From Pseudoclavibacter sp. RFBB5 (GTDB lineage: Bacteria; Actinomycetota; Actinomycetes; Actinomycetales; Microbacteriaceae), in NCBI RefSeq assembly GCF_002931555.1, contig NZ_PSTZ01000003.1, forward strand, positions 62,001 to 126,000: a DNA stretch of 64,000 nt. The letters run 5' to 3'. The notes beneath the pieces were generated by a model. That model was given only the letters and a program-made list of their open reading frames with translations, was not told the DNA's origin and searched no databases. The translations under genes were made by a program, and so were the position numbers. Below, one piece after another: positions 1 to 64,000 of this stretch; within the stretch, counting starts at the first letter, position 1, and every line of letters starts with the position of its first letter.

Positions 1-1278
1 GACCCGTGGTACACCAGCTACGCCGACCGCACCGCCGGTCTGGCCGCCAGCGAGGTCCGAGCCCTCTTCGCCGTCGCCTCCCGCCCCGAGGTCGTCTCTC
101 TCGCAGGCGGCATGCCGTTCGTGCAGGCGCTCCCCGAGGAGCTCATCCACTCCGCCTTCACCACGATGATGCGGGAGCACGGCTCCGAGGCCCTGCAGTA
201 CGGCGGCGGACAGGGCATCCCCGAGGTGCGAGAGCAGATCCTGCAGGTCATGAGCCTCGAGGGCATCAACGACGCTTCCGCGGATGACGTCGTCACGACG
301 ACCGGCTCGCAGCACGCACTCGACCTCGTGTCGAAGCTCTTCCTCAACCCGGGCGACGTCGTCCTCACGGAGGCGCCCAGCTACGTCGGCGCGCTCGGAA
401 CGTTCAAGTCGTATCAGGCAGACGTGGCGCAGGTCACGATCGACGAAGACGGGCTCATCCCCGAGGCCCTCGAGGAGAACATCGCGCGTCTTCGAGCCGA
501 CGGCAGAACCATCAAGTTCCTCTACACCGTCGCGAACTACAACAACCCGGCCGGCGTGACCATGAGCCTCGAGCGGCGTATCCGCGTGCTCGAGATCTGC
601 AAGCGCGAGCACATCCTGATCCTCGAGGACAACCCGTACGGGCTCCTGTACTTCGACAAGCCCGGCCTTCCCGCGCTGCGCTCGATGGACGCCGAGAACG
701 TCATCTACCTCGGCTCGTTCTCGAAGATCCTCTCGCCCGGCCTGCGCGTCGGCTGGGCCCTCGCGCCACACGCCATCCGCGAGAAGCTGATCCTGGCGGT
801 CGAGGCTTCGATCCTCTCCCCGTCGACCTTCAACCAGTGGGTCGTCACGGAGTACCTGCGGCAGAGCGACTGGCAACAGCAGATCGAGGGCTACCGCGCT
901 GTCTACCGCGAACGCCGCGACGTGATGGACCGGGCTCTGCACGAGCACCTGCCCCAGCTCAGCTGGACGAAGCCGGACGGTGGCTTCTTCGTCTGGGTGC
1001 GCCTTCCCGAGCAGCTCGACTCGAAGCAGATGCTGCCCCGCGCCGTCAAAGAGCTCGTCGCCTACACGCCCGGAACCGCGTCCTACGCCGACGGCCGCGG
1101 CCGCCACGAGATGCGCCTCTCGTTCTGCTACCCCACGCCCGAACGCATCAAGGTAGGCGTGCGGCGTCTCGCCAACGTGATCAACGGCGAGCTCGACCTC
1201 GTCGAGACGTTCGGCACGTCGGCGCGACGCGGGCCGGACGAGGACCGCGTCAACATGCCCCCGCCGAACATCTCCTGA
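1..1278 (+). CDS. PLP-dependent aminotransferase (class I/II fold), 5'-truncated by window edge
   Basis: The frame is open from base 1, so the start codon lies outside the window; 425 residues are visible. Fold type I aminotransferase features are present: an N-terminal SLAGGMP segment, NYNNPAG, EDNPYG, and the Schiff-base lysine in GSFSKILSPGLRVGW (Lys codon 724-726). The late MRLSFCY segment supplies the usual carboxylate-binding arginine. It resembles the MocR/LysN-like aminotransferase group (2-aminoadipate, aromatic or branched-chain substrates) without a visible GntR domain, but the substrate cannot be assigned. The ddl-family gene follows on the same strand after 35 bp, so the two may be co-transcribed. 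Confidence 0.88.
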   Translation, partial: DPWYTSYADRTAGLAASEVRALFAVASRPEVVSLAGGMPFVQALPEELIHSAFTTMMREHGSEALQYGGGQGIPEVREQILQVMSLEGINDASADDVVTTTGSQHALDLVSKLFLNPGDVVLTEAPSYVGALGTFKSYQADVAQVTIDEDGLIPEALEENIARLRADGRTIKFLYTVANYNNPAGVTMSLERRIRVLEICKREHILILEDNPYGLLYFDKPGLPALRSMDAENVIYLGSFSKILSPGLRVGWALAPHAIREKLILAVEASILSPSTFNQWVVTEYLRQSDWQQQIEGYRAVYRERRDVMDRALHEHLPQLSWTKPDGGFFVWVRLPEQLDSKQMLPRAVKELVAYTPGTASYADGRGRHEMRLSFCYPTPERIKVGVRRLANVINGELDLVETFGTSARRGPDEDRVNMPPPNIS

Positions 1279-1313
1279 CCGCGGCACCTGACTCTCCTAC
1301 GAAGGGAACCCCA

Positions 1314-2276
1314 TTGAGCATCGAGGGCCTGCACGTCGTCATCCTCTCCGGCGGCATCTCGCACGAGCGAGACGTGTCGCTGCGCTCCGGCAGGCGAGTC
1401 GCGGATGCGCTCAGTCGAGCGGGTGCGGACGTCACCATCCGCGAGCCCGACGCGTCGCTGCTGGGTTTTCTCGAGGAGACGAAGCCTGATGTCGTGTGGC
1501 CGCTGCTGCACGGCTCCAGCGGTGAGAACGGCGCGCTCTACTCCCTGCTCCGCGCTGGCCGCTTCCCGTACGTCGGGTCGCGTCCGACGTCCGCGCGTCT
1601 CGCCTGGAACAAGGCGACCGCGAAGGCGATCGCGAAGCGCGCTGGCCTGGCCACGCCGCCTTCGATCGTGCTCGAGAACAGCACGTTCCGGGAACTCGGT
1701 GCCGAGGCCGTGATGCGCCTCATCGCCCGCGGTATCGAGCTGCCGGCAGTCGTGAAGCCCGTCGAGGGCGGCTCCGCACAGGGGGTCACCTCGGTGGCCT
1801 CGTTCGAGGAGCTCCCGCAGGCGCTCGTCACCGCGTTCACCTACGACGACACCGTCATCATCGAGAAGCGCATCGAGGGCCGTGAGGTGATGGTCGGCGT
1901 GCTCGACCTGGATGGCGAGCCGCTCGCACTCCCCGCGGTCGAGGTCGTCGCCAACAACGGCGTGTACGACTACGAGGCGCGCTACAACGCCGGCGAGACG
2001 ACCTACTACGCGCCGGCCAGGCTCTCCGACGACGAGGCCGCGCGCGTCAGTGACGCCGCGCTCCTCGCGATCGCGAGCATCGGGCTGTCGGACATCGCCC
2101 GTGCAGACTTCATCGTCGACGAAGCCGGTGTTGTGTGGTTCCTCGAGGCCGACCCCATTCCTGGCCTCACTGAGACCTCGATCGTGCCGCTCGGCATCGA
2201 AGCGGACGACTCGGAGTTGAGCGCCATCTACGCCCAGCTGGCTGCCGCAGCTGCCGGGCGCGGGCCGCTCGAGTAG
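1314..2276 (+). CDS. D-alanine--D-alanine ligase family protein (ATP-grasp)
   Basis: This 320-residue cytoplasmic ATP-grasp enzyme would ligate two D-alanines for peptidoglycan if it is a true Ddl. The TTG start at 1314 is preceded by GAAGGG at good spacing. ILSGGISHERDVSL at the N-terminus and WNKATAKAI then VVKPVEGGSAQGV in the ATP-binding region fit the family. The Mg-binding C-terminal motif, usually E-x-N-T-x-P-G, reads LEADPIPGLTETS, so Asn is replaced by Asp, and the central HGxxGE segment (HGSSGENGAL) departs from the textbook motif. It may be a divergent paralogue rather than the housekeeping enzyme. It converges on parB across a shared terminator. Confidence 0.8.
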   Translation: MSIEGLHVVILSGGISHERDVSLRSGRRVADALSRAGADVTIREPDASLLGFLEETKPDVVWPLLHGSSGENGALYSLLRAGRFPYVGSRPTSARLAWNKATAKAIAKRAGLATPPSIVLENSTFRELGAEAVMRLIARGIELPAVVKPVEGGSAQGVTSVASFEELPQALVTAFTYDDTVIIEKRIEGREVMVGVLDLDGEPLALPAVEVVANNGVYDYEARYNAGETTYYAPARLSDDEAARVSDAALLAIASIGLSDIARADFIVDEAGVVWFLEADPIPGLTETSIVPLGIEADDSELSAIYAQLAAAAAGRGPLE

Positions 2277-2298
2277 CTCCACACCAAGCCTCGGATGA

Positions 2299-2340
2299 CG
2301 AAGCGGGTGGATGCGCCTTCCGGCCCATCCACCCGCTTCG
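2299..2340. terminator. bidirectional terminator between ddl-family gene and parB
   Basis: A 13-bp perfect stem (CGAAGCGGGTGGA and its complement) closes a 16-nt loop between two convergent genes. Confidence 0.7.
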
Positions 2341-2379
2341 TCGCGCGGTGCGGAGTTCTCAGCGCTTCATGCGGCTCGG

Positions 2380-3810
2380 CTACTTTCCGGGTGCCGATTC
2401 GCCGAGTTCTTCGAGGATGCGGTTGAGATCGGCGATCGAGGCGAAGTCGACGACGATCTGACCCTTGGTGCGGCGGAGCGTGACCTTGACGCGGGTGTTG
2501 AGCCGGTCGCCGAGCTGCTCGCCGATCTCGTCGAGGTACCCCGTGAGACCGCTGCGTGGCTCCTTGTGGATGGGTGCCTGCGTGTCGGCCTTGGCGCTGC
2601 TGGACTTCGCTGCGGCTGCCTCGGCGGATCGAACGCTGAGGTCTTCGTTGACGATCTTGTCGGCGAGCTGCTGCATCGCCGCGGGTTCCCCGGCGCTGAG
2701 GATCGCGCGTGCGTGACCGGCAGAGAGGACTCCGGCCGCGACACGACGCTGCACTTCCAGCGGGAGGCGCAGGAGGCGCAGCGTGTTGCTGATCTGTGGA
2801 CGCGAACGGCCGATGCGTTCGGCGAGCACCTCTTGGGTGATCCCGAAGTCGTTGAGGAGCTGCTGGTACGCGGATGCTTCTTCGAGCGGGTTGAGCTGAC
2901 TGCGGTGCAGGTTCTCGAGAAGCGCGTCACGCAGCATGACGTCGTCTTCAGTGTTCCGGATGACGGCGGGGATGCTCTCCAGGCCTGCCGCCTTCGTCGC
3001 GCGCAGGCGACGCTCGCCCATGATGAGCTCGTAATCGGCCTCATCGCGCAGCGGATGGTCGGCAGGGATGGGACGCACGACGATCGGCTGGAGCACACCG
3101 AACTCCCGAACCGACGTGATGAGCTCCTGGAGGGCATCTTCGTCGAACTCCGTGCGGGGCTGGTGCGCGTTCGGAACGATGCGGTTCGGATCCAGAGCGC
3201 GCAGGGTGGCGCCCGGGATCTCAACCAGACCGTCGGAGTCCTCGTCTCCGGTTGAGTCTTCCGAGCCCTGGCTCTCGCCACTCGCAGCTGTCGCCGCTGT
3301 AGCGGCGGTTTCGGTTGTTCCGGCCTCAAGCCCGGCTGAATCGTTGTTCGTCGATTCAGTGGTCTCCGCTCGTGTGGTTGTCTCGTTCGTTTCTGCAGCT
3401 ACGGCCGCCTCGTTGGCATCTGGCTTCGCGGTGGTGCGTGCTTTCGACGATGCTGCTGTCGTCCTTCTTGCCGGCGCCTTATCTGCCGATGCCTTCTTCG
3501 CGGTGCCACTCTTCACCGTCGCGGCGTCCACTGCGGGCACCTTTGCTCGGCTCGCGCGTGCAGGTGCCGCCCGCTTGGGTGAGTTGGCCGTGGACTTCTC
3601 CGACGCGGGGGCCGCCTTCGAGGTGTCTTCCGAGGCTCCGTCTGCCTTCGGTGAAGACTCTGCTGGATTGGTGCGTGACGATGCAGTCGTCGGGTACGCC
3701 GGTGTCTCGCTGTCGAAGAACACGTCTGAAGGGCGCGAGGCGCCTCTATCGGAGGTCGGGATGAGAGCGCCGATGCCTCGTCCCAGTCCGGTGCGTTTCT
3801 TGGTTGCCAT
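2380..3810 (-). CDS. parB: chromosome-partitioning protein ParB with very long N-terminal linker
   Basis: A CTP-dependent DNA clamp that loads at parS and spreads to build the segregation complex. The ATG at 3810 gives 476 residues. Order: ParA-interaction motif GLGRGIGALIP (about 8-18); an Ala/Glu/Thr/Ser/Lys-rich low-complexity stretch (about 20-195); ParB N-domain with GERRLRA (about 265-271) and ENLHRSQLNPLEEA; helix-turn-helix (about 324-345, ITQEVLAERIGRSRPQISN); C-terminal dimerisation domain (about 420-470). Typical ParB proteins have roughly 280-340 residues, and the excess is almost all in the linker. It starts 5 bp after the parA stop, so the two are an operon, and the island beside it supplies 18 target sites. 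Confidence 0.97.
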   Translation of the reverse strand: MATKKRTGLGRGIGALIPTSDRGASRPSDVFFDSETPAYPTTASSRTNPAESSPKADGASEDTSKAAPASEKSTANSPKRAAPARASRAKVPAVDAATVKSGTAKKASADKAPARRTTAASSKARTTAKPDANEAAVAAETNETTTRAETTESTNNDSAGLEAGTTETAATAATAASGESQGSEDSTGDEDSDGLVEIPGATLRALDPNRIVPNAHQPRTEFDEDALQELITSVREFGVLQPIVVRPIPADHPLRDEADYELIMGERRLRATKAAGLESIPAVIRNTEDDVMLRDALLENLHRSQLNPLEEASAYQQLLNDFGITQEVLAERIGRSRPQISNTLRLLRLPLEVQRRVAAGVLSAGHARAILSAGEPAAMQQLADKIVNEDLSVRSAEAAAAKSSSAKADTQAPIHKEPRSGLTGYLDEIGEQLGDRLNTRVKVTLRRTKGQIVVDFASIADLNRILEELGESAPGK

Positions 3811-3815
3811 GGTGG

Positions 3816-4739
3816 TTATGCTCCTCGCTGGGCGATTTCGACGGCCGCTTCGAGATACGCGATCGCGCCGGTCGAGGTTGGTTCGTGGGAAATGATGGTC
3901 TTGCCGAAGCTCGGGGCCTCGGAGATTCGCACAGTGCGCGGGATCGCGACCTTGAGCGTTTCTTGTGGGAAGTGCTCGCGAACGTCGGCGGCGACCTCCT
4001 GGGAGAGGTTGGTTCGCCCGTCGTACATCGTCAGCAGGATCGTCGTGAGCCGCAGCTGCGGGTTGAGGTCCTGCGAGAGGAGGTTGAGGTTCGAGATCAG
4101 CTGCCCGAGCCCCTCGAGGGCGTAGTACTCGCACTGGATGGGGATGAGTACCTCCCGAGCGGCGACGAATGCGTTGATCGTCAGCAACCCGAGGGAGGGA
4201 GGGCAGTCGATGAAGATGTAGTGGAACTCTTCCTCGGTACCGGTGGTCTCGTCGAGGAGGGCGGCGATGGCCTGTCGGAGGCGGTAGTCGCGCTTGTCGA
4301 GGTTGACGAGCTCGATCTCTGCGCCCGCGAGATCGAGTGTGGCCGGGACGCACCACAGCGTGTCGATGTCAGGGCACTGCTGCATCAGCTCACGCAGTGG
4401 CTCACCGTCGAGGAGCGCTTCGTACGTGCCAGCGGTCTCTCCACGATGTTCGATGCCAAGGGCGGTGGAAGCGTTGCCCTGGGGGTCCAGGTCGATCACC
4501 AAGACCCGGGCACCGAGGGTAGCGAGAGCTGCGGCCAGATTGACGGCGGTCGTCGTCTTGCCCACGCCGCCTTTCTGGTTGGAGATTGTGAAGATCCGCG
4601 TGTGGTTGGGGAGGGGAACTTCCTTCTTGACCAGGCTTTTCCTCCGCTGGTTCAGCTCAGACAATGCTGTCGCGAGCGGCGAATCGTCGAGCCCCGACGC
4701 TGATGGCGTCACAGCGTCGCCGGCAGATGAAGCTTTCAA
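3816..4739 (-). CDS. parA: chromosome-partitioning ATPase ParA (Soj-type)
   Basis: A Walker-type ATPase that binds DNA non-specifically and pulls ParB-parS complexes toward a pole. The 307 residues carry the deviant Walker A motif KGGVGKTT (about 56-63), DLDPQGNAS and IDCPPSLG. The start is TTG at 4739 with GGAG upstream. The first 47 residues are a non-conserved tail with a PLATALSELNQRRK segment like those in other actinobacterial ParA proteins. Its usual upstream neighbour rsmG is 6.3 kb away, so parA needs its own promoter; a perfect parS site lies 106 bp upstream and could allow ParB feedback (inference). Confidence 0.96.
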   Translation of the reverse strand: MKASSAGDAVTPSASGLDDSPLATALSELNQRRKSLVKKEVPLPNHTRIFTISNQKGGVGKTTTAVNLAAALATLGARVLVIDLDPQGNASTALGIEHRGETAGTYEALLDGEPLRELMQQCPDIDTLWCVPATLDLAGAEIELVNLDKRDYRLRQAIAALLDETTGTEEEFHYIFIDCPPSLGLLTINAFVAAREVLIPIQCEYYALEGLGQLISNLNLLSQDLNPQLRLTTILLTMYDGRTNLSQEVAADVREHFPQETLKVAIPRTVRISEAPSFGKTIISHEPTSTGAIAYLEAAVEIAQRGA

Positions 4740-4844
4740 GAATGCTCTCCCTCAAGTAGACGTCTCAATTGTGCCTCACATCCGCAATGGAAACGCGGCG
4801 ACGCTCAGAGTTGTGGAATCGCCGAGGCTGGTGGCGCGGCGCAA

Positions 4845-4858
4845 GTTTCACGTGAAAC
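4845..4858. other. parS site 1, perfect palindrome
   Basis: GTTTCACGTGAAAC exactly. It is 106 bp upstream of the parA start, so it could also affect parA expression. Confidence 0.93.
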
Positions 4859-5169
4859 ACGGCCCATACTTCAACTTCAGCCACAGGGTTGACTTGTTGG
4901 GCTGTCCGTCCTGGGCAGCAGGGTGGCGTTCCCGCGCAGAGACATGAAGATTGGGGCCGGACCCGCCGAACCGAGCTGACTACTCACTGGAGGTCGTTGA
5001 TCTGCAGAGACAGTCTTTCCCGTGGGCCTTCGACGCACTTGATCCCTGCCGCGTGCACATGCATCGCCGGTCTTGCAGGATTCCACGCAAGGCGCACGAC
5101 TCTCATTGGACCAAGGACTGCAGCCGACGGCAGCAAGAATTGAAGCGCTGGGCCCGTGATCTCGTGCTC

Positions 5170-5183
5170 GTTTCACGTGAAAC
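5170..5183. other. parS site 2, perfect palindrome
   Basis: GTTTCACGTGAAAC exactly, 325 bp from site 1. Confidence 0.93.
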
Positions 5184-5520
5184 GTGGGGTATCCCGTGCG
5201 AGTGGCTGAAGCACACTTCTCCGCTTGTAGCGACGCGAAGTCCTATGGGGAGATTGTTTTGCGGGTACGAGTGCGTCTGCACCCATTGATCGATCCAACG
5301 AGGTCTCACGACTGTCACGAAAGACAACCTCCGAGCTGAACTGAACAGGTCGGGTACTCTCTCTTTCCGCGAGAGGGACGCCTCACTCGACGCAGGCCAA
5401 TGAGGACTCGGACTGTGGAGCCGGGGCGGGGTTGCGGCTCTCCGGACCGCCATCCCCAGCCTGGGCAGGTGGGGCGCCTCGGATCACGGTGTACCTCGGC
5501 GCCCTGGCGCACGCTCCGGA

Positions 5521-5534
5521 GTTTCACGTGAAAC
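5521..5534. other. parS site 3, perfect palindrome
   Basis: GTTTCACGTGAAAC exactly, 351 bp from site 2. Confidence 0.93.
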
Positions 5535-5744
5535 ACGCGTGCGACTGCGTGCTGACTGAGGGGGTCTAATCCCTACGACTCAATCCGCCGGGGTTGCGTG
5601 ATCGGGGGCAGGGCCCTGCGCTCTCCATACGCAAACCCTCTGCCCTATCCGCGCTTCGCCTCTATTCAAGTCGGAGGCAGAAACCTCGGTACGCCACGGC
5701 TCCACCGTTGTCCCGCCTGTGCTGAATGATCCGTACAGTCCAGC

Positions 5745-5758
5745 GTTCCACGTGAAAC
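5745..5758 (+). other. parS site 4, one mismatch
   Basis: GTTCCACGTGAAAC; the fourth base is C instead of T. Confidence 0.9.
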
Positions 5759-6372
5759 CTCTGGTTGTAGGTCCCCGCGGTTCGCGGTTCGCCGACTCTC
5801 TACGAATGGCCACACGTGCAATACAGGCCGGCTCAAACATGATCCCGACCAAATCGATGACACGGCGAGAGACGACAACAGCCGACCCGACGACAGGCTG
5901 TGACTGTGCCCCGGCACCTTGACGGACCCGGTGAGCTGACCGAGGCCCCGGGCCCCGGCCTGCCCGACCCAGGGCATGCCCTGATCAACCAAAACGCTTC
6001 CTGAGCTAGATTCACGTTTGGTCCTCCCACATGTGGCGACCGTCAGACGACGAGTCGTGCGCCGGTTGTTGCACCACGGCCGCGCCAACTCAAGCCCTCT
6101 GTGCTTGTTGAGGAGAATCGACGACCCTACTGGCCGCAGCACTCTGAGCACAGAATACGTCCCGGGTCTCTCTGCTGTTCCGCTGCCGGACGTTGGCGTG
6201 AGCCACCTGGTGAGCCACCTAGAGCTCATTCAGGACTGGGGTGGAATGGGTCGCAGGTTCTAAGCTGGCCCGCCAAGCTCGTACCCAGATGAGAACGACG
6301 AAGCCTAGGTGTGAGTGTGACTACTCAAAGAGCACTGTCTCGCTTCGCCAACAAAGGGACCAGCGCGACTCA

Positions 6373-6386
6373 GTTCCACGTGAAAC
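6373..6386 (+). other. parS site 5, one mismatch
   Basis: GTTCCACGTGAAAC, followed by a further A as in the 16-bp consensus. Confidence 0.9.
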
Positions 6387-6917
6387 ATGTCGAGCTTCCC
6401 CCTATGGAGTCCTGCGTTGGATGATGCTCGTGGTCAGTCGCCGACGAGGCCCGGTCCATGTCTCCGAATAGCGCGCGTAGATATTTCGCGTGCCCGGCCG
6501 CTAGCTCCCGGGTCTGCGTACCGCAAAGCCGAACCTCCGCGCTGTGGCACGAACAAAGCTGTCGACCGCAATCACGCGCAGCCTTCCGGGCTCATCCCAT
6601 CAGTGCTCTTGTAGGACTGCGGTGCTTTTGCGGGTCCCTTTCGTGTTCCAGTTTCACTCTCTCACTGACGCATACGTAACGTCGTCGTCTTCTCAGTGAG
6701 CGAGCCGCATGCGCACGATATCCGTCCGCAAGATCTGACCGGCGGCGGGTATGGTCATTCGGCGATTGGAGCCTCGAGGGCAACAGTCGATCAAGTCGGC
6801 ATTCCCCCTTCCCACCCCCTCCTAGATGTAGGCCCGTAGCGTAGCCCGTGGACACGATCTCGGCCTCGTCGGGCCCTTGAATGAGCCGGGAACCAGGAGA
6901 CACGGCGCGAGCTTGCG

Positions 6918-6949
6918 GTGCTGCCCGGTTGCCGTGCTGCCCGGTTGCC
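6918..6949 (+). repeat. two tandem copies of a 16-bp unit
   Basis: GTGCTGCCCGGTTGCC occurs twice head to tail with no mismatch, in non-coding DNA. Confidence 0.85.
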
Positions 6950-7350
6950 GCGAGCCGAGCCATGCCGCTAGTTCCGAGGCCTGAACCAAGCGCCGGGAGC
7001 GGCGCACGACGCCAGTCTCCTGGCGCGCCAGGGTCGCCACAGGGAGCCACGTGGGGGCCGTCTGTCTGTTGCTGCGTGATACCTGACGGGTGAGGCGTCG
7101 CGGCGAGTGGAGGGTGCCGTGAGGCAGGAAGAACGAGGCGAGGTGGGGGCGGACCGGCCTTTCAGAGCCACAGGGTGAGGGGTGAGCCCTCTTCCCACGA
7201 ACTGCCCACCGCTGCGGGCTGCCTCGGTTCGGGAGGAAGTCCCGTACCAATCACCCATCTCGCCACTGTCACCAGTGTCCCGGGATATGCAGGCCCCGCA
7301 GGCCAGCAGGGTAGGCAGACCAAGCACAGGAGGCCCGACAAGGTGGTTAG

Positions 7351-7372
7351 ACACCGACAGGCCTGTCGGTGT
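7351..7372. repeat. 22-bp perfect palindrome in the parS island
   Basis: ACACCGACAGG is followed immediately by its exact reverse complement. It is unrelated to parS, lies 31 bp before parS site 6, and could be a binding site for another protein. Confidence 0.7.
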
Positions 7373-7402
7373 TCGATCTCGGCCCGCGTCGATACTGGAT
7401 CT

Positions 7403-7416
7403 GTTTCACGTGGAAC
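7403..7416 (-). other. parS site 6, one mismatch, inverted variant
   Basis: GTTTCACGTGGAAC is the reverse complement of the common GTTCC variant. It lies 31 bp after a 22-bp palindrome. Confidence 0.9.
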
Positions 7417-7562
7417 CCGGTGCTTGTTCCCACACTTCGGGACTGCACGCCAAGGCAGTGCCCCGTCCATAACTAGAGCCTCGGGTGCAGCATGCTGAGC
7501 CCGAGTCTTGTTCTACGCAATACGTGATCCGACCGACCGACACGAGGCTGGTCTGGGCTGCC

Positions 7563-7576
7563 GTTTCACGTGAAAC
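7563..7576. other. parS site 7, perfect palindrome
   Basis: GTTTCACGTGAAAC exactly, 118 bp before the repeat array. Confidence 0.93.
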
Positions 7577-7680
7577 GAACACATGGGACGCGGGCCCCGG
7601 ACATGGCCATGCGTGTGAGCCCCGCTGCTTCAGACTAAACGGGACCAGAATGTCCATCCTCGCCGTGGCTGTAACTGGTC

Positions 7681-7694
7681 GTTCCACGTGAAAC
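7681..7694 (+). other. parS site 8, array position A1
   Basis: GTTCCACGTGAAAC; first A-position of the repeat array. Confidence 0.9.
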
Positions 7695-7788
7695 AGAATC
7701 GCACATCGTTTCCGCGATGAGCGTGCGAGATCTTTGTTCCTAGAGAGGCGAGACCACCTCATCTCCTCCGCACGCAAGCAACCTCGTC

Positions 7789-7802
7789 GTTCCACGTGAA
7801 AC
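7789..7802 (+). other. parS site 9, array position A2
   Basis: GTTCCACGTGAAAC, 108 bp after A1. Confidence 0.9.
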
Positions 7803-7842
7803 GAACAGTGTTTTTGCTGTTTGGCAGGTTCCCAAGCTAGTC

Positions 7843-7856
7843 GTTCCACGTGAAAC
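7843..7856 (+). other. parS site 10, array position B2
   Basis: GTTCCACGTGAAAC, 54 bp after A2; the only intact B-position. Confidence 0.9.
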
Positions 7857-7897
7857 GGAACCATGCATTGTCTCTGTAGTGAGTGTAGGAGCTCGTC

Positions 7898-7911
7898 GTT
7901 CCACGTGAAAC
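7898..7911 (+). other. parS site 11, array position A3
   Basis: GTTCCACGTGAAAC, 109 bp after A2. Confidence 0.9.
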
Positions 7912-8015
7912 CGGAACTGGCCTACTGATTGGCAGGGGCCGGAGCTGATCGCCCTACCTGAAACGGAAGCGCGGCACAGGCCTCGGACGTGACAGCCTTT
8001 CGCGCGAAGCGAGTC

Positions 8016-8029
8016 GTTCCACGTGAAAC
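8016..8029 (+). other. parS site 12, array position A4
   Basis: GTTCCACGTGAAAC, 118 bp after A3; preceded by a decayed copy at 7997-8010. Confidence 0.9.
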
Positions 8030-8133
8030 TAGGCATGCCTGTTCTCTCGGTATCCACTCGAGCTGGTCGTTCCGCGTGAACAGAACTGAAGCGATCCTCG
8101 GCGTTGAACTCGTCATCCCGCACGAAGCGAGTC

Positions 8134-8147
8134 GTTCCACGTGAAAC
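8134..8147 (+). other. parS site 13, array position A5
   Basis: GTTCCACGTGAAAC, 118 bp after A4; preceded by a decayed copy at 8115-8128. Confidence 0.9.
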
Positions 8148-9484
8148 GAAAGTTGCTGGCTGGCGAGGAATTGGGCCGCGGAGACTGGCTCGGTGTCTGT
8201 CTTCGATCAGCCCGACTGCGCCGCGCTACAGCGCCGTAGATGAGATGCTCGTCATCGCTCACGAGCCTTCGCGAGCAGATTCGGTTGGATGAGGGCACCG
8301 TGCTCATCTGTTTACGGGCCGCGACGCGCAGGACGTATATCGCCCGTGGAGATCGCTCCCCTGGGAATGCGGTGGTGATGGAGACCTGTCCAACGAGCAG
8401 TCGGCTCGGGCCCAACGCCACACACTTCGGACCGCACGGCGCGCAGCTCGCACCAAATGCCTCACAGCGCACAGCAGCGCTACAACGCCACAGTCTTACC
8501 GCTCACCGGCGACCAGTTTCGTCTCGCAGCTCTCGGCCTGGCGCCTCGAGACACTCGGCATAGGGGCACGGGCACGGGCTGTGGAGATGAGGTCAGGGAT
8601 GGCGGTGGGGCAGTGACCGCAGTGTTGCTCGCCGCACACACTACGCCGGCCAGGACGGTTAGAACACGGAGGGAGCCGGAGTGGGCGCCTGGAGGATCTT
8701 GCAGCGCTCTGTCCGCTGTTTGACCCTGGGACTGCACGTTGTGCCTTCCGTCAAGCCGTCGCAACATTGCAGATCGCCCAGATCACTCTGCTCGAGACAC
8801 GCGATTTGGCAATCCACTGTCTGGCCAGCACCAAGGACGGACGCCGGCGCTCATCCCAGCGGCACCGAGCACCGAGGCTCACGTGGTTCCACCACTCCAA
8901 CACAGGAAGCAGGCCAGACCGAGATTCAGTAGCCTCATAAGGCGACCATGCCTTCGTAGTCATGCCGTGTCTCGATCTGTCTAACCCGGCCGGTGCGTAG
9001 TCCAGCCCTGGCCAGGGCAGGCCCAGCGCCGGATCCGTCTAGCCTTTGAGACCCAAGGGGTGCCGCTGGGATGAGACCTAACCCCTAGCGCTCGATGACC
9101 TGTAGGTTCCAGGCGAGAGTTGCACTCACCCCGTCACTGCCCCCTCGATCGAATGTTCGTCGACTCCGTACTCCGTTCCCATCCTCCGGCCGTTAGGTCA
9201 GTTCGGGAATCCACGAACAGCTCGCGCAATTTGAGTCCCCACTCGCGGGCTCCGTTTCGTCAGCGGACTACATCGACGGTGGCATTCAACCGGTAGAGAC
9301 GGTTTCGACATCCCTGTAATCGGTCTCACCGCTTGAACTGTGTAGTCGGACGGGCGGGCTGCACGAGCACCAGCCCCTAACGACGGTGTTGTCTTCCGGG
9401 ACCAGACAGGTTTCCCAGTGTGAACCAGGTCACTGAACTGGATCGGCCTGGGAGCCCGTTGCGAGATCCAGAGGTGGGCACCTC

Positions 9485-9498
9485 GTTTCACGTGAAAC
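9485..9498. other. parS site 14, perfect palindrome
   Basis: GTTTCACGTGAAAC exactly, after a 1.3-kb stretch without sites. Confidence 0.93.
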
Positions 9499-9695
9499 AG
9501 TTTGGCTCGGCAGCGCACGCCGTTGGTGGTTTGCGTTGTAAATCGCACAGCGGCCCAGATGCGCCGCGCGGGAGTCCGTCCGATCAACCCCTGGAGAGCC
9601 TGTAGATCGGGGCGGGAAGCTAGCAATGACCAAGCCGCCGGACTCTCGGTGAGACGAGTGCGGCTGACCTCATCCACGACCGATCCATACGATCG

Positions 9696-9725
9696 ACTTC
9701 GCACTTCGCACTTCGCACTTCGCAC
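9696..9725 (+). repeat. heptanucleotide repeat, four copies
   Basis: ACTTCGC is repeated four times without interruption, followed by a partial AC. It is a candidate slippage locus in non-coding DNA. Confidence 0.9.
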
Positions 9726-9801
9726 GGGAGAGTAGACCCTGGTGGGGGTGCGCCCAATCCACTCTCTTTATTATGAGTGCGAACACTCCCCAAGGGAGCA
9801 T

Positions 9802-9815
9802 GTTTCACGTGGAAC
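9802..9815 (-). other. parS site 15, one mismatch, inverted variant
   Basis: GTTTCACGTGGAAC; second of two sites with the mismatch in the right arm. Confidence 0.9.
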
Positions 9816-9896
9816 AACGCACGTGGCACAGCACAGCTCACGTACGAGATTCAGCCCAGTACTCCGCTAGTCGCCGGGATTGCCTGTTCATACCCC

Positions 9897-9910
9897 GTTC
9901 CACGTGAAAC
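9897..9910 (+). other. parS site 16, one mismatch
   Basis: GTTCCACGTGAAAC, 95 bp after site 15. Confidence 0.9.
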
Positions 9911-10084
9911 CCTTCGAGTCCAGCCAGTCTTCGACACGATCGACTCACACATACGCGAGCTGTTGCATATCCCGGGCACGACAAGAGGCTTGCATAGGCC
10001 ATTTCCTGCACGGCTCGTGCAGGACCCGGCTCGCGCATGACCGGGCCTTGTTAGCTACACGACCGTGCGGCCAATAGGCACACG

Positions 10085-10098
10085 GTTCCACGTGAAAC
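10085..10098 (+). other. parS site 17, one mismatch
   Basis: GTTCCACGTGAAAC. Confidence 0.9.
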
Positions 10099-10770
10099 AA
10101 CCTCGTGCGGAGAACCGGGCCCAGCGCGAACGCGACGGCCAAAAAGAGACCCTCGGGCCTCGGGCCTTTGCACGCAGCAAAACACCCGCGCTCATGATGG
10201 CCCGAGCCGCCGGCTCGATAGGGTGTCTGCTTATGCACCACGTGCCGCCTCTGTCGGCCATCCATCCATCCCACCGCGAACGAGCACGTCCCTGACCCTC
10301 ACGAGAGGCGTCGTGGATTAGTACCTCTCGAAGGTAACTACCTCCCGAAAGTCCCGCGCAGACGGCCGTCCCGCACCTAGGTAGACAGACGGACGTTCAC
10401 GTGCACGCCCGCGAGAGGCTGGCTGGAGTCAAAACCAAGAGCGGGCTCGTTTCAGATCCCTACTGACGTCACGCCTTGTGAGTTTGGACATGAGATGGGC
10501 CCCTCTGCGCGACTGGGGAACGCTCAGTGTCCGACGCTGTTGCGCAGCGAGAACCTAGTGCGAGTATCGGCAAGCCAAGCCTGCTGCGTTCTCCACCCGA
10601 CCTCGGGTTTTCTGGACCGAAACGTCGAGACCATCGATCGACACAGCCGAAGGCCACCGACGCGTGAGAGCGAGGTTCTCTTCTGCCCTTTCCTGAGGCA
10701 AGCTGCCGAGAAATCGAGGCGCAAGGCCCACTCTGGCGGTACGCACTTCGGAAACGAATCAAACCAGCCT

Positions 10771-10784
10771 GTTTCACGTGAAAC
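10771..10784. other. parS site 18, perfect palindrome
   Basis: GTTTCACGTGAAAC exactly; the last site, 263 bp before the rsmG stop codon. Confidence 0.93.
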
Positions 10785-11046
10785 GAGTGCAGAAGCCACC
10801 GAGCTCGTCTCAAACCGGCGTCAGGAAACGAAGGAAGCATGTCTTGCTGGCGAAAACGCGGTCGTTGTCTGCGTTCGAGCACGACTCTCTTCAGAACGCC
10901 CGCCGATCATCCACATATCAGTAGATCTGGGTGCATTCAAACTCCTGAGCTGCATCGAAGGAGTGGCGCGAACCCACGAGGCAGCATCCTTGAATCGAGA
11001 ATAATCGATACAGGCTCTGATTTCAGACGAACGCGTAGCGATAGTC

Positions 11047-11685
11047 CTAGTCGACCGTTGCGCGGATGACCCGTGTGGCCTCAGTGTCGAGGTTCTCGCC
11101 GAGCTCTTCAACGCGAACATCTGTCAGACCGAACTTTCGGATGGCCTTGCTGGCCTTCTCGATCTCAGCTTCAGCCGATCGCCCCTTGAGGAACACGAGC
11201 TCCCCGCCGGAGCGAACAAGAGGCACCGTGATCGGGATGAGTTTGCTCAGCGCAGATACGGCCCGCGCGGTCAGCTGATCGAAGGTGAACTCATCGTGCA
11301 CTTCCTCAGCTCGCGCTCGACGCACCTGGACGTTCGTGAGAGTGAGGGCATCCACCTCACGCTGCAACCACTCCGTGCGCCGCTCCATGGGTTCGATCAA
11401 CACGAAATTGACGTCAGGACGCGCGATGGCCAGCACGAGACCAGGGAGGCCGGCACCTGAACCGATGTCGCCGACGAGCCCGGGACGCAGCAAGGGAGCC
11501 ATGAGAACCGAATTGATGATGTGCCGAGTCCAGAGGCGGGGGTACTCGAGCGGACCGACGAGGCCGAGCTGCTCCCCGTATTTCGCGAGGTCAGACGTGA
11601 ACGCGCGAGCGAGTTCGATCCGGTCCTCAAACAGCACCTTCGCGATAGCCGGCTCGACCTCGAGTTCATTCGGGTGGTCAGTCAT
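11047..11685 (-). CDS. rsmG: 16S rRNA (guanine527-N7)-methyltransferase RsmG
   Basis: Methylates G527 of 16S rRNA using S-adenosylmethionine. The 212 residues carry WTRHIINSVLMAPLL, the SAM-binding GDIGSGAGLPGL and LIEPMERRTEWL, as in GidB/RsmG proteins, at normal length. ATG at 11685. In relatives parA and parB follow directly; here the parS island follows instead. A 278-bp gap with DnaA boxes separates it from jag upstream. Confidence 0.95.
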   Translation of the reverse strand: MTDHPNELEVEPAIAKVLFEDRIELARAFTSDLAKYGEQLGLVGPLEYPRLWTRHIINSVLMAPLLRPGLVGDIGSGAGLPGLVLAIARPDVNFVLIEPMERRTEWLQREVDALTLTNVQVRRARAEEVHDEFTFDQLTARAVSALSKLIPITVPLVRSGGELVFLKGRSAEAEIEKASKAIRKFGLTDVRVEELGENLDTEATRVIRATVD

Positions 11686-11809
11686 GGCGCGTGCCCCTCT
11701 CGCAACGTGGATGTCTCAAAGCACCGTAGATCGCGGCGCGCTCAGCTCGTGCCAGTTTGACACGATCCGATTCTTCACAGACCAACCGAAACGCAACCCG
11801 CGGCTTGCC

Positions 11810-11954
11810 TGTGGATAACTCTGTGCATAACATCGCATCCACAGCGCTCGAACCGAAAATCCGTAGGAAAGAGTAGCTGACCTGGCCTTTTACCCCGAGA
11901 GGCAATTCCAGTCCAATTCCCCAGACAATGGCCTGTGGAAACTACTGTGGATAA
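11810..11954. promoter_or_regulatory. DnaA-box cluster between jag and rsmG
   Basis: Four boxes: TGTGGATAA at 11810-11818 and 11946-11954 (exact complements of TTATCCACA), TGTGCATAA at 11822-11830 and TGTGGAAAC at 11934-11942. It lies upstream of rsmG, so DnaA could affect rsmG transcription or this may be an outlying part of oriC (inference). Confidence 0.7.
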
Positions 11955-11963
11955 CTCCGCGCG

Positions 11964-12473
11964 TCAGACCGAAGGTGCCGGGCGGATGACCGTGTGACGC
12001 TCGCGCGCTTCGCCTTCAGACTCAGACACATAGCCGCGCTCGGAGACGATGTCGTGAACGATCTTTCGTTCGTACGAGGACATCGGGGGCAGGGCCGCGG
12101 ACGAGGCGCCCTCCTCGATGCGGGTGATCGCGCGGTCGACGAGCCCGGCCAGCTCGCCCCGTCGCGCATCGCGGGAACCGCCGATGTCGAGGATGAGTCT
12201 CGAGAATTCACCCGTCTCCGCCTGCACGGCGAGGCGAGTCAGGTGCTGCAGCGCATCCACCGTCTCCCCATCAGCCAGCTTCGACAGGTTCGACTCCCCG
12301 TCGGAGTTCACCGAGATGTAGGTGCGCGACTCACGAACCTCGATGTCGAGGTCACCATCTACATCACTGATGTCGAGCAGCTCTTCGAGGTAGTCGGCGG
12401 CGATGTCACCGTCGTCACGGGCATCCGACGTCTCTGCGTCAGCGGGGATGGCCTCGGAGGTTGCTTCAGTCAT
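11964..12473 (-). CDS. jag: Jag/KhpB-family RNA-binding protein (KH and R3H domains)
   Basis: A 169-residue protein between yidC and rsmG, the standard position. An acidic N-terminal stretch precedes a KH-like domain with RLILDIGGSRDARRGEL; the C-terminal R3H motif is visible as RKIVH within SYERKIVHDIV. The family binds RNA and influences cell elongation and envelope assembly in other bacteria. ATG at 12473, 49 bp after the yidC stop, consistent with one operon. Confidence 0.9.
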   Translation of the reverse strand: MTEATSEAIPADAETSDARDDGDIAADYLEELLDISDVDGDLDIEVRESRTYISVNSDGESNLSKLADGETVDALQHLTRLAVQAETGEFSRLILDIGGSRDARRGELAGLVDRAITRIEEGASSAALPPMSSYERKIVHDIVSERGYVSESEGEARERHTVIRPAPSV

Positions 12474-12522
12474 TCGGGTTCCTTAACACAGAGGGGACGA
12501 GGCGAGGCGAGGGGAGGGGAAG

Positions 12523-13533
12523 CTACTTCTTCGCGGGTGGGCTGCTCTTGCCAGAGGCTCCACCTGCGCCGGGCTTCCCGCCCGTTGCTTTCTTCTTGGC
12601 ACGGTTCTTTGACACGGGCTGAGCGCGCTGTGCCGGCTGCTGCACGGGGGCTTCCACGATGACGTTGCCCTTGGAGTCCTTGCGCTCGGGCTCAACCCAC
12701 TTGCCGCGAGCCTTCAGGCGCTCCTCACGAGCCTTCGCTGCCTCGGATCCGGGAGTAGGCATGTTGCGGATGATGATGTACTGCTGGCCCATGGTCCAGA
12801 AGTTCGAGATGAGCCAGTAGGTCATGACACCCAGCGGGAACATGACTCCGGACACGAGGAACGTGAGGGGCAGGATGTAGAGCAGCATCTGCTGCTGGCG
12901 GTACATCGGCGACTCCTTGGTCGCCTGCGACACGTTCTTCGAAGTGATCTGCTTCTGCGTGATGAACTGCGAGACCGTCATGACGACGACCATGACACCG
13001 GCGAGGATCTGGACGCCGACGTTGCCGTCGTTGTTGAGGAACGTCGCGCTCAGTGGAGCGCCCCAGATGTCCGCCTGCGAGAAGGACGTCGCGAGCTCCT
13101 GGTTCAGCGCACCGACACCCACCGTGTTGTGCTGCGCGCCGTTGAGCACCGAGAAGAGACCGAAGAAGATCGGCATCTGCACGAGCAGTGGCCAGCATCC
13201 CGCCATCGGGTTCGAGCCGGTTCGCTGGTAGACAGCCATGGTCTCGCGACGCATGGCCTCCATGGAGAACTGGTCACGCTTGCCCTTGTACTTGTCCTGG
13301 ATCTTCTTGATCTCAGGAGCGACATCCATCATCGCGCGCTGGGACTTCACCTGCTTCACCATGAGCGGGATCATGGCGGAGCGGACGACGAGCACCAGGC
13401 CGAGGATGGCGAGGATCCACGTCCAACCATCAGTGCCGTTGAGACCGAGCGTCGTCCACAGCGTGTGGAAACCGACCAAGATGAGCTCGATGACCCATTT
13501 GATCGGCCACAAGATGGTTCCGAGGATATCCAT
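12523..13533 (-). CDS. yidC: membrane protein insertase YidC
   Basis: Inserts proteins into the cytoplasmic membrane with or beside SecYEG. The 336 residues start at ATG 13533 and show about five hydrophobic segments, including an N-terminal one, with MIPLMVKQVKSQRAM and GCWPLLVQMPIFFGLF typical of the Oxa1/YidC core. The Lys-rich, Pro/Ala-rich C-terminal tail is common in Gram-positive forms. It follows yidD after 21 bp. Confidence 0.95.
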   Translation of the reverse strand: MDILGTILWPIKWVIELILVGFHTLWTTLGLNGTDGWTWILAILGLVLVVRSAMIPLMVKQVKSQRAMMDVAPEIKKIQDKYKGKRDQFSMEAMRRETMAVYQRTGSNPMAGCWPLLVQMPIFFGLFSVLNGAQHNTVGVGALNQELATSFSQADIWGAPLSATFLNNDGNVGVQILAGVMVVVMTVSQFITQKQITSKNVSQATKESPMYRQQQMLLYILPLTFLVSGVMFPLGVMTYWLISNFWTMGQQYIIIRNMPTPGSEAAKAREERLKARGKWVEPERKDSKGNVIVEAPVQQPAQRAQPVSKNRAKKKATGGKPGAGGASGKSSPPAKK

Positions 13534-13554
13534 GAGTGCGGTGACGTCTTTCTC

Positions 13555-13866
13555 TTAAGTCCCGCTAGTGCCCTGGACGACAAATCCGCGAGCAGTAGTG
13601 GTGGTGGTTCGGTGTTCTGGCTCGGGCACGTCGTCAATGCCTCCAGCAGCCCAGGGGTGGCAGCGAACGAGTCGTCGCCCGGTGAGGAAGCCGCCCCGGA
13701 GGACGCCATGAACCTGCACAGCCCTTAAAGAGTACGCGGAGCAGCTGGGGTGATACCGGCAGACGTCACCGTAGAGCGGTGAGATCACCAAGCGGTACGC
13801 GTTCAACAGTGCGATGACCACGTTCCTGGGAACGAGCGCGGCTCGTCGAAGGGCGCGCACGGTCAC
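13555..13866 (-). CDS. yidD: membrane protein insertion efficiency factor YidD
   Basis: A 103-residue protein with the family signature: SPLYGDVCRYHPSCSAY, then RRLVRCHPW and GGIDDVPEP. The GTG start at 13866 overlaps the rnpA stop as GTGA, with GGAGG inside the rnpA end, so translation is probably coupled. The family assists YidC, encoded immediately downstream. Confidence 0.93.
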   Translation of the reverse strand: MTVRALRRAALVPRNVVIALLNAYRLVISPLYGDVCRYHPSCSAYSLRAVQVHGVLRGGFLTGRRLVRCHPWAAGGIDDVPEPEHRTTTTTARGFVVQGTSGT

Positions 13867-14252
13867 CTCCCGGACTTGGACGCACGAGCATCCGCGTCGC
13901 TGGGTGCAGCGATACGACGCACGCCTCGCAACGACCCGAATCTCGCGCGCTCGCGCAGATCATCGAACCCGAGTTCGGCCGCTTCCGGATGAACCCGATA
14001 CACGATGTCGAAGCCAGAACCGACCTCAGGGAGCAGCTCTCTGGAGACCGCCTTGAGGCGCCGACGAATGCGATTGCGCACGACAGCCACACCTACCCGC
14101 TTCGAGACAATGAAGCCGAAGCGGGTAGGTGTGTCATCGTGTTCGCGCTCGCGCACGCTGACCGTGATTCCTCGAGCACCCACGCGAACGCCGCGTCGAA
14201 CGATGGCTTGATAGTCATCGCCCTTCGTGACGCGGTTCGCGTAGGGAAGCAA
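13863..14252 (-). CDS. rnpA: ribonuclease P protein component
   Basis: The protein subunit of RNase P, which removes 5' leaders from pre-tRNAs. The TTG start at 14252 gives 129 residues beginning LLPYANRVTKGDDY, the usual N-terminus; a longer in-frame extension is less likely. The RNA-binding signature is VVRNRIRRRL. It begins 4 bp after the rpmH stop and overlaps yidD by 3 bp. Confidence 0.93.
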   Translation of the reverse strand: MLPYANRVTKGDDYQAIVRRGVRVGARGITVSVREREHDDTPTRFGFIVSKRVGVAVVRNRIRRRLKAVSRELLPEVGSGFDIVYRVHPEAAELGFDDLRERARFGSLRGVRRIAAPSDADARASKSGR

Positions 14253-14256
14253 GAAG

Positions 14257-14394
14257 CTACGCGGAAAGCTCGGTGCGACCCTTGCGGCGACGAGCCGAGA
14301 GGATGGCGCGACCCGCACGGGTGCGCATACGCAGGCGGAAGCCGTGGGTCTTCGCGCGACGGCGGTTGTTTGGCTGGAAAGTACGCTTCGACAT
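14257..14394 (-). CDS. rpmH: 50S ribosomal protein L34
   Basis: A 45-residue basic protein starting [19 protein letters not shown] and ending [11 protein letters not shown], the canonical bL34 sequence. It is the first gene of the leftward rpmH-rnpA-yidD-yidC-jag operon and is served by a clear promoter 82 bp upstream. Confidence 0.97.
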
Positions 14395-14448
14395 GAGAAC
14401 TCCGGAAGATACGACCCGATCGGCGGACGCCGTACGGATTTTTCACAA

Positions 14449-14467
14449 GTGCCCTACCGAAGGGCAC
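14449..14467 (-). promoter_or_regulatory. hairpin in rpmH leader
   Basis: A GTGCCCT / AGGGCAC stem lies in the predicted 5' untranslated region of rpmH. It may stabilise the transcript or affect ribosomal-protein control. Confidence 0.4.
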
Positions 14468-14476
14468 AACTGCCTT

Positions 14477-14505
14477 AACCTACGTGACCCGCGCCCGGCA
14501 GTCAA
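14477..14505 (-). promoter_or_regulatory. rpmH promoter
   Basis: On the minus strand TTGACT (14505-14500) and TAGGTT (14482-14477) are separated by exactly 17 bp, a strong match to the housekeeping sigma consensus. Confidence 0.75.
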
Positions 14506-14581
14506 CTGACGCCAGAGGGCCAGCATTATGCTCACACCGGTGCCCGGCAAGTGCGCGACATGCCGAATCCTCGCAAAGCGA

Positions 14582-14610
14582 TTGGCGCGCGTGGCGATCC
14601 AGCGTAGGCT
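14582..14610 (+). promoter_or_regulatory. candidate dnaA promoter
   Basis: TTGGCG and TAGGCT with a 17-bp spacer, about 205 bp before dnaA. Three DnaA boxes follow within 65 bp, which would fit autoregulation. Confidence 0.5.
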
Positions 14611-14629
14611 GGCCCCCTACCTCCGCGAG

Positions 14630-14674
14630 TTATGCACAGGCTCCCGCCTGTTTGTCCACAGAAGTTGTGGATAT
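14630..14674. promoter_or_regulatory. DnaA-box cluster upstream of dnaA
   Basis: TTATGCACA (14630-14638), TTGTCCACA (14652-14660, the actinobacterial consensus) and TGTGGATAT (14666-14674). The rest of the 14395-14814 gap holds the promoters for rpmH and dnaA and no other gene. Confidence 0.8.
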
Positions 14675-14814
14675 CTCGCCGGGTAGATCACAATGACTTG
14701 CGCACCAGTGCCACACAGCCGGTGCGTTGACCATGCTGCGAGCGCGCAGCCAAGAAGACGCGGTCCGCAGAGATGCGGTCTCGTGAAGTACAGAGGGACG
14801 GGGGGAGTGCTTCG

Positions 14815-16281
14815 GTGACCGACCCCGTTTCAGAGACGTGGCACACGCTGCTCTCCACACTTCGCGAAGATGATCGAGTCCCTGCTTCCCTGCTCGGGTT
14901 CCTCGGACTGGTCGAAGCCAAGGGCGTCATGAGCGGCGCGCTGCTGCTCGAGGTCCCCAACGACATGACCCGCACGATGATCGAGACTCGTGCGCGCGTG
15001 CCCATGCTCGCTGCGATCGCGGAACTCGGCGAGCCGGAGATCAAGACCTTCGCGGTTCTCGTCAACCCGGATGCGGCTCCGCGAGCTTCGGTCAGTGACC
15101 CGCTCGCCTCGCACGATTACATCGAGGTCGCTCCGCCGCGGGCCGCGCCCACCCCGACCAGCTCGGTGAACGTCGTCGAAGCAGAATCCGTCGGTCATCA
15201 TTCGTCCTCAGATCAAGGCGCGCGCACGCAGCCGGACCCTGAATCGCGGCTCAACCCGCGGTACACGTTCGACAACTACATCATCGGTGGGTCGAACCGA
15301 TTCGCGCACGCGGCTGCCGTCGCCGTCGCTGAAGCGCCGGCACGTTCGTACAACCCGCTGTTCGTGTACGGCGGCTCTGGGCTCGGCAAGACGCACATGC
15401 TCCACGCCATCGGCAACTACGCCGAATCGATCTACCCGGGCATCCAGGTCAGGTACGTCTCGAGCGAAGAGTTCACCAACGACTTCATCAACTCGATCGC
15501 GAACAACCGGACGCAGTCGTTCCAGGCGCGCTACCGCGACAACGACATCCTGCTGATCGACGACATCCAGTTCCTCCAGGGCAAGGATTCGACGCAGGAA
15601 GCGTTCTTCCACACGTTCAACACCCTGCACGAGCACAACAAGCAGGTCGTCATCACGAGCGACCTCCCACCGAAGCAGCTGACAGGGTTCGAAGACCGGA
15701 TGCGCTCCCGATTCGAGTGGGGCCTCATCACCGATGTGCAGTCGCCCGACCTCGAGACGCGCATCGCGATCCTCCGGAAGAAGTCGCAGGTCGACAACCT
15801 GCTGATCCCGGACGATGCGCTCGAGTTCATCGCGGCACGGGTCTCCTCGAGCATCCGTGAGTTGGAGGGCACGCTCATCAGAGTCACCGCCTACGCCAAC
15901 CTCAATGGCGAGAAGGTCGACCTGGCGCTGGTCTCCACAGTGCTGAAGGACCTGGTGTCCGATCAGGACACGGGCATCGTTTCTCCCGTGGACATCATCA
16001 ATCGGACGGCTGCGTACTTCCAGCTGACGGTGGACGACCTCTACGGATCCTCCCGATCGCAGGCGATCGCCACGAGCCGGCAGATCGCCATGTACATCTG
16101 CAGGGAGATGACGAACCTGTCTCTCCCCAAGATCGGGCAGCTGTTCGGGGGGCGCGACCACACGACGGTGATGTACGCGCACCGCAAGATCACGAAGCTC
16201 ATGACCGAGCGCCGCGACGTCTACAACCAGGTCACGGAGCTCACCGCGCGCATCCGCCAGAACGGAAACGGACGCTCCTGA
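14815..16281 (+). CDS. dnaA: chromosomal replication initiator DnaA
   Basis: Opens oriC and recruits the replicative helicase. The GTG at 14815 has GGGGGA 8 bases upstream and gives 488 residues; an in-frame ATG at 14773 is possible but has weaker support. Domain I (1-90) and a variable linker (about 100-145) precede the AAA+ domain with Walker A GGSGLGKT (about 186-193) and Walker B ILLIDDIQF. Domain IV carries the signature GGRDHTTVMYAHRKI. Followed by a terminator and the DnaA-box-rich oriC. Confidence 0.97.
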   Translation: MTDPVSETWHTLLSTLREDDRVPASLLGFLGLVEAKGVMSGALLLEVPNDMTRTMIETRARVPMLAAIAELGEPEIKTFAVLVNPDAAPRASVSDPLASHDYIEVAPPRAAPTPTSSVNVVEAESVGHHSSSDQGARTQPDPESRLNPRYTFDNYIIGGSNRFAHAAAVAVAEAPARSYNPLFVYGGSGLGKTHMLHAIGNYAESIYPGIQVRYVSSEEFTNDFINSIANNRTQSFQARYRDNDILLIDDIQFLQGKDSTQEAFFHTFNTLHEHNKQVVITSDLPPKQLTGFEDRMRSRFEWGLITDVQSPDLETRIAILRKKSQVDNLLIPDDALEFIAARVSSSIRELEGTLIRVTAYANLNGEKVDLALVSTVLKDLVSDQDTGIVSPVDIINRTAAYFQLTVDDLYGSSRSQAIATSRQIAMYICREMTNLSLPKIGQLFGGRDHTTVMYAHRKITKLMTERRDVYNQVTELTARIRQNGNGRS

Positions 16282-16292
16282 GCGCCCTCCAG

Positions 16293-16332
16293 CTCCGCAT
16301 CACGGGCCCTCGGGCACGGATGCGGAGTTTTT
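16293..16332 (+). terminator. dnaA terminator
   Basis: The CTCCGCAT / ATGCGGAG stem is followed by five T residues, 12 bp after the dnaA stop. Confidence 0.8.
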
Positions 16333-16347
16333 CTTGCCCTCAGGGCC

Positions 16348-16584
16348 TGTGGATAACTTGTGGACTGTGGAATCGACACGCGAGCACGAACTGTGGAAAA
16401 CACGCTCGGCGCTGTGGAGTCCGAGAAGTTGTGCACCCCAGTGCTCGTCAGCGTGCACAGGGCGTCCACCGCTCCGCCACAACTTACATTTTTGTAGTTC
16501 CCAGGCAGCCGCTGGGGAGTACGGAGTTATCCACAGTGTGCACAGCTGTTAATACGATGATGACAAGAAATCTATTGATATTGG
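16348..16584. other. oriC: oriC core: DnaA boxes and AT-rich unwinding region
   Basis: The dnaA-dnaN gap holds TGTGGATAA (16348-16356), TGTGGACTG (16359-16367), TGTGGAAAA (16392-16400), TGTGGAGTC (16413-16421) and TTATCCACA (16527-16535), plus weaker GTGCAC-type boxes. AT-rich tracts at about 16482-16500 and 16547-16584 stand out in this G+C-rich genome and are the likely unwinding element, next to the last strong box. Confidence 0.85.
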
Positions 16585-16759
16585 GCGAGTCGATGACATT
16601 GGTGAACGGTGGTCGGCCGGCCCTCGCGGGACTGGTATTTTCGCGTGCGCGACGACGGGCTCGTGCCGTGGCAGGCAGCACAGGATGCTCTGACGCTCGG
16701 GCACAACACACCGAATCTGGGCGGCTACCATTGGGGCATTCCAACGAGAGGAACGCCTA

Positions 16760-17899
16760 GTGAAGTTTGTGGTCAACCGTGACGTCTTCAGCGATGCGGT
16801 GTCGTTTGTCGTCAAGCTTCTGCCTCAGCGCCCGACCCTCCCCATCCTCAGCGGTGTCGTCGTCGAGGTCGGCGAAGCAGGGGTCACGCTCTCGTCATTC
16901 GACTACGAGGTCTCCAGCCGCACCAGCATCGACGCTGATGTGCAGGAACCGGGAGCCGTCCTCGTGCAGGGACGCCTCCTCGCTGACATCGCGAATCGAC
17001 TTCCTCAGGCTCCCGTCGAGCTGAGCCGCGACGACTCCGGAGTCGTCATCCGCTGCGGCAGCGCGTCGTTCCATCTGCCGACGATGCCGATCGAGGAGTT
17101 CCCGAGCCTGCCCGTCGTCGAAGGCGCGAGCGGTTCCATCGCCGGCGACGTGTTCTCGGAAGCCATCTCCCAGGTCGCGGTCGCAGCCTCTCGCGAAGAC
17201 GTCGCCCCCGTGATCACGGGTGTGAACCTCTCGCTGCAGGCCGATTCGATGAGCCTCGTCGCCACCGACCGCTACCGCGTCGCAGTGCGGACCATCGAGT
17301 GGCAGAGCTCCCTCACCGAGATCGAGACAGCTCTCGTGCCGGCCAAGACACTCGCCGAGGTCGGCAAGTCGCTCGGCAGCTCCGGTGAGATCACGATCAC
17401 GCTCGTCAAGGACGACATCCGTGAGCTCATCGCCTTCTCCGCTGGCAACAAGACCGTCACCTCGCTCCTCATCAAGGGCAACTTCCCCGCAGTGGAGCGG
17501 CTCTTCCCCGCTGAGACGCCGCACTACGCAGTGCTGACGGTCAGCGACATCGTCGACGCGGTTCGTCGCGTGCAGCTCGTGCTCGAGCGCGAGGCAGCCC
17601 TGCGCTTCACGTTCACGACCGAGGGCCTCCACCTCGAAGCGCTCGGCAGCGAGCAGGCGCAGGCCAGCGAGAACCTCGACGCAGTCCTGCACGGCAACGA
17701 CATGGTCGTCTCGCTCAAGCCGCAGTTCCTGCTGGATGGCGTCGGCGCCATCCACTCGCCGTTCGTGCGCATCGCGTTCACGAACTCCGAGAACCCCAAC
17801 AAGCCGGGCCCCGTGCTGCTCACGAGCCAGACCTCGCGCGACGAGGGCGAGTCGACGAACTACCGCTACCTGCTGCAGCCGAATCTGCTCATGCGGTAA
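16760..17899 (+). CDS. dnaN: DNA polymerase III subunit beta (sliding clamp)
   Basis: The ring-shaped clamp that tethers polymerase III to DNA. The GTG at 16760 follows GAGAGGAA; 379 residues is normal. MKFVVNRDVF, LPILSGVVVEV, ATDRYRVAVR and a C-terminal NLLMR are characteristic. recF follows after 3 bp. Confidence 0.97.
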   Translation: MKFVVNRDVFSDAVSFVVKLLPQRPTLPILSGVVVEVGEAGVTLSSFDYEVSSRTSIDADVQEPGAVLVQGRLLADIANRLPQAPVELSRDDSGVVIRCGSASFHLPTMPIEEFPSLPVVEGASGSIAGDVFSEAISQVAVAASREDVAPVITGVNLSLQADSMSLVATDRYRVAVRTIEWQSSLTEIETALVPAKTLAEVGKSLGSSGEITITLVKDDIRELIAFSAGNKTVTSLLIKGNFPAVERLFPAETPHYAVLTVSDIVDAVRRVQLVLEREAALRFTFTTEGLHLEALGSEQAQASENLDAVLHGNDMVVSLKPQFLLDGVGAIHSPFVRIAFTNSENPNKPGPVLLTSQTSRDEGESTNYRYLLQPNLLMR

Positions 17900-17902
17900 C
17901 CA

Positions 17903-19084
17903 GTGCACGTCACCCGTCTGCAGCTGCACGACTTCAGGAACTACGAGTCCGCCGACCTGTCGCTGGGGCCCGGCGCCCACCTGTTCGTCGGCTCCAACGG
18001 CCAGGGCAAGACCAACCTCGTCGAGGCGATCGGCTACCTGGCCACGCTCGGCTCGCACCGAGTCTCCAGTGACCAGGCGCTTGTGCGCTTCGGCCAGGAG
18101 TTCGCCGTGGTCAAGATGGAACTGGCTCACGAGACTCGCTCGCTGCACCTGGATGTGCAGATTGCGAGTTCCGGTGCGAACAAGGCGAGGGTCGGCGGCC
18201 AGAATGTCAGGTCCCGCGACCTGGCTCGGTACTTCGCAAGCGTGCTGTTCGCTCCGGAGGATCTCACGCTCGTGCGTGGTGAGCCTGGCGCTCGGCGACG
18301 GTTCCTCGATTCCCTGCTCGTGACCCATTCGCCGAAGCTCGGCGGCGTGATCGCCGACTACGAGCGGGTCTTGCGACAGCGGAACTCGTTGCTCCGATCG
18401 ATGCGGGGCCCGCGATCGTCGGAAGCGATGATCGCGACACTGGATGTGTGGGACGAGCGGATGCTGGAGCTCGGCTCCCAGATCATCGCCGAGCGGCTGC
18501 TGCTCTGCGATCGGCTGCTTCCGCACCTCGCCGGTTCGTACCAGCGTCTGGTCGGCGCGGACCATCGGCCGACGCTGTCGATGCGCGTCTCCGCCTTCGG
18601 CCACGCTGCCTCTGTCATGGGTGACGCCGATGGCGAGGGCGCGGAAGTCGAAGGCGGCGAGGTCACGACCGCGGAGATCCGTGACCGATTCACCGCGCAG
18701 CTCGCCGAGATGCGTCCTCGCGAGCTCGAACGAGGCGTGAGCCTCGTCGGCCCCCACCGCGATGACGCCGTGTTCTGGCTCAACGGTCTGCCGGCGCGAG
18801 TCACGGCGAGTCACGGTGAATCCTGGTCGTTTGCGCTTGCCCTCAAGCTCGCGGCCGCCGAATTGGTGCGCAGCGAGTCACGCGCGGGCGATCCGGTGCT
18901 CATCCTCGACGACGTGTTCGCGGAGCTGGACGCCTCGCGCCGGTCCCGCCTCGCGGAGGCGATCGGTGATTTCGAGCAGGTCCTCATCACGGCCGCGGTC
19001 CTCGAGGACGTTCCTGAGGGGCTGCGCTCGCAGATCATCCGGATCAGTGCCGGCACGATCCAGACGGGGGCCGCCGATGAGTGA
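17903..19084 (+). CDS. recF: DNA replication and repair protein RecF
   Basis: An SMC-like ATPase that helps load RecA at gaps. The GTG at 17903 begins MHVTRLQLHDFRNYESADL; Walker A is GSNGQGKTN, and the C-terminal signature/Walker B region reads PVLILDDVFAELDASRR. 393 residues, normal length. It overlaps the DUF721 gene by 8 bp, indicating coupling. Confidence 0.96.
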   Translation: MHVTRLQLHDFRNYESADLSLGPGAHLFVGSNGQGKTNLVEAIGYLATLGSHRVSSDQALVRFGQEFAVVKMELAHETRSLHLDVQIASSGANKARVGGQNVRSRDLARYFASVLFAPEDLTLVRGEPGARRRFLDSLLVTHSPKLGGVIADYERVLRQRNSLLRSMRGPRSSEAMIATLDVWDERMLELGSQIIAERLLLCDRLLPHLAGSYQRLVGADHRPTLSMRVSAFGHAASVMGDADGEGAEVEGGEVTTAEIRDRFTAQLAEMRPRELERGVSLVGPHRDDAVFWLNGLPARVTASHGESWSFALALKLAAAELVRSESRAGDPVLILDDVFAELDASRRSRLAEAIGDFEQVLITAAVLEDVPEGLRSQIIRISAGTIQTGAADE

Positions 19085-19565
19085 GGGTGCAGAGGTCTAC
19101 GCGCGGTTCAAGGAGGTCTTCGGCGGGAAGACGACGTCGCTTCGCCGACGCCTTGCGGCGAAGGCCAAGGATGCGGAGGGCACCGAGCTGTCCGAGCCGT
19201 TCGGCTTCGGACGTGATCCTGTCGCCGCTGGATCGGCCCTTGCGGCCCTGACCAGGCAATTCGGTTGGAACGGACCGCTCAAGCAGGCCGAGCTGATGGA
19301 CGCGTGGCCCGAGATCGTGGGCAAGGAGACGGCGGCGCATTCCACTCCGCTGCACATCGAGGACGGCGTGCTGCTGGTGCAGTGCGATTCGACTGCGTGG
19401 GCGACGCAGCTCCGAGGGATGCAGACGATGCTGCTCACGAACCTCACCGAGAGGTACGCGGAAGCGAAGGTCGAGCGCATCCGCTTTCTGAACCCGGGTG
19501 CCCCCTCGTGGAAACGCGGTCCCAGATCGGTTCCAGGGCGTGGTCCACGCGATACCTACGGTTGA
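19077..19565 (+). CDS. DUF721/DciA-family protein
   Basis: 162 residues with the DUF721 core WPEIVGKETAAHSTPLHIEDGV cut here to WPEIVGKETAAHS, followed by LLVQCDSTAWATQLRGMQ. DciA is the ancestral loader or partner of the replicative helicase DnaB, which fits a gene between recF and gyrB. The ATG at 19077 overlaps the recF stop. The basic C-terminal tail is short. Confidence 0.88.
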   Translation: MSEGAEVYARFKEVFGGKTTSLRRRLAAKAKDAEGTELSEPFGFGRDPVAAGSALAALTRQFGWNGPLKQAELMDAWPEIVGKETAAHSTPLHIEDGVLLVQCDSTAWATQLRGMQTMLLTNLTERYAEAKVERIRFLNPGAPSWKRGPRSVPGRGPRDTYG

Positions 19566-19640
19566 CAAGGCAAATACGGTACGTCCCCTTGTTTTCGTCG
19601 CTTCACGCTCCATTTTCGGGCCTCGAGTCGTGTTCCTTGG

Positions 19641-21935
<2,295 letters not shown>

Positions 21936-21952
21936 GGCACACAGGCACATCT

Positions 21953-24619
21953 ATGGCTGAAGAACGCGTCACAACCACCAACGCCGACGGCGAAGACCGC
22001 ATCGGGCAGGTCGACCTGCAGCTCGAGATGCAGCGCTCGTACCTCGACTACGCGATGAGCGTCATCGTCGGTCGAGCGCTCCCCGAGGTGCGCGACGGGC
22101 TCAAGCCCGTGCACCGCCGTGTCATCTACGCGATGTACGACGGCGGCTACCGCCCAGACAAGGCGTTCTCGAAGTGCGCCCGCGTCGTCGGAGACGTCAT
22201 GGGGCAGTTCCACCCGCACGGCGACTCGGCGATCTACGACGCCCTCGTCCGCCTCGTCCAGCCGTGGTCGCTGCGGTACCCGCTTGCCCTCGGCCAGGGG
22301 AACTTCGGCTCCGCCGGCAACGACGGCGCCGCCGCCCCGCGATACACCGAGACCAAGATGGCGCCACTCGCGCTTGAGATGGTCAGGGACATCGACGAGG
22401 ACACCGTCGACTTCCAGGACAACTACGACGGCCGCACGCGCGAGCCCGCCGTGCTGCCCGCCCGCTTCCCGAACCTCCTGGTCAACGGCTCCGTGGGCAT
22501 CGCCGTCGGTATGGCCACGAACATCCCGCCGCACAACCTCCGTGAGGTCGCGGCTGGTGCGCTGTGGCACCTCGAGCACCCGGATGCGACCCGCGAGGAG
22601 CTCATGGACGCGCTCATGGAGCGCATCCACGGCCCTGACTTCCCGACCGGTGCCCAGATCCTCGGCATCAAGGGGATCCAGGAGGCGTACCGCACCGGTC
22701 GCGGCTCCATCACGATGCGCGCTGTCGTCGCGATCGAGGAGATCCACGGGCGCACGTGCCTGGTCATCACGGAGCTGCCGTACCAGGTCAACCCAGACAA
22801 TCTCGCACTGAAGGTCGCCGAGCTCGTCAAGGACCAGCGCCTCACCGGCATCGCCGACATCCGCGACGAGTCCTCCGGTCGAACCGGTCAGCGCCTCGTC
22901 ATCGTGCTCAAGCGCGACGCCGTCGCCAAGGTCGTGCTCAACAACCTCTACAAGCACACGCAGCTGCAGGAGAACTTCGGCGCGAACATGCTCGCGATCG
23001 TCGACGGCGTGCCCCGCACGCTCGCGATCGACGGCTTCATCACGGCGTGGGTGCAGCACCAGGTAGAGGTCATCGTGCGCCGCACCAAGTTCCGCCTCAA
23101 GAAGGCGGAAGACGAGGTTCACATCCTCCGCGGCTACCTCAAAGCGCTCGACATGCTCGATGAGGTCATCGCGCTCATCCGCCGGTCGCCGACCGTCGAA
23201 GAGGCCCGCACGGGACTCATGGAGCTACTCGACGTCGACGAGCTGCAGGCCAGCGCCATCCTGAACCTCCAGCTGCGCCGCCTCGCCGCGCTCGAGCGCC
23301 AGAAGATCATGGAAGACGCAGCGCGTCTCGAAGCGATGATCGCCGAGTACAAGGAGATCCTCGCCGACCCGGTGCGTCAGCGCACCATCATCGCGGATGA
23401 GCTGCAGGAAGTCGTCGACAAGTTCGGCGACGATCGACGCACCGAGATCCTGCGAGGCTCCGGCGGCGACATGACCGACGAGGACCTCATCCCGGAAGAG
23501 GAGATGGTCGTCACCGTCACGCGCGGCGGCTACATCAAGCGCACGCGCAGCGACAACTACCGTTCACAGCACAGGGGCGGCAAGGGCATCAAGGGCGCCC
23601 AGCTCCGCGCGGACGATGTGGTCGAGCAGTTCTTCGTGACGACGACGCACCACTGGCTGCTCTTCTTCACGAACCTCGGCCGGGTGTACCGGGCCAAGGC
23701 GTATGAGCTCATCGAGGCCGGCCGGGATGCGAAGGGGCAGCACATCGCGAACCTGCTGCCGCTGCAGCCCGACGAGAAGGTCGCGCAGATCCTCGACATC
23801 AGCGACTACCGCCAGGCGCAGTACCTCGTGCTCGCCACCCGCGAGGGGCTCGTCAAGAAGACGGCGCTCACCGAGTACGACACGAACCGCCAGGCCGGCA
23901 TCATCGCCGTCAACCTGCGCGAGGGCGACGAGCTCGTCTCGGCGATGCTCGCCGACGAGTCCGACCACGTGTTCTGCGTCTCCCACCTCGGAATGTCGCT
24001 TCGCTTCGAGGCGAACGACGAGGCGCTCCGGCCCATGGGCCGCTCCACGTCCGGCGTCAAGGGCATGTCGTTCCGCGACGGCGACTACCTGCTCACTGCA
24101 GCGGTCACCTCGAGTGATGACGCCTACGTGTTCATCGTCACGGAGGGCGGATACGCGAAGCGGACGTCGGTGTCGCAGTACCGCATCCAGAAGCGCGGCG
24201 GCCTCGGCATCAAGGTCGCGAAGCTGAACGAGGAACGCGGCGGGCTCGCCGGCGCGCTGCTCGTCCACGACGCCGAAGAGGTGCTGGTCATCCTCGCCTC
24301 CGGCAAGGTCGTGCGCTCCAACGTCGCCGAGGTCTCCGTGACCGGACGCGACTCCATGGGCGTGACATTCGCGAGGCTCGACAACAGCGACTACGTGATC
24401 GCGATCGCGCAGAACGCCGACCGTGAGCTCGAGAAGGAAGACGAGGCGGGCGAGGACGGCGAATCCGCCGGCGCCACCGCCTCGGACGACACCGAGTCGG
24501 AGACCGAGGCGACCCCTGATGCCTCCAGCGATGGGGAGAGCACGACTGCCGAGAGTGACGAGAGTGAGACTGTGGCAGACTCGGTCACGTCGTTCGAGCA
24601 GGACGAGACCGAAGACTGA
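21953..24619 (+). CDS. gyrA: DNA gyrase subunit A
   Basis: The DNA-cleaving subunit. 888 residues with the catalytic tyrosine in APRYTETKM. The quinolone-determining segment [10 protein letters not shown] has the Ser and Asp found in susceptible enzymes. Beta-pinwheel repeats follow. The last ~65 residues are an acidic Asp/Glu/Ser/Thr tail. The DUF3566 gene begins 11 bp downstream. Confidence 0.97.
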
Positions 24620-24630
24620 GGTACTGATCT

Positions 24631-25038
24631 ATGACGAGCGTTGCTGACAAGCTGGCCCAGAAGTCCAGCAAGAAGACTGCGAGCAAGCAGGTGCGCCTCC
24701 GTTTGGTGCACATCGACTTCTGGTCTGTCGTGAAGTTCTCCTTCCTGCTGTCGATCTGCTTTGGCATCATCACCATCGTTGCGACGTTCCTCATGTGGAC
24801 GGTCATCGAGAACACGGGTGTGCTGGGGAGCGTCAACAACCTCCTCAACGACGTCTCCGGTTCGGCAGGCGTTGGAGTCGATGACTTCGTCACGCTGCCG
24901 CAGCTCATGCTCTTCTCGCTGGTCGTGGCGCTCCTCAACCTCGTCGCGGGCACTGCCCTCGGCGCGGTCGCGGCGTTCCTCTACAACCTCGCGGTGAAGG
25001 TCACGGGAGGCCTCGTGTTCGGTTTCACGAACAGCTAG
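24631..25038 (+). CDS. DUF3566 domain membrane protein
   Basis: 135 residues: a basic N-terminus, VRLRLVHIDFWSVVKFSF typical of the domain, and two hydrophobic segments (about 35-58 and 88-115) with an extracellular loop between. It lies directly after gyrA and before the tRNA-Ile/tRNA-Ala pair, its conserved actinobacterial location. Molecular role unknown. Confidence 0.88.
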   Translation: MTSVADKLAQKSSKKTASKQVRLRLVHIDFWSVVKFSFLLSICFGIITIVATFLMWTVIENTGVLGSVNNLLNDVSGSAGVGVDDFVTLPQLMLFSLVVALLNLVAGTALGAVAAFLYNLAVKVTGGLVFGFTNS

Positions 25039-25092
25039 CGGCTCGATTTCCCCTGCGGTGCACTTTTCGTGTATGTTGGGGCAGTCGCTTCG

Positions 25093-25166
25093 GGGGCTAT
25101 AGCTCAGGCGGTTAGAGCGCTTCGCTGATAACGAAGAGGTCCCAGGTTCAAGTCCTGGTAGCCCCA
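25093..25166 (+). tRNA. tRNA-Ile (GAT)
   Basis: A 74-nt cloverleaf: acceptor GGGGCTA pairs with TAGCCCC, the anticodon GAT is at 25127-25129 in an ACGAAG-stemmed loop, and GGTTCAAGTCC forms the T arm. CCA is not encoded. Confidence 0.97.
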
Positions 25167-25206
25167 CGGTTCGACACTGAAGGTTGGTGTCGTTTCCACC
25201 CCGAAC

Positions 25207-25279
25207 GGGGCCTTAGCTCAGTTGGTAGAGCGCCTGCTTTGCAAGCAGGATGTCAGGAGTTCGAATCTCCTAGGCTCCA
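25207..25279 (+). tRNA. tRNA-Ala (TGC)
   Basis: A 73-nt cloverleaf: acceptor GGGGCCT with AGGCTCC (one G-T pair), anticodon TGC at 25240-25242, and T arm AGTTCGAATCT. CCA is not encoded. Confidence 0.97.
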
Positions 25280-25284
25280 CGGTG

Positions 25285-25329
25285 ACACAGAACCCCGGTC
25301 AGAGAAATCTGACCGGGGTTCTTCTGTGT
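25285..25329 (+). terminator. terminator after tRNA-Ile/tRNA-Ala
   Basis: A long stem (AACCCCGGTCAGA with its complement, extended by ACACAG/CTGTGT) with a 4-nt loop and short T tracts, 5 bp after tRNA-Ala. Confidence 0.85.
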
Positions 25330-25469
25330 GAGTCGGCCCATCCGGGGCGGACTTGCGGCCGCTTCAGGCGAGTCTGGACGACCACAACCCCGCCCTCGGC
25401 ATCCGGCCTTCCCGTACGGGTGCTCGTACAGGGCGAGCGGTTCGTCCGGGAGATCGCCGAGCGCTGTCG

Positions 25470-25823
25470 TCATGCGCCCAGGAGGCGTTGCCAGTCCGAG
25501 GGAACACGTTCCTTCGGCCCCGGAACCGTCTGCGACCGTGGGTGGCTGTGCGGCGCGTGCAGCGTCGGCCCGTCGAACATCGTCTCCGTCGCGTAGTCCC
25601 AGAACCACACCTCGTCAGGCTCGTAGCTGCAGATGACCTGATGACCCGTTGCGTGAACGTGCTTCGTCGCATGCGTGTTCAGGGAGTCGTCGCAGCAGCC
25701 GATGTGGCCGCAGAACGTGCAGCGACGCAGGTGCAGCCACCAGTTGCCCGACTCCTCGCACTCCACACAACCCGGACCGGACGGTGGGACGTCCGGTTTG
25801 ATGTACTGATCAACACCCGTCAT
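25470..25823 (-). CDS. UBP-type zinc-finger protein
   Basis: 117 residues from ATG 25823, preceded by GAGGGAG. Nearly the whole protein is one ZnF-UBP domain: Cys pairs in CVECEESG, CTFCGHIGCC, then HATKHVHATGHQV and DEVWFWDY. Bacterial standalone versions are common in actinomycetes with unknown function; ubiquitin is absent, so the eukaryotic role does not transfer. Confidence 0.88.
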   Translation of the reverse strand: MTGVDQYIKPDVPPSGPGCVECEESGNWWLHLRRCTFCGHIGCCDDSLNTHATKHVHATGHQVICSYEPDEVWFWDYATETMFDGPTLHAPHSHPRSQTVPGPKERVPSDWQRLLGA

Positions 25824-26021
25824 CGCCGCGCTCCCTCGTTGGACTGCCGAACGGAGGGTCGGCCGGGGATGTGCCCGAACCGCCCATCTGGGACTCACAC
25901 TAGGCCGTTGGTCTCGAGACACCCTCCGACGTCCGTCGCGCACCCGTTCGACGCCCGTCGAAGGTCGACCGGTCGGCAGCGGTGCTCCCGGACGGCACGC
26001 CAGCGCACGTCGCTCATGCGG

Positions 26022-26867
26022 TCAGTCGACGAAGGCATCGGGAAACAGCTCGGCGGCATCCACACCGGGTGAGTAGGCGGCCAGATCGCTCACGCCCGCA
26101 TCCGCGAGCACGTCTTCGCACAGCAGCGTCTCGCCCTGGTACCGGCCGCGCTGCGCCGTGAGGACGACGTGCGCGGCATCCGCGTACAGCTCTGGAGTCC
26201 GACTGCGCCGCATGAGCTCCTCGCCGCCGATGATGTTGGCGACGGCGGCGGTCTGGATGGTCGTGCGCGGCCAGAGGGTGTTCGCCTCGACTCCCTTCTC
26301 GGCGAGCTCGGCACCGATGCCGAGCGTCGCGAGCGTCATGCCGTACTTCGCGGTCATATACGCAGGGTAGGCGCCGAGCCACCTCGCCGACAGGTTCAGG
26401 GGAGGTGAGAGCGACAGGATGCGAGCATCCGCCGACCCCAGCAGGTGCGGCAGCGCGGCACGCGACAGCATGAACGTGCCCCGCTGGTTGATCTGATGCA
26501 TCAGGTCGTAGCGCTTCTCGTCGATGTCGAGCGTCGACCGCAGGTCGATGGCGCTCGCGTTGTTGACGACGATGTCGATGCCGCCGAACTCGACGACCGC
26601 CGTATCGACCGCCCGCTGCAGGTCGGAGTCGTCACGGACGTCGCCCACGACCGGCAGAGCGCGCCCACCGGCCTCGCGTACCTCCTCAGCGGCCGTGTAG
26701 ACCGTGCCGGGCAGCTTCGGGTGGGACTCACCGGTCTTCGCCAGGAGCACGACGTTCGCTCCATCGCGTGCCGCGCGCTTCGCGATCGCGAGTCCGATGC
26801 CGCGGCTCCCGCCGGACATGATGATGGTCTTCCCAGCGAGGGAACCTGTCTGCGCTGACTGGGTCAA
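26022..26867 (-). CDS. short-chain dehydrogenase/reductase, HSDL2-like
   Basis: A 281-residue NAD(P)-dependent oxidoreductase. The cofactor motif is SGGSRGIG near residue 18, NNAS follows, and the catalytic YMTAK sits in AYPAYMTAKYG after SLSPP. The longer C-terminus and KTGESHPKLPGT segment resemble the HSDL2-like subfamily, whose substrates are unclear. The TTG start at 26867 follows GGAGG. Confidence 0.88.
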   Translation of the reverse strand: MTQSAQTGSLAGKTIIMSGGSRGIGLAIAKRAARDGANVVLLAKTGESHPKLPGTVYTAAEEVREAGGRALPVVGDVRDDSDLQRAVDTAVVEFGGIDIVVNNASAIDLRSTLDIDEKRYDLMHQINQRGTFMLSRAALPHLLGSADARILSLSPPLNLSARWLGAYPAYMTAKYGMTLATLGIGAELAEKGVEANTLWPRTTIQTAAVANIIGGEELMRRSRTPELYADAAHVVLTAQRGRYQGETLLCEDVLADAGVSDLAAYSPGVDAAELFPDAFVD

Positions 26868-26961
26868 ATCCGCACCTCCGTGTGCATCGTGGACACGCTT
26901 ACGCTACCCACGCGCATCCCGAACCTCATGTGCGTTGTGGCACCGAGACAACGAGAGCGCC

Positions 26962-26998
26962 GAAATGGTCGCCCCGACCGGGTCGGAGCGACCATTTC
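26962..26998 (-). terminator. terminator of the actP-like gene
   Basis: A GAAATGGTCGC / GCGACCATTTC stem lies 43 bp after the transporter stop codon. Confidence 0.75.
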
Positions 26999-27041
26999 TA
27001 CGAACTCGAGCAGTCCGTGGCGTGCTCAGACGAGGGAGTGC

Positions 27042-28673
27042 CTAGTGCTCGACGGCCTCCTCGGCCCCGTACCCCGTGAGCGAGCGCACATCCATCTCGG
27101 CGGCGACGCGCGGATCCTCCTTCTTCTGCGGCACGACGGACCCGAGCCAGCCCAGCAGGAAGCCGACGGGGATCGAGACGATGCCCGGGTTGTTGAGCGG
27201 GAACCAGGCGAAGTCGATCTCCGCGCCGAGCATCGCCGTCTCGGCACCCGAGACGACCTTCGAGAAGAGAATCAGGACGATGGCCGTCGTGAGACCCCCG
27301 TACATGCTCCACAGCGCGCCGCGAGTGGTGAACTTGCGCCAGTACAGCGAGTAGAGGATCGTCGGCAGGTTCGCGCTGGCGGCAACCGCGAAGGCGAGCG
27401 CCACCAGGAACGCGATGTTCTGGCCCTGCACGCCGATGCCACCGACGATGGCGACGACGCCGAGCACGACAACCGTGTACTTGCCGACCTTCACCTCCTG
27501 CTCGGGGGTTGCCGTGCCTCGCTTCACGACGCTGTTGTAGATGTCGTGGGCGAAGGATGCGGCAGCCGTGATGGCGAGGCCGGCGACCACGGCGAGGATG
27601 GTCGCGAACGCCACGGCGGAGATGAAGCCCATCAGGATGGGCCCGCCGAGCTCGAGGGCCAGCAGCGGGGCCGCCGAGTTCACGCCTCCCGGCGCATCCT
27701 TGATGGCGGGAGCTCCGACCAGCGCCGCCGCCCCGTAGCCGAGGACCAGCGTGAACACGTAGAAGCCGCCGATGAGCCAGATGGCCCAGACCACGGACTT
27801 TCGGGCCTCCTTGGCGGTGGGCACCGTGTAGAAGCGCATCAGGACGTGCGGGAGGCCCGCCGTACCCAGGACGAGGGCGAGGCCGAGCGACACGAAGTCG
27901 ATGGGGTTCTTGCCGTATTGGAGCCCCGGAGCGAGGATCGCGGCCGGGTCTTCAGCACCGTCGAGCGCCGCCTTGTCGACGGCCGCCTGCAGGAGCGCGG
28001 ACAGGTCGAAGCCGTTGATGACCAGCACCCAGATCGTCATCGCCCCGGCGCCGCCGATGAGCAGGAAGGCCTTGATGATCTGCACCCAGGTCGTGCCCTT
28101 CATCCCGCCGATGAGGACGTAGATGATCATGAGCACGCCGACGACGGCGACGACGATCGCGACGCCGATGTCGTCCGTGATGCCGAGCAGGAGCGCGACG
28201 AGACCGCCGGCCCCGGCCATCTGGGCGAGGAGGTAGAAGAAGCAGACCGCGAGCGTCGTGAGGGCCGCCGCGACGCGCACGGGCCGTTGCTTGAGGCGGA
28301 ACGACAGCACGTCGGCCATCGTGAACTTGCCCGTGTTGCGCATGAGCTCGGCGACCAGCAGCAGCGCCACCAGCCAGGCGACGAGGAACCCGATCGAATA
28401 GAGGAAGCCGTCATAGCCATTGACGGCGATGGCACCGACGATGCCTAGGAAGGACGCTGCGGAGAGATAGTCGCCGGAGATGGCGAATCCATTCTGCGTC
28501 CCCGAGAAAGAGCGACCGCCCGCATAGTAATCGGCGGCGGTCTTGCTGTTTCGGCTCGCCCTGATGACGATGAAGAGCGTCACCGCGACGAACGCCGCGA
28601 AGATCGCGATATTCAGGACGGGGTCGTTGTCTGCCACCGCGCTCGCCCGCGGGGCGATGAGCTGAACGCTCAT
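27042..28673 (-). CDS. sodium:solute symporter, ActP/MctC-like (acetate/monocarboxylates)
   Basis: A 543-residue membrane protein with about 13 hydrophobic segments. YYAGGRSFSGTQNGFAISGDYLS cut to GGRSFSGTQNGFAISGDYLS is diagnostic of ActP-type SSS transporters, as is the partner DUF485 gene just upstream with an ATGA overlap. Probable role: Na+- or H+-coupled uptake of acetate or other short carboxylates. The divergent GAF-LuxR regulator at 29188 probably controls the pair. Confidence 0.9.
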   Translation of the reverse strand: MSVQLIAPRASAVADNDPVLNIAIFAAFVAVTLFIVIRASRNSKTAADYYAGGRSFSGTQNGFAISGDYLSAASFLGIVGAIAVNGYDGFLYSIGFLVAWLVALLLVAELMRNTGKFTMADVLSFRLKQRPVRVAAALTTLAVCFFYLLAQMAGAGGLVALLLGITDDIGVAIVVAVVGVLMIIYVLIGGMKGTTWVQIIKAFLLIGGAGAMTIWVLVINGFDLSALLQAAVDKAALDGAEDPAAILAPGLQYGKNPIDFVSLGLALVLGTAGLPHVLMRFYTVPTAKEARKSVVWAIWLIGGFYVFTLVLGYGAAALVGAPAIKDAPGGVNSAAPLLALELGGPILMGFISAVAFATILAVVAGLAITAAASFAHDIYNSVVKRGTATPEQEVKVGKYTVVVLGVVAIVGGIGVQGQNIAFLVALAFAVAASANLPTILYSLYWRKFTTRGALWSMYGGLTTAIVLILFSKVVSGAETAMLGAEIDFAWFPLNNPGIVSIPVGFLLGWLGSVVPQKKEDPRVAAEMDVRSLTGYGAEEAVEH

Positions 28674-29014
28674 GCCTGGTCCTCCTTCGTGAGCTGGACG
28701 CGCAGATCATTCGCGAGCGGGTCGAGTCTCCGGTTGGCGTAGGAGACGTACCACATGGTGATCGCGAAGGTCGTGACGAACTGGCCGATGCCCAGCAGCA
28801 GACCCACGTTGATGTTCCCGAAGACGGGCGTGGCCATGAAGTCGTGCGCGTATGCGGCGACGATGATGTAGGCGCCGTACCAGACGAGGAAGAAGATGGA
28901 GAGTGGGAAGACGAAGGAGCGCTGGCGTTTCTTCAGTTCCTTGAAATCGGCCGATTCCTCGAATTCGACATAGTCGATTCCGCCGGTCGGCGGTGGTGAC
29001 GTTTCATTCTGCAT
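28670..29014 (-). CDS. DUF485 membrane protein, ActP partner
   Basis: 114 residues from ATG 29014, preceded by GGAGG. Two transmembrane segments are visible, with FPLSIFFLVWYGAYIIVAAY and FVTTFAITMWYVSYANRRLD of DUF485. It overlaps the symporter by 4 bp. DUF485 genes almost always accompany ActP-type symporters. Confidence 0.9.
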   Translation of the reverse strand: MQNETSPPPTGGIDYVEFEESADFKELKKRQRSFVFPLSIFFLVWYGAYIIVAAYAHDFMATPVFGNINVGLLLGIGQFVTTFAITMWYVSYANRRLDPLANDLRVQLTKEDQA

Positions 29015-29187
29015 GGGGCCTCCTTGCCTCAGTGCATTGCTGCGTTCGTCAGGGATGGACGTGTATTCCGGAGCGGCTGACAGCGGCATTTCTTCGCATC
29101 ATTGCGAACACGAAAGCCTCATCGCCTGCGTGATAGCATCCACGCTACGCATACGACGAAGTATCGAACTACCCCCGGAAGTTGGTA

Positions 29188-30090
29188 GTGACGCACATGA
29201 TGTTTCCAGAGGCAGCAACCGAAGCTGACGTCTTCGCTCAGGCTGTAGCGCGCCTGCGGGACTCCACGGGGTGCCCTCTCTCGTTCGGCGGTCCGACGTA
29301 CCGCGACACGACGGACGTGCATACGATCTGCGGCAACCAGGGTCGCGGCCTCGTGGGGCTCAGGGTGCAGCTGGGGCGCGGTCTCGGAGGTCGGGCAATG
29401 CTCGAGCGTCGCGCCAAGGTCACCACGAACTACCGCGGCAGCAGTCGCATCACGCACGACTACGACGTGCAGGTGCTGTCCGAGCACGTCCAGAGCCTGA
29501 TGGCTGTGCCGGTCATCGTCGACAAGCACGTGCGGGGTGTCCTCTATGGCGGGTTCCGGGCGGCCCCTGACTCTCAGTCGATGTCGCTCGGTCAGGCGGT
29601 CGCGCTCGGGAAGAACGTTGAAGACGAGCTGCGGCTGCGGGATGAGCTCAGGCGTCGGATGCGGGTGGGGTCCGCGAGCGTCTCGGAGCTGGGAGGCGGT
29701 GGCCTCACCGCGACGCAGCTCGAGGAGCTGAGGGGCACGTTCTCCGAGCTGCGCGAGGTGGCATCCCTCCTCGGGGATGCTGAGGTGCGGGCCCGGTTAC
29801 GGGGCATCGAGGAACGCCTCGTGAGGTTCGCCGGCGACCACGGGGATCCGCGCAGCAGAGAGGCTGCCGCCACCGCAGATCTCCCTGAGGCTCCGGTCAG
29901 GCTCTCGCCGCGGGAGCTGGATGTGCTCGGTCAGATCGCGCTCGGGCTGACGAACAAGGACATCGCCAGGAAGCTGATTCTGACCGAGAGCACGGTCAAG
30001 AGCTACCTCGGGACCGCAATGACGAAGCTGGATGCGGGCTCTCGCTACCAGGCTCTTGCGAAGGCCAGGCACTTGGGCCTTCTGCCCTGA
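29188..30090 (+). CDS. GAF-LuxR transcriptional regulator, RamA-like
   Basis: About 300 residues: a GAF-like sensor half (1-150), a coiled linker rich in Leu/Glu/Arg, and a C-terminal LuxR helix-turn-helix (LSPRELDVLGQIALGLTNKD, TESTVKSYL). It diverges from the DUF485/actP-like operon across 173 bp. In Corynebacterium, RamA, with the same architecture, activates acetate metabolism, so control of the neighbouring transporter is a reasonable inference. The start is uncertain: GTG 29188 has GGAAG at good spacing; TTG 29182 or ATG 29197/29200 are alternatives. Confidence 0.82.
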   Translation: MTHMMFPEAATEADVFAQAVARLRDSTGCPLSFGGPTYRDTTDVHTICGNQGRGLVGLRVQLGRGLGGRAMLERRAKVTTNYRGSSRITHDYDVQVLSEHVQSLMAVPVIVDKHVRGVLYGGFRAAPDSQSMSLGQAVALGKNVEDELRLRDELRRRMRVGSASVSELGGGGLTATQLEELRGTFSELREVASLLGDAEVRARLRGIEERLVRFAGDHGDPRSREAAATADLPEAPVRLSPRELDVLGQIALGLTNKDIARKLILTESTVKSYLGTAMTKLDAGSRYQALAKARHLGLLP

Positions 30091-30108
30091 GTTGCTTGGC
30101 GATTCCTG

Positions 30109-30123
30109 CGCAACATTGTTGCG
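30109..30123. promoter_or_regulatory. 15-bp palindrome upstream of metQ
   Basis: CGCAACATTGTTGCG is symmetric around its central base, and a related half-site TTACGCAAC follows near 30149. It could be an operator for metQ; it is also just past the LuxR gene end. Confidence 0.4.
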
Positions 30124-30207
30124 TCGGTGACGCCGTCAGTGGACTGTTACGCAACGTGTCAGGATGTATCGGCGCGGCGACGCGCTGTTCTCTTATTCTT
30201 GCGAGGC

Positions 30208-30225
30208 CCTCTAGACCCTTAGAGG
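30208..30225. promoter_or_regulatory. small hairpin or operator in the metQ leader
   Basis: CCTCTA-GACCCT-TAGAGG, a 6-bp inverted repeat with 6-nt loop, 41 bp before metQ. No SAM riboswitch core is recognisable in 30091-30266. Confidence 0.35.
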
Positions 30226-30266
30226 ATTGCCGGCGTTCGCGCGCCGCATTGAAAGGACCCTCCTCC

Positions 30267-31142
30267 ATGTCACGTTTCACCAAGATCGCCGCAGCAGTCG
30301 GCGCGATCGCCCTCGTTGGAGGCCTCTCCGCGTGCTCCACCGGCGCCTCCGATGAGAACACCATCAGGCTCGGTGTCGTCGGCGCATCCGACCCGTACTG
30401 GGACGTCCTCGTCGAGGAAGCGGCAGCTGAGGACCTCACGGTCGAGCTCGTCGACTTCTCCGACTACAACCAGCCCAACCCCGCCACGAGCGAGGGTGAG
30501 CTCGACGTCAACGCGTTCCAGCACATCATCTACCTCGCGCAGCACAACGCCGCGAGTGGCGACGACCTCGTGCCGATCGGCTCGACGGCCATCTACCCCC
30601 TCGGCTTCTACTCGTCGCAGTACGACTCGGTCGACGCGATTCCGGACGGCGCAGAGGTCGCAGTCCCGAACGACGCTTCCAACCGCGCCCGCGGCCTCCT
30701 CGTGCTCCAGGAAGCTGGCCTCATCGAGCTCAAGGACGGCGGCTCGCCGTTCTCCACCCTCGACGATGTGCTCCCCGAGTCGCGTGTCACGGTGACCGAG
30801 CTCGAGGCATCGCTCACGGCGACCTCGCTGCCCGACCTCGCTGGCGCGGTCATCAACAACGACTTCGTCGAGAACGCTGGCCTCACCACGGAAGACGCAC
30901 TCACTCGGGATGACCCGCAGAACGAGTCCGCGTTCCCGTACATCAACATCTTCGTGACGACTGCCGAGAACGCTGACAACGAGAACTACCTCAAGCTCGT
31001 CGAGATCTACCAGAACTCTGAGGGCGTCGCGGCAGCGGTCAAGGAGACGTTCGGCGAGACCGCCGTGCTCACCAAGACGCCCGTCGACGAACTGCAGACC
31101 ACGCTCGACGAGCTCGTCGCAGAGATCGAAGCCCAGGGCTAG
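30267..31142 (+). CDS. metQ: MetQ/NlpA-family ABC transporter substrate-binding lipoprotein
   Basis: 291 residues from ATG 30267. The N-terminal signal ends in the lipobox LSAC, so the mature protein is lipid-anchored outside the membrane. IRLGVVGASDPYW, NAFQHIIYL, VAVPNDASNRARGLLVLQEAGLI match the NlpA family. It delivers methionine (or a related amino acid) to MetNI encoded downstream. An inverted repeat between metQ and metN may let the binding protein be made in excess. Confidence 0.93.
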   Translation: MSRFTKIAAAVGAIALVGGLSACSTGASDENTIRLGVVGASDPYWDVLVEEAAAEDLTVELVDFSDYNQPNPATSEGELDVNAFQHIIYLAQHNAASGDDLVPIGSTAIYPLGFYSSQYDSVDAIPDGAEVAVPNDASNRARGLLVLQEAGLIELKDGGSPFSTLDDVLPESRVTVTELEASLTATSLPDLAGAVINNDFVENAGLTTEDALTRDDPQNESAFPYINIFVTTAENADNENYLKLVEIYQNSEGVAAAVKETFGETAVLTKTPVDELQTTLDELVAEIEAQG

Positions 31143-31160
31143 GACTCACCCCTAGCGCGC

Positions 31161-31205
31161 TCGCCGCCCGAGACCCGATGATGATCATCAGGCCTCGGGC
31201 GGCGA
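31161..31205 (+). terminator. intercistronic hairpin between metQ and metN
   Basis: TCGCCGCCCGAG pairs with CTCGGGCGGCGA; there is no T-run, so it is more likely a partial terminator or 3'-stabilising stem for metQ. Confidence 0.6.
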
Positions 31206-31291
31206 TCTCGCTTGCATCAACGAATGGCGTCACGGCGCCGCTCACCAGCACCACCACACGGTTCCACCGTGAAGAAGGCGAGAGCGAACAC

Positions 31292-32344
31292 ATGGCCCTC
31301 ATCACACTCACCGACGTCGTCAAGGAGTATCCGTCGCCGAAGCGGCGCGCCCCCGCCATCAGAGCGGTCGACGGCGTCTCCCTCAGCATCGAAAAGGGTG
31401 ACATCTACGGGGTCATCGGCTACTCGGGTGCAGGGAAATCGACCATGGTTCGTCTCATCAACGCGCTCGAGCCGACCACGTCCGGCAGCATCCACGTGGA
31501 TGGGGTCGACATCACGAAGCTGCCCGAGACGAAGCTGCGCTCTGTGCGCGCGGGAATCGGGATGATCTTCCAGCAGTTCAACCTCTTCAACTCACGCAAC
31601 GTCGCCGGAAACGTGGCGTATCCGCTGCGCGTCGCCAAGACGCCGAAGGCAGAGCGCGAGAAGCGCATCGCCGAGCTGCTCGAGTTCGTCGGCCTCTCCG
31701 AGAAGGCCCGCGCCTTCCCCGACCAGCTCTCCGGCGGGCAGAAGCAGCGCGTCGGCATCGCGCGCGCCCTCGCGACGAACCCCAGCATCCTCCTCGCCGA
31801 CGAATCGACGAGCGCGCTCGACCCGCAGACGACGGCAGATGTGCTGCAGCTGCTGAAGAAAGCCAACGAGGAGCTCGGGGTCACGATCATCGTCATCACA
31901 CACGAGATGGACGTCGTGAAGGAGATCGCGAGCCACGTCGCCGTCATGGAGCACGGCAAGGTCGTCGAACAGGGCGAGGTGTTCGACATCTTCGCGAACC
32001 CGGAGGCACCTGCGACGCAGCGCTTCGTCTCGACGGTCGTGCAGGGCATCCCGGATGCCGAGCTGCGGGCAGACTTGAGCGCGCGCCACCCTGGCACGCT
32101 CGTGACGCTGAGCTTCCGCGACGGGCGGACCAACCAGGGTCAGGCGCTGCGCATCCTGCACGAAGCAGGCATCACCGTCGAGCTCGTGTACGGCGGAATG
32201 AACGAGATCCGCGGGAAGTCGTTCGGCGACCTGACCTTCGCACTGCAGGGTGACGCGGATGCACGACGCCGGGCCCTCGACGAGATCGGTGGCCTCGCGG
32301 TCGTCACGGAATTCGACACGATCACGCCGGGAGGTGCCGCATGA
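31292..32344 (+). CDS. metN: methionine ABC transporter ATP-binding protein MetN
   Basis: 350 residues. Walker A GYSGAGKST, Q-loop FQQFNLF, signature LSGGQKQR and Walker B ILLADESTSALD are complete. The C-terminal ~90 residues form the NIL/ACT-like domain that senses methionine in MetN. ATG at 31292. Its stop overlaps metI as ATGA. Confidence 0.94.
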   Translation: MALITLTDVVKEYPSPKRRAPAIRAVDGVSLSIEKGDIYGVIGYSGAGKSTMVRLINALEPTTSGSIHVDGVDITKLPETKLRSVRAGIGMIFQQFNLFNSRNVAGNVAYPLRVAKTPKAEREKRIAELLEFVGLSEKARAFPDQLSGGQKQRVGIARALATNPSILLADESTSALDPQTTADVLQLLKKANEELGVTIIVITHEMDVVKEIASHVAVMEHGKVVEQGEVFDIFANPEAPATQRFVSTVVQGIPDAELRADLSARHPGTLVTLSFRDGRTNQGQALRILHEAGITVELVYGGMNEIRGKSFGDLTFALQGDADARRRALDEIGGLAVVTEFDTITPGGAA

Positions 32345-33000
32345 ATGAGGTCATCGAACTCATCCCGAAGCTGATCGAGGCGACGGGCGACACGCTCTAC
32401 ATGGTGTCGCTCAGCCTCATCATCGGTGGTATCGGCGGTCTCCTCGTCGGCCTGGTGCTCTACCTGACCCGCAAGGGCAACTTGTACGAGCAGCCAGTCG
32501 TGAGCGCCGTGGTCAACGTCATCGTCAACTTCTTCCGGCCCATTCCGTTCATCATCTTCATCGCGGCCGTGCAGCCCTTCTCCCGCTTCGTCGTGGGTGT
32601 GGGCATCGGGCCAGAAGCCGCGATCGTCGCACTGTCGCTCGCAGCGACGTTCGGGATCTCGCGTCTCGTGGAGCAGAACCTGCTGACCGTCTCACCCGGT
32701 GTCGTCGAGGCGGCCCGCTCCGCGGGTGCGGGCCGTTTCCAGATCGTCTGGTCGGTCATCGTTCCGGAGGCTCTCGGACCGCTGATCCTCGGCTACACGT
32801 TCGCAGTGGTGTCGCTCGTCGACATGTCGGCGGTCGCCGGTGCCATCGGCGCGGGTGGTCTCGGTGACTTCGCGATCCAGTACGGCTACCGGCAGTTCAA
32901 CCCGGCGGTCACGTGGGCAGCTGTCATCGTGATCGTCGTCATCGTGCAGGGGCTCCAGTTCCTCGGCAACTGGGCCGCGCGCAAGACGCTGCGTCGCTGA
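32341..33000 (+). CDS. metI: methionine ABC transporter permease MetI
   Basis: 219 residues with about five transmembrane segments. The coupling motif is EAARSAGAGRFQIVWSVIVP, and the C-terminal GDFAIQYGYRQFN stretch is typical of MetI. It overlaps metN by 4 bp and ends the metQNI operon. Confidence 0.94.
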   Translation: MNEVIELIPKLIEATGDTLYMVSLSLIIGGIGGLLVGLVLYLTRKGNLYEQPVVSAVVNVIVNFFRPIPFIIFIAAVQPFSRFVVGVGIGPEAAIVALSLAATFGISRLVEQNLLTVSPGVVEAARSAGAGRFQIVWSVIVPEALGPLILGYTFAVVSLVDMSAVAGAIGAGGLGDFAIQYGYRQFNPAVTWAAVIVIVVIVQGLQFLGNWAARKTLRR

Positions 33001-33153
33001 TCCCGCTCGCTACGCACCATCCGGCGCGCGTCGGGGCCTCCCTGTGCGGGAGCGCGGCGCGCGTCGGCGTACGATAGCGTGCGCCCGTGGTTCGGGTCGG
33101 CCAGGCACCGGGCCGCTGACCTCGAGACCCCGGCAGAGATCTTTGGGGGTTCC

Positions 33154-33612
33154 GTGCATCGACGACTCGCTTCCTACGGTGTCATCGTGCGCGACGGGCA
33201 GATCCTCCTCGCGCACTGGCATGACCGTGGTCGCTCAGGCTGGACCCTGCCCGGCGGCGGAACGGACCCAGGCGAGGACCCCATCGACGGCGTCGTCCGC
33301 GAGATCTGGGAAGAGACCGGCTACCACGCCTCCATCGACCACCTCCTCGGCATCGACTCGCACATCATCGCGGGCCGTGACCGGCTCGAGCCGGGCAAGA
33401 CGCCGATGCAGTCGGTCCGGATCGTCTACGAGGCGAGCATCGTGAGCGGCGAGCTGCGCAACGAACGCGGCGGCTCAACGGATGAGGCTCGCTGGTTCGA
33501 CCTCGCGGAGGTGGCCGCGCTTCGCACCGTGTCGCTCGTGGATGTGGGGCTCAGGCTCCACGCGGAACGCCCCGCCAACGGGCACCTGCGTTCTCTCCGC
33601 GCCGCTCACTGA
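33154..33612 (+). CDS. Nudix hydrolase
   Basis: 152 residues with a complete Nudix box: GGGTDPGEDPIDGVVREIWEETGY cut here to its key residues G, REIWEETG. The GTG at 33154 follows GGGGGT; an upstream GTG at 33079 is less likely because the conserved HRRLASYGVIVRDG begins at the chosen start. Substrate unknown. The end overlaps the convergent EamA gene by 7 bp. Confidence 0.85.
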   Translation: MHRRLASYGVIVRDGQILLAHWHDRGRSGWTLPGGGTDPGEDPIDGVVREIWEETGYHASIDHLLGIDSHIIAGRDRLEPGKTPMQSVRIVYEASIVSGELRNERGGSTDEARWFDLAEVAALRTVSLVDVGLRLHAERPANGHLRSLRAAH

Positions 33613-34529
33613 GCTCCTCCGGCGTCTCTCCGCGTCTCCTCGGTGCTACGGCCCCCGCGGAGGCCGCGTGACACGGCGACAGCGTTGACGCCGACGATCA
33701 TGGCCATGCCGACCCACTCGTGCGTGACGGGCACCTGTCCGAGCACGACAACTCCGGCGAGCGCCGCGAACATAGGGTTGATGCTCATGAACACCCCGAA
33801 GAACCTCGTGGTCACCCAGCGGAGCGCGATGATGTCGATCGAGTAGGGGATGACGGAGCACAGCAGGCCGGAGAGCGCCGCGAGCAGCAGGGGCCAGCCC
33901 AGGAACTTCCCGTCGGCGATCAGCTGCACGGTGATGGGCAGCGTCAGCAGGCTCGAGACCAGCGTGGCCGTGGCAGGCGCCTGGAGGCCGGTCAGGCGGC
34001 CTCCGAGCATCCGATTGAGCAGGATGTAGCTGGCCCAGCAGCAGGCAGCGAGCAGGCCGAACGCGTAGCCGAGGAGATCGCTGGACCCGTCGGGCAGCAG
34101 CAGCACGTACACGCCGACGGCGGCGCCCGCCGCGAGCAGCAGATCCGCCCGCGTGCGCGACGAGGACAGCGCGACGGCAAGTGGGCCGAGGAACTCGAGG
34201 GTGACGGCCAGTCCCAGCCCGATGCGATCGACCGCCGCGTAGAGGGAAAGGTTCATGGTCGCCAGGACGAGTCCGAGCAGCAGCGCGGGCCACCACTGCG
34301 TCCAGGTGAAGCTCCGCAGCCGTGGCCGGGCGACCGGGAGCAGGATGGCGGCCGACACGAGTTGGCGGACGGCGATGACTCCCGCGGTGCCAAGGGAATC
34401 GAAGGCAAGTGCTCCGATTGCGGCACCGAGCTGATTGGAGAGCCCGCTGCCGGTGAGCATCGCAGACCCGGCGAGGACGCCGCGCGGCGCGGCAGCGTTC
34501 GGCATCGTCGTGTCCACGGTCCCAGTCAT
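33606..34529 (-). CDS. EamA/DMT-family exporter (RhtA-like)
   Basis: 307 residues with about ten hydrophobic segments in two EamA repeats. LEFLGPLAVALSSSR and MSINPMFAALAGVVVLGQ resemble RhtA-type threonine/homoserine exporters. It diverges from a LysR regulator across 68 bp, the usual layout of a regulated exporter. Confidence 0.88.
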   Translation of the reverse strand: MTGTVDTTMPNAAAPRGVLAGSAMLTGSGLSNQLGAAIGALAFDSLGTAGVIAVRQLVSAAILLPVARPRLRSFTWTQWWPALLLGLVLATMNLSLYAAVDRIGLGLAVTLEFLGPLAVALSSSRTRADLLLAAGAAVGVYVLLLPDGSSDLLGYAFGLLAACCWASYILLNRMLGGRLTGLQAPATATLVSSLLTLPITVQLIADGKFLGWPLLLAALSGLLCSVIPYSIDIIALRWVTTRFFGVFMSINPMFAALAGVVVLGQVPVTHEWVGMAMIVGVNAVAVSRGLRGGRSTEETRRDAGGAQ

Positions 34530-34597
34530 GCGCCAATCGTGTCCCTGGTGGGTCGCGCGCAGAAATGCATGACACGCGGGAGTTATACGCTGGGCGC

Positions 34598-35467
34598 ATG
34601 AGTCTTGAGCTCCGCCACCTCCGCGCCCTCGCCGCGGTCGTCGACGCGGGCACCTTCACCGATGCGGCCATCGAGCTGCATTGCTCGCAGGCGGCCGTGT
34701 CGCGAGCCATCCTCGCGCTCGAGACCCAGCTCGGTGCGCAGCTCCTCTCCCGCTCCACACGCCACGTGGCACTCACACCCCTCGGTGAGCGGATCCTCGC
34801 CCGCGCACGCCGCGTCCTGCTCGAAGTGACCCTCATCGGCGACGAAGCGAATGCGGCGACCCGGGAACTCCGGGTCGGCTACGCCTGGTCGACGCTCGGC
34901 GCGCACACGAGCACCGTGCAACGCCGCTGGCGAGCCGAGCATCCTGAATCACATCTTGTCTTCCGGCAAAGCAACACGGCGACGGCCGGACTCCTGGATG
35001 GTGAAGCCGAGCTCGCCGTCCTCCGCACGGCACCCCGCGATCCCCGCATCGAGACCGTTCTCGTCGGCGAAGAGCGACGGGTCGCAGTCCTGTCGAAGGA
35101 AGACCCGCTCGCGCGCAGGCGAACCCTGGTCCTCGGCGACTTCGCCGGCAAGACCCTCGCGGTGGATGCGCGGACCGGCACCACGGTCGGCTCACTCTGG
35201 CAGGCTGACCGATCGCCCATCTTCATCCCGACCACCTCCCTCGACGAGTGGCTGACCCTGATCGCGGATGGCGATGTCTTCGGCGTGACCAGCGAGGCCA
35301 CGGCCGCCCAGCACCCCCGGCCGGGGGTCGTCTACCGGCCCCTGCGCGACGCTCCGGCCATCGAAGTGCGGCTCGCCTGGTGGCGGGGCGCGAAGCCCGT
35401 GATGGCGGACGCGCTGGCACAGCTCATCACCGGCACCTACGACGAAGCCCCGCAACTCACGAGGTGA
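34598..35467 (+). CDS. LysR-family transcriptional regulator
   Basis: 289 residues from ATG 34598. The N-terminal winged helix-turn-helix is LRHLRALAAVVDAGTF...CSQAAVSRAI, and the C-terminal half is the periplasmic-binding-protein-like effector domain. The 68-bp divergent gap to the EamA exporter should hold its operator; the inducer is probably the exported compound (inference). Confidence 0.9.
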   Translation: MSLELRHLRALAAVVDAGTFTDAAIELHCSQAAVSRAILALETQLGAQLLSRSTRHVALTPLGERILARARRVLLEVTLIGDEANAATRELRVGYAWSTLGAHTSTVQRRWRAEHPESHLVFRQSNTATAGLLDGEAELAVLRTAPRDPRIETVLVGEERRVAVLSKEDPLARRRTLVLGDFAGKTLAVDARTGTTVGSLWQADRSPIFIPTTSLDEWLTLIADGDVFGVTSEATAAQHPRPGVVYRPLRDAPAIEVRLAWWRGAKPVMADALAQLITGTYDEAPQLTR

Positions 35468-35500
35468 GCGCGGGGCCAGTCAGATGCAGGAGCGCGCGAA

Positions 35501-36106
35501 CTACTTCGCGGCCGATGCGGGCGAGACCGTGGTGACGGGAGCGTCGAGCTCCTCGTCAGCGATCCACAGGTCGTCATCTGCGCGGAAGGTCTGCCAGAGG
35601 GCGTAGCCGACAGCTGCGACAGCCGCGACGCCAGCACCGATGAGCAGCCAGCCGCCGACGCCGACGCCGGAGCTGTTGTACTTCTTGTCGTACGCTTTCG
35701 ACGCCTTCTTGGCGCGCGAGTTCAGCTCTTTCGAGACCTTCTTCGCGGAGCCGGCGACATCCTTGAGGTCGTGGTTCTTCGAAGCGAGGTTGCTGACCGT
35801 GCCAGCCACCGAGCCCGAGAGGCCGGCGACGACGGGGAGGACCTTGCCGTTGAAGCGGACGCTCGCGTCTTCGTACTTCTCGCGGGCCACGCTGTAGCCG
35901 CGGTCGAAGCTCGGGCGAACGTTGTTGTCGTAGCTCTTCTGCAGAGCGGGGACGAGCTCGGACTCAGCCAAGCCCTTCGCGCTCACTCCAGCGGACTGCA
36001 GGATGCCACGAGCGTGCTCGATGACAGACTGCTGCTCGCTCCACAGGTTTGTTGCGTCCTTGCGGAGACGCTTGAGTTCACGCGACTGCTTCCGTGAAAG
36101 GGCCAT
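35501..36106 (-). CDS. membrane-anchored hypothetical protein
   Basis: 201 residues from ATG 36106 behind GGAGG. The N-terminal half is charged and helical (RKQSRELKRLRKDATNLW), a Lys-rich segment follows, and one transmembrane segment (GGWLLIGAGVAAVAAVGYAL) precedes a short acidic tail. I do not recognise a named domain. It diverges from the cyclophilin gene. Confidence 0.8.
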   Translation of the reverse strand: MALSRKQSRELKRLRKDATNLWSEQQSVIEHARGILQSAGVSAKGLAESELVPALQKSYDNNVRPSFDRGYSVAREKYEDASVRFNGKVLPVVAGLSGSVAGTVSNLASKNHDLKDVAGSAKKVSKELNSRAKKASKAYDKKYNSSGVGVGGWLLIGAGVAAVAAVGYALWQTFRADDDLWIADEELDAPVTTVSPASAAK

Positions 36107-36237
36107 TGGTACCTCCGGACGTTGACAAGTAGGTAGTGCATATCTTGGCACGCTTCTGCCACACGCAACCTGAATCACCGCACGCTGTCGGCGGACAGGC
36201 AGGAGAGAAGTCGGACGGCTATGGAAAGATGACGAGC

Positions 36238-36777
36238 ATGTCAATCGCCACTGCACTTGCAACGATCAACACGAACCACGGCCCCATCAAGGTGGAGCTG
36301 TTCGGCAACCACGCGCCGAACACGGTCAAGACCATCGTGGGTCTCGCCACGGGCGAGCTGGAATGGACCGACCCTCGTGACGGCCAGACCAAGAGCACGC
36401 CCCTCTACGACGGCGTGATCTTCCACCGCATCATCCCCAACTTCATGATCCAGGGCGGCGACCCCACGGGCACCGGAACCGGCGGCCCCGGCTTCGCGTT
36501 CGACGACGAGATCCACCCCGAGCTCAACTTCAACGAGCCCTACATCTTCGCCATGGCGAATGCCGGGAAGCAGCTCGGCCGCGGAACGAACGGATCGCAG
36601 TTCTTCATCACGACGGACCCGACGCCGTGGCTGCAGGGCAAGCACACCATCTTCGGCCGTGTCGCCGATGACGAGTCGCGCACGGTCGTGGACGCGATCG
36701 CCAAGGTCCCCACCGATGGCCGTGACAAGCCGCTCAAGGACGTCGTCATCGAGAGCGTCACCGTCGAGCAGCTCTAG
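36238..36777 (+). CDS. cyclophilin-type peptidyl-prolyl cis-trans isomerase
   Basis: 179 residues, cytoplasmic, no signal peptide. FHRIIPNFMIQGGDPTGTG and NGSQFFIT carry the active-site Arg, Phe, Met and Gln of cyclophilins. The ATG at 36238 has GGAAAG 9 bp upstream; ATG 36229 overlaps that site. PpiA-like genes occur beside crgA in many actinomycetes. Confidence 0.94.
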   Translation: MSIATALATINTNHGPIKVELFGNHAPNTVKTIVGLATGELEWTDPRDGQTKSTPLYDGVIFHRIIPNFMIQGGDPTGTGTGGPGFAFDDEIHPELNFNEPYIFAMANAGKQLGRGTNGSQFFITTDPTPWLQGKHTIFGRVADDESRTVVDAIAKVPTDGRDKPLKDVVIESVTVEQL

Positions 36778-36798
36778 GCTCCAGGTTCCTCTTCACGA

Positions 36799-37674
36799 AT
36801 GACATCACCCGAGCTGTCGCAGCAGCGTGAAAACTTCTGCTATCGACACCCAGACCGACAGAGCTTCGTGCTCTGTCAGCGGTGCGGCCGCACCGTCTGC
36901 CCCGAGTGCCAGACGCTCGCGCCTGTCGGCGTGATCTGTCCTGAGTGCATCCGGGAGTCGAATGCGAAAGCCAAGGCCGCTCAGCGCCCTTCAGCGCGAA
37001 CGCGGCTGCGACGGCTCGGGCAAGACCAGCGACCGCTCGTCACGTACGCGATCATCGGCATCTCGACCGTCCTCTGGCTCCTCCAGCAGGTGACCGGCGA
37101 TCTGGTCACTGGCCTCCTCGTCTATCACGGCATCTACTCCCACGTCGGGAGTGGTGCGTTCGAACCGTGGCGCATGCTGACGTCGGCCTTCGCGCACTCG
37201 ACCGTCTTCCACCTCGCGTTCAACATGCTGACGCTGTGGATCTTCGGGCGCGTCCTCGAGCAGGTGTACGGGCATCTGAGGTTCGCGGCGCTCTATATCG
37301 TCAGCGCGCTCGGGGGCTCGCTCGCGATCGCACTCGTCGCACCGAACACGACCGTCCTGGGCGCATCCGGTGCCGTCTTCGGCCTCTTCGGCGCCTACTT
37401 CGTCGTCATGCGGCAAGCGCGTATGAACACGATGTCGCTCATCGTGCTTGTGGGCATCAACGTCGTCATGGGGTTCGTCATCCCGGGCATCGCCTGGCAG
37501 GCCCACCTCGGTGGCCTTGTCACCGGCGCGCTCTGCTCGTGGCTGTTCCTGTGGGAGTCGAAGTCGGCGAAGCCGTCGCGGAAGGGGCTCTGGATAGTGG
37601 CGGCGCTCGGTGTGCTCATCGTGGTCGGCGCCACCGCGAGCGTCTCGCAGCTGCCGCTGGGTATCGCCGGGTAG
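36799..37674 (+). CDS. rhomboid-family intramembrane serine protease with N-terminal zinc finger
   Basis: 291 residues. The N-terminal ~55 residues hold a B-box-like zinc site (CYRHPDRQS, CQRCGRTVCPECQ, CPECIRE). Six or seven membrane segments follow with the catalytic Ser in GASGAVFG and the catalytic His in WQAHLGG; the HLAFNM and WRMLTSAF segments are also conserved. It would cleave membrane proteins within the bilayer; substrates unknown. Confidence 0.93.
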   Translation: MTSPELSQQRENFCYRHPDRQSFVLCQRCGRTVCPECQTLAPVGVICPECIRESNAKAKAAQRPSARTRLRRLGQDQRPLVTYAIIGISTVLWLLQQVTGDLVTGLLVYHGIYSHVGSGAFEPWRMLTSAFAHSTVFHLAFNMLTLWIFGRVLEQVYGHLRFAALYIVSALGGSLAIALVAPNTTVLGASGAVFGLFGAYFVVMRQARMNTMSLIVLVGINVVMGFVIPGIAWQAHLGGLVTGALCSWLFLWESKSAKPSRKGLWIVAALGVLIVVGATASVSQLPLGIAG

Positions 37675-37685
37675 TCACTCGGAAC

Positions 37686-37725
37686 GCAAGAAGCCGCGCA
37701 TCCATCGGGATGCGCGGCTTCTTGC
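37686..37725. terminator. terminator after the rhomboid gene
   Basis: GCAAGAAGCCGCGCATCC pairs fully with its complement across a 4-nt loop, between convergent genes. Confidence 0.88.
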
Positions 37726-37751
37726 TGTGTGGCTTCTCCGCCACAGAGAGC

Positions 37752-37784
37752 TGTGCACAGGAGTTATCCACAGGGTTATGCACA
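37752..37784. promoter_or_regulatory. DnaA-box cluster between rhomboid and crgA genes
   Basis: TTATCCACA (37764-37772, exact) and TTATGCACA (37776-37784) on the same strand, with a TGTGCACAG nearby at 37752. The genes on both sides end here, so this is not a promoter; it may titrate DnaA. Confidence 0.6.
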
Positions 37785-37837
37785 CCTGGGGATGAATTAC
37801 ACAGCTGTAATTCGAGCTCCTGTGGAGAAGGAAGCGG

Positions 37838-38194
37838 CTAGCGCCAGTTCGTCGTCATGATGAAGCCGATGAACGCGATGCCGAACCCGACGAGGATGTT
37901 CCACGACCCGAGCTCGGCGATAGGAAACGCGCCGCTCGTCAGGTAGAAGACGATGATCCAGAGGAACCCGACGATCAGGAAGCCGAACATGAGCGGCTTG
38001 AACCAGACCGGGTTCGGGTTGCGCTCATCGCTGTCGGCGACACCAGCTGCGCGCTTCTGCCTGCGCTGCTTCTCGGTCGCCGCGAGAGCGGCCGCTGCGG
38101 CGGACGCTTCGGACGAACGGTGCTTCTTCGTACCGGCCGGAGTCTTCTTCTCCGGCTCGTCGGACTTGGAGCCGCTGGACTTCTCACGAGACAT
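37838..38194 (-). CDS. crgA: cell division protein CrgA
   Basis: 118 residues: a charged Ala/Lys-rich cytoplasmic half, then PVWFKPLMFGFLIVGFLWII and a second membrane segment with GSWNILVGFGIAFIGFIMTT, the CrgA/UPF0233 signature. CrgA coordinates FtsZ, FtsQ and peptidoglycan synthases in actinobacteria. ATG 38194 preferred over 38203. Only 28 bp separates it from the divergent sortase. Confidence 0.93.
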   Translation of the reverse strand: MSREKSSGSKSDEPEKKTPAGTKKHRSSEASAAAAALAATEKQRRQKRAAGVADSDERNPNPVWFKPLMFGFLIVGFLWIIVFYLTSGAFPIAELGSWNILVGFGIAFIGFIMTTNWR

Positions 38195-38222
38195 GCGGGC
38201 CATCCTATCTATGATTGCTCCT

Positions 38223-39119
38223 ATGCCATCTGCTGAACGGCCTGGACGAGACGACGGGACCACCTCGATCGAGTCGCTCCTCGCCGACGACGACGGCTAC
38301 CAGACTCGGGCCCAGCGACGTGCCCTCGAAAATGAGGCCCGCCAGCGTCAGAGCTCGAGCAGAGGTCAGCGTCCCTCATCCGGCTCCAGGCCGCGCCGCA
38401 AGCTCAGCGTCGTGGGTGTCTCCGGAGAAGTCCTCATGACGCTCGGAGTCGTCATGCTCCTCTTCGTAGGCTGGAAGTACTGGCTCAACGACCTCATCGT
38501 CGGCGAGGAGCAGAACCAAGCCGGGCAGGAGCTCAGCCAGGTGCTCGCCGAGGGTGGCGAGGAAGCCACGACCGTGACCACGACCGACCCCGCGATCGGC
38601 ATCCCCATCTCCTCGGCACCGACCGTCACCAACGAGCGGTTCGCGATCCTCTACGTGCCCACCTGGGGCGCCGACTACGCCCGTCCCATCGCGCAGGGCA
38701 TCGAGCAGCATGAGGTGCTCGACCACAACATCGGGCACTACCCGGATTCGCAGATGCCCGGCGAGGTCGGCAATTTCGCGATCGCGGGCCATCGCCTCGC
38801 CTACGGGGCGTCCATGCAGAAGATCCACGAACTGCAGCTCGGTGATGAGCTCGTCGTCGAGACGGCCGACGGCTGGTACACCTACTCCTACAGATCAGGT
38901 GAATACGTCGCACCGACCCAGGTGGACGTGCTGGGTTCGGTGCCCCGGTACCCCGAGCAGACGGGCACCGACCGGCTCATGATGATCATGAGCTGCAACC
39001 CGTTCTGGTCGACCGCAGAGCGCATCATCGGCTACGCGGTCTTCGACACCTTCACTCCGAGAGCCGACGGTCCGCCAGCATCGATAGCGGCCTCGGTCGC
39101 GAGCCAGGGAGGTCTCTGA
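38223..39119 (+). CDS. class E sortase
   Basis: 298 residues from ATG 38223 (38211 possible). A disordered N-terminus and one membrane anchor (GEVLMTLGVVMLLFVGWKYW) precede the sortase domain with catalytic His in IAGHR, Cys in MMIMSCNPF and Arg in TAER. Class E sortases attach LAXTG-type proteins to the cell wall. A small membrane protein gene follows with a TGATG overlap. Confidence 0.93.
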   Translation: MPSAERPGRDDGTTSIESLLADDDGYQTRAQRRALENEARQRQSSSRGQRPSSGSRPRRKLSVVGVSGEVLMTLGVVMLLFVGWKYWLNDLIVGEEQNQAGQELSQVLAEGGEEATTVTTTDPAIGIPISSAPTVTNERFAILYVPTWGADYARPIAQGIEQHEVLDHNIGHYPDSQMPGEVGNFAIAGHRLAYGASMQKIHELQLGDELVVETADGWYTYSYRSGEYVAPTQVDVLGSVPRYPEQTGTDRLMMIMSCNPFWSTAERIIGYAVFDTFTPRADGPPASIAASVASQGGL

Positions 39120-39310
39120 TGTACGGCGCCCTCTGGCGAGTGCTCCCCGGCCCCTGGCCCGTGAAGCTGCTCATCGCCCTGGTCCTCATCGCCGCGGCAC
39201 TCTACGGCCTGGTCTTCTTCGCGTTCCCTTGGGTGGATGCCCTTCTCACACCCCAGAACGACGTCACCGTCGGTCTCGGCGTGCTGTCCCAGGCTCCGGC
39301 TCAGAACTGA
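39119..39310 (+). CDS. small membrane protein downstream of sortase
   Basis: 63 residues with one strong hydrophobic segment (WPVKLLIALVLIAAALYGLV). Its ATG overlaps the sortase stop. Similar small proteins sit after class E sortases in related genomes; function unknown. Confidence 0.85.
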   Translation: MYGALWRVLPGPWPVKLLIALVLIAAALYGLVFFAFPWVDALLTPQNDVTVGLGVLSQAPAQN

Positions 39311-39311
39311 T

Positions 39312-39346
39312 CGAGGGCCCCTCCCGCGAAGCGGAAGGGGCCCTCG
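39312..39346. terminator. terminator between the sortase operon and pknB
   Basis: CGAGGGCCCCT pairs with AGGGGCCCTCG around a 13-nt loop, between convergent operons. Confidence 0.82.
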
Positions 39347-39376
39347 ACTCTGATCAACTGTGTGCGGGGAGGTGGA

Positions 39377-41152
39377 TCAATCCTCCGGAGGCGTCGAGGG
39401 CGCACCGCTCGGCGTGGCGTCGGGAGTCGTCGTCGTCGGTGTCGGCGCGGGCTCCGACGTGCAGTAGGTGACCTCGACCTGCGAGTGCTGGGCGACGGGT
39501 CCCGGAGGCACCGACATGTTCACGATCGGGTTGCCCTCGACCGCGAGGCAGCCCGGGTCCTGCTTCACGACCGCGAGGAGTCCCAGCTCTCGCAAGGTCG
39601 CCGTCGCCGACTCGAGCGGCTGTCCCAGGAGGTCAGGCAGCGCCACGTTGCCCGTGGAGGTCACGAGGTTGACGCTGGAGGCCGCCGCGACGCTCGAACC
39701 GCCCGCGGGGTCACTGCGCACGATCGTGCCCGCTGCGACGGTCGGGGAGTCCTCTGACGTGATCTGGCCGACGCTCAGTCCGGCACCCTGCAGGGCAACC
39801 GTCGCCTGCTCGACGGTCATGCCGTTGATGTCTGGCATGGTCACCGCCGACGGTCCCGTCGAGACCACGACCGTGATCTCCTGACCGAGTGAGACGCTGA
39901 GTCCGGACCCTGGAGTCGTGCTGATGACCTGGTTCTCGGGAACATCTTCGCTCGTCTGCGCTTCGCGTACCGGAGTCAGACCGATCTCCTCGAGCGTCGT
40001 GCGCGCTGCGTCCCACTGCTCGCCGACGACATCCGGCACATCGACACTCGTATCGGGGAGCTGACCTGCCTGCGGCAGCTGGGAGACCCAGATGCTGACG
40101 GCGACGATGACGACGACGAGGAGCGCGGCGGCGCCCCAGATCCACATCGCCGGAGGGCGACGCTGCACCTGCGGTGCGCGGTCATCGGTCTCGGAGAGCG
40201 AGTTGAACGCCGACTCTGTTGCACTCACACCGGAAGGCGCTGGGCCGAACAGCTGCGTGCGGTCGTCGTCCTCCACCTTCGTCGCGAAGGCCGGCATGAT
40301 GCCCTGGGCGGCGAGGTCGAGGTCACGGCGGAACTCAGAGGCCGACTGGTAGCGGTCCTCTCGGCTCTTCGCGAGCGACCGCTTCACGACCGCGTTCATG
40401 GCCTTCGAGACCTTCGGGTTGATCTCGTTCGCGTCGATCGGGCGCTCGGTGACGTGCTGGTACGCAACGGCGACCGCTGAGTCGCCCTGGAAGGGGACCT
40501 TGCCCGTGAGCATCTCGTAGAGCACGATGCCAGCCGAGTAGAGGTCGCTTCGTCCGTCGACGTTCTCGCCCTTCGCCTGCTCTGGCGAGAAGTACGAGGC
40601 GGTGCCGAGGATGGCGGTGGTCTGTGCGATCGTGCCAGCGGTGTCGGAGATGGCACGGGCGATGCCGAAGTCCATGACCTTGACCGTGTCTTCCGGCGTG
40701 ATCATGATGTTTCCCGGCTTGATGTCGCGGTGCACGACACCTGCACGGTGCGAGTACTCGAGCGCCGTGAGGATGCCCGTCATGTACTCGTGGATCTGCG
40801 TGTCCGCGAGGGGAGCGCCGGCCATGACATCGCGGAGCTGCTGCCCCTCGATGTACTCCATGACGATGTAGGGGACGACGAGCTCGTGCCCGTCGGCGCG
40901 CACGAACGTGTCCTCGCCTGCGTCGAAGACGCGCACGATCGTCGGATGCGTCATTCGCGCGGCCGCCTGCGCCTCCTGGCGGAAGCGCGAGCGGAAGTCG
41001 GGCTCACCCGAGAGCTGCGTGTTGAGGAGCTTGACGGCGACGCGTCGGCCGAGGCGCTCATCGGTCCCGAGGTAGACCTCAGCCATACCTCCACGACCAA
41101 TTCGCCGGCCGATGTCGTATCGGCCCGCGAGCGTTCGTTCGCCCTGCATCAC
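39377..41152 (-). CDS. pknB: serine/threonine protein kinase PknB with three PASTA domains
   Basis: A membrane receptor kinase that senses muropeptides and phosphorylates division and cell-wall proteins. 591 residues: kinase domain with GRGGMAEVYLG, invariant Lys in [14 protein letters not shown] and DFGIARA; juxtamembrane region; membrane segment WIWGAAALLVVVIVAVSIW; three extracellular PASTA repeats starting DVPDVVGEQW, TMPDINGMTV and ALPDLLGQPL; Pro/Thr-rich tail. Start GTG 41152 or ATG 41149. Last gene of the fhaA-to-pknB operon. Confidence 0.95.
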   Translation of the reverse strand: MMQGERTLAGRYDIGRRIGRGGMAEVYLGTDERLGRRVAVKLLNTQLSGEPDFRSRFRQEAQAAARMTHPTIVRVFDAGEDTFVRADGHELVVPYIVMEYIEGQQLRDVMAGAPLADTQIHEYMTGILTALEYSHRAGVVHRDIKPGNIMITPEDTVKVMDFGIARAISDTAGTIAQTTAILGTASYFSPEQAKGENVDGRSDLYSAGIVLYEMLTGKVPFQGDSAVAVAYQHVTERPIDANEINPKVSKAMNAVVKRSLAKSREDRYQSASEFRRDLDLAAQGIMPAFATKVEDDDRTQLFGPAPSGVSATESAFNSLSETDDRAPQVQRRPPAMWIWGAAALLVVVIVAVSIWVSQLPQAGQLPDTSVDVPDVVGEQWDAARTTLEEIGLTPVREAQTSEDVPENQVISTTPGSGLSVSLGQEITVVVSTGPSAVTMPDINGMTVEQATVALQGAGLSVGQITSEDSPTVAAGTIVRSDPAGGSSVAAASSVNLVTSTGNVALPDLLGQPLESATATLRELGLLAVVKQDPGCLAVEGNPIVNMSVPPGPVAQHSQVEVTYCTSEPAPTPTTTTPDATPSGAPSTPPED

Positions 41153-41336
41153 GGAAGCAAGCTCCTCTCCCCTTGGCGGTGTCCACCAAGCTCAAGCCTC
41201 GTTAGTCTGCCGATCTTATCTCGCCCGGAATGGGTGAACGGTGCCATCGGTGCTGTGAACCGCACGTTTCATGTGCATGCATGGAGTTGAGCGAATTCGT
41301 TGCCTCGCGCCACCGAGCGCGAGCGACCTTCGTCTC

Positions 41337-43127
41337 TTACTCTCCGGTAGGAGTGGGCTCCGTTGTGGCCGGCGTCGAAGGCTGCGGGACCGTCGCGGAA
41401 CCGGTGGGTGAATCGGCACTGGTGTTCCCCGAGCCGCATGTGGCGCTGTACGAGGCCTCGACGATCGAGGATCCCTCGCTCACCGTGGCCGTGGCCGTGG
41501 TCGCGGTTCCAGGGTCGGACTGCAACTCGGCACCCGACACGTTGACGTTGTAGCTCGAGAGGCTCTGACCAGGAGGGCACTGGAACGAGGGCCAGCTGAT
41601 GCTGGCCTGCGTTCCGGCCGCGTTGACGGTGACCGTGGGGGCGGTCGTCGGCGTGTTCGGCGTCGCCATGCTGTCGTAGACCGTGAGGGTCACGGTCGAA
41701 CCGAGGTCGACGGTGCCGGTCGGGCTGACCGCGGTCACCGTGTTGACGTCATCCGGGTTCGTCGCCACAGGTCCGACGGCACGAGCCGGGGTCAGTCCCA
41801 GCTCGGAGATGCGAGTAGCGGCGGTGTCGTAGTCGAGGCCGATGAAGTCACCCTGCGCGATGGAGACTGTGGTCGGGGTGCTGACCGTCGGGGTCGGCTC
41901 TTCCGGTGGGGTCTCCACGGCCGTCGTCTCTGCAGTGGTCGGCGGAGGCGTCGTCGCGGCGGGCGCGTTGCTGTTCAGCAGTGCGACGGCGAACCAGGCG
42001 AGCGCAGCGGCGAAGAGCACGATGGCGCCGATGAGCACCCAGACCCACGCCGCGGGCTTCTTCCGCTCGTCGGTGGCAGGAGAGACGAGTGCATCCGGCT
42101 GTTCCTCGCCCTCGACGGGCGTGCCGCCGATGAGCGTGTCGAAGTCGTCCTTCATGACCTCGGTGGTGCCCGCGGCGGTGCCGAGCACCGTGGTGCGCGC
42201 ACCCTCATCCATGACCGCCGTGCGGTCGAGCGGGGCGGTGGCGTCGCCGACCTCGTCAGCAGCGGTGAGCCCGAGGACCGCTGGCACGGCCTGCGCCGCG
42301 CGGGTCACGTTGCCGTCGCGGAGCGCACGAGCAGCCCTGGCGAACACCTCGGCGGATGCCGGGCGGTCGTCTGGCTTCTTGGCGATCGCGGCGAGGACCA
42401 GGTTGCGGACGGGCTCTGGCACCGTGACGGGCAGCGCAGGCGGCTCGTCGTTGATGTGGGCCATCGCGATCGCGACCTGCGACTCGCCGGTGAACGGACG
42501 CCGCCCGGCGAGTGCCTCATAGGCGACGATGCCGAGCGAGTAGATGTCGGTTGCGGGGTTCGCCGCGTGACCCGAAGCCTGCTCGGGCGAGAGGTACTGC
42601 ACGGTGCCCATGACCTGACCGGTCGCCGTCAGGGGCACCTGGTCGGCGATGCGGGCGATGCCGAAGTCGGTGATCTTCACCCGGCGGTCGGGGGTGATGA
42701 GCAGGTTTCCGGGCTTGATGTCACGGTGCACGAGGCCGGCCTTGTGGGCGGCGTGCAGGGCGAGCGCCGTCTGCGACACGATGTCCATGACCTGGTCCGG
42801 AGGGAGCACACGCTCGCGCTCCAGCACGGTCGACAGCGCCTCCCCGGGCACGAGCTCCATGACGAGGTAGGCGGAGCCGTTCTCCTCGCCGTAGTCGTAC
42901 ACGTTGGCGATGCCCTCGTGGTTCACCAGAGCGGCGTGCCTCGCCTCGGCACGGAAGCGCTCGAGGAAGCCGGGGTCGCCCATGTACTCGTCTTTGAGGA
43001 TCTTGATCGCCACGGTGCGACCGATCACCTGATCGGTCGCCTCCCAGACCTCGCCCATACCGCCGATGGCGATGCGCGAGCTCAGCTTGTACCGGTCTCC
43101 GAACGAAACACCTGCAGCTGGTCTCAT
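41337..43127 (-). CDS. pknA: serine/threonine protein kinase PknA-like with PASTA and beta-sandwich ectodomain
   Basis: 596 residues from ATG 43127. The kinase domain has [24 protein letters not shown] and DFGIARI. After a disordered linker and a membrane segment ([20 protein letters not shown]) comes one PASTA-like domain ([20 protein letters not shown]) and a fibronectin-III-like beta-sandwich with a Cys pair ([14 protein letters not shown]). Mycobacterial PknA lacks PASTA repeats, so this ectodomain is an elaboration. It overlaps pbpA as ATGA. A 184-bp gap separates it from pknB. Confidence 0.93.
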
Positions 43128-44584
43128 CTGCTCAGCACCGCCTTCATCACTTGCTGCCCAATCGTCGCCGCCAGGCCGTTGCCCGTCCCAGACTGTCCCA
43201 TTCCGCCACCGTCTTCGAGCACTACCGCGACCGCGATCTGCGTATCGCCTGATTCGGCGAATCCTGTGAACCACAGCGAGTACGGCTCGCCTTCGCCGTT
43301 CTCCGCGGTCCCTGTCTTCCCAGCCACGTTGATCCCGTCAATTCTTGCATTACTGGCGACGCCCGAGTTCACGCTTCCCTCCATCATCGACTGGAGTGAT
43401 GCCGCAGTCTCCTCGCTGATGGCTCGCCCGAAGCTCGAGATCTCGGGCCCCTGGATCTCCTGGAACGTCGGCGTCTGGATGCTCTCCACAAGCGAAGGGT
43501 TCATGACCTCGCCGCCGTTGGCGATTGCCGCAGAGATCATTGCGAACTGGAGTGGAGTCGCCCGCACGTCGAACTGGCCGAAGCCGGTGAGCGCGAGCTG
43601 CGCGTCGTCTTCGAGTGCGGTCGGATACGTGCTGGCGCTCGCCGTCATCGGCACCTCGAACTCGTGGTTGAAGCCGAAGGCCTCAGCCATCTCGCGCACG
43701 CGCTCGGCCCCGAGGTCCATGGCGAGCTGGGCGAAGGGGACGTTGCAGGACTGCTCGAGCGCGATGCGGAGGTTGGTCGTGTCACCGCTGCCGCACTTCG
43801 CGCCGGCTGAGGGGTTGTTCACGGAGACGTTGGTGCCGGGGAGCGTGAGGGTCGCCGGGTTGGGCAGCGGCGACTCGGCGGTCGCGAGGCCGTCCTCGAG
43901 CGCCGCCGCGGCGACCACGAGCTTGAACACGGAGCCGGGCGGGTTCATGTCCCCGCCGATGGCCCGGTTCTGCAGTGGGTCGTTCGGGTCGGCGAGGAGC
44001 GCGTTGTAGGCCTCGAGCACGCTTGTCGCGTCATGGCCCGCAAGAGCCGCCGGGTCGTAGGTCGGGGTGGAGTACATCGCGAGGATCGCGCCCGTCGCCG
44101 GATTGGTCGCCACGACCGCGCCCTTGAGCTCGCCAAGTGCATCCGCTGCCGTCTGCTGCGCGACGGGGTCGATGGTGGTCTCGACGGCTGCGCCAGCAGG
44201 GTCCTGGCCGGTGAAAAGACGTTCGAGGCCCTGGAAGAACTGTGTGTCGCTGTTGCCGGAGAGTTCTGGGTTGAGTGCGCCCTCGAGCCCGGTCGAGGCA
44301 CCGTCGACGGAGAAATGGCCCGTCACGGACGCGTAGAGCGGCCCGTTCTCGTAGAGACGCTGGTACTTGTACTCCGAGTCGACGGGGGTCGAGGACGCGA
44401 TCGGCGTGCCGTTGACGAGGATCGGACCACGCTGGATCTCGAAGCTCTCCTCGCGGGTGCGGGTGTTGCGCGGGTCGTCCCGCAGCGTCTCGGCCTGGAA
44501 GACCTGGATGCTGGTCGACGCCACGAACAGCGACATGAACATGATCATGACGAGGACGCCGACCAGGCGGATGTTCTTGCTCAT
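43124..44584 (-). CDS. pbpA: penicillin-binding protein 2-type transpeptidase PbpA
   Basis: 486 residues: one N-terminal membrane anchor, a dimerisation domain, and a transpeptidase domain with SVFK (catalytic Ser in PPGSVFKLV), SCN and KTGTAE. It cross-links peptidoglycan and pairs with the SEDS glycosyltransferase encoded just upstream, with ATGA overlaps on both sides. Confidence 0.95.
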
Positions 44585-45990
44585 TCGTCGATCGCCTCCG
44601 TCGGCACGTTACGCACGGTGTCGCTCAGTCTCAGCAGGATGGCGACGATGATCCAGTTGGCGAGGAGGCTCGAGCCGCCGGCCGCCATGAACGGCATCGT
44701 GAGGCCCGTCAGCGGGATGACGCGCATCACGCCACCCGCGACGACGAACACCTGCAGGGCGATCGTGAACGCGAGGCCGGTCGCGAGCAGGCGGCCGAAG
44801 TCGTCGACGCCCTGCTGGCCGATGCGGAACCCGCGAGCCACGAAGATCACGAAGAGCAGCAGCACGACGAAGATGCCGGCCATGCCGAGCTCCTCGCCGA
44901 TGGCCGCGATGATGAAGTCGCTGGAGGCGAGGGGGGTCGTGCCCGGGCTGCCGGAGCCGAGGCCCTTGCCGATGAGGCCGCCGGCCCCGAGACCGAAGAG
45001 GCCCGTCACGAGCTGGAAGCTGCCGCCGTCGGCGTCGTACATCTCCTGGTCGAACGGGTCGAGCCAGGCGTGCACTCGGAACTCGACGTAGCCGAGCGTG
45101 TTGGCCGCGATGAGCGCGCCGCCGATGAAGAGGCCGAGGCCGATGAGCACCCACGACAGACGCCCGGTCGAGACGAAGACCATGACGAGGAACAGGCCGA
45201 AGTAGAGCAGCGAGGTGCCGAGGTCACGCTGGAAGACGAGCACGCCCATGCAGACGGCCCAGACGACGAGGATCGGGCCGAGGTCCCGGATGCGGGGGAA
45301 GCGCATCCACAGGAACTTCTTGCCGACGACGGAGAGCGAGTCGCGGGCCGTCACGAGGTAGCCGGCGAAGAAGATCGCCAGGGCGATCTTCGCGATCTCG
45401 CCGGGCTGGAACGAGAAGCCGGCGATGCTGATCCACACGCGCGCCGCCACGTCGGTGCGCCCGAGGCCGGGGATGAGCGGCAGCAGGAGCAGCACGATGG
45501 CCACGGCCATGAACACGTACGTGTAGCGCTGCAGGACCCGGTGGTTCTTCAGGGCGATGAGCACGGCGATGGCGACGCCGACGGCCAGCATCGTCAGCAC
45601 GATCTGCTGCGTCGACGGAGTCCAGAAGACGCCATCGAGGTTGGGGTTGCTGAGATCGATCCGGTAGATCATCGCGATGCCGAGGCCGTTGAGCACCGCC
45701 GCGATGGGCAGGATGAAGGGGTCGGCGCCAGGCGCACGGAAGCGCAGCACGATGTTCACGCCGAGAGTGAGCGCCCCGATGATGGCTGAGAGCGTCACGA
45801 CGTTGAAGTCGAAGGTGCCGCGGACGCCCAGCTGCACGAGCAGCAGCGCGGAGAAGTTGATGATGAAGGCGAAGACCAGCAGGCCGAGCTCCATGTTGCG
45901 GAGCCCCTGGCCGGTCTTGCGGGGCGCGCCAGGCACGACGGGCGCCTGCTCGCGGGCCCCGCTCCGGAACGGGCTACTCAGGGACGGCAT
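44581..45990 (-). CDS. rodA: SEDS-family peptidoglycan glycosyltransferase (RodA/FtsW)
   Basis: 469 residues with about twelve hydrophobic segments and the SEDS core (DLGTSLLYFGLF, FIIAAIGEELGMAG, GGSSLLANW). It polymerises lipid II glycan chains with PbpA. ATG 45990 lies inside the end of pstP (17-bp overlap). Confidence 0.94.
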   Translation of the reverse strand: MPSLSSPFRSGAREQAPVVPGAPRKTGQGLRNMELGLLVFAFIINFSALLLVQLGVRGTFDFNVVTLSAIIGALTLGVNIVLRFRAPGADPFILPIAAVLNGLGIAMIYRIDLSNPNLDGVFWTPSTQQIVLTMLAVGVAIAVLIALKNHRVLQRYTYVFMAVAIVLLLLPLIPGLGRTDVAARVWISIAGFSFQPGEIAKIALAIFFAGYLVTARDSLSVVGKKFLWMRFPRIRDLGPILVVWAVCMGVLVFQRDLGTSLLYFGLFLVMVFVSTGRLSWVLIGLGLFIGGALIAANTLGYVEFRVHAWLDPFDQEMYDADGGSFQLVTGLFGLGAGGLIGKGLGSGSPGTTPLASSDFIIAAIGEELGMAGIFVVLLLFVIFVARGFRIGQQGVDDFGRLLATGLAFTIALQVFVVAGGVMRVIPLTGLTMPFMAAGGSSLLANWIIVAILLRLSDTVRNVPTEAIDE

Positions 45991-47224
45991 CTCGAAGCCG
46001 TTCCACGATCTCGTTGGCCGCCTCGCGGTCACCGGCGCTGATCGTTCTGTCGACCTGCGACTGCTGGTACTCGGGCAGTGAGGAGATCTTGATGTCGGTC
46101 GTCTCGGTCAGCTCGTGCAGCGTGATCGGCCCGATGCCCTGCTGCACGCCCTGGTAGATGGCCACATAGCCGACGTTCTCGCCGACGTAGTACTGCTGCT
46201 GCGTCCAGTTGTAGGCGAAGAGGCCCGCGCCGGCGACTGCTGCGATGAAGACGATGGACGCGGCAAGCCACGAGAACTGCCGGACGCGCTTGCGCCGCTT
46301 GTCCTCGGCGATCAGCTCCTGGAGTGCCTCGTCGCTGAAGGGCACGAACTCCTCGTCCTGCGGGCGAGGCGCGGGACGCCGCAGCGGGTGCAGGATCGAC
46401 GGGATGATCTGGTTGCTGCGCTTCTGCAGGTTCGCGGAGTAGCGCAGCGGGTTCGCGGCCGAGCCGACGACACGCGTCTTCATCGGCTCGAGCGGCGCCG
46501 TGCCGATCTCCAGCAGCACGACCGTCACGTTGTCCGGCGCCCCGTTGTCGAGCGCCAGCTGCACGAGGTCATCGCTGATCTCGCGGCTCGACTCGTCCAT
46601 GCGAGCCAGCGTCCGCTCGATCTGCGACTCATCGACGTAGCTGGAGAGGCCGTCGGAGCAGAGCAGCCAGCGGTCGCCCTCCTGGATGTCGAACACCTCG
46701 GTGTCGACATCGGGTCGCGTCTCGACGTCACCGAGCACACGCATGAGCACCGAGCGTCTCGGATGCGTGAGCGCCTCTTCCGGCGTGATGCGGCCAGCAT
46801 CCACGAGTCGCTGCACGAACGTGTGGTCGACCGTCATCTGCACGAGGGAACCGTCGCGGAAGCGGTACACCCGCGAGTCGCCGATGTGGGCGAGCACCAG
46901 GGACTCGCCGACGAGGCTCAGGGCGCTCACCGTCGTGCCCATGCCGCGAAGCTCGCTGTGCTCCTCGACCGCCCCCGCGATGAGCGAGTTCGCATCGAGC
47001 AGCATCTCCGTCATGGCCTGCTGCGCGTCGTCGGTGCCGGCGTACTGCTCGTCGTTCTCGGCGAAGTGCTTGACGGCGATCGCGCTCGCGACGTCGCCGC
47101 CCGCATGTCCGCCCATGCCGTCAGCCACGACGAACAGGTGGGTTCCGACGAACCCGGAGTCCTGGTTGTTGCTCCTGACCTTGCCGACGTGTGACACGGC
47201 GCCGGCGCGCGCGATGACCAGCAT
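45974..47224 (-). CDS. pstP: PP2C-family serine/threonine phosphatase PstP
   Basis: 416 residues. Metal-binding motifs RSNNQDS, VADGMGGHAGGD, LCSDGLSSYV and GAPDNVTVV place it in the PP2C/PPM family; a membrane segment (about 305-330) and a short extracellular domain follow. It dephosphorylates PknA/PknB and their targets. It starts 2 bp after fhaB. Confidence 0.95.
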   Translation of the reverse strand: MLVIARAGAVSHVGKVRSNNQDSGFVGTHLFVVADGMGGHAGGDVASAIAVKHFAENDEQYAGTDDAQQAMTEMLLDANSLIAGAVEEHSELRGMGTTVSALSLVGESLVLAHIGDSRVYRFRDGSLVQMTVDHTFVQRLVDAGRITPEEALTHPRRSVLMRVLGDVETRPDVDTEVFDIQEGDRWLLCSDGLSSYVDESQIERTLARMDESSREISDDLVQLALDNGAPDNVTVVLLEIGTAPLEPMKTRVVGSAANPLRYSANLQKRSNQIIPSILHPLRRPAPRPQDEEFVPFSDEALQELIAEDKRRKRVRQFSWLAASIVFIAAVAGAGLFAYNWTQQQYYVGENVGYVAIYQGVQQGIGPITLHELTETTDIKISSLPEYQQSQVDRTISAGDREAANEIVERLRDAVPE

Positions 47225-47226
47225 GC

Positions 47227-47805
47227 CTATCGCAGCTCGAACGTCGTCGTCCCGATGCGGACAGGGGTGCCGATGGGAACGTGGGTCGGCTGCGAGACTC
47301 GCTTGCCGTTCACGTACGTGCCGTTCGTGGAGTCGAGGTCCTGCACCATCCATGCGTCGTTCCAGAGCAGGAGGCGCGCGTGGTGCGTCGAGCTGTAGTC
47401 GTCCTGGATGACGAGGTCGGAGTCGCCTGAGCGGCCGATCGAGAGCGGCTCGCTGCGGAGGGTGAGCTCGGTGCCTCGCTTCGGGCCAGAGGTGATGACG
47501 AGCTTGCTCGGCCGCTCAGAGCGTGCGGATGCGCTCGGCACCGGAGTCGACGGGCGCTGGACTGCCTCGGTCGGGTCGCTGGGCGCCTGTGATCGGACGG
47601 GAGCCGGTGCCGCCGGGGCAGGCGCGCTGTCGCTGTCTGCCGAAGCGAAGACCTGTTGGCGCGACTTCTCCATGGCCTGCTTGTACGCGGAGGAGCGCGT
47701 ACCGAAGAGGTCGCTGCGGAGCGAGTAGATGACGGAGAAGACGAAGATCCAGAGCGCCGCGAGGAAAGCGAGGCGGAGGACCAGGAGGGTCAGTTCACTG
47801 GTCAT
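47227..47805 (-). CDS. fhaB: FHA-domain protein FhaB (FipA)
   Basis: 192 residues: N-terminal membrane segment, Pro/Ala/Ser-rich linker, and C-terminal FHA domain with IGRSGDSDLVI, SSTHHARL and STNGTYVNG that binds phosphothreonine. Start overlaps fhaA by 4 bp. In mycobacteria the homologue links kinase signalling to division. Confidence 0.94.
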   Translation of the reverse strand: MTSELTLLVLRLAFLAALWIFVFSVIYSLRSDLFGTRSSAYKQAMEKSRQQVFASADSDSAPAPAAPAPVRSQAPSDPTEAVQRPSTPVPSASARSERPSKLVITSGPKRGTELTLRSEPLSIGRSGDSDLVIQDDYSSTHHARLLLWNDAWMVQDLDSTNGTYVNGKRVSQPTHVPIGTPVRIGTTTFELR

Positions 47806-48512
47806 GTTCTGCCTCCCTGTCGAGGGAGGTACCCGGTGTCGTCACTCGGGTCGGCCTGGGGGATCACCCGGAACACAATACGGTGACGACCGATCTGGAT
47901 CGTCGAATCAGGCTCGAGACCCGCCTGCGAGATCGATCGGCCGTTGACCTTCGTGCCATTCGTCGAGCCGAGATCGCGGATGCCCGCGCGCTTGCCGTCC
48001 CACACGACTTCCGCATGCTTGCGGGAGGCGCCCGTGTCGGCGATCGTGATGTCAGCCTCCGAGCCTCGACCGATGACGGTCGAGCCGATGCCCACGTGGA
48101 TGCGCTCCCCATCGACGTCGAGGATCGGCGCCCAGGCGACCTGCCCCTGGACGCTGCGCGAATCGACTTCGATACGCCCCTCGGAGAGCGAGTCATTCTC
48201 GAGGAACTTGATGCTGAGCCCGCCGGAGAACTGGTAGCCCTGCTTCGCCGCATGCTGTTCGACGACGCGCATGAGCTCATCCTGGATGCCGGCGATCTGC
48301 GAGATGCGCGTGTAGTCGACCTGCGACATCTGCACGTTGAAGCGATTGGGGACGAGCACGCGGTCGCGCGTGACGACCGACGCCCTGGTGTCCATCTCGC
48401 GTTTCAGCGCAGCGCTGATCTCGACGGGCTGGAGCCCAGAGCGGAAGGTCTTCGCGAACGCACCGTTGAAGACACGCTCGAGCCCACGCTCAAATCTGTC
48501 GAGGATTCCCAC
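47802..48512 (-). CDS. fhaA: FhaA: DUF3662 and FHA-domain protein
   Basis: 236 residues from GTG 48512 with GGAG upstream. The N-terminal DUF3662 domain (GILDRFERGLERVFNGAFAK) precedes a C-terminal FHA domain with IGRGSEADI, SRKHAEV and STNGTKVNG. It binds phosphorylated MviN-like regulators in mycobacteria. First gene of the leftward fhaA-fhaB-pstP-rodA-pbpA-pknA-pknB operon. Confidence 0.94.
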   Translation of the reverse strand: MGILDRFERGLERVFNGAFAKTFRSGLQPVEISAALKREMDTRASVVTRDRVLVPNRFNVQMSQVDYTRISQIAGIQDELMRVVEQHAAKQGYQFSGGLSIKFLENDSLSEGRIEVDSRSVQGQVAWAPILDVDGERIHVGIGSTVIGRGSEADITIADTGASRKHAEVVWDGKRAGIRDLGSTNGTKVNGRSISQAGLEPDSTIQIGRHRIVFRVIPQADPSDDTGYLPRQGGRT

Positions 48513-48571
48513 TTGACTCCTGGTTCTCAAGGGCACGCCGCAGCCCGCACCGGGTGGCGCGAATCTGTTTC

Positions 48572-48600
48572 ATGCTAACGGCACTGGGCTGGATGTCCGA
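48572..48600 (-). promoter_or_regulatory. candidate promoter of the fhaA operon
   Basis: Minus-strand TCGGAC and TAGCAT are separated by 17 bp, 60 bp upstream of fhaA. The -35 is weak. Confidence 0.35.
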
Positions 48601-48746
48601 CTTCAGGTGCCTTCCTGTGGGTTGCCAATGGGCGTTCGGTGGCCGGGCCGTTCGGTCCGGGTCGCGATTTTCTGGGGGTCCTCGGGCGTGCATCCACGCG
48701 TCGGTTTCGCAGTCGGGGGAAGTGTCTGGTAATCTCTCGGAGGTTG

Positions 48747-48831
48747 GCGCGAGTGGCGGAATTGGCAGACGCGCACGGTTCAGGTCCGTGTGCCTTCGGG
48801 TGTGGGGGTTCAAGTCCCCCCTCGCGCACCA
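48747..48831 (+). tRNA. tRNA-Leu (CAG), CCA encoded
   Basis: Acceptor GCGCGAG pairs with CTCGCGC; anticodon CAG at 48781-48783; a long variable arm is present, as in class II tRNAs; the gene ends ACCA. Confidence 0.97.
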
Positions 48832-48864
48832 GAGTCCCAGAGCAGGTCACCTGCATCTGGAATA

Positions 48865-48898
48865 CAGAACCCCCGGAACTTCGGTTCCGGGGGTTCTG
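48865..48898 (+). terminator. tRNA-Leu terminator
   Basis: CAGAACCCCCGGAAC pairs completely with its complement across a 4-nt TTCG loop. Confidence 0.88.
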
Positions 48899-48974
48899 TC
48901 GTTCTCATGGCGACGCGACGCGTCTGCGCTTATGTGCGCTCGCAGGACTTGCTACAGTTGCCGATCTGTCGAGC

Positions 48975-49062
48975 GTCGCCGCTCGGGTAGGTCGAGGCGG
49001 CGACGTCCTCGGTCCGAGGCTTGAAACCTCCAGCACTCGCTTTCTGAGAACCTGGAGGGTTT
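48975..49062 (+). promoter_or_regulatory. structured leader of the MFS exporter gene
   Basis: Two hairpins precede the gene: GTCGCCGC/GCGGCGAC (48975-49004) and CCTCCAG/CTGGAGG (49027-49058, extended by AAA/TTT to 49062). The second buries the GGAGGG ribosome-binding site. A 27-codon open frame starting ATG 48907 ends at 48990 inside hairpin 1. The layout resembles translation-attenuation leaders of drug-resistance genes. Confidence 0.5.
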
Positions 49063-49064
49063 TC

Positions 49065-50546
49065 TTGTCTCTTGACGCGTCTTCCGTCACCCGCGCATCC
49101 GCGCCACGCACCATCTCCAAGTGGTGGGCACTCGCGGTGCTCGCCCTCACCCAGCTCGTCGTCGTCCTCGACGGCACGATCGTCACGATCGCGCTGCCGC
49201 AGGCGCAGCTCGATCTCGGCCTCACCGACGTGCAGCGCCAGTGGGTCGTCACGGCCTACGCGCTCGTCTTCGGGGCGCTCCTCCTCCTTGGCGGCCGCAT
49301 CGCCGACTACTGGGGGCGCAAGCGCGCCTTCCTCGTCGGCATGATCGGCTTCGGCGCCGCCTCCGTCTACGGCGGCTTCGCGCAGAACGCCTTCGACCTC
49401 ATCCTGGCTCGCGGCCTGCAGGGGCTGTTCGCCGCACTCCTCGCTCCAGCCGCGCTCGCCCTGCTCACGGTCAGCTTCCCGTCAGGCAAAGACCGAACCA
49501 CCGCATTTGCGGTCTTCGGCGCCATCGGCGGAAGCGGCGCAGCGGTCGGACTCGTCCTCGGCGGGGCGCTCACCGAGTTCGCCAGCTGGCGCTGGTGCCT
49601 GCTGGTCAACGTCTTCTTCGTCATCGCCGGTGTCATCGGCGCGCTCATCGTGCTCAAGGAGAGCAAGGCAGAGGGCGACAACACCTACGACCTGTGGGGC
49701 ACGCTCACCGTGTCACTCGGCCTCGGCTCGCTCGTCTACGGGTTCAGCCTCGCGGAAGAGGGCTGGGGTTCGCTCGGCACCATCGGCTTCCTCGCGCTCG
49801 GGGTCGTGCTGCTCGCCGCCTTCGTCTGGATCGAGACTCGGGTCGCCCAGCCGCTGCTCCCGCTCCGGGTCGTGCTCGACCGGGTGCGCGGCGGAGCGTT
49901 CCTGATCCAGGCTGTCATCGGCAGCGTGCTCATCGGGGCGACCATGTACCTCGCACTGCACCTGCAGATCGTCATGGGCATGGAGCCGCTCGTCGCCGGT
50001 CTCGCCAACGTCGCCATGACGGTGGTCATCCTCGCGTGCGTTCCCGTCTGCGCACGCCTGCTCCCGAAGTTCGGCCCGCGTCCGTTCATGATCGTCGGCC
50101 CGATCATCGTCGCCGGCGGACTCCTGCTGCTCTCCGGCGTGACCGTCGACGGCGGCTACGTCACGCACATCCTGCCCGGACTCGTGCTGCTCGGCATCGG
50201 CCTCGCCATGATCTTCGTTCCTCTGCAGAACCTCGCACTCACGGGTGTCGAGCCGCACGACGCCGGCGCAGCGGCGGCGACGGTCAACTCCACCATGCAG
50301 ATCGGCGGGTCGATCGGCCTCTCGGTCTTCACCGTCTTCTACGCGAACGCGGTCGCCGCGGGTCTCGAAGCAGGCGAACCCCAGCTGCAGGCCTTCACGA
50401 ACGGCTACTCGGCCGTCTTCCTGGCCGCGGCGGGCGCCATGCTCCTCGCAGCGCTCATCGCCGGCTTCATGATCAGGGGCACGAAGGACCGCCCGCTCGT
50501 GCACCAGGAGGCCTCGGAGCAGGACGCGCTCGTCTCGATGCACTGA
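49065..50546 (+). CDS. MFS multidrug exporter, DHA2/EmrB family (14 TM)
   Basis: 493 residues from TTG 49065 (RBS CTGGAGGG). About 14 hydrophobic segments; motif A-like GGRIADYWGRKRAFLVG, motif C-like GPAIG-type helix (GAIGGSGAAVGLVLGGALTE), and LDGTIVTIALP typical of drug:H+ antiporters. The leader hairpin may make expression inducible by translation-stalling compounds (inference). Confidence 0.9.
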   Translation: MSLDASSVTRASAPRTISKWWALAVLALTQLVVVLDGTIVTIALPQAQLDLGLTDVQRQWVVTAYALVFGALLLLGGRIADYWGRKRAFLVGMIGFGAASVYGGFAQNAFDLILARGLQGLFAALLAPAALALLTVSFPSGKDRTTAFAVFGAIGGSGAAVGLVLGGALTEFASWRWCLLVNVFFVIAGVIGALIVLKESKAEGDNTYDLWGTLTVSLGLGSLVYGFSLAEEGWGSLGTIGFLALGVVLLAAFVWIETRVAQPLLPLRVVLDRVRGGAFLIQAVIGSVLIGATMYLALHLQIVMGMEPLVAGLANVAMTVVILACVPVCARLLPKFGPRPFMIVGPIIVAGGLLLLSGVTVDGGYVTHILPGLVLLGIGLAMIFVPLQNLALTGVEPHDAGAAAATVNSTMQIGGSIGLSVFTVFYANAVAAGLEAGEPQLQAFTNGYSAVFLAAAGAMLLAALIAGFMIRGTKDRPLVHQEASEQDALVSMH

Positions 50547-50595
50547 GGCAGCCGAGGCAGCTGCACGGGGCGAGGCCCAGGGGTGTTGCGCTCGC

Positions 50596-50679
50596 GGCTG
50601 ACCAACATCAGTGCAATATCCGGCGTTCTGGCGCAGAACACGCGCCCGAGGTAGGAAATTGCACTGAAGTTGGTCAGCC
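50596..50679. repeat. long nested inverted repeat between MFS and GH13 genes
   Basis: 22-bp arms at 50596-50617 and 50658-50679 match with one mismatch; the 40-nt interior holds a second hairpin, GTTCTG-gcg-CAGAAC (50625-50639). No T-run follows. It could be a bidirectional terminator or a small mobile (MITE/REP-like) element. Confidence 0.75.
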
Positions 50680-50720
50680 ATTCGGCTGAACGCAGGCCTG
50701 AGCTGCGTAGCCGGCCGCGG

Positions 50721-51998
50721 TCACTCGCCGGCGTCGCTCCACCGCTCGAAGCCGTGGCCGCCGACCTCCCGGCCTCCCAGCTGCACAGCGTCGTCGCCGA
50801 GGTTCACCGCGAGCCTCGCGAGTTCACCGTCGTCGCCCTCGGCGACGAAGAGCGCCGCCGTGTTCGAGAGGTCCTCCGTGCGGATCCTCGCCGTCGCGAG
50901 CCACGGGTGCTGGCGCCGGAACGCGATCGCGTCGCGGTGAGCCTGGGAGTAGGGGTTCTCGGGCCACTGGCTGGGGTCGGCCGGGAACTCCGGACGGATG
51001 GCATCGTCCCCACCCGCGCGCTCCTCCTTGACCGCTTCGAGCCCGCGCTCGTCACCCGCGTACACGCTGGGGGTGCCGGGGAAGAAGAAGAGCATGGCGA
51101 TGGCGGCGGCATGGTTGCGCTCGTCGTCGATGGCACTCGCGATGCGCGTCACATCGTGGTTGCCGAGGAAGGTCATCGGCAGGAAATGCGCCGTGAAGTC
51201 GTTATGGCGTTGCAGCGACCAGTCGAGCTCGAAGAGGTTCTGCTCCTGCACGGAAGAGCGCAGCGCCTTCCACAGCTCGTACTGCGTGACCGAGTCGAGC
51301 CCCGAGTCGGCGACGTACCCGTCGTAGTCGCCGTGGATGACCTCGCCCACGAACCATGCGTCGGGGAACCGCTCACGCAGCGGGTCGATGGTCGCGCGCC
51401 AGAAGAGCGGACTCACGGCGTAGGCGGCGTCGAGTCGCCACCCGTCGGCGCCTCGCTCCAGCCAGTGCGCCATGGCGCCCGAGACGTACTCGATGACCTC
51501 GGGATGCTGATGGTTCAGCACGACAAGCGCGTCGTGACCCTCGAACACGTCCACGGCGAGGCCGTCCACCTCGCGCGCATCCGACCCTCTCGCGAACCTG
51601 GCAGCCGCGGCGGAATCCGGCCCGGCCTCGACCGCCTCGCGCCACCAGGGGTGGTCGCGGCCCACGTGATTGAAGACGCCGTCGAGGAGCACGCGGATGC
51701 CGCGTTCGCGGCAGGCGGCGATGAGCGCGTCGAAGTCGGCGTCGTCGCCGAGCCGAGGGTCGATGCGCAGGTGGTCGACCGTGTCGTAGCCGTGGGTCTG
51801 CGATGCGAAGACGGGACCGAGGAGCAGGCCGTTGAGCCCGAGGCCGACAAGCTCGTCGAGCCAGGCGGTGATGCGGTCGAGGCGATGCTCAACGGATCCA
51901 GGCAGATCACCGCCGGTCGTGTCCGCGCCCACGAACCCGAGTGGGTACACATGCCACCAGAGAGCGGTCTGCGGCCAGGGCTGAGGAGCTGAGGTCAT
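50721..51998 (-). CDS. GH13-family alpha-amylase-type glycoside hydrolase
   Basis: 425 residues, cytoplasmic, no signal peptide. Conserved GH13 regions: DGVFNHVG, nucleophile Asp in GWRLDAAYA, acid/base Glu in WFVGEVIHGD, and FLGNHDVTR. The short length and lack of accessory domains suggest an oligosaccharide-acting enzyme (cyclomaltodextrinase, glucosidase or transferase); the exact substrate is not readable. Likely paired in sugar use with the adjacent aldose epimerase. Confidence 0.9.
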   Translation of the reverse strand: MTSAPQPWPQTALWWHVYPLGFVGADTTGGDLPGSVEHRLDRITAWLDELVGLGLNGLLLGPVFASQTHGYDTVDHLRIDPRLGDDADFDALIAACRERGIRVLLDGVFNHVGRDHPWWREAVEAGPDSAAAARFARGSDAREVDGLAVDVFEGHDALVVLNHQHPEVIEYVSGAMAHWLERGADGWRLDAAYAVSPLFWRATIDPLRERFPDAWFVGEVIHGDYDGYVADSGLDSVTQYELWKALRSSVQEQNLFELDWSLQRHNDFTAHFLPMTFLGNHDVTRIASAIDDERNHAAAIAMLFFFPGTPSVYAGDERGLEAVKEERAGGDDAIRPEFPADPSQWPENPYSQAHRDAIAFRRQHPWLATARIRTEDLSNTAALFVAEGDDGELARLAVNLGDDAVQLGGREVGGHGFERWSDAGE

Positions 51999-52097
51999 CT
52001 CCCCAGGCTAGTGACGCGGGCTGAGAGCGCCGGATCCGAGTCGGCGTGAAAGACTGCCATTCGTCCTTCCCCTGACAGCACCGAGGAGTCCCCACCG

Positions 52098-53018
52098 ATG
52101 TCGATCACCCCGCGCTCAGGCTCCTCCTACTTCCTCTCCCACGGCGGATACGAGGCGTCGATCTCCAGCATCGGGGCGACACTGCGCGAGCTCACGCACC
52201 ACGGCAGGCACCTCGTGCACGGCTTCGACATGGACGAAGTGCGGCCGGCGTACAAGGGGGCGACGCTCGCACCGTGGCCGAACCGCATCATCGACGGCCG
52301 CTACCGCATCGACGGCCAGGAGTTGCAGCTCCCGCTCTCCGAGCCGAAGCGCGGGCACGCGCTCCACGGGCTCGCCCTCTGGCTCGACTTCCAGCCGGAA
52401 GACGTCGGCACCGACTTCGTGCTCCTCGCCGCCACGATCGAGCCGCAGACCGGCTACCCGTTCCGCGTCGAGGTCCGCACGAGGTACCAGCTCGGCGAGG
52501 ACGGCCTCACGACCACCATCGAGCTGCGCAACGTGGGCGCCGGAACCGCCCCGGCTGGCGCATCCACCCACTCCTACCTCGTCGCAGGCGAAGGGCAGAT
52601 CGACGACTGGACTCTGCAGTCGCCGGCGCAGAAGCTCATGCACGCGCACGGCGCGCGCCTGCTCCCCGGCTCCGTCGTCTCCGTCGAGGAAGTCGCCGGG
52701 GCGTTCGACTACCGCGAGGCGCGACGCATCGGCGAGATGGAGATCGACCACGCCTTCACCGACGTCTTCGGCGACAGCACCACCGCCACGGTGACCCTCA
52801 CCACCGCTGACGGCACGGGGGTCGGCATGACCTGGGGCACGGATGCGCCGTGGGTGCAGGTCTTCACGAGCGACCAGCCCGGCATCGACTGGGACCGCAA
52901 GGCCGTCGCGGTCGAGCCCATGACCTGTGCGCCAGACGCCTTCAACTCGGGCCTCGACCTCGCCTGGCTCGAACCAGGCGAGAAGCTCGAGACGTCGCAG
53001 CGGATCTTCGCGATCTAG
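52098..53018 (+). CDS. aldose 1-epimerase family protein
   Basis: 306 residues with the galactose-mutarotase fold: APWPNRIIDGRY, the catalytic His in GHALHGL, and a C-terminal AVEPMTCAPDAFNSG with the usual Glu region. It interconverts alpha and beta anomers of hexoses. ATG 52098, divergent from the GH13 gene. Confidence 0.92.
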   Translation: MSITPRSGSSYFLSHGGYEASISSIGATLRELTHHGRHLVHGFDMDEVRPAYKGATLAPWPNRIIDGRYRIDGQELQLPLSEPKRGHALHGLALWLDFQPEDVGTDFVLLAATIEPQTGYPFRVEVRTRYQLGEDGLTTTIELRNVGAGTAPAGASTHSYLVAGEGQIDDWTLQSPAQKLMHAHGARLLPGSVVSVEEVAGAFDYREARRIGEMEIDHAFTDVFGDSTTATVTLTTADGTGVGMTWGTDAPWVQVFTSDQPGIDWDRKAVAVEPMTCAPDAFNSGLDLAWLEPGEKLETSQRIFAI

Positions 53019-53048
53019 AGAGCCCCGAGGAACGCCAGCGTCAGGACG

Positions 53049-53978
53049 CTAGAGCGTCACGACCCCGATCGACGCGATGAGAGCGTGGTCCTGCTCGAGG
53101 TGGGGGAGCATCGCCGCACCGTCGAGCGGGTGGCTCTCGCCCACCGCCACGCGAGCCTGAGGGACGCGCTCGAGCAGCGAGCTGCGGAACGCCGCCGCCA
53201 CGTGCGGCGACGAGAACACGTTGCCGATCGCGCGGACCTGCACCTCGTCACGCGACCCCGGCAGGCCGACGCGCGCGAGCCCGGCAGCGACCGAGGCCGC
53301 GAGCTGCGAGCCAGCAGCCGCGAGGATCTCGGCGGCGACCGCATCCGTCTCCGCGAGGTCGCCCACCGACCTCGCGAACGAGGCGATGTGCCGCACCTTC
53401 CCCTCGTTGGTCTGCAGCGACACGTACATGCTGGGGAGATCAGGGTGGTGAGCCAGCACGACCTCGGTCAGTGCCGTCTCGGGGCCGCGACCGTCGAACG
53501 CGCGCATGACCGCATCCAGTGCCGCACGGCCGATCCAGTAGCCGGAGCCGGCATCACCGACGAGGTAGCCCCAGCCATCCACCTGCGCGAGCCGCTCTTC
53601 CCCAACGGCCAGCGTGACCACGCCGGTGCCAGCCGCCACGACCGCGCCCAGCTCAGAACCGAGCGCCCCAAGGAACGCCGAGATCGAGTCGTGCGCGATG
53701 AACACCCTCGCGACCCCGAACGGCTCCACCAGCAGGGCGAGCTCATCCGCGACGGTCTGCGCGTGCGTCACACCGGACACGCCGCCAGACACCGTCACGC
53801 CCGTCAGGCCGGACTCCCGCAGCGACTGCTCGACGACGCTGGCGAGCTGCGGCGCCAGCGGCAGGTCGGTGCGGATCGCGGCGAAGGAGCGCACCTCGCC
53901 CGCGTCGATCTGCGAGCGGATGCCGCTCTGACCGGCATCGATGGCAAGAACGGGCGCTGGGGAGAACGTCGTCGTCAT
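53049..53978 (-). CDS. BadF/BadG/BcrA/BcrD-type ATPase, N-acetylglucosamine-kinase-like
   Basis: 309 residues from ATG 53978. The phosphate-1 motif AIDAGQSGIRS, AAGTGVV, and GWGYLVGDAGSGYWIGR are those of the sugar-kinase/ASKHA family, closest to GlcNAc kinase. The DGGG of typical members reads DAGQ. Probable amino-sugar phosphorylation. Confidence 0.85.
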   Translation of the reverse strand: MTTTFSPAPVLAIDAGQSGIRSQIDAGEVRSFAAIRTDLPLAPQLASVVEQSLRESGLTGVTVSGGVSGVTHAQTVADELALLVEPFGVARVFIAHDSISAFLGALGSELGAVVAAGTGVVTLAVGEERLAQVDGWGYLVGDAGSGYWIGRAALDAVMRAFDGRGPETALTEVVLAHHPDLPSMYVSLQTNEGKVRHIASFARSVGDLAETDAVAAEILAAAGSQLAASVAAGLARVGLPGSRDEVQVRAIGNVFSSPHVAAAFRSSLLERVPQARVAVGESHPLDGAAMLPHLEQDHALIASIGVVTL

Positions 53979-54072
53979 GTACCGAATCGTATTGCAGTCA
54001 GGCGACAACGCCCTCCCACTCCGGGGAGAGGTGCCCGAGCCGGAAGCACGCCAAGAGTCTTAGGGTGATGGC

Positions 54073-54735
54073 ATGACGACACCGAGCCAGTGGAACGGGC
54101 AGCAGCGACCGGACGGCCAGCCGAACTCGCCGCAGAACTTCGCGGCGAATGCCGGGCAGGGCACCCCCGACTATGGAACGCCGCCAAGCGGCCCACCTTC
54201 CGCCTACAACGGGTTCGGCCAGGCGGCTCAGGGGCAGCAGCAGGCGTACGGGCAGCAAGCCCAACAGCCCGCCGGCTACCAGCAGCCGGCAGGCGGGGAG
54301 TACCAGCAGCCGGGCGCCTACCAGGAGCCAGGGGCCTACTCGCAGCCCGGGGACTACTCGCAGCCCGGGAACACCCCACCGCGTCGGGTGCTCACCTTCT
54401 CGACGCTCCGCGAAGAGCTCTCATTCGCGACCAATCGCTTCGGCATGATCTCCCTCGCGAGTGCGCTCGGCGGGTGGCTCCTCACGACTCTGCTCTCCTT
54501 CATCATGAGCGCCGTCGCGCGGACCGGGAGCTTTGAGATCTACGCAGTCCTGAACCCGGTGCTGACCATCCTGCAGATCCTGAGCGCGGCCGCAGCCATC
54601 GTCTTCGGAGTGCTCGCGTTGCGTGCCAGCGGATGGCGCAACATGCCAGCTTCGGTGGGCTCCGTCCTGGGTGTCGTCATGATCGTCCCAGCGATCTTCT
54701 ACTTCCTCTTCGGGCTGATTCCGTACTCCTACTGA
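54073..54735 (+). CDS. Gln/Pro/Tyr-rich membrane protein (DUF4190-like)
   Basis: 220 residues: a ~105-residue disordered N-terminus with repeated Y-x-Q-P, A-Y and Y-S-Q-P-G units, then two to three hydrophobic segments (LASALGGWLLTTLLSFIMSA; AAAAIVFGVLAL; VVMIVPAIFYFLFGLIPY). Many actinobacterial membrane proteins share this layout. Function unknown. Confidence 0.85.
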   Translation: MTTPSQWNGQQRPDGQPNSPQNFAANAGQGTPDYGTPPSGPPSAYNGFGQAAQGQQQAYGQQAQQPAGYQQPAGGEYQQPGAYQEPGAYSQPGDYSQPGNTPPRRVLTFSTLREELSFATNRFGMISLASALGGWLLTTLLSFIMSAVARTGSFEIYAVLNPVLTILQILSAAAAIVFGVLALRASGWRNMPASVGSVLGVVMIVPAIFYFLFGLIPYSY

Positions 54736-54859
54736 TCAGCATCCGGGCAAGTTCTTGTAGGGGTCCGCAGAAGGACAGCGCGTTTCGTCGTACTAAGCTC
54801 ACACCTTGGCTGCGGAAAACGCGGCCGTGCGTGGTCGAGCCGGCCCGTGCATCCAGTCG

Positions 54860-55744
54860 ATGAATGAGGCGAGAGTTCTGAACGTTCCAGCGAGCCCCCA
54901 CCCCAAGTCAACAGCCGGTCACGTCGTGCCGCCGGCGGATGCCAGGTCCTGGCTGCTCGTCCCGGCATCCAGGCCGGAAGCGTTCGATGCCGCAGCGGAG
55001 TCCCGCGCCGACGTCGTCATCCTCGACATCGAAGATGCCGTCGACCCGAAGCACAAGGCCGCCGCACGCGCCGATGTCATCTCCTGGCTCAAGGCCGGCA
55101 ACTCCGCCTGGGTTCGCATCAACGACACCCTCTCCGACTTCTGGGCCGACGACGTCGACGAGCTCGCGGGCGTCCCCGGACTCCTCGGGGTCGTGCTCGC
55201 CAAGACCGAGCAGGCCGAGCAGGTCGTCAACACGTACCAGCGCCTCGGCGCGCGCATTCCCGTCGTGCCGCTCATCGAATCGGCACTCGGACTCGAGGAA
55301 GCCACGAACATCGCCCGCGCCGACGGTGCCTTCCGCCTTGCCTTCGGCAGCGGTGACTTCCGTCGCGACACCGGCATGTGGGCGACCCGCGAGGCCATGG
55401 CCTACGCCCGCTCGCGCCTCACCGTCTCGTCCAAGGCGGCAGGCCTGCCCGGCCCCGTCGACGGACCGACCACCGATGAGAGCCTCCGCGTCCTGCGCAA
55501 CGAGTCCGAGTGGACGCTCGAGCACGGCATGACCGGCAAGCTCTGCCTCCGCCTCGAGCAGACCGCCGTCGTCAACGAGGTCATCTGCCCGCAGACGAGC
55601 GACATCCTCTGGGCCCGCGAGTTCCTCGCGGACTTCGACGCTGCTGGCGGCGTCGTCCGTGACGGCAGCGACCTGCCCCGCCTCGGCCGCGCGCGCAAGA
55701 TCCTGCGCCTCGCCGAGGCCTTCGGCATCACCGTCGAGGTCTAG
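54860..55744 (+). CDS. CitE-like HpcH/HpaI aldolase/lyase family protein
   Basis: 294 residues. SWLLVPASRPEAF, the Mg-binding VVILDIEDAV and PVVPLIESALG follow the CitE/CoA-ester lyase TIM barrel. No CitD or CitF subunits are nearby, so it is a stand-alone CitE-like enzyme (malyl-CoA/citramalyl-CoA lyase or thioesterase type); substrate not readable. Confidence 0.87.
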   Translation: MNEARVLNVPASPHPKSTAGHVVPPADARSWLLVPASRPEAFDAAAESRADVVILDIEDAVDPKHKAAARADVISWLKAGNSAWVRINDTLSDFWADDVDELAGVPGLLGVVLAKTEQAEQVVNTYQRLGARIPVVPLIESALGLEEATNIARADGAFRLAFGSGDFRRDTGMWATREAMAYARSRLTVSSKAAGLPGPVDGPTTDESLRVLRNESEWTLEHGMTGKLCLRLEQTAVVNEVICPQTSDILWAREFLADFDAAGGVVRDGSDLPRLGRARKILRLAEAFGITVEV

Positions 55745-55892
55745 TCGCACCCGACCGACAGCTCGACCGAAGGCCTGCGGGCCGCCTGCCCCTCGTTCGC
55801 CGGTGGGGTGGCGGCCCGTTCGCTGTTCCCAGGAGAGTGTGGATGCGCGCTCGCTAGAGTCGGCACGTCAGATTCCCGAGCGAGGAGCAATC

Positions 55893-56357
55893 TTGGTCAC
55901 CACTCTCAGCGTCGGCGACAGCGCCCCCGACTTTGCGCTCACCGACCAGCACGGCGAGATCATCCGGCTCAGTGACCTCACCGGGTCGCCCGTCGTCGTC
56001 TACTTCTACCCGAAGGCGGGCACGACCAAGTGCACGCAGCAGGCGTGCGACTTCCGTGACAACTTCGACGCCCTGAGCGGCGCTGGCGTCACCGTGCTCG
56101 GCATCTCACTGGACCAGCCGCGAGAACTCGCGATCTTCGGCGAGGAGCAGCAGGTTCCGTACTCGCTGCTCAGCGATTCCGGGGCGACCGCGATGGAGTG
56201 GGGCGCGTGGGGCGAGCGTCCCGTCGCCGGCATCGCGGGCACCGGCGTGATCCGCTCGAGCTTCATCGTCGACGCAGCGGGCAAGCTGTCGTACGTGGCC
56301 TACGACGTCGACCCCGATGGGCACGTGCAGGCGCTTCGCTCGCAGCTCGGCGTCTGA
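55893..56357 (+). CDS. bcp: thioredoxin-dependent thiol peroxidase (Bcp/PrxQ)
   Basis: 154 residues from TTG 55893 with GCGAGGAG upstream. The peroxidatic and resolving cysteines are in TTKCTQQACDFRD, five residues apart as in PrxQ/Bcp. It reduces H2O2 and organic peroxides. Confidence 0.93.
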   Translation: MVTTLSVGDSAPDFALTDQHGEIIRLSDLTGSPVVVYFYPKAGTTKCTQQACDFRDNFDALSGAGVTVLGISLDQPRELAIFGEEQQVPYSLLSDSGATAMEWGAWGERPVAGIAGTGVIRSSFIVDAAGKLSYVAYDVDPDGHVQALRSQLGV

Positions 56358-56468
56358 CGACGGAGGACGACACAGCGGGGCAACCAGCCGTAACGGTCGG
56401 TCACGCCGCGCGGGGGTGGCCCTCGCGTGCGTGACAATCGGAGACACATCCACCGTCTCGAGGACCAC

Positions 56469-57167
56469 ATGACCGACACCGCCATCGCCTCCACCTCTGT
56501 GCTCGACAACCCCGCCTGGCACTCGCTGACCGGCGCGCACGCGCACCTCGCGATCGGCGGCGACCTCGTCAAGCGATACCCGGCGGACGTGTCGCCGTTC
56601 CTCGGCGTGCGCTCCTGGGAGGAGCCGGGCGTGTGGGACGCGATCGCCGAGCTCCTGGGCTCGGGGGCCGAGCTCGCGATCTCGCACGCAGACCCCGAGG
56701 TTCCGGCCGGATGGGCGCAGACCTGGCGCGGTGAAGGCGTGCAGCTCGTGCAGACGCCGCGCCTGCAGACCAGTCCGGATGACGAGGTCGTGGAACTCGG
56801 CGCCGACGACGCCGACGACATGCTTGCGCTCGTCGAGCGGAATCAGCCAGGGCCGTTCCTCCCGCGCACGTACGTGATGGGGCGCTACATCGGCATCCGC
56901 CGCGACGGGAAGCTCGTCGCCATGGCGGGTGAGCGGCTCCACCCGGCTGGATGGACTGAGATCAGCGCCGTCGCCACGGACGCCGACTACCGACGCCAGG
57001 GCCTCGCCTCCCGCCTCGTGCTCGACGTGGCCTTCCACATCCAGGAACGCGGCGACCAGGCCCTCATGCACGCCGCGGCCAGCAACACGGGCGCCATCAC
57101 CGCCTACGAGAAGCTCGGCTTCGAGCTGCGCCGCGCCACCCCGTTCACGGGCGTGCGCGTTCCCTGA
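56469..57167 (+). CDS. GNAT-family N-acetyltransferase (FR47-like)
   Basis: 232 residues from ATG 56469. Acetyl-CoA motif A is ISAVATDADYRRQGLASRL, followed by AAASNTGAITAYEKLGFEL. The N-terminal half is the FR47-type extension. Substrate unknown. It converges on the AAA ATPase gene. Confidence 0.88.
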   Translation: MTDTAIASTSVLDNPAWHSLTGAHAHLAIGGDLVKRYPADVSPFLGVRSWEEPGVWDAIAELLGSGAELAISHADPEVPAGWAQTWRGEGVQLVQTPRLQTSPDDEVVELGADDADDMLALVERNQPGPFLPRTYVMGRYIGIRRDGKLVAMAGERLHPAGWTEISAVATDADYRRQGLASRLVLDVAFHIQERGDQALMHAAASNTGAITAYEKLGFELRRATPFTGVRVP

Positions 57168-57196
57168 GCGGCCCTGGGCTGAGCCCTTCGGCCTCG

Positions 57197-58393
57197 CTAC
57201 TCGTCGTCGGCAGGCGGGGGTGGGAACGCGCGGCCCTGGGGGAGCGCGATCGCCTCGCTCACCACATGCTCGCGCAGGTATTCGCGCAGGTACGGCGTCG
57301 TGAACTGCACACGGCCGTAACCCGCCGGTTCGATGATGCCGGCGTTGATGAGACGCTGCCGGTACACGCCGACGTAGCCTGCCTTCGCGCGCATCCGCTG
57401 GCGGATCTCGCTCGAGAGCGATGGACCGTCGTCGCTCGCCATCGCGGCGAGGTAGGTGCGGTCGCCGACGGACAGGGCCGCGAGCGTCGGCTCGTAGATG
57501 TACTGGCCCATCGCCTGCCGCGCGAGGCGGACAGCGCGACGCGTGTGCTGAAGGTCGATGCGCTCGGCGCCGCCGGCCTCCTGCCACGACTTCGAGCCGA
57601 TGAACTGCACGAGGAACGGGTACCCCTGCGTGCCCCGCACGGCGTAGTCGAGCGCCTCGTCGTCGATGCTGCGACCCCCGCCGACGATGGGTTCCGAGAG
57701 CGCTCGTGCTGAGGCCTCGTAGCTGAGCTGCCCGAGCTCCTGAACGTGCGCGCGGCGGAGGAACGTGAGCATCCGGTCGCTGCGAAGCTCGTTGATGTTC
57801 GGCTTGAGGCCAGCCCCGACGAAGGCCACGTCAAGGCCTTCGCGGAAGGCATGCTGCACCACCGTCGTGATCTCGCGGAGGTCGTCGATGGCACCTCGGT
57901 GGATCTCGTCGACCGTGATGAGGACGCCGGTGCCGTTCGGCGCGAGGAGGCCCGTGAGTGCCGTCAGCTGCGATCGCAGATTGGCGACTGGCCTGTGCCG
58001 GTCTTCGACGGTCGAGATGAACCCGCCGGAGCTCATCGGCAGCGTGACTCCTGTGATGCGCCGCTTGCTGGCCCGCGGGTCGTGCTCGGCGAGCAACTTC
58101 GGGAGGGCCTCGGTGGTGATGCGTTCCGCGAGTCCCTTGGTGGCCGTCTCGGAGATGACGAGCCAGCCGCGCGACACGGCGATGTCCTCGAGCGCGTTGA
58201 GCATGACGGTCTTGCCCACCCCGCGCAGACCGGTGACGAGGGTCGCCCGCCCCACCTCCCCGGGAGTGCCGTCGATCGCCGCCTCGAAGGAGGCCAGCAT
58301 CGCAGACCGCCCGACGAGCAGCGGTGGCGTGACCCCGAAGGACGGCGTGAACGGGTTCGGGGGCGCGGATGCTCCTCCCGCTTGCTTCGGCAC
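57197..58393 (-). CDS. AAA ATPase with C-terminal winged helix
   Basis: 398 residues. Walker A GLRGVGKT (about 57-64), Walker B-type ITVDEIH (about 158-164), arginine-rich sensor region, then a C-terminal winged-helix-like part ending YGRVQFTTPYLREYLREHV. It resembles the ORC/Cdc6-type AAA_16 group and DNA-handling ATPases. No nuclease or toxin lies next to it, so I do not call a defence system. Probably co-transcribed with the three upstream genes. Confidence 0.82.
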   Translation of the reverse strand: MPKQAGGASAPPNPFTPSFGVTPPLLVGRSAMLASFEAAIDGTPGEVGRATLVTGLRGVGKTVMLNALEDIAVSRGWLVISETATKGLAERITTEALPKLLAEHDPRASKRRITGVTLPMSSGGFISTVEDRHRPVANLRSQLTALTGLLAPNGTGVLITVDEIHRGAIDDLREITTVVQHAFREGLDVAFVGAGLKPNINELRSDRMLTFLRRAHVQELGQLSYEASARALSEPIVGGGRSIDDEALDYAVRGTQGYPFLVQFIGSKSWQEAGGAERIDLQHTRRAVRLARQAMGQYIYEPTLAALSVGDRTYLAAMASDDGPSLSSEIRQRMRAKAGYVGVYRQRLINAGIIEPAGYGRVQFTTPYLREYLREHVVSEAIALPQGRAFPPPPADDE

Positions 58394-58410
58394 CGGACCG
58401 CGACTTCCGG

Positions 58411-58893
58411 TCAGGCCGAGGGCTCGGACGTGCCCGCCTCGACTTCGCCCGCGAACACCTCGCCGTCGATCTCGACCTCGTCGGTGTCGTCGAACCGGAT
58501 CTCGAGCACGAGCGTGTGGTCGTCACCGCGGGCGATGATCTCGCCGGTGCCGCTCACACCCGCCAGCTCTCCGGTGCCCGAGTCGGGCACGATGTGGAGC
58601 AGCCCGCCGCCTGCGGCCGGACGGCCCCTCGCGACCGTGTTCGCGTGCCAGAAGGCGAGCGTGCCCGACTTGCCGGCGATCGTGCCCTCGAAGGCGTCGA
58701 TCGCGACGTAGGTGCCGGACCCGTGCTTCTCGTTGAAGGCACCCGCGAAGAGCACTTCGCTGCGCCCCTCGATGTCACCCCCCGAGATGGCACGGACGAT
58801 GAACGCACCCCCGAGCGGGGCTGCGGTCTCGATGCCGACGGCACGGCCGTTCGCATCCCAGGCTTCGATCGTGAAAGAGCTCTCTACGCGCAT
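58411..58893 (-). CDS. DUF3224 domain protein
   Basis: 160 residues from ATG 58893. The beta-barrel DUF3224 pattern is seen in FEGTIAGKSGTLAFWHANTV and SGTGEIIAR with GGLLHIVPDSGTGEL. Related proteins fold like allene-oxide-cyclase barrels; function unknown. Confidence 0.85.
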   Translation of the reverse strand: MRVESSFTIEAWDANGRAVGIETAAPLGGAFIVRAISGGDIEGRSEVLFAGAFNEKHGSGTYVAIDAFEGTIAGKSGTLAFWHANTVARGRPAAGGGLLHIVPDSGTGELAGVSGTGEIIARGDDHTLVLEIRFDDTDEVEIDGEVFAGEVEAGTSEPSA

Positions 58894-58942
58894 GCCATGA
58901 GGATACGACGCAGCACCGACAAAGCGGCGGGAGCCGCGGGGG

Positions 58943-59710
58943 TCAGTCGAGAGCGAGGAAGGTGCGAAGCCGCTCGGCCGAATCGGCGACCGCCACGGAG
59001 CCCGCTTCCTCACCCAGGCGTCCGTACCCCCAGGACACGTAGACGGCGGGCACGCCGTGCTCCGCTGACCCCTGGACGTCGTAGAAGCGGTCGCCGATCA
59101 TGAGCACGTTGCTGAGGTCGACGCCCGCGACGTCGAGCCGCCTGAGCGCCTCTTCGATGACGTCGGCCTTCGCCGAGCGCACCTCGTCGTCCGAGGCTCC
59201 CGTGATCGTGAGGAACTGGTCGGCGACGCCGTAGCTTTCCAGGATGACCGCCGCGGAGCTCTCCGGCTTGCTCGTCGCCGTCGACTGCGGGATGCCCGCC
59301 GCGTGCACGTCGCGGATGACCTGCAGGACACCCGGGTACGGGTCGCCGATGAACGAATCCGACTCGCGGTAGATGGTGCGGTAGCGCTCTGTGGCCTCGA
59401 TCGGGTCGAGCCCGTAGGCGGCGAACGTCTCGTGGATGGGCGGGCCGACGTGCTTCAGCAGCTCGGCGTCTCCGGGAATCGGGAGGCCGTAGCTGGAGAG
59501 CACGGCGCGCAGGCTGTTGAGGATGCCGGGTGCCGAGTCGCTGATGGTGCCGTCGAGGTCCCAGAGGACAGCCGTGTAGGGGGCGATGCCGGTTCCGCGC
59601 TCGAGGTCGACCCGTCGCGTTCCCGGCGTCTCTGCCGGCTGGACGACCTCGGTCGACTGGGGTGCGGTGGGGACCGGACCGGTCATTTCAGTGGAGCTTG
59701 TGTGCGTCAT
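58943..59710 (-). CDS. HAD-family hydrolase, Gph-like
   Basis: 255 residues from ATG 59710. Motif I VLWDLDGTISD, motif II TSKP and motif III/IV MIGDRFYDVQGS give a phosphatase of the phosphoglycolate-phosphatase type. A ~45-residue disordered N-terminus precedes the domain. Confidence 0.9.
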   Translation of the reverse strand: MTHTSSTEMTGPVPTAPQSTEVVQPAETPGTRRVDLERGTGIAPYTAVLWDLDGTISDSAPGILNSLRAVLSSYGLPIPGDAELLKHVGPPIHETFAAYGLDPIEATERYRTIYRESDSFIGDPYPGVLQVIRDVHAAGIPQSTATSKPESSAAVILESYGVADQFLTITGASDDEVRSAKADVIEEALRRLDVAGVDLSNVLMIGDRFYDVQGSAEHGVPAVYVSWGYGRLGEEAGSVAVADSAERLRTFLALD

Positions 59711-59779
59711 GTCCGAGCCAGTGTAGTGAGGAGCGCCCGAGCGCAAGGCGACAGACAGCTGAACGGTCGGGGTGGCCCG

Positions 59780-60475
59780 TCAGAACAGGCGCATGTGGCG
59801 TGGGTCGACGCCGCGCATCTCGTCGTAGTCGAGGATGACGCAGCGGAGGCCGCGGTCCTCAGCCAGCGTGCGGGCCTGCGGGGCGATCTCCTGCGCCGCG
59901 AACACACCGGAGACGGGGGCGAGCAGCGGGTCGCGATTCATGAGCTCGAGGTAGCGCGTGAGCTGCTCGACGCCGTCGATGCCACCGCGTCGCTTGATCT
60001 CCACGGCCACGGATGCGCCGGTCTCGTCACGCGCGAGGATGTCGACGGGACCGATGGCCGTCATGTACTCGCGGCGCACAAGCGCGTGCCCCTCACCGAG
60101 CAGTTCGATCTGGTCGGCGAGCAGCTTCTGCAGGTGCGCCTCGACGCCGTCCTTCTCGAGCCCCGGGTCCTTGCCGAGATCGTGCGAATGGTCGCTGAAG
60201 ACCTCGCCGATCGTGACGAGCAGCTGGTCGCCGGTCTTCGTCTGCGTGACCCGCCAGAGCGCCGTGACGCCGGCGTCGGCCTGGGTCGCATCCGGTGCCT
60301 CTTCGACGATCGAACAGGGCGCGCTCATCCAGTTCAACGGCTTGTAGCTGCCCCCGTCGGAGTGCACGAGGAGGCTGCCGTCGGCTTTGCACATGAGCAC
60401 GCGAGGGGCCATGGGCAGGTGGGCGGTGAGGCGGCCGATGTAATCGACGCTGCAGTTCGCAATGACAAGACGCAC
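59780..60475 (-). CDS. nucS: mismatch-specific endonuclease NucS (EndoMS)
   Basis: 231 residues from GTG 60475, starting [16 protein letters not shown] as in actinobacterial NucS. The nuclease centre is visible in [20 protein letters not shown] (Asp, Glu, Lys) and RYLELMNRD. NucS performs non-canonical mismatch repair in actinobacteria lacking MutS/MutL and depends on the beta-clamp, encoded here by dnaN. Confidence 0.95.
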
Positions 60476-60665
60476 CCGTCGAGGGTAATCGTTCGAGACG
60501 CGACGGACGGCCGCGCGCGCCGGTGTCCGGCAGGGACCGGAGTGACGGCATCCAGGCGCCGACGGACCAAGAAGCCGGCCGACGCCGAGCCGCGATATCC
60601 GGCTTTCCGGCGCTGATACGGTGATGATCGGCAGGCAGCCCTCAGCCTGGGCGGGGAGGTTCATC

Positions 60666-61724
60666 GTGGCGGATGCAGATCGTGAGACCTGCGATGCGGT
60701 CGTCGCGGACCTCCGCCGACTGCGAGCCGAGTCGGGCAGCAGGCCCTTCGCGGAGATCGCCTCGCGCATCCAGGCCAACCGTCGCAGCGCTGGCTCCGAT
60801 GCGTCGGGTCCAGCCCGGACCACGGTGTTCGAGGCCTTCCGACCCGGCAGATCTCGGCTCGACGCGCGACTCATCGGCGAGATCGTGGAAGTGCTGGGTG
60901 CCCCGCCAGCGACGATCCCCGAGTGGGTCGCCAGGGCTGGCAGCGCCATCCCGTCGGCACACGCCGAACTGGCGGTGCAGGGGACGAGAGCGGAGGGTTC
61001 GGATGCCGTCCCGGCCGAGGCCGAGGAGTCCCAGCCGGCAGGCGAGCAGCTGAGCGGACGGCCCCTGGCCGTGGGCACCGCACCTGGCACGCAGACCTCC
61101 AGCGACGCGCGCACGCGCCGACAGCTCGGGCCGCGGCAGATCATCCTCGTCATCTCGGCGAGCATCCTGCTGAACCTCGCCGGCCATCTCATCGTCAACT
61201 TCCTGCGCCTGCCCCTGTTCTTCGACATGATCGGGACAGCGGTCACGGCCATCGTCGTCGGCCCGTGGGCTGGCGTGGTCGTCGCGATCGTCACCAACAC
61301 CGGCGGTGTGTGGCTCAGCGGACCCCACTCGATCTGGTTCTCGCTCGTGAACCTCGTCGGCGCTCTCGTCTGGGGTTACGGGGCGCGCCGCTTCGGCATG
61401 GCGTCGACGCTCCCTCGCTACTTCATCCTGACGATCCTCGTCGCACTGTCGTGCTCTGCGGTCGCGGTTCCGATCCTGCTCAGCCTCTTCCACGGCGGAG
61501 TGGGCCATGCCGGGGAGAGCATCGTCTGGACGCTGCAGATGCTGGGGCAGCCCCAGGGCCTCGCCGTGCTGGGGTCGAACCTCGTCAACTCGCTGGCCGA
61601 CAAGCTCATCACGGGATTCGTCGCACTCGTCGCCGTCTCGTCGATCGCTGCACGGTGGGTGATCCCCGGGATCGGCGACCGATTGCGCCGACCGCTCGCA
61701 GACGCGCCGGAGGGCGCGGCCTAG
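60666..61724 (+). CDS. HTH-domain fused to ECF-transporter S-component-like membrane protein
   Basis: 352 residues from GTG 60666 (RBS GGGGAGG). Residues 1-90 look like a helix-turn-helix region ([30 protein letters not shown]), then a disordered linker (about 95-155), then six hydrophobic segments with [20 protein letters not shown] typical of ECF substrate-binding subunits. No EcfA or EcfT gene is in the window. The last codon overlaps the convergent LysE gene by 4 bp. Confidence 0.78.
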
Positions 61725-62353
61725 CTCTTCGCTCCCGACAGGGCGAGCACCCCGCCGAGCCCGATCATCATGGCCCCGCCCGTTGCGGACATGCCCGAGA
61801 TGCGCTTCGGCGACTTCGCGAACCACGCGCGGGCCGTTCCGGCGGTGAGCGCCCACGTGCCGTCGAAGATGAGGGCGAGCAGCAGGAAGCAGAGGCCGAG
61901 CTCGAGGAGCTGCGTCCAGGCCGGACCGGCGCCCGGCGACACGAACTGCGGCAGCACCGCCACGAAGAACGCGATCGTCTTGGGGTTCGTGCTGCCGACG
62001 ATGAAGCCCTGCCGGAGGAGCCTGACGGCGCTCGCGGGTCGGGGAGCCTCCGCGGTCAGATGCGCGTTGCGGTTCCGGATCGCCTGCACACCGAGCCACA
62101 CGAGGTAGACGGCGCCGACGATCTTGATGATCGTGAACGCGAGCACCGACGACGCGACAAGCGCCCCCACGCCGAGGGCCACGGCAAGGACCGCCGGGAT
62201 CATGCCGATCGCGTTGCCGACCACGCTCAGCACGCCCGCACGGCGACCGAGCGCGATCGACCTCCCGATGACGAAGAGCACGCTCGGTCCCGGGATCAGG
62301 ATGAGCAGCACCGACGCGACAGCGAAGGCGAGCAGGCTTTCGAACGGGACCAT
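61721..62353 (-). CDS. LysE/RhtB-family amino-acid exporter
   Basis: 210 residues with about six membrane segments; LILIPGPSVLFVIGRSIALGRRAG and GSTNPKTIAFFVAVLPQFV (first quoted to 20: LILIPGPSVLFVIGRSIALG) are family signatures. Exports a basic or small neutral amino acid. Confidence 0.9.
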   Translation of the reverse strand: MVPFESLLAFAVASVLLILIPGPSVLFVIGRSIALGRRAGVLSVVGNAIGMIPAVLAVALGVGALVASSVLAFTIIKIVGAVYLVWLGVQAIRNRNAHLTAEAPRPASAVRLLRQGFIVGSTNPKTIAFFVAVLPQFVSPGAGPAWTQLLELGLCFLLLALIFDGTWALTAGTARAWFAKSPKRISGMSATGGAMMIGLGGVLALSGAKS

Positions 62354-62416
62354 GACGCGAACCTAGCGCCCGTCGCAGCGGCGCGCGAGCACTTCTCGCG
62401 CTGTGGGCAGGAGAAG

Positions 62417-63778
62417 TTACCTGGCCGCCCCTGGCACCAGCCACTTCGTTCCGCGCTCGCGGGCGCCCAGCACAAGGGCGCGTGCGCCCATCGTGCCGAC
62501 GGCGTAGGACGCCCAGAGCAGTCCGAGCCCCGCGGCTCCCTGCATCCCGAGCGGCAGCACGATCGCGACCCCTGCGACGAGCACGAGCAGCGGAGGGATG
62601 CCGGCGAGGGCGAGATAGCGCACGTCGCCAGCCCCGATGAGGATGCCGTCGAGCACGTAGACGAATCCGGCGATCGGCGTGCCGGCGGCGAGGATGAGGA
62701 GCCCGATGGGCAGGAGCGCCAAGACCGCCGGGTCGCTCGTGAACACGTACCCGAGCACCCACGCGAGGGCCGCGAAGACGACCGCGAGGATCACGCCGAA
62801 CCAGAAGCCCCACTGCTTGAGGCGGCGAGAGATCGCCGTCACCTTCTTGATCTCGCCCGCGCCCAGCGCGTGGCCGACCATGGCCTGGCCGGCGATCGCC
62901 AGCGCGTCGAGGGTGAACGCGATGAGGCTGTTGATCGAGAGCAGGATCTGCAGTGACGCGAGCTCCGCCACCCCCTGCTGGCCGGCTGCCCAGACCAGCA
63001 CCACGAGCGACGCGCGCAGCGTGAGGGTGCGGAGCACCATGAACGCGTTGGCCGAGAACACGATGCGCGGGTCGCCGATGCCGGGCCGCAGAGAGACGCC
63101 GAGCTCCCGGCCCGCCCGGATCGCGATGACGATGTAGACGATGGCCATGCCCCACTGCGCGATGACCGTGCCGATCGCCGAGCCTGCGATGCCCCAGCCG
63201 AAGCCGTAGATGAAGACCGCGTTGAGCGCCGCGTTGACGGCGAAGCCTGCGATGGCGACGACGAGCGGCACCTTCGTGTTCTGCAGCCCGCGCAGAAGGC
63301 CCATGGCGGCGATCACGAGCAGCATCGCCGGGAGGCCCCACAGGCTGAGCGACAGGTAGGTGTTCGCCGCCTCGATGACGCCGGGGTCGCTCGTGAAGAC
63401 GCCGACGAGGGGCGCGCTCAGCGGCAGGCCGACCACCAGGAGCACGAGGCCGCAGAAGGCTGCGAGCCACATCCCCTCGATGCCGGCGCGGATCGCCCCC
63501 GGCCGGTCGCCTGAGCCGAGCAGACGAGCCACGACGGGAGTCGTCGTATAGGCGAGGAAGACCATGATGCCGACGACCGTGTGCAGGATCGTCGCGGCGA
63601 CGCCGAGGCCGGCGAGGGCGGTGTCACCCAGGTGGCCGACGAGGGCCGTATCGGTGAGGAGGAAGAGCGGCTCCGCGACGAGTGCTCCGAACGCGGGCAC
63701 TGCGAGCGTCAGGATGCTCCGGTCGAGGGTGCGAGCGTCGGTGCGGTCACGCGGGGAGGGGCCGTCGGATGCGCGCAC
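62417..63778 (-). CDS. MATE-family efflux transporter (DinF-like)
   Basis: 453 residues from GTG 63778; start weakly supported by sequence, no clear RBS. About twelve hydrophobic segments in two MATE halves; AEPLFLLTDTALVGHLGDT and GLLRGLQNTKVPLVVA belong to the DinF group. Exports cationic compounds by Na+ or H+ antiport. Divergent from the M13 peptidase gene across 100 bp. Confidence 0.88.
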   Translation of the reverse strand: MRASDGPSPRDRTDARTLDRSILTLAVPAFGALVAEPLFLLTDTALVGHLGDTALAGLGVAATILHTVVGIMVFLAYTTTPVVARLLGSGDRPGAIRAGIEGMWLAAFCGLVLLVVGLPLSAPLVGVFTSDPGVIEAANTYLSLSLWGLPAMLLVIAAMGLLRGLQNTKVPLVVAIAGFAVNAALNAVFIYGFGWGIAGSAIGTVIAQWGMAIVYIVIAIRAGRELGVSLRPGIGDPRIVFSANAFMVLRTLTLRASLVVLVWAAGQQGVAELASLQILLSINSLIAFTLDALAIAGQAMVGHALGAGEIKKVTAISRRLKQWGFWFGVILAVVFAALAWVLGYVFTSDPAVLALLPIGLLILAAGTPIAGFVYVLDGILIGAGDVRYLALAGIPPLLVLVAGVAIVLPLGMQGAAGLGLLWASYAVGTMGARALVLGARERGTKWLVPGAAR

Positions 63779-63878
63779 CAGGTCATTGTCGCAGAGCGTC
63801 GGCAAGCCGACCGCGCTACCTGTTCGCCCTGAGATGATCCCAGCGTCAGTGTCGGTGGTGTGTCCTAGCCTGAGAGGC

Positions 63879-64000
63879 ATGTCACAGACGGACGACCTCG
63901 CCTCCACCGCTCCCGCATCCGAGCAGCTCCCCTCGGGCATCGACCTGGAGGCGCTCGACGCCTCGGTCCGCCCCGCCGACGACCTGTTCCGGCACACCAA
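63879..64000 (+). CDS. M13-family metallopeptidase, N-terminal fragment
   Basis: Begins MSQTDDLAS at ATG 63879 and reaches PADDLFRHTN at the window edge; SGIDLEALDASVRPADDLF is the usual start of actinobacterial PepO/neprilysin-type M13 peptidases. The zinc site lies beyond the window. Confidence 0.75.
   Translation, partial: MSQTDDLASTAPASEQLPSGIDLEALDASVRPADDLFRHT

Follow-up and report, generated by a model that had tools for sequence, protein, structure and literature searches.

Why does a Pseudoclavibacter chromosome carry 18 copies of the ParB-binding site parS in a few kilobases without apparent genes, and does that stretch serve as its centromere? In the window (the whole 64,000-nucleotide stretch analysed, from Pseudoclavibacter sp. 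RFBB5), a search for GTTTCACGTGAAAC with up to three mismatches returned 18 sites, six perfect and 12 with one mismatch, all within 4845–10784, and no half-decayed copies with two or three mismatches; 100 shuffles of the window at the same threshold gave a mean of 1.38 matches and a maximum of 4. The whole assembly (3,774,425 bases in 19 contigs, 98.4% complete), scanned with up to two mismatches, yielded the identical 18 sites and no others, the reversed pattern used as a control gave 4 matches, and at an assumed 66% GC only 0.003 one-mismatch sites are expected per 64 kb and 0.18 per genome. On these counts a chance motif was rejected. A sequence-only reading had confined 18 near-consensus sites to this interval, which was borne out, and the equal site density elsewhere in the chromosome that it had named as evidence against itself was not seen. 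All 12 one-mismatch sites share a single change, GTTCCACGTGAAAC or its complement (the GTTCC form below).

The island is flanked by parA and rsmG and lies about 3.5 kb from the presumed oriC spacer, so that the conserved parS palindrome of a chromosomal ParABS centromere is found concentrated near parAB and a putative oriC. The features are listed below in window coordinates, with the strand where one was assigned; sites were located by motif scan, and partners in exact register in P. terrae by alignment as well.

2380..3810, minus strand, parB, 476 aa
3816..4739, minus strand, parA, partition ATPase, start codon uncertain
4740..11046, gene-free parS island from parA to rsmG (parS scans; codon, Pfam and Rfam tests)
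4740..4822, minus strand, parA leader, more conserved than any other part of the island in the Pseudoclavibacter loci L006–L008 (89–93% against L007 and L008)
4845..4858, perfect parS, closest to parA, P. terrae register partner
5170..5183, perfect parS, P. terrae register partner
5521..5534, perfect parS
5745..5758, plus strand, parS, GTTCC form
6373..6386, plus strand, parS, GTTCC form, P. terrae register partner
7403..7416, minus strand, parS, GTTCC form
7563..7576, perfect parS, P. terrae register partner
7655..8161, plus strand, old tandem array, repeat unit about 54 bp
7681..7694, plus strand, parS, GTTCC form, in the 54-bp array
7789..7802, plus strand, parS, GTTCC form, in the 54-bp array
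7843..7856, plus strand, parS, GTTCC form, in the 54-bp array
7898..7911, plus strand, parS, GTTCC form, in the 54-bp array
8016..8029, plus strand, parS, GTTCC form, in the 54-bp array, P. terrae register partner
8134..8147, plus strand, parS, GTTCC form, in the 54-bp array
9485..9498, perfect parS
9802..9815, minus strand, parS, GTTCC form
9897..9910, plus strand, parS, GTTCC form
10085..10098, plus strand, parS, GTTCC form
10771..10784, perfect parS, closest to rsmG
11047..11685, minus strand, rsmG, right border of the island
14343..14772, dnaA upstream spacer, presumed oriC, 96.7% identical to P. terrae

Spacing of the sites along the island is overall not different from random. The 54-bp array contains six intact sites, two clearly decayed copies (near 7951 and 8069) and one doubtful copy (near 7735); Tandem Repeats Finder reported no parS-bearing array at 7655..8161. 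The sopC centromere of the F plasmid, a plasmid system with another type of ParB, consists of regular tandem repeats of a ParB-site unit and is in that respect similar, but the window array is old, eroded and just part of the island. A sopC-like centromere was rejected because the eroded array is confined to 7655–8161 and the overall spacing of sites does not differ from random. Strand-oriented parS were likewise rejected: ten of the 12 asymmetric sites point the same way, but six of these belong to the one array and the remainder divide 4:2, so the bias was discounted.

By the codon, Pfam and Rfam tests the island is free of apparent genes over 6.3 kb. Its 49 ORFs of 60 aa or more reach −0.17 bits/codon at best in the codon test, compared with 0.31–0.60 for parA, rsmG, yidC, dnaA and jag, and the longest ORF, at 187 aa, is shorter than the mean of 228 under a Markov null. 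None of the 10 longest ORFs lying wholly inside the island matched Pfam at E 0.1, and Rfam gave no match in the island at the gathering score. A hidden gene or known RNA was rejected on these tests, with the reservation that they might overlook a small or unusual gene, because the short neighbours labelled rnpA and yidD also score low (−0.06 and −0.22). A promoter scan with the sigma-70 consensus found 0 in the island against 0.9 expected, which is no significant depletion. The description of a compact, non-coding set of sites beside parAB and near the presumed origin therefore held up under both the site scans and the coding tests. Compared with most of the window, the island has a somewhat raised AT content.

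The ParB encoded beside it has a GRG box, a long linker of low complexity (box to GERR, 255 aa), a GERR motif and a helix-turn-helix with R and G at the positions that contact parS in a studied ParB, according to excerpts of PMC7383237. These positions (173/201) were transferred by alignment, and R and G occupy them in the window ParB and in 102 of 103 ParBs, the remaining one being unmatched by the search expression. TIGR00180 scored above its cut-off and the Noc model below its own; the protein carries RTRG residues without the Q/R of Noc specificity, and on these protein features a Noc/NBS system was rejected. The island is accordingly paired with a cognate ParB of Spo0J type that has both GERR and the contact residues, and its reading as a predicted centromere is well supported by sequence.

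How such an island is maintained was approached by comparison. Genes of P. terrae are 93.9% identical to those of the window and four-fold sites 77.6%, and the island spacer is 66.6% identical against a shuffled null of 63.6%. A lack of relationship to the P. terrae island, as BLAST had suggested, was rejected, since the global alignment lies far above shuffles. With parS masked in the alignment, five of the 12 P. terrae sites fall in exact register, and none in 12 shuffles; the unmasked count of 9 of 12 is inflated because the motifs anchor the alignment, and the masked value is preferred. Between 9 (unmasked) and 13 (masked) of the 18 window sites have no register partner, so some are lineage-specific in this comparison, and with parS masked no site falls in register against L007 or L008. 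Clustered parS occur in all eight genus genomes with the region assembled (the window and seven others); two more (G004 and G007) show no parS, rsmG or parAB-type parA and are therefore read as missing assembly, not as absence of the sites. A 2.9-kb piece of the island has no match outside the island in its own genome, and its sole match among nine congeners is a 50-bp stretch in P. terrae (G008). The conserved gene order and this lack of outside matches led us to reject a recent mobile insertion.

These comparisons bear on the strongest alternative, that the island is a neutral satellite in which parS-bearing units multiplied by tandem duplication in a gap that tolerates them; one or two sites would then matter, and the rest, with the long spacer, would be junk. 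The decayed units of the 54-bp array, the near-saturated spacer and the many sites without register partners favour it. So does C. glutamicum, which grows and segregates its chromosome almost normally with a single parS (PMC7083940, in excerpts), so that the 18 sites may be mostly redundancy. Neutral decay is hard to reconcile, however, with the lack of any half-decayed site in the window while spacer identity is near the null, and with one common change in all 12 variant sites.

Further evidence comes from Microbacteriaceae at large, in a survey of 99 loci that is not a random sample: 90 genomes hand-picked for genus spread and contig quality from 244 with rsmG, eight added partly for high parS number, and the window. 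The jag–rsmG, rsmG–parA and parB–ddl gaps together hold 449 of 484 sites (366 in the first two, 83 in the third), and one site lies inside the five core genes tested. Of 114 sites after parB, 13 lie beyond the ddl start and 18 where ddl was not found, in addition to the 83. The summed length of the first two gaps follows the number of sites there (Spearman 0.81; PGLS t = 11; n = 95). Gene-free, parS-rich gaps of at least 1 kb number 41 of 103, a count from which seven rows with a gene-like ORF were removed by hand (such an ORF lies within the gap in L072 and L088) and in which the class "after parB" may be broader than parB–ddl; the control gap yidC–jag, which is without parS, exceeds 1 kb in none of 102. 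This recurrence also argues against the neutral satellite, which we regard as possible but rather unlikely.

A second alternative is that the island is a reservoir or regulator that titrates ParB, sets ParA/ParB levels or silences promoters, segregation needing few sites. One site lies about 100 bp upstream of parA, with sites at similar distance in L006–L008 (in GTTCC form in L007 and L008), and excerpts of PMC6238139 discuss ParB-dependent silencing near parS. In relatives, however, parS are enriched in jag–rsmG or after parB and not at the parA promoter, which makes this reading improbable. That the island descends from the centromere of a plasmid or mobile element that once integrated, as its AT-richness and the resemblance of dense parS beside parAB to plasmid partition loci might suggest, is scarcely credible given the jag-rsmG-parA-parB-ddl order native to the family, the chromosomal type of motif and ParB, the near absence of matches to the 2.9-kb piece and the lack of known protein families in the 10 longest ORFs.

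We return to the centromere reading, for which comparable gaps give a context. Those of Gulosibacter hominis (L032), g21 (L070, L071), Pseudoclavibacter (L006–L008 and G002/L067), Agromyces and Cryobacterium have the same gene block and motif and an expanded gap with several sites, but in some it is another gap, with fewer sites and a very different spacer; the g21 and Pseudoclavibacter ones, which the codon test covered, score as gene-free. The number of sites ranges across the family from 0 to about 20, and both it and the location of the sites vary even among close relatives. Many relatives have 2–5 only and three listed g6 genomes 10–21 scattered ones, which speaks against the centromere reading. 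Smaller gene-free parS gaps recur throughout the family, and the window stands at the far end of this shared design. The suggestion that this architecture is undescribed for the family stands insofar as no report of such an island in Microbacteriaceae was found in the literature searched. The window is not alone in the family in having one. No publication on chromosome segregation in Pseudoclavibacter was found there either, and the excerpts of PMC9477822 mention only a Gulosibacter plasmid without ParB/ParS.

Compact clusters as such are not new. Most bacteria have parS clustered within 5–40 kb, for which collisions between SMC complexes have been argued (PMC8357415, in excerpts). Myxococcus xanthus has 22 sites clustered within 3 kb, at 4 kb from parA (PMC3899335) and 30–35 kb from the origin (PMC3899335, PMC3778016). 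It resembles the window in having about 20 sites (22–24 reported) in one compact cluster some 4 kb from parA, and differs in being denser, in its consensus TGTTCCACGTGGAACG and in the reported presence of two outliers and a further, distant site. C. glutamicum likewise has an actinobacterial, mostly intergenic cluster (10 sites, nine of them intergenic, ParB-bound in ChIP), but it is spread over 35 kb, 73 kb from oriC, and the excerpts of PMC7083940 describe no dedicated gene-free island. The sequence-only view that parS are usually scattered over tens to hundreds of kilobases, often in genes, was therefore overstated.

It is highly probable, judging from sequence comparison, that the island is the ParABS centromere of the chromosome, and we propose that it would act as a dense ParB/SMC loading point and arise by duplication and decay. 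CTP-ParB clamps, loading at numerous sites a short distance apart, would slide along DNA without genes and perhaps with few bound promoters, meeting few blocks; one dense partition complex would form and be pulled by ParA, and SMC would be loaded from essentially one point, so that collisions between complexes from distant sites might be avoided. According to excerpts, ParB is blocked by promoter regions and bound proteins and not by active transcription (PMC6238139), and short-lived roadblocks have only mild effects in a model (PMC10387095). The single-point argument is weakened by the latter, which suggests that SMC loading could benefit if parS sites lay apart instead of in a cluster. New sites would arise by tandem duplication of parS-bearing units (5 of 60 loci have tandem parS arrays, and L021 shows the clearest one, with 130 bp and 94% matches), and selection would keep parS while the spacer decays and sites are lost and regained. 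Place and size of the island would persist in the short term, while the sequence, the exact sites and even the gap change.

On one quick tree, scored with this broad "after parB" class, parsimony requires a minimum of 13 switches of the favoured gap. Because relatives keep the stretch in different gaps and with very different spacers, the island looks like a fast-changing centromere. We tentatively suggest, at somewhat less than even likelihood, that Microbacteriaceae have a satellite-like, relocating centromere renewed by duplication and decay, with gap moves, near-saturated turnover and a ParB linker that co-varies with parS number. Such a system, in which island and ParB tail evolve together, would parallel in bacteria the fast-evolving centromeres of eukaryotes and would bear on why bacteria keep surplus parS and cluster them. 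With its natural series of site number and place, its culturable members and the linker trend, this family opens questions of ParB loading, roadblocks, SMC collision and centromere turnover to experimental test.

Some species show clear blocks of positive and then negative charge in the linker but others have none, and we therefore draw no claim from them. Numerous parS tend to go with a longer low-complexity linker (PGLS p = 3.5e-4 with lambda 0.88, and 0.028 under Brownian motion; without Pseudoclavibacter, 3.5e-5 and 0.0024), in a set of genomes with canonical parS, three without being left out, and with the linker of L152 (box variant GQG) hand-set to 100. The link is partly phylogeny: linker length shows only about four changes of state on the tree, and treated as discrete gains the association was not significant in an independent-pairs test (median p 0.25). 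Among genomes with long linkers (at least 140 aa), 15 of 18 carry at least nine parS.

The 18 ParB sites (parS) found in the window at up to one mismatch from GTTTCACGTGAAAC all lie within 4845-10784 and span the interval between parA and rsmG (4740-11046, the island); the same scan gave no sites with two or three mismatches. That the sites are exclusive to the island had been read from the sequence alone, with a genome scan as the proposed check, and it holds for the whole assembly (3.77 Mb, 19 contigs), where a search at up to two mismatches returned the same 18 and no more. Six of the 18 are perfect palindromes and 12 share a single change, T to C at position 4 or its mirror, which is also found in 81 of the 108 one-mismatch sites at 60 loci. 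The features of the region are as follows.

2380-3810 (minus strand), parB, 476 aa, with a GRG box at the N terminus, then a long low-complexity linker, a GERR motif and a helix-turn-helix
3816-4739 (minus strand), parA, the left border of the island
7681-8134, six parS that belong to an eroded array with a repeat unit of about 54 bp; two further copies are clearly decayed and a third doubtfully so
11047-11685 (minus strand), rsmG, the right border of the island

No gene was found in the parA-rsmG interval by codon score, ORF length, Pfam or Rfam, and its GC content per kb is 0.60-0.63 (5 to 11 kb) versus 0.62-0.71 past 17 kb of the window. With dnaA starting at 14773, about 3.5 kb separate the last parS from the spacer presumed to be the origin. 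The island also holds a short perfect repeat, ACTTCGC x 4.3, at 9696-9725.

At least one canonical parS is present in 242 of 249 Microbacteriaceae genomes, among which the count of 18 in the window's genome ranks second to the 21 of a draft (G252) with sites over eight contigs. Within 99 loci of about 20 kb each, 484 sites were located: 229 between rsmG and parA, 137 between jag and rsmG, and 114 after parB (83 between parB and ddl, 13 past the ddl start and 18 where no ddl was found), with one upstream of jag, two unclassified and a single site inside a core gene (dnaA, yidC, jag, rsmG or parA). The summed length of the jag-rsmG and rsmG-parA gaps climbs with their site number (Spearman 0.81, n=95; t=11 in regression on the tree, PGLS); the nearby yidC-jag gap, by comparison, is nowhere longer than 556 bp (102 genomes). 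In 41 of 103 genomes there is a gap that measures 1 kb or more, holds three or more sites and lacks any gene-like ORF. The gene-free state does not hold for every large gap, as clear gene-like ORFs lie within those of loci L072 and L088 and weaker ones in a few others. Parsimony gives at least 13 switches of the favoured gap among the 60 genomes that have one.

Clustered parS (4-18 sites) were found in 8 of the 10 Pseudoclavibacter genomes searched, the window's included. The other two gave no parS and likewise no rsmG or parAB-type parA, so the region is probably absent from those assemblies. The island occupies the rsmG-parA gap in the window, in loci L006-L009 and in genome G009; in G002 and G003 it lies between jag and rsmG, with a single further site in rsmG-parA. 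The nearest named relative is Pseudoclavibacter terrae, whose rsmG is 98% identical. Genes of the two are 93.9% identical and four-fold sites 77.6%; identity is 80% in the neighbouring jag-rsmG spacer and 97% in the spacer upstream of dnaA. With sites masked, the island spacer is 66.6% identical (63.6% in shuffles) and its alignment score is far above the null; the two islands are thus homologous. Of the 12 sites in P. terrae, five are in exact register with window sites, and none in 12 shuffles, so sites are retained whereas the spacer is not, and several parS differ by gain or loss between closely related species. In the comparison with L007 and L008, where four-fold sites are 52-53% identical, nearly all that aligns is the parA leader, and none of the sites keeps exact register. 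Tandem parS arrays occur in 5 of the 60 loci, which by their names or codes belong to four other genera; these arrays suggest how parS are gained. Cryobacterium sp. Y11 carries after parB a clean 130-bp array (L021:13026-13962; 7.2 copies, 94% matches, 8 parS), a good subject for array dynamics.

The specificity residues of the window ParB are R-T-R-G, of which R and G are parS contacts in a ParB/Noc specificity study (PMC7383237). Most genomes have a linker, measured from the GRG box to GERR, of about 96-136 aa; long ones are found in Pseudoclavibacter (178-319), the genus coded g21 (197-253), Gulosibacter hominis L032 (187), G171 (200), g71 (212-218) and g6 (144-174). Long-linker genomes are for the most part site-rich, yet G009, G079 and G001 have few sites by the exact pattern (4, 6 and 7), and short linkers occur despite many sites in, for example, G134 (9 sites, 104 aa) and G114 (9 sites, 103 aa). 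PGLS supports a link between linker length and site number, but the tree shows about four changes behind it, and as a discrete test it is not significant.

ParB clamps load at parS and then slide until blocked by DNA-bound proteins, notably at promoters, active transcription as such being no block (PMC6238139), and parS clustering would spare SMC complexes loaded at distant sites from colliding (PMC8357415). Many loading sites on a gene-free stretch fit both ideas; what is shown for the island is its sequence, and the steps of this mechanism are inferred. The modelling in PMC10387095 counts against them: short-lived roadblocks were mild in effect, and SMC loading may, the authors suggest, be favoured by parS that are separated.

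The architecture had been put forward as not known to be described for the family, and that part stands, in that the non-subscription literature searched gave no report on chromosomal parS of Microbacteriaceae. Judged by title and abstract, none of the matches listed was evidently about a chromosomal parS island free of genes, in a literature that does not extend to the parS survey of Livny et al. 2007. Compact clusters themselves are already known, with 22 parS in 3 kb in Myxococcus xanthus (PMC3899335) and 10 in 35 kb, nine of them intergenic, in C. glutamicum (PMC7083940).

The opposite architecture is found in the same family in g6 (G252, G208, G158), where small genomes of 1.3-1.9 Mb carry 10-21 parS that are scattered on several contigs, across many tens of kb. 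Four g17 genomes (G025, G105, G166, G215; 93-100% complete) have no canonical parS, and three of them none even at two mismatches. Both g17 loci examined, L156 and L157, contain parA and parB, and in the L157 ParB the contact residues R and G are retained. The gaps showed no obvious palindrome that might stand in for parS. Genome G227 is also without canonical parS; its locus L107 has four one-mismatch sites, of which three read GTTTCACATGAAAC or the complement of that sequence, possibly a drift of the consensus.
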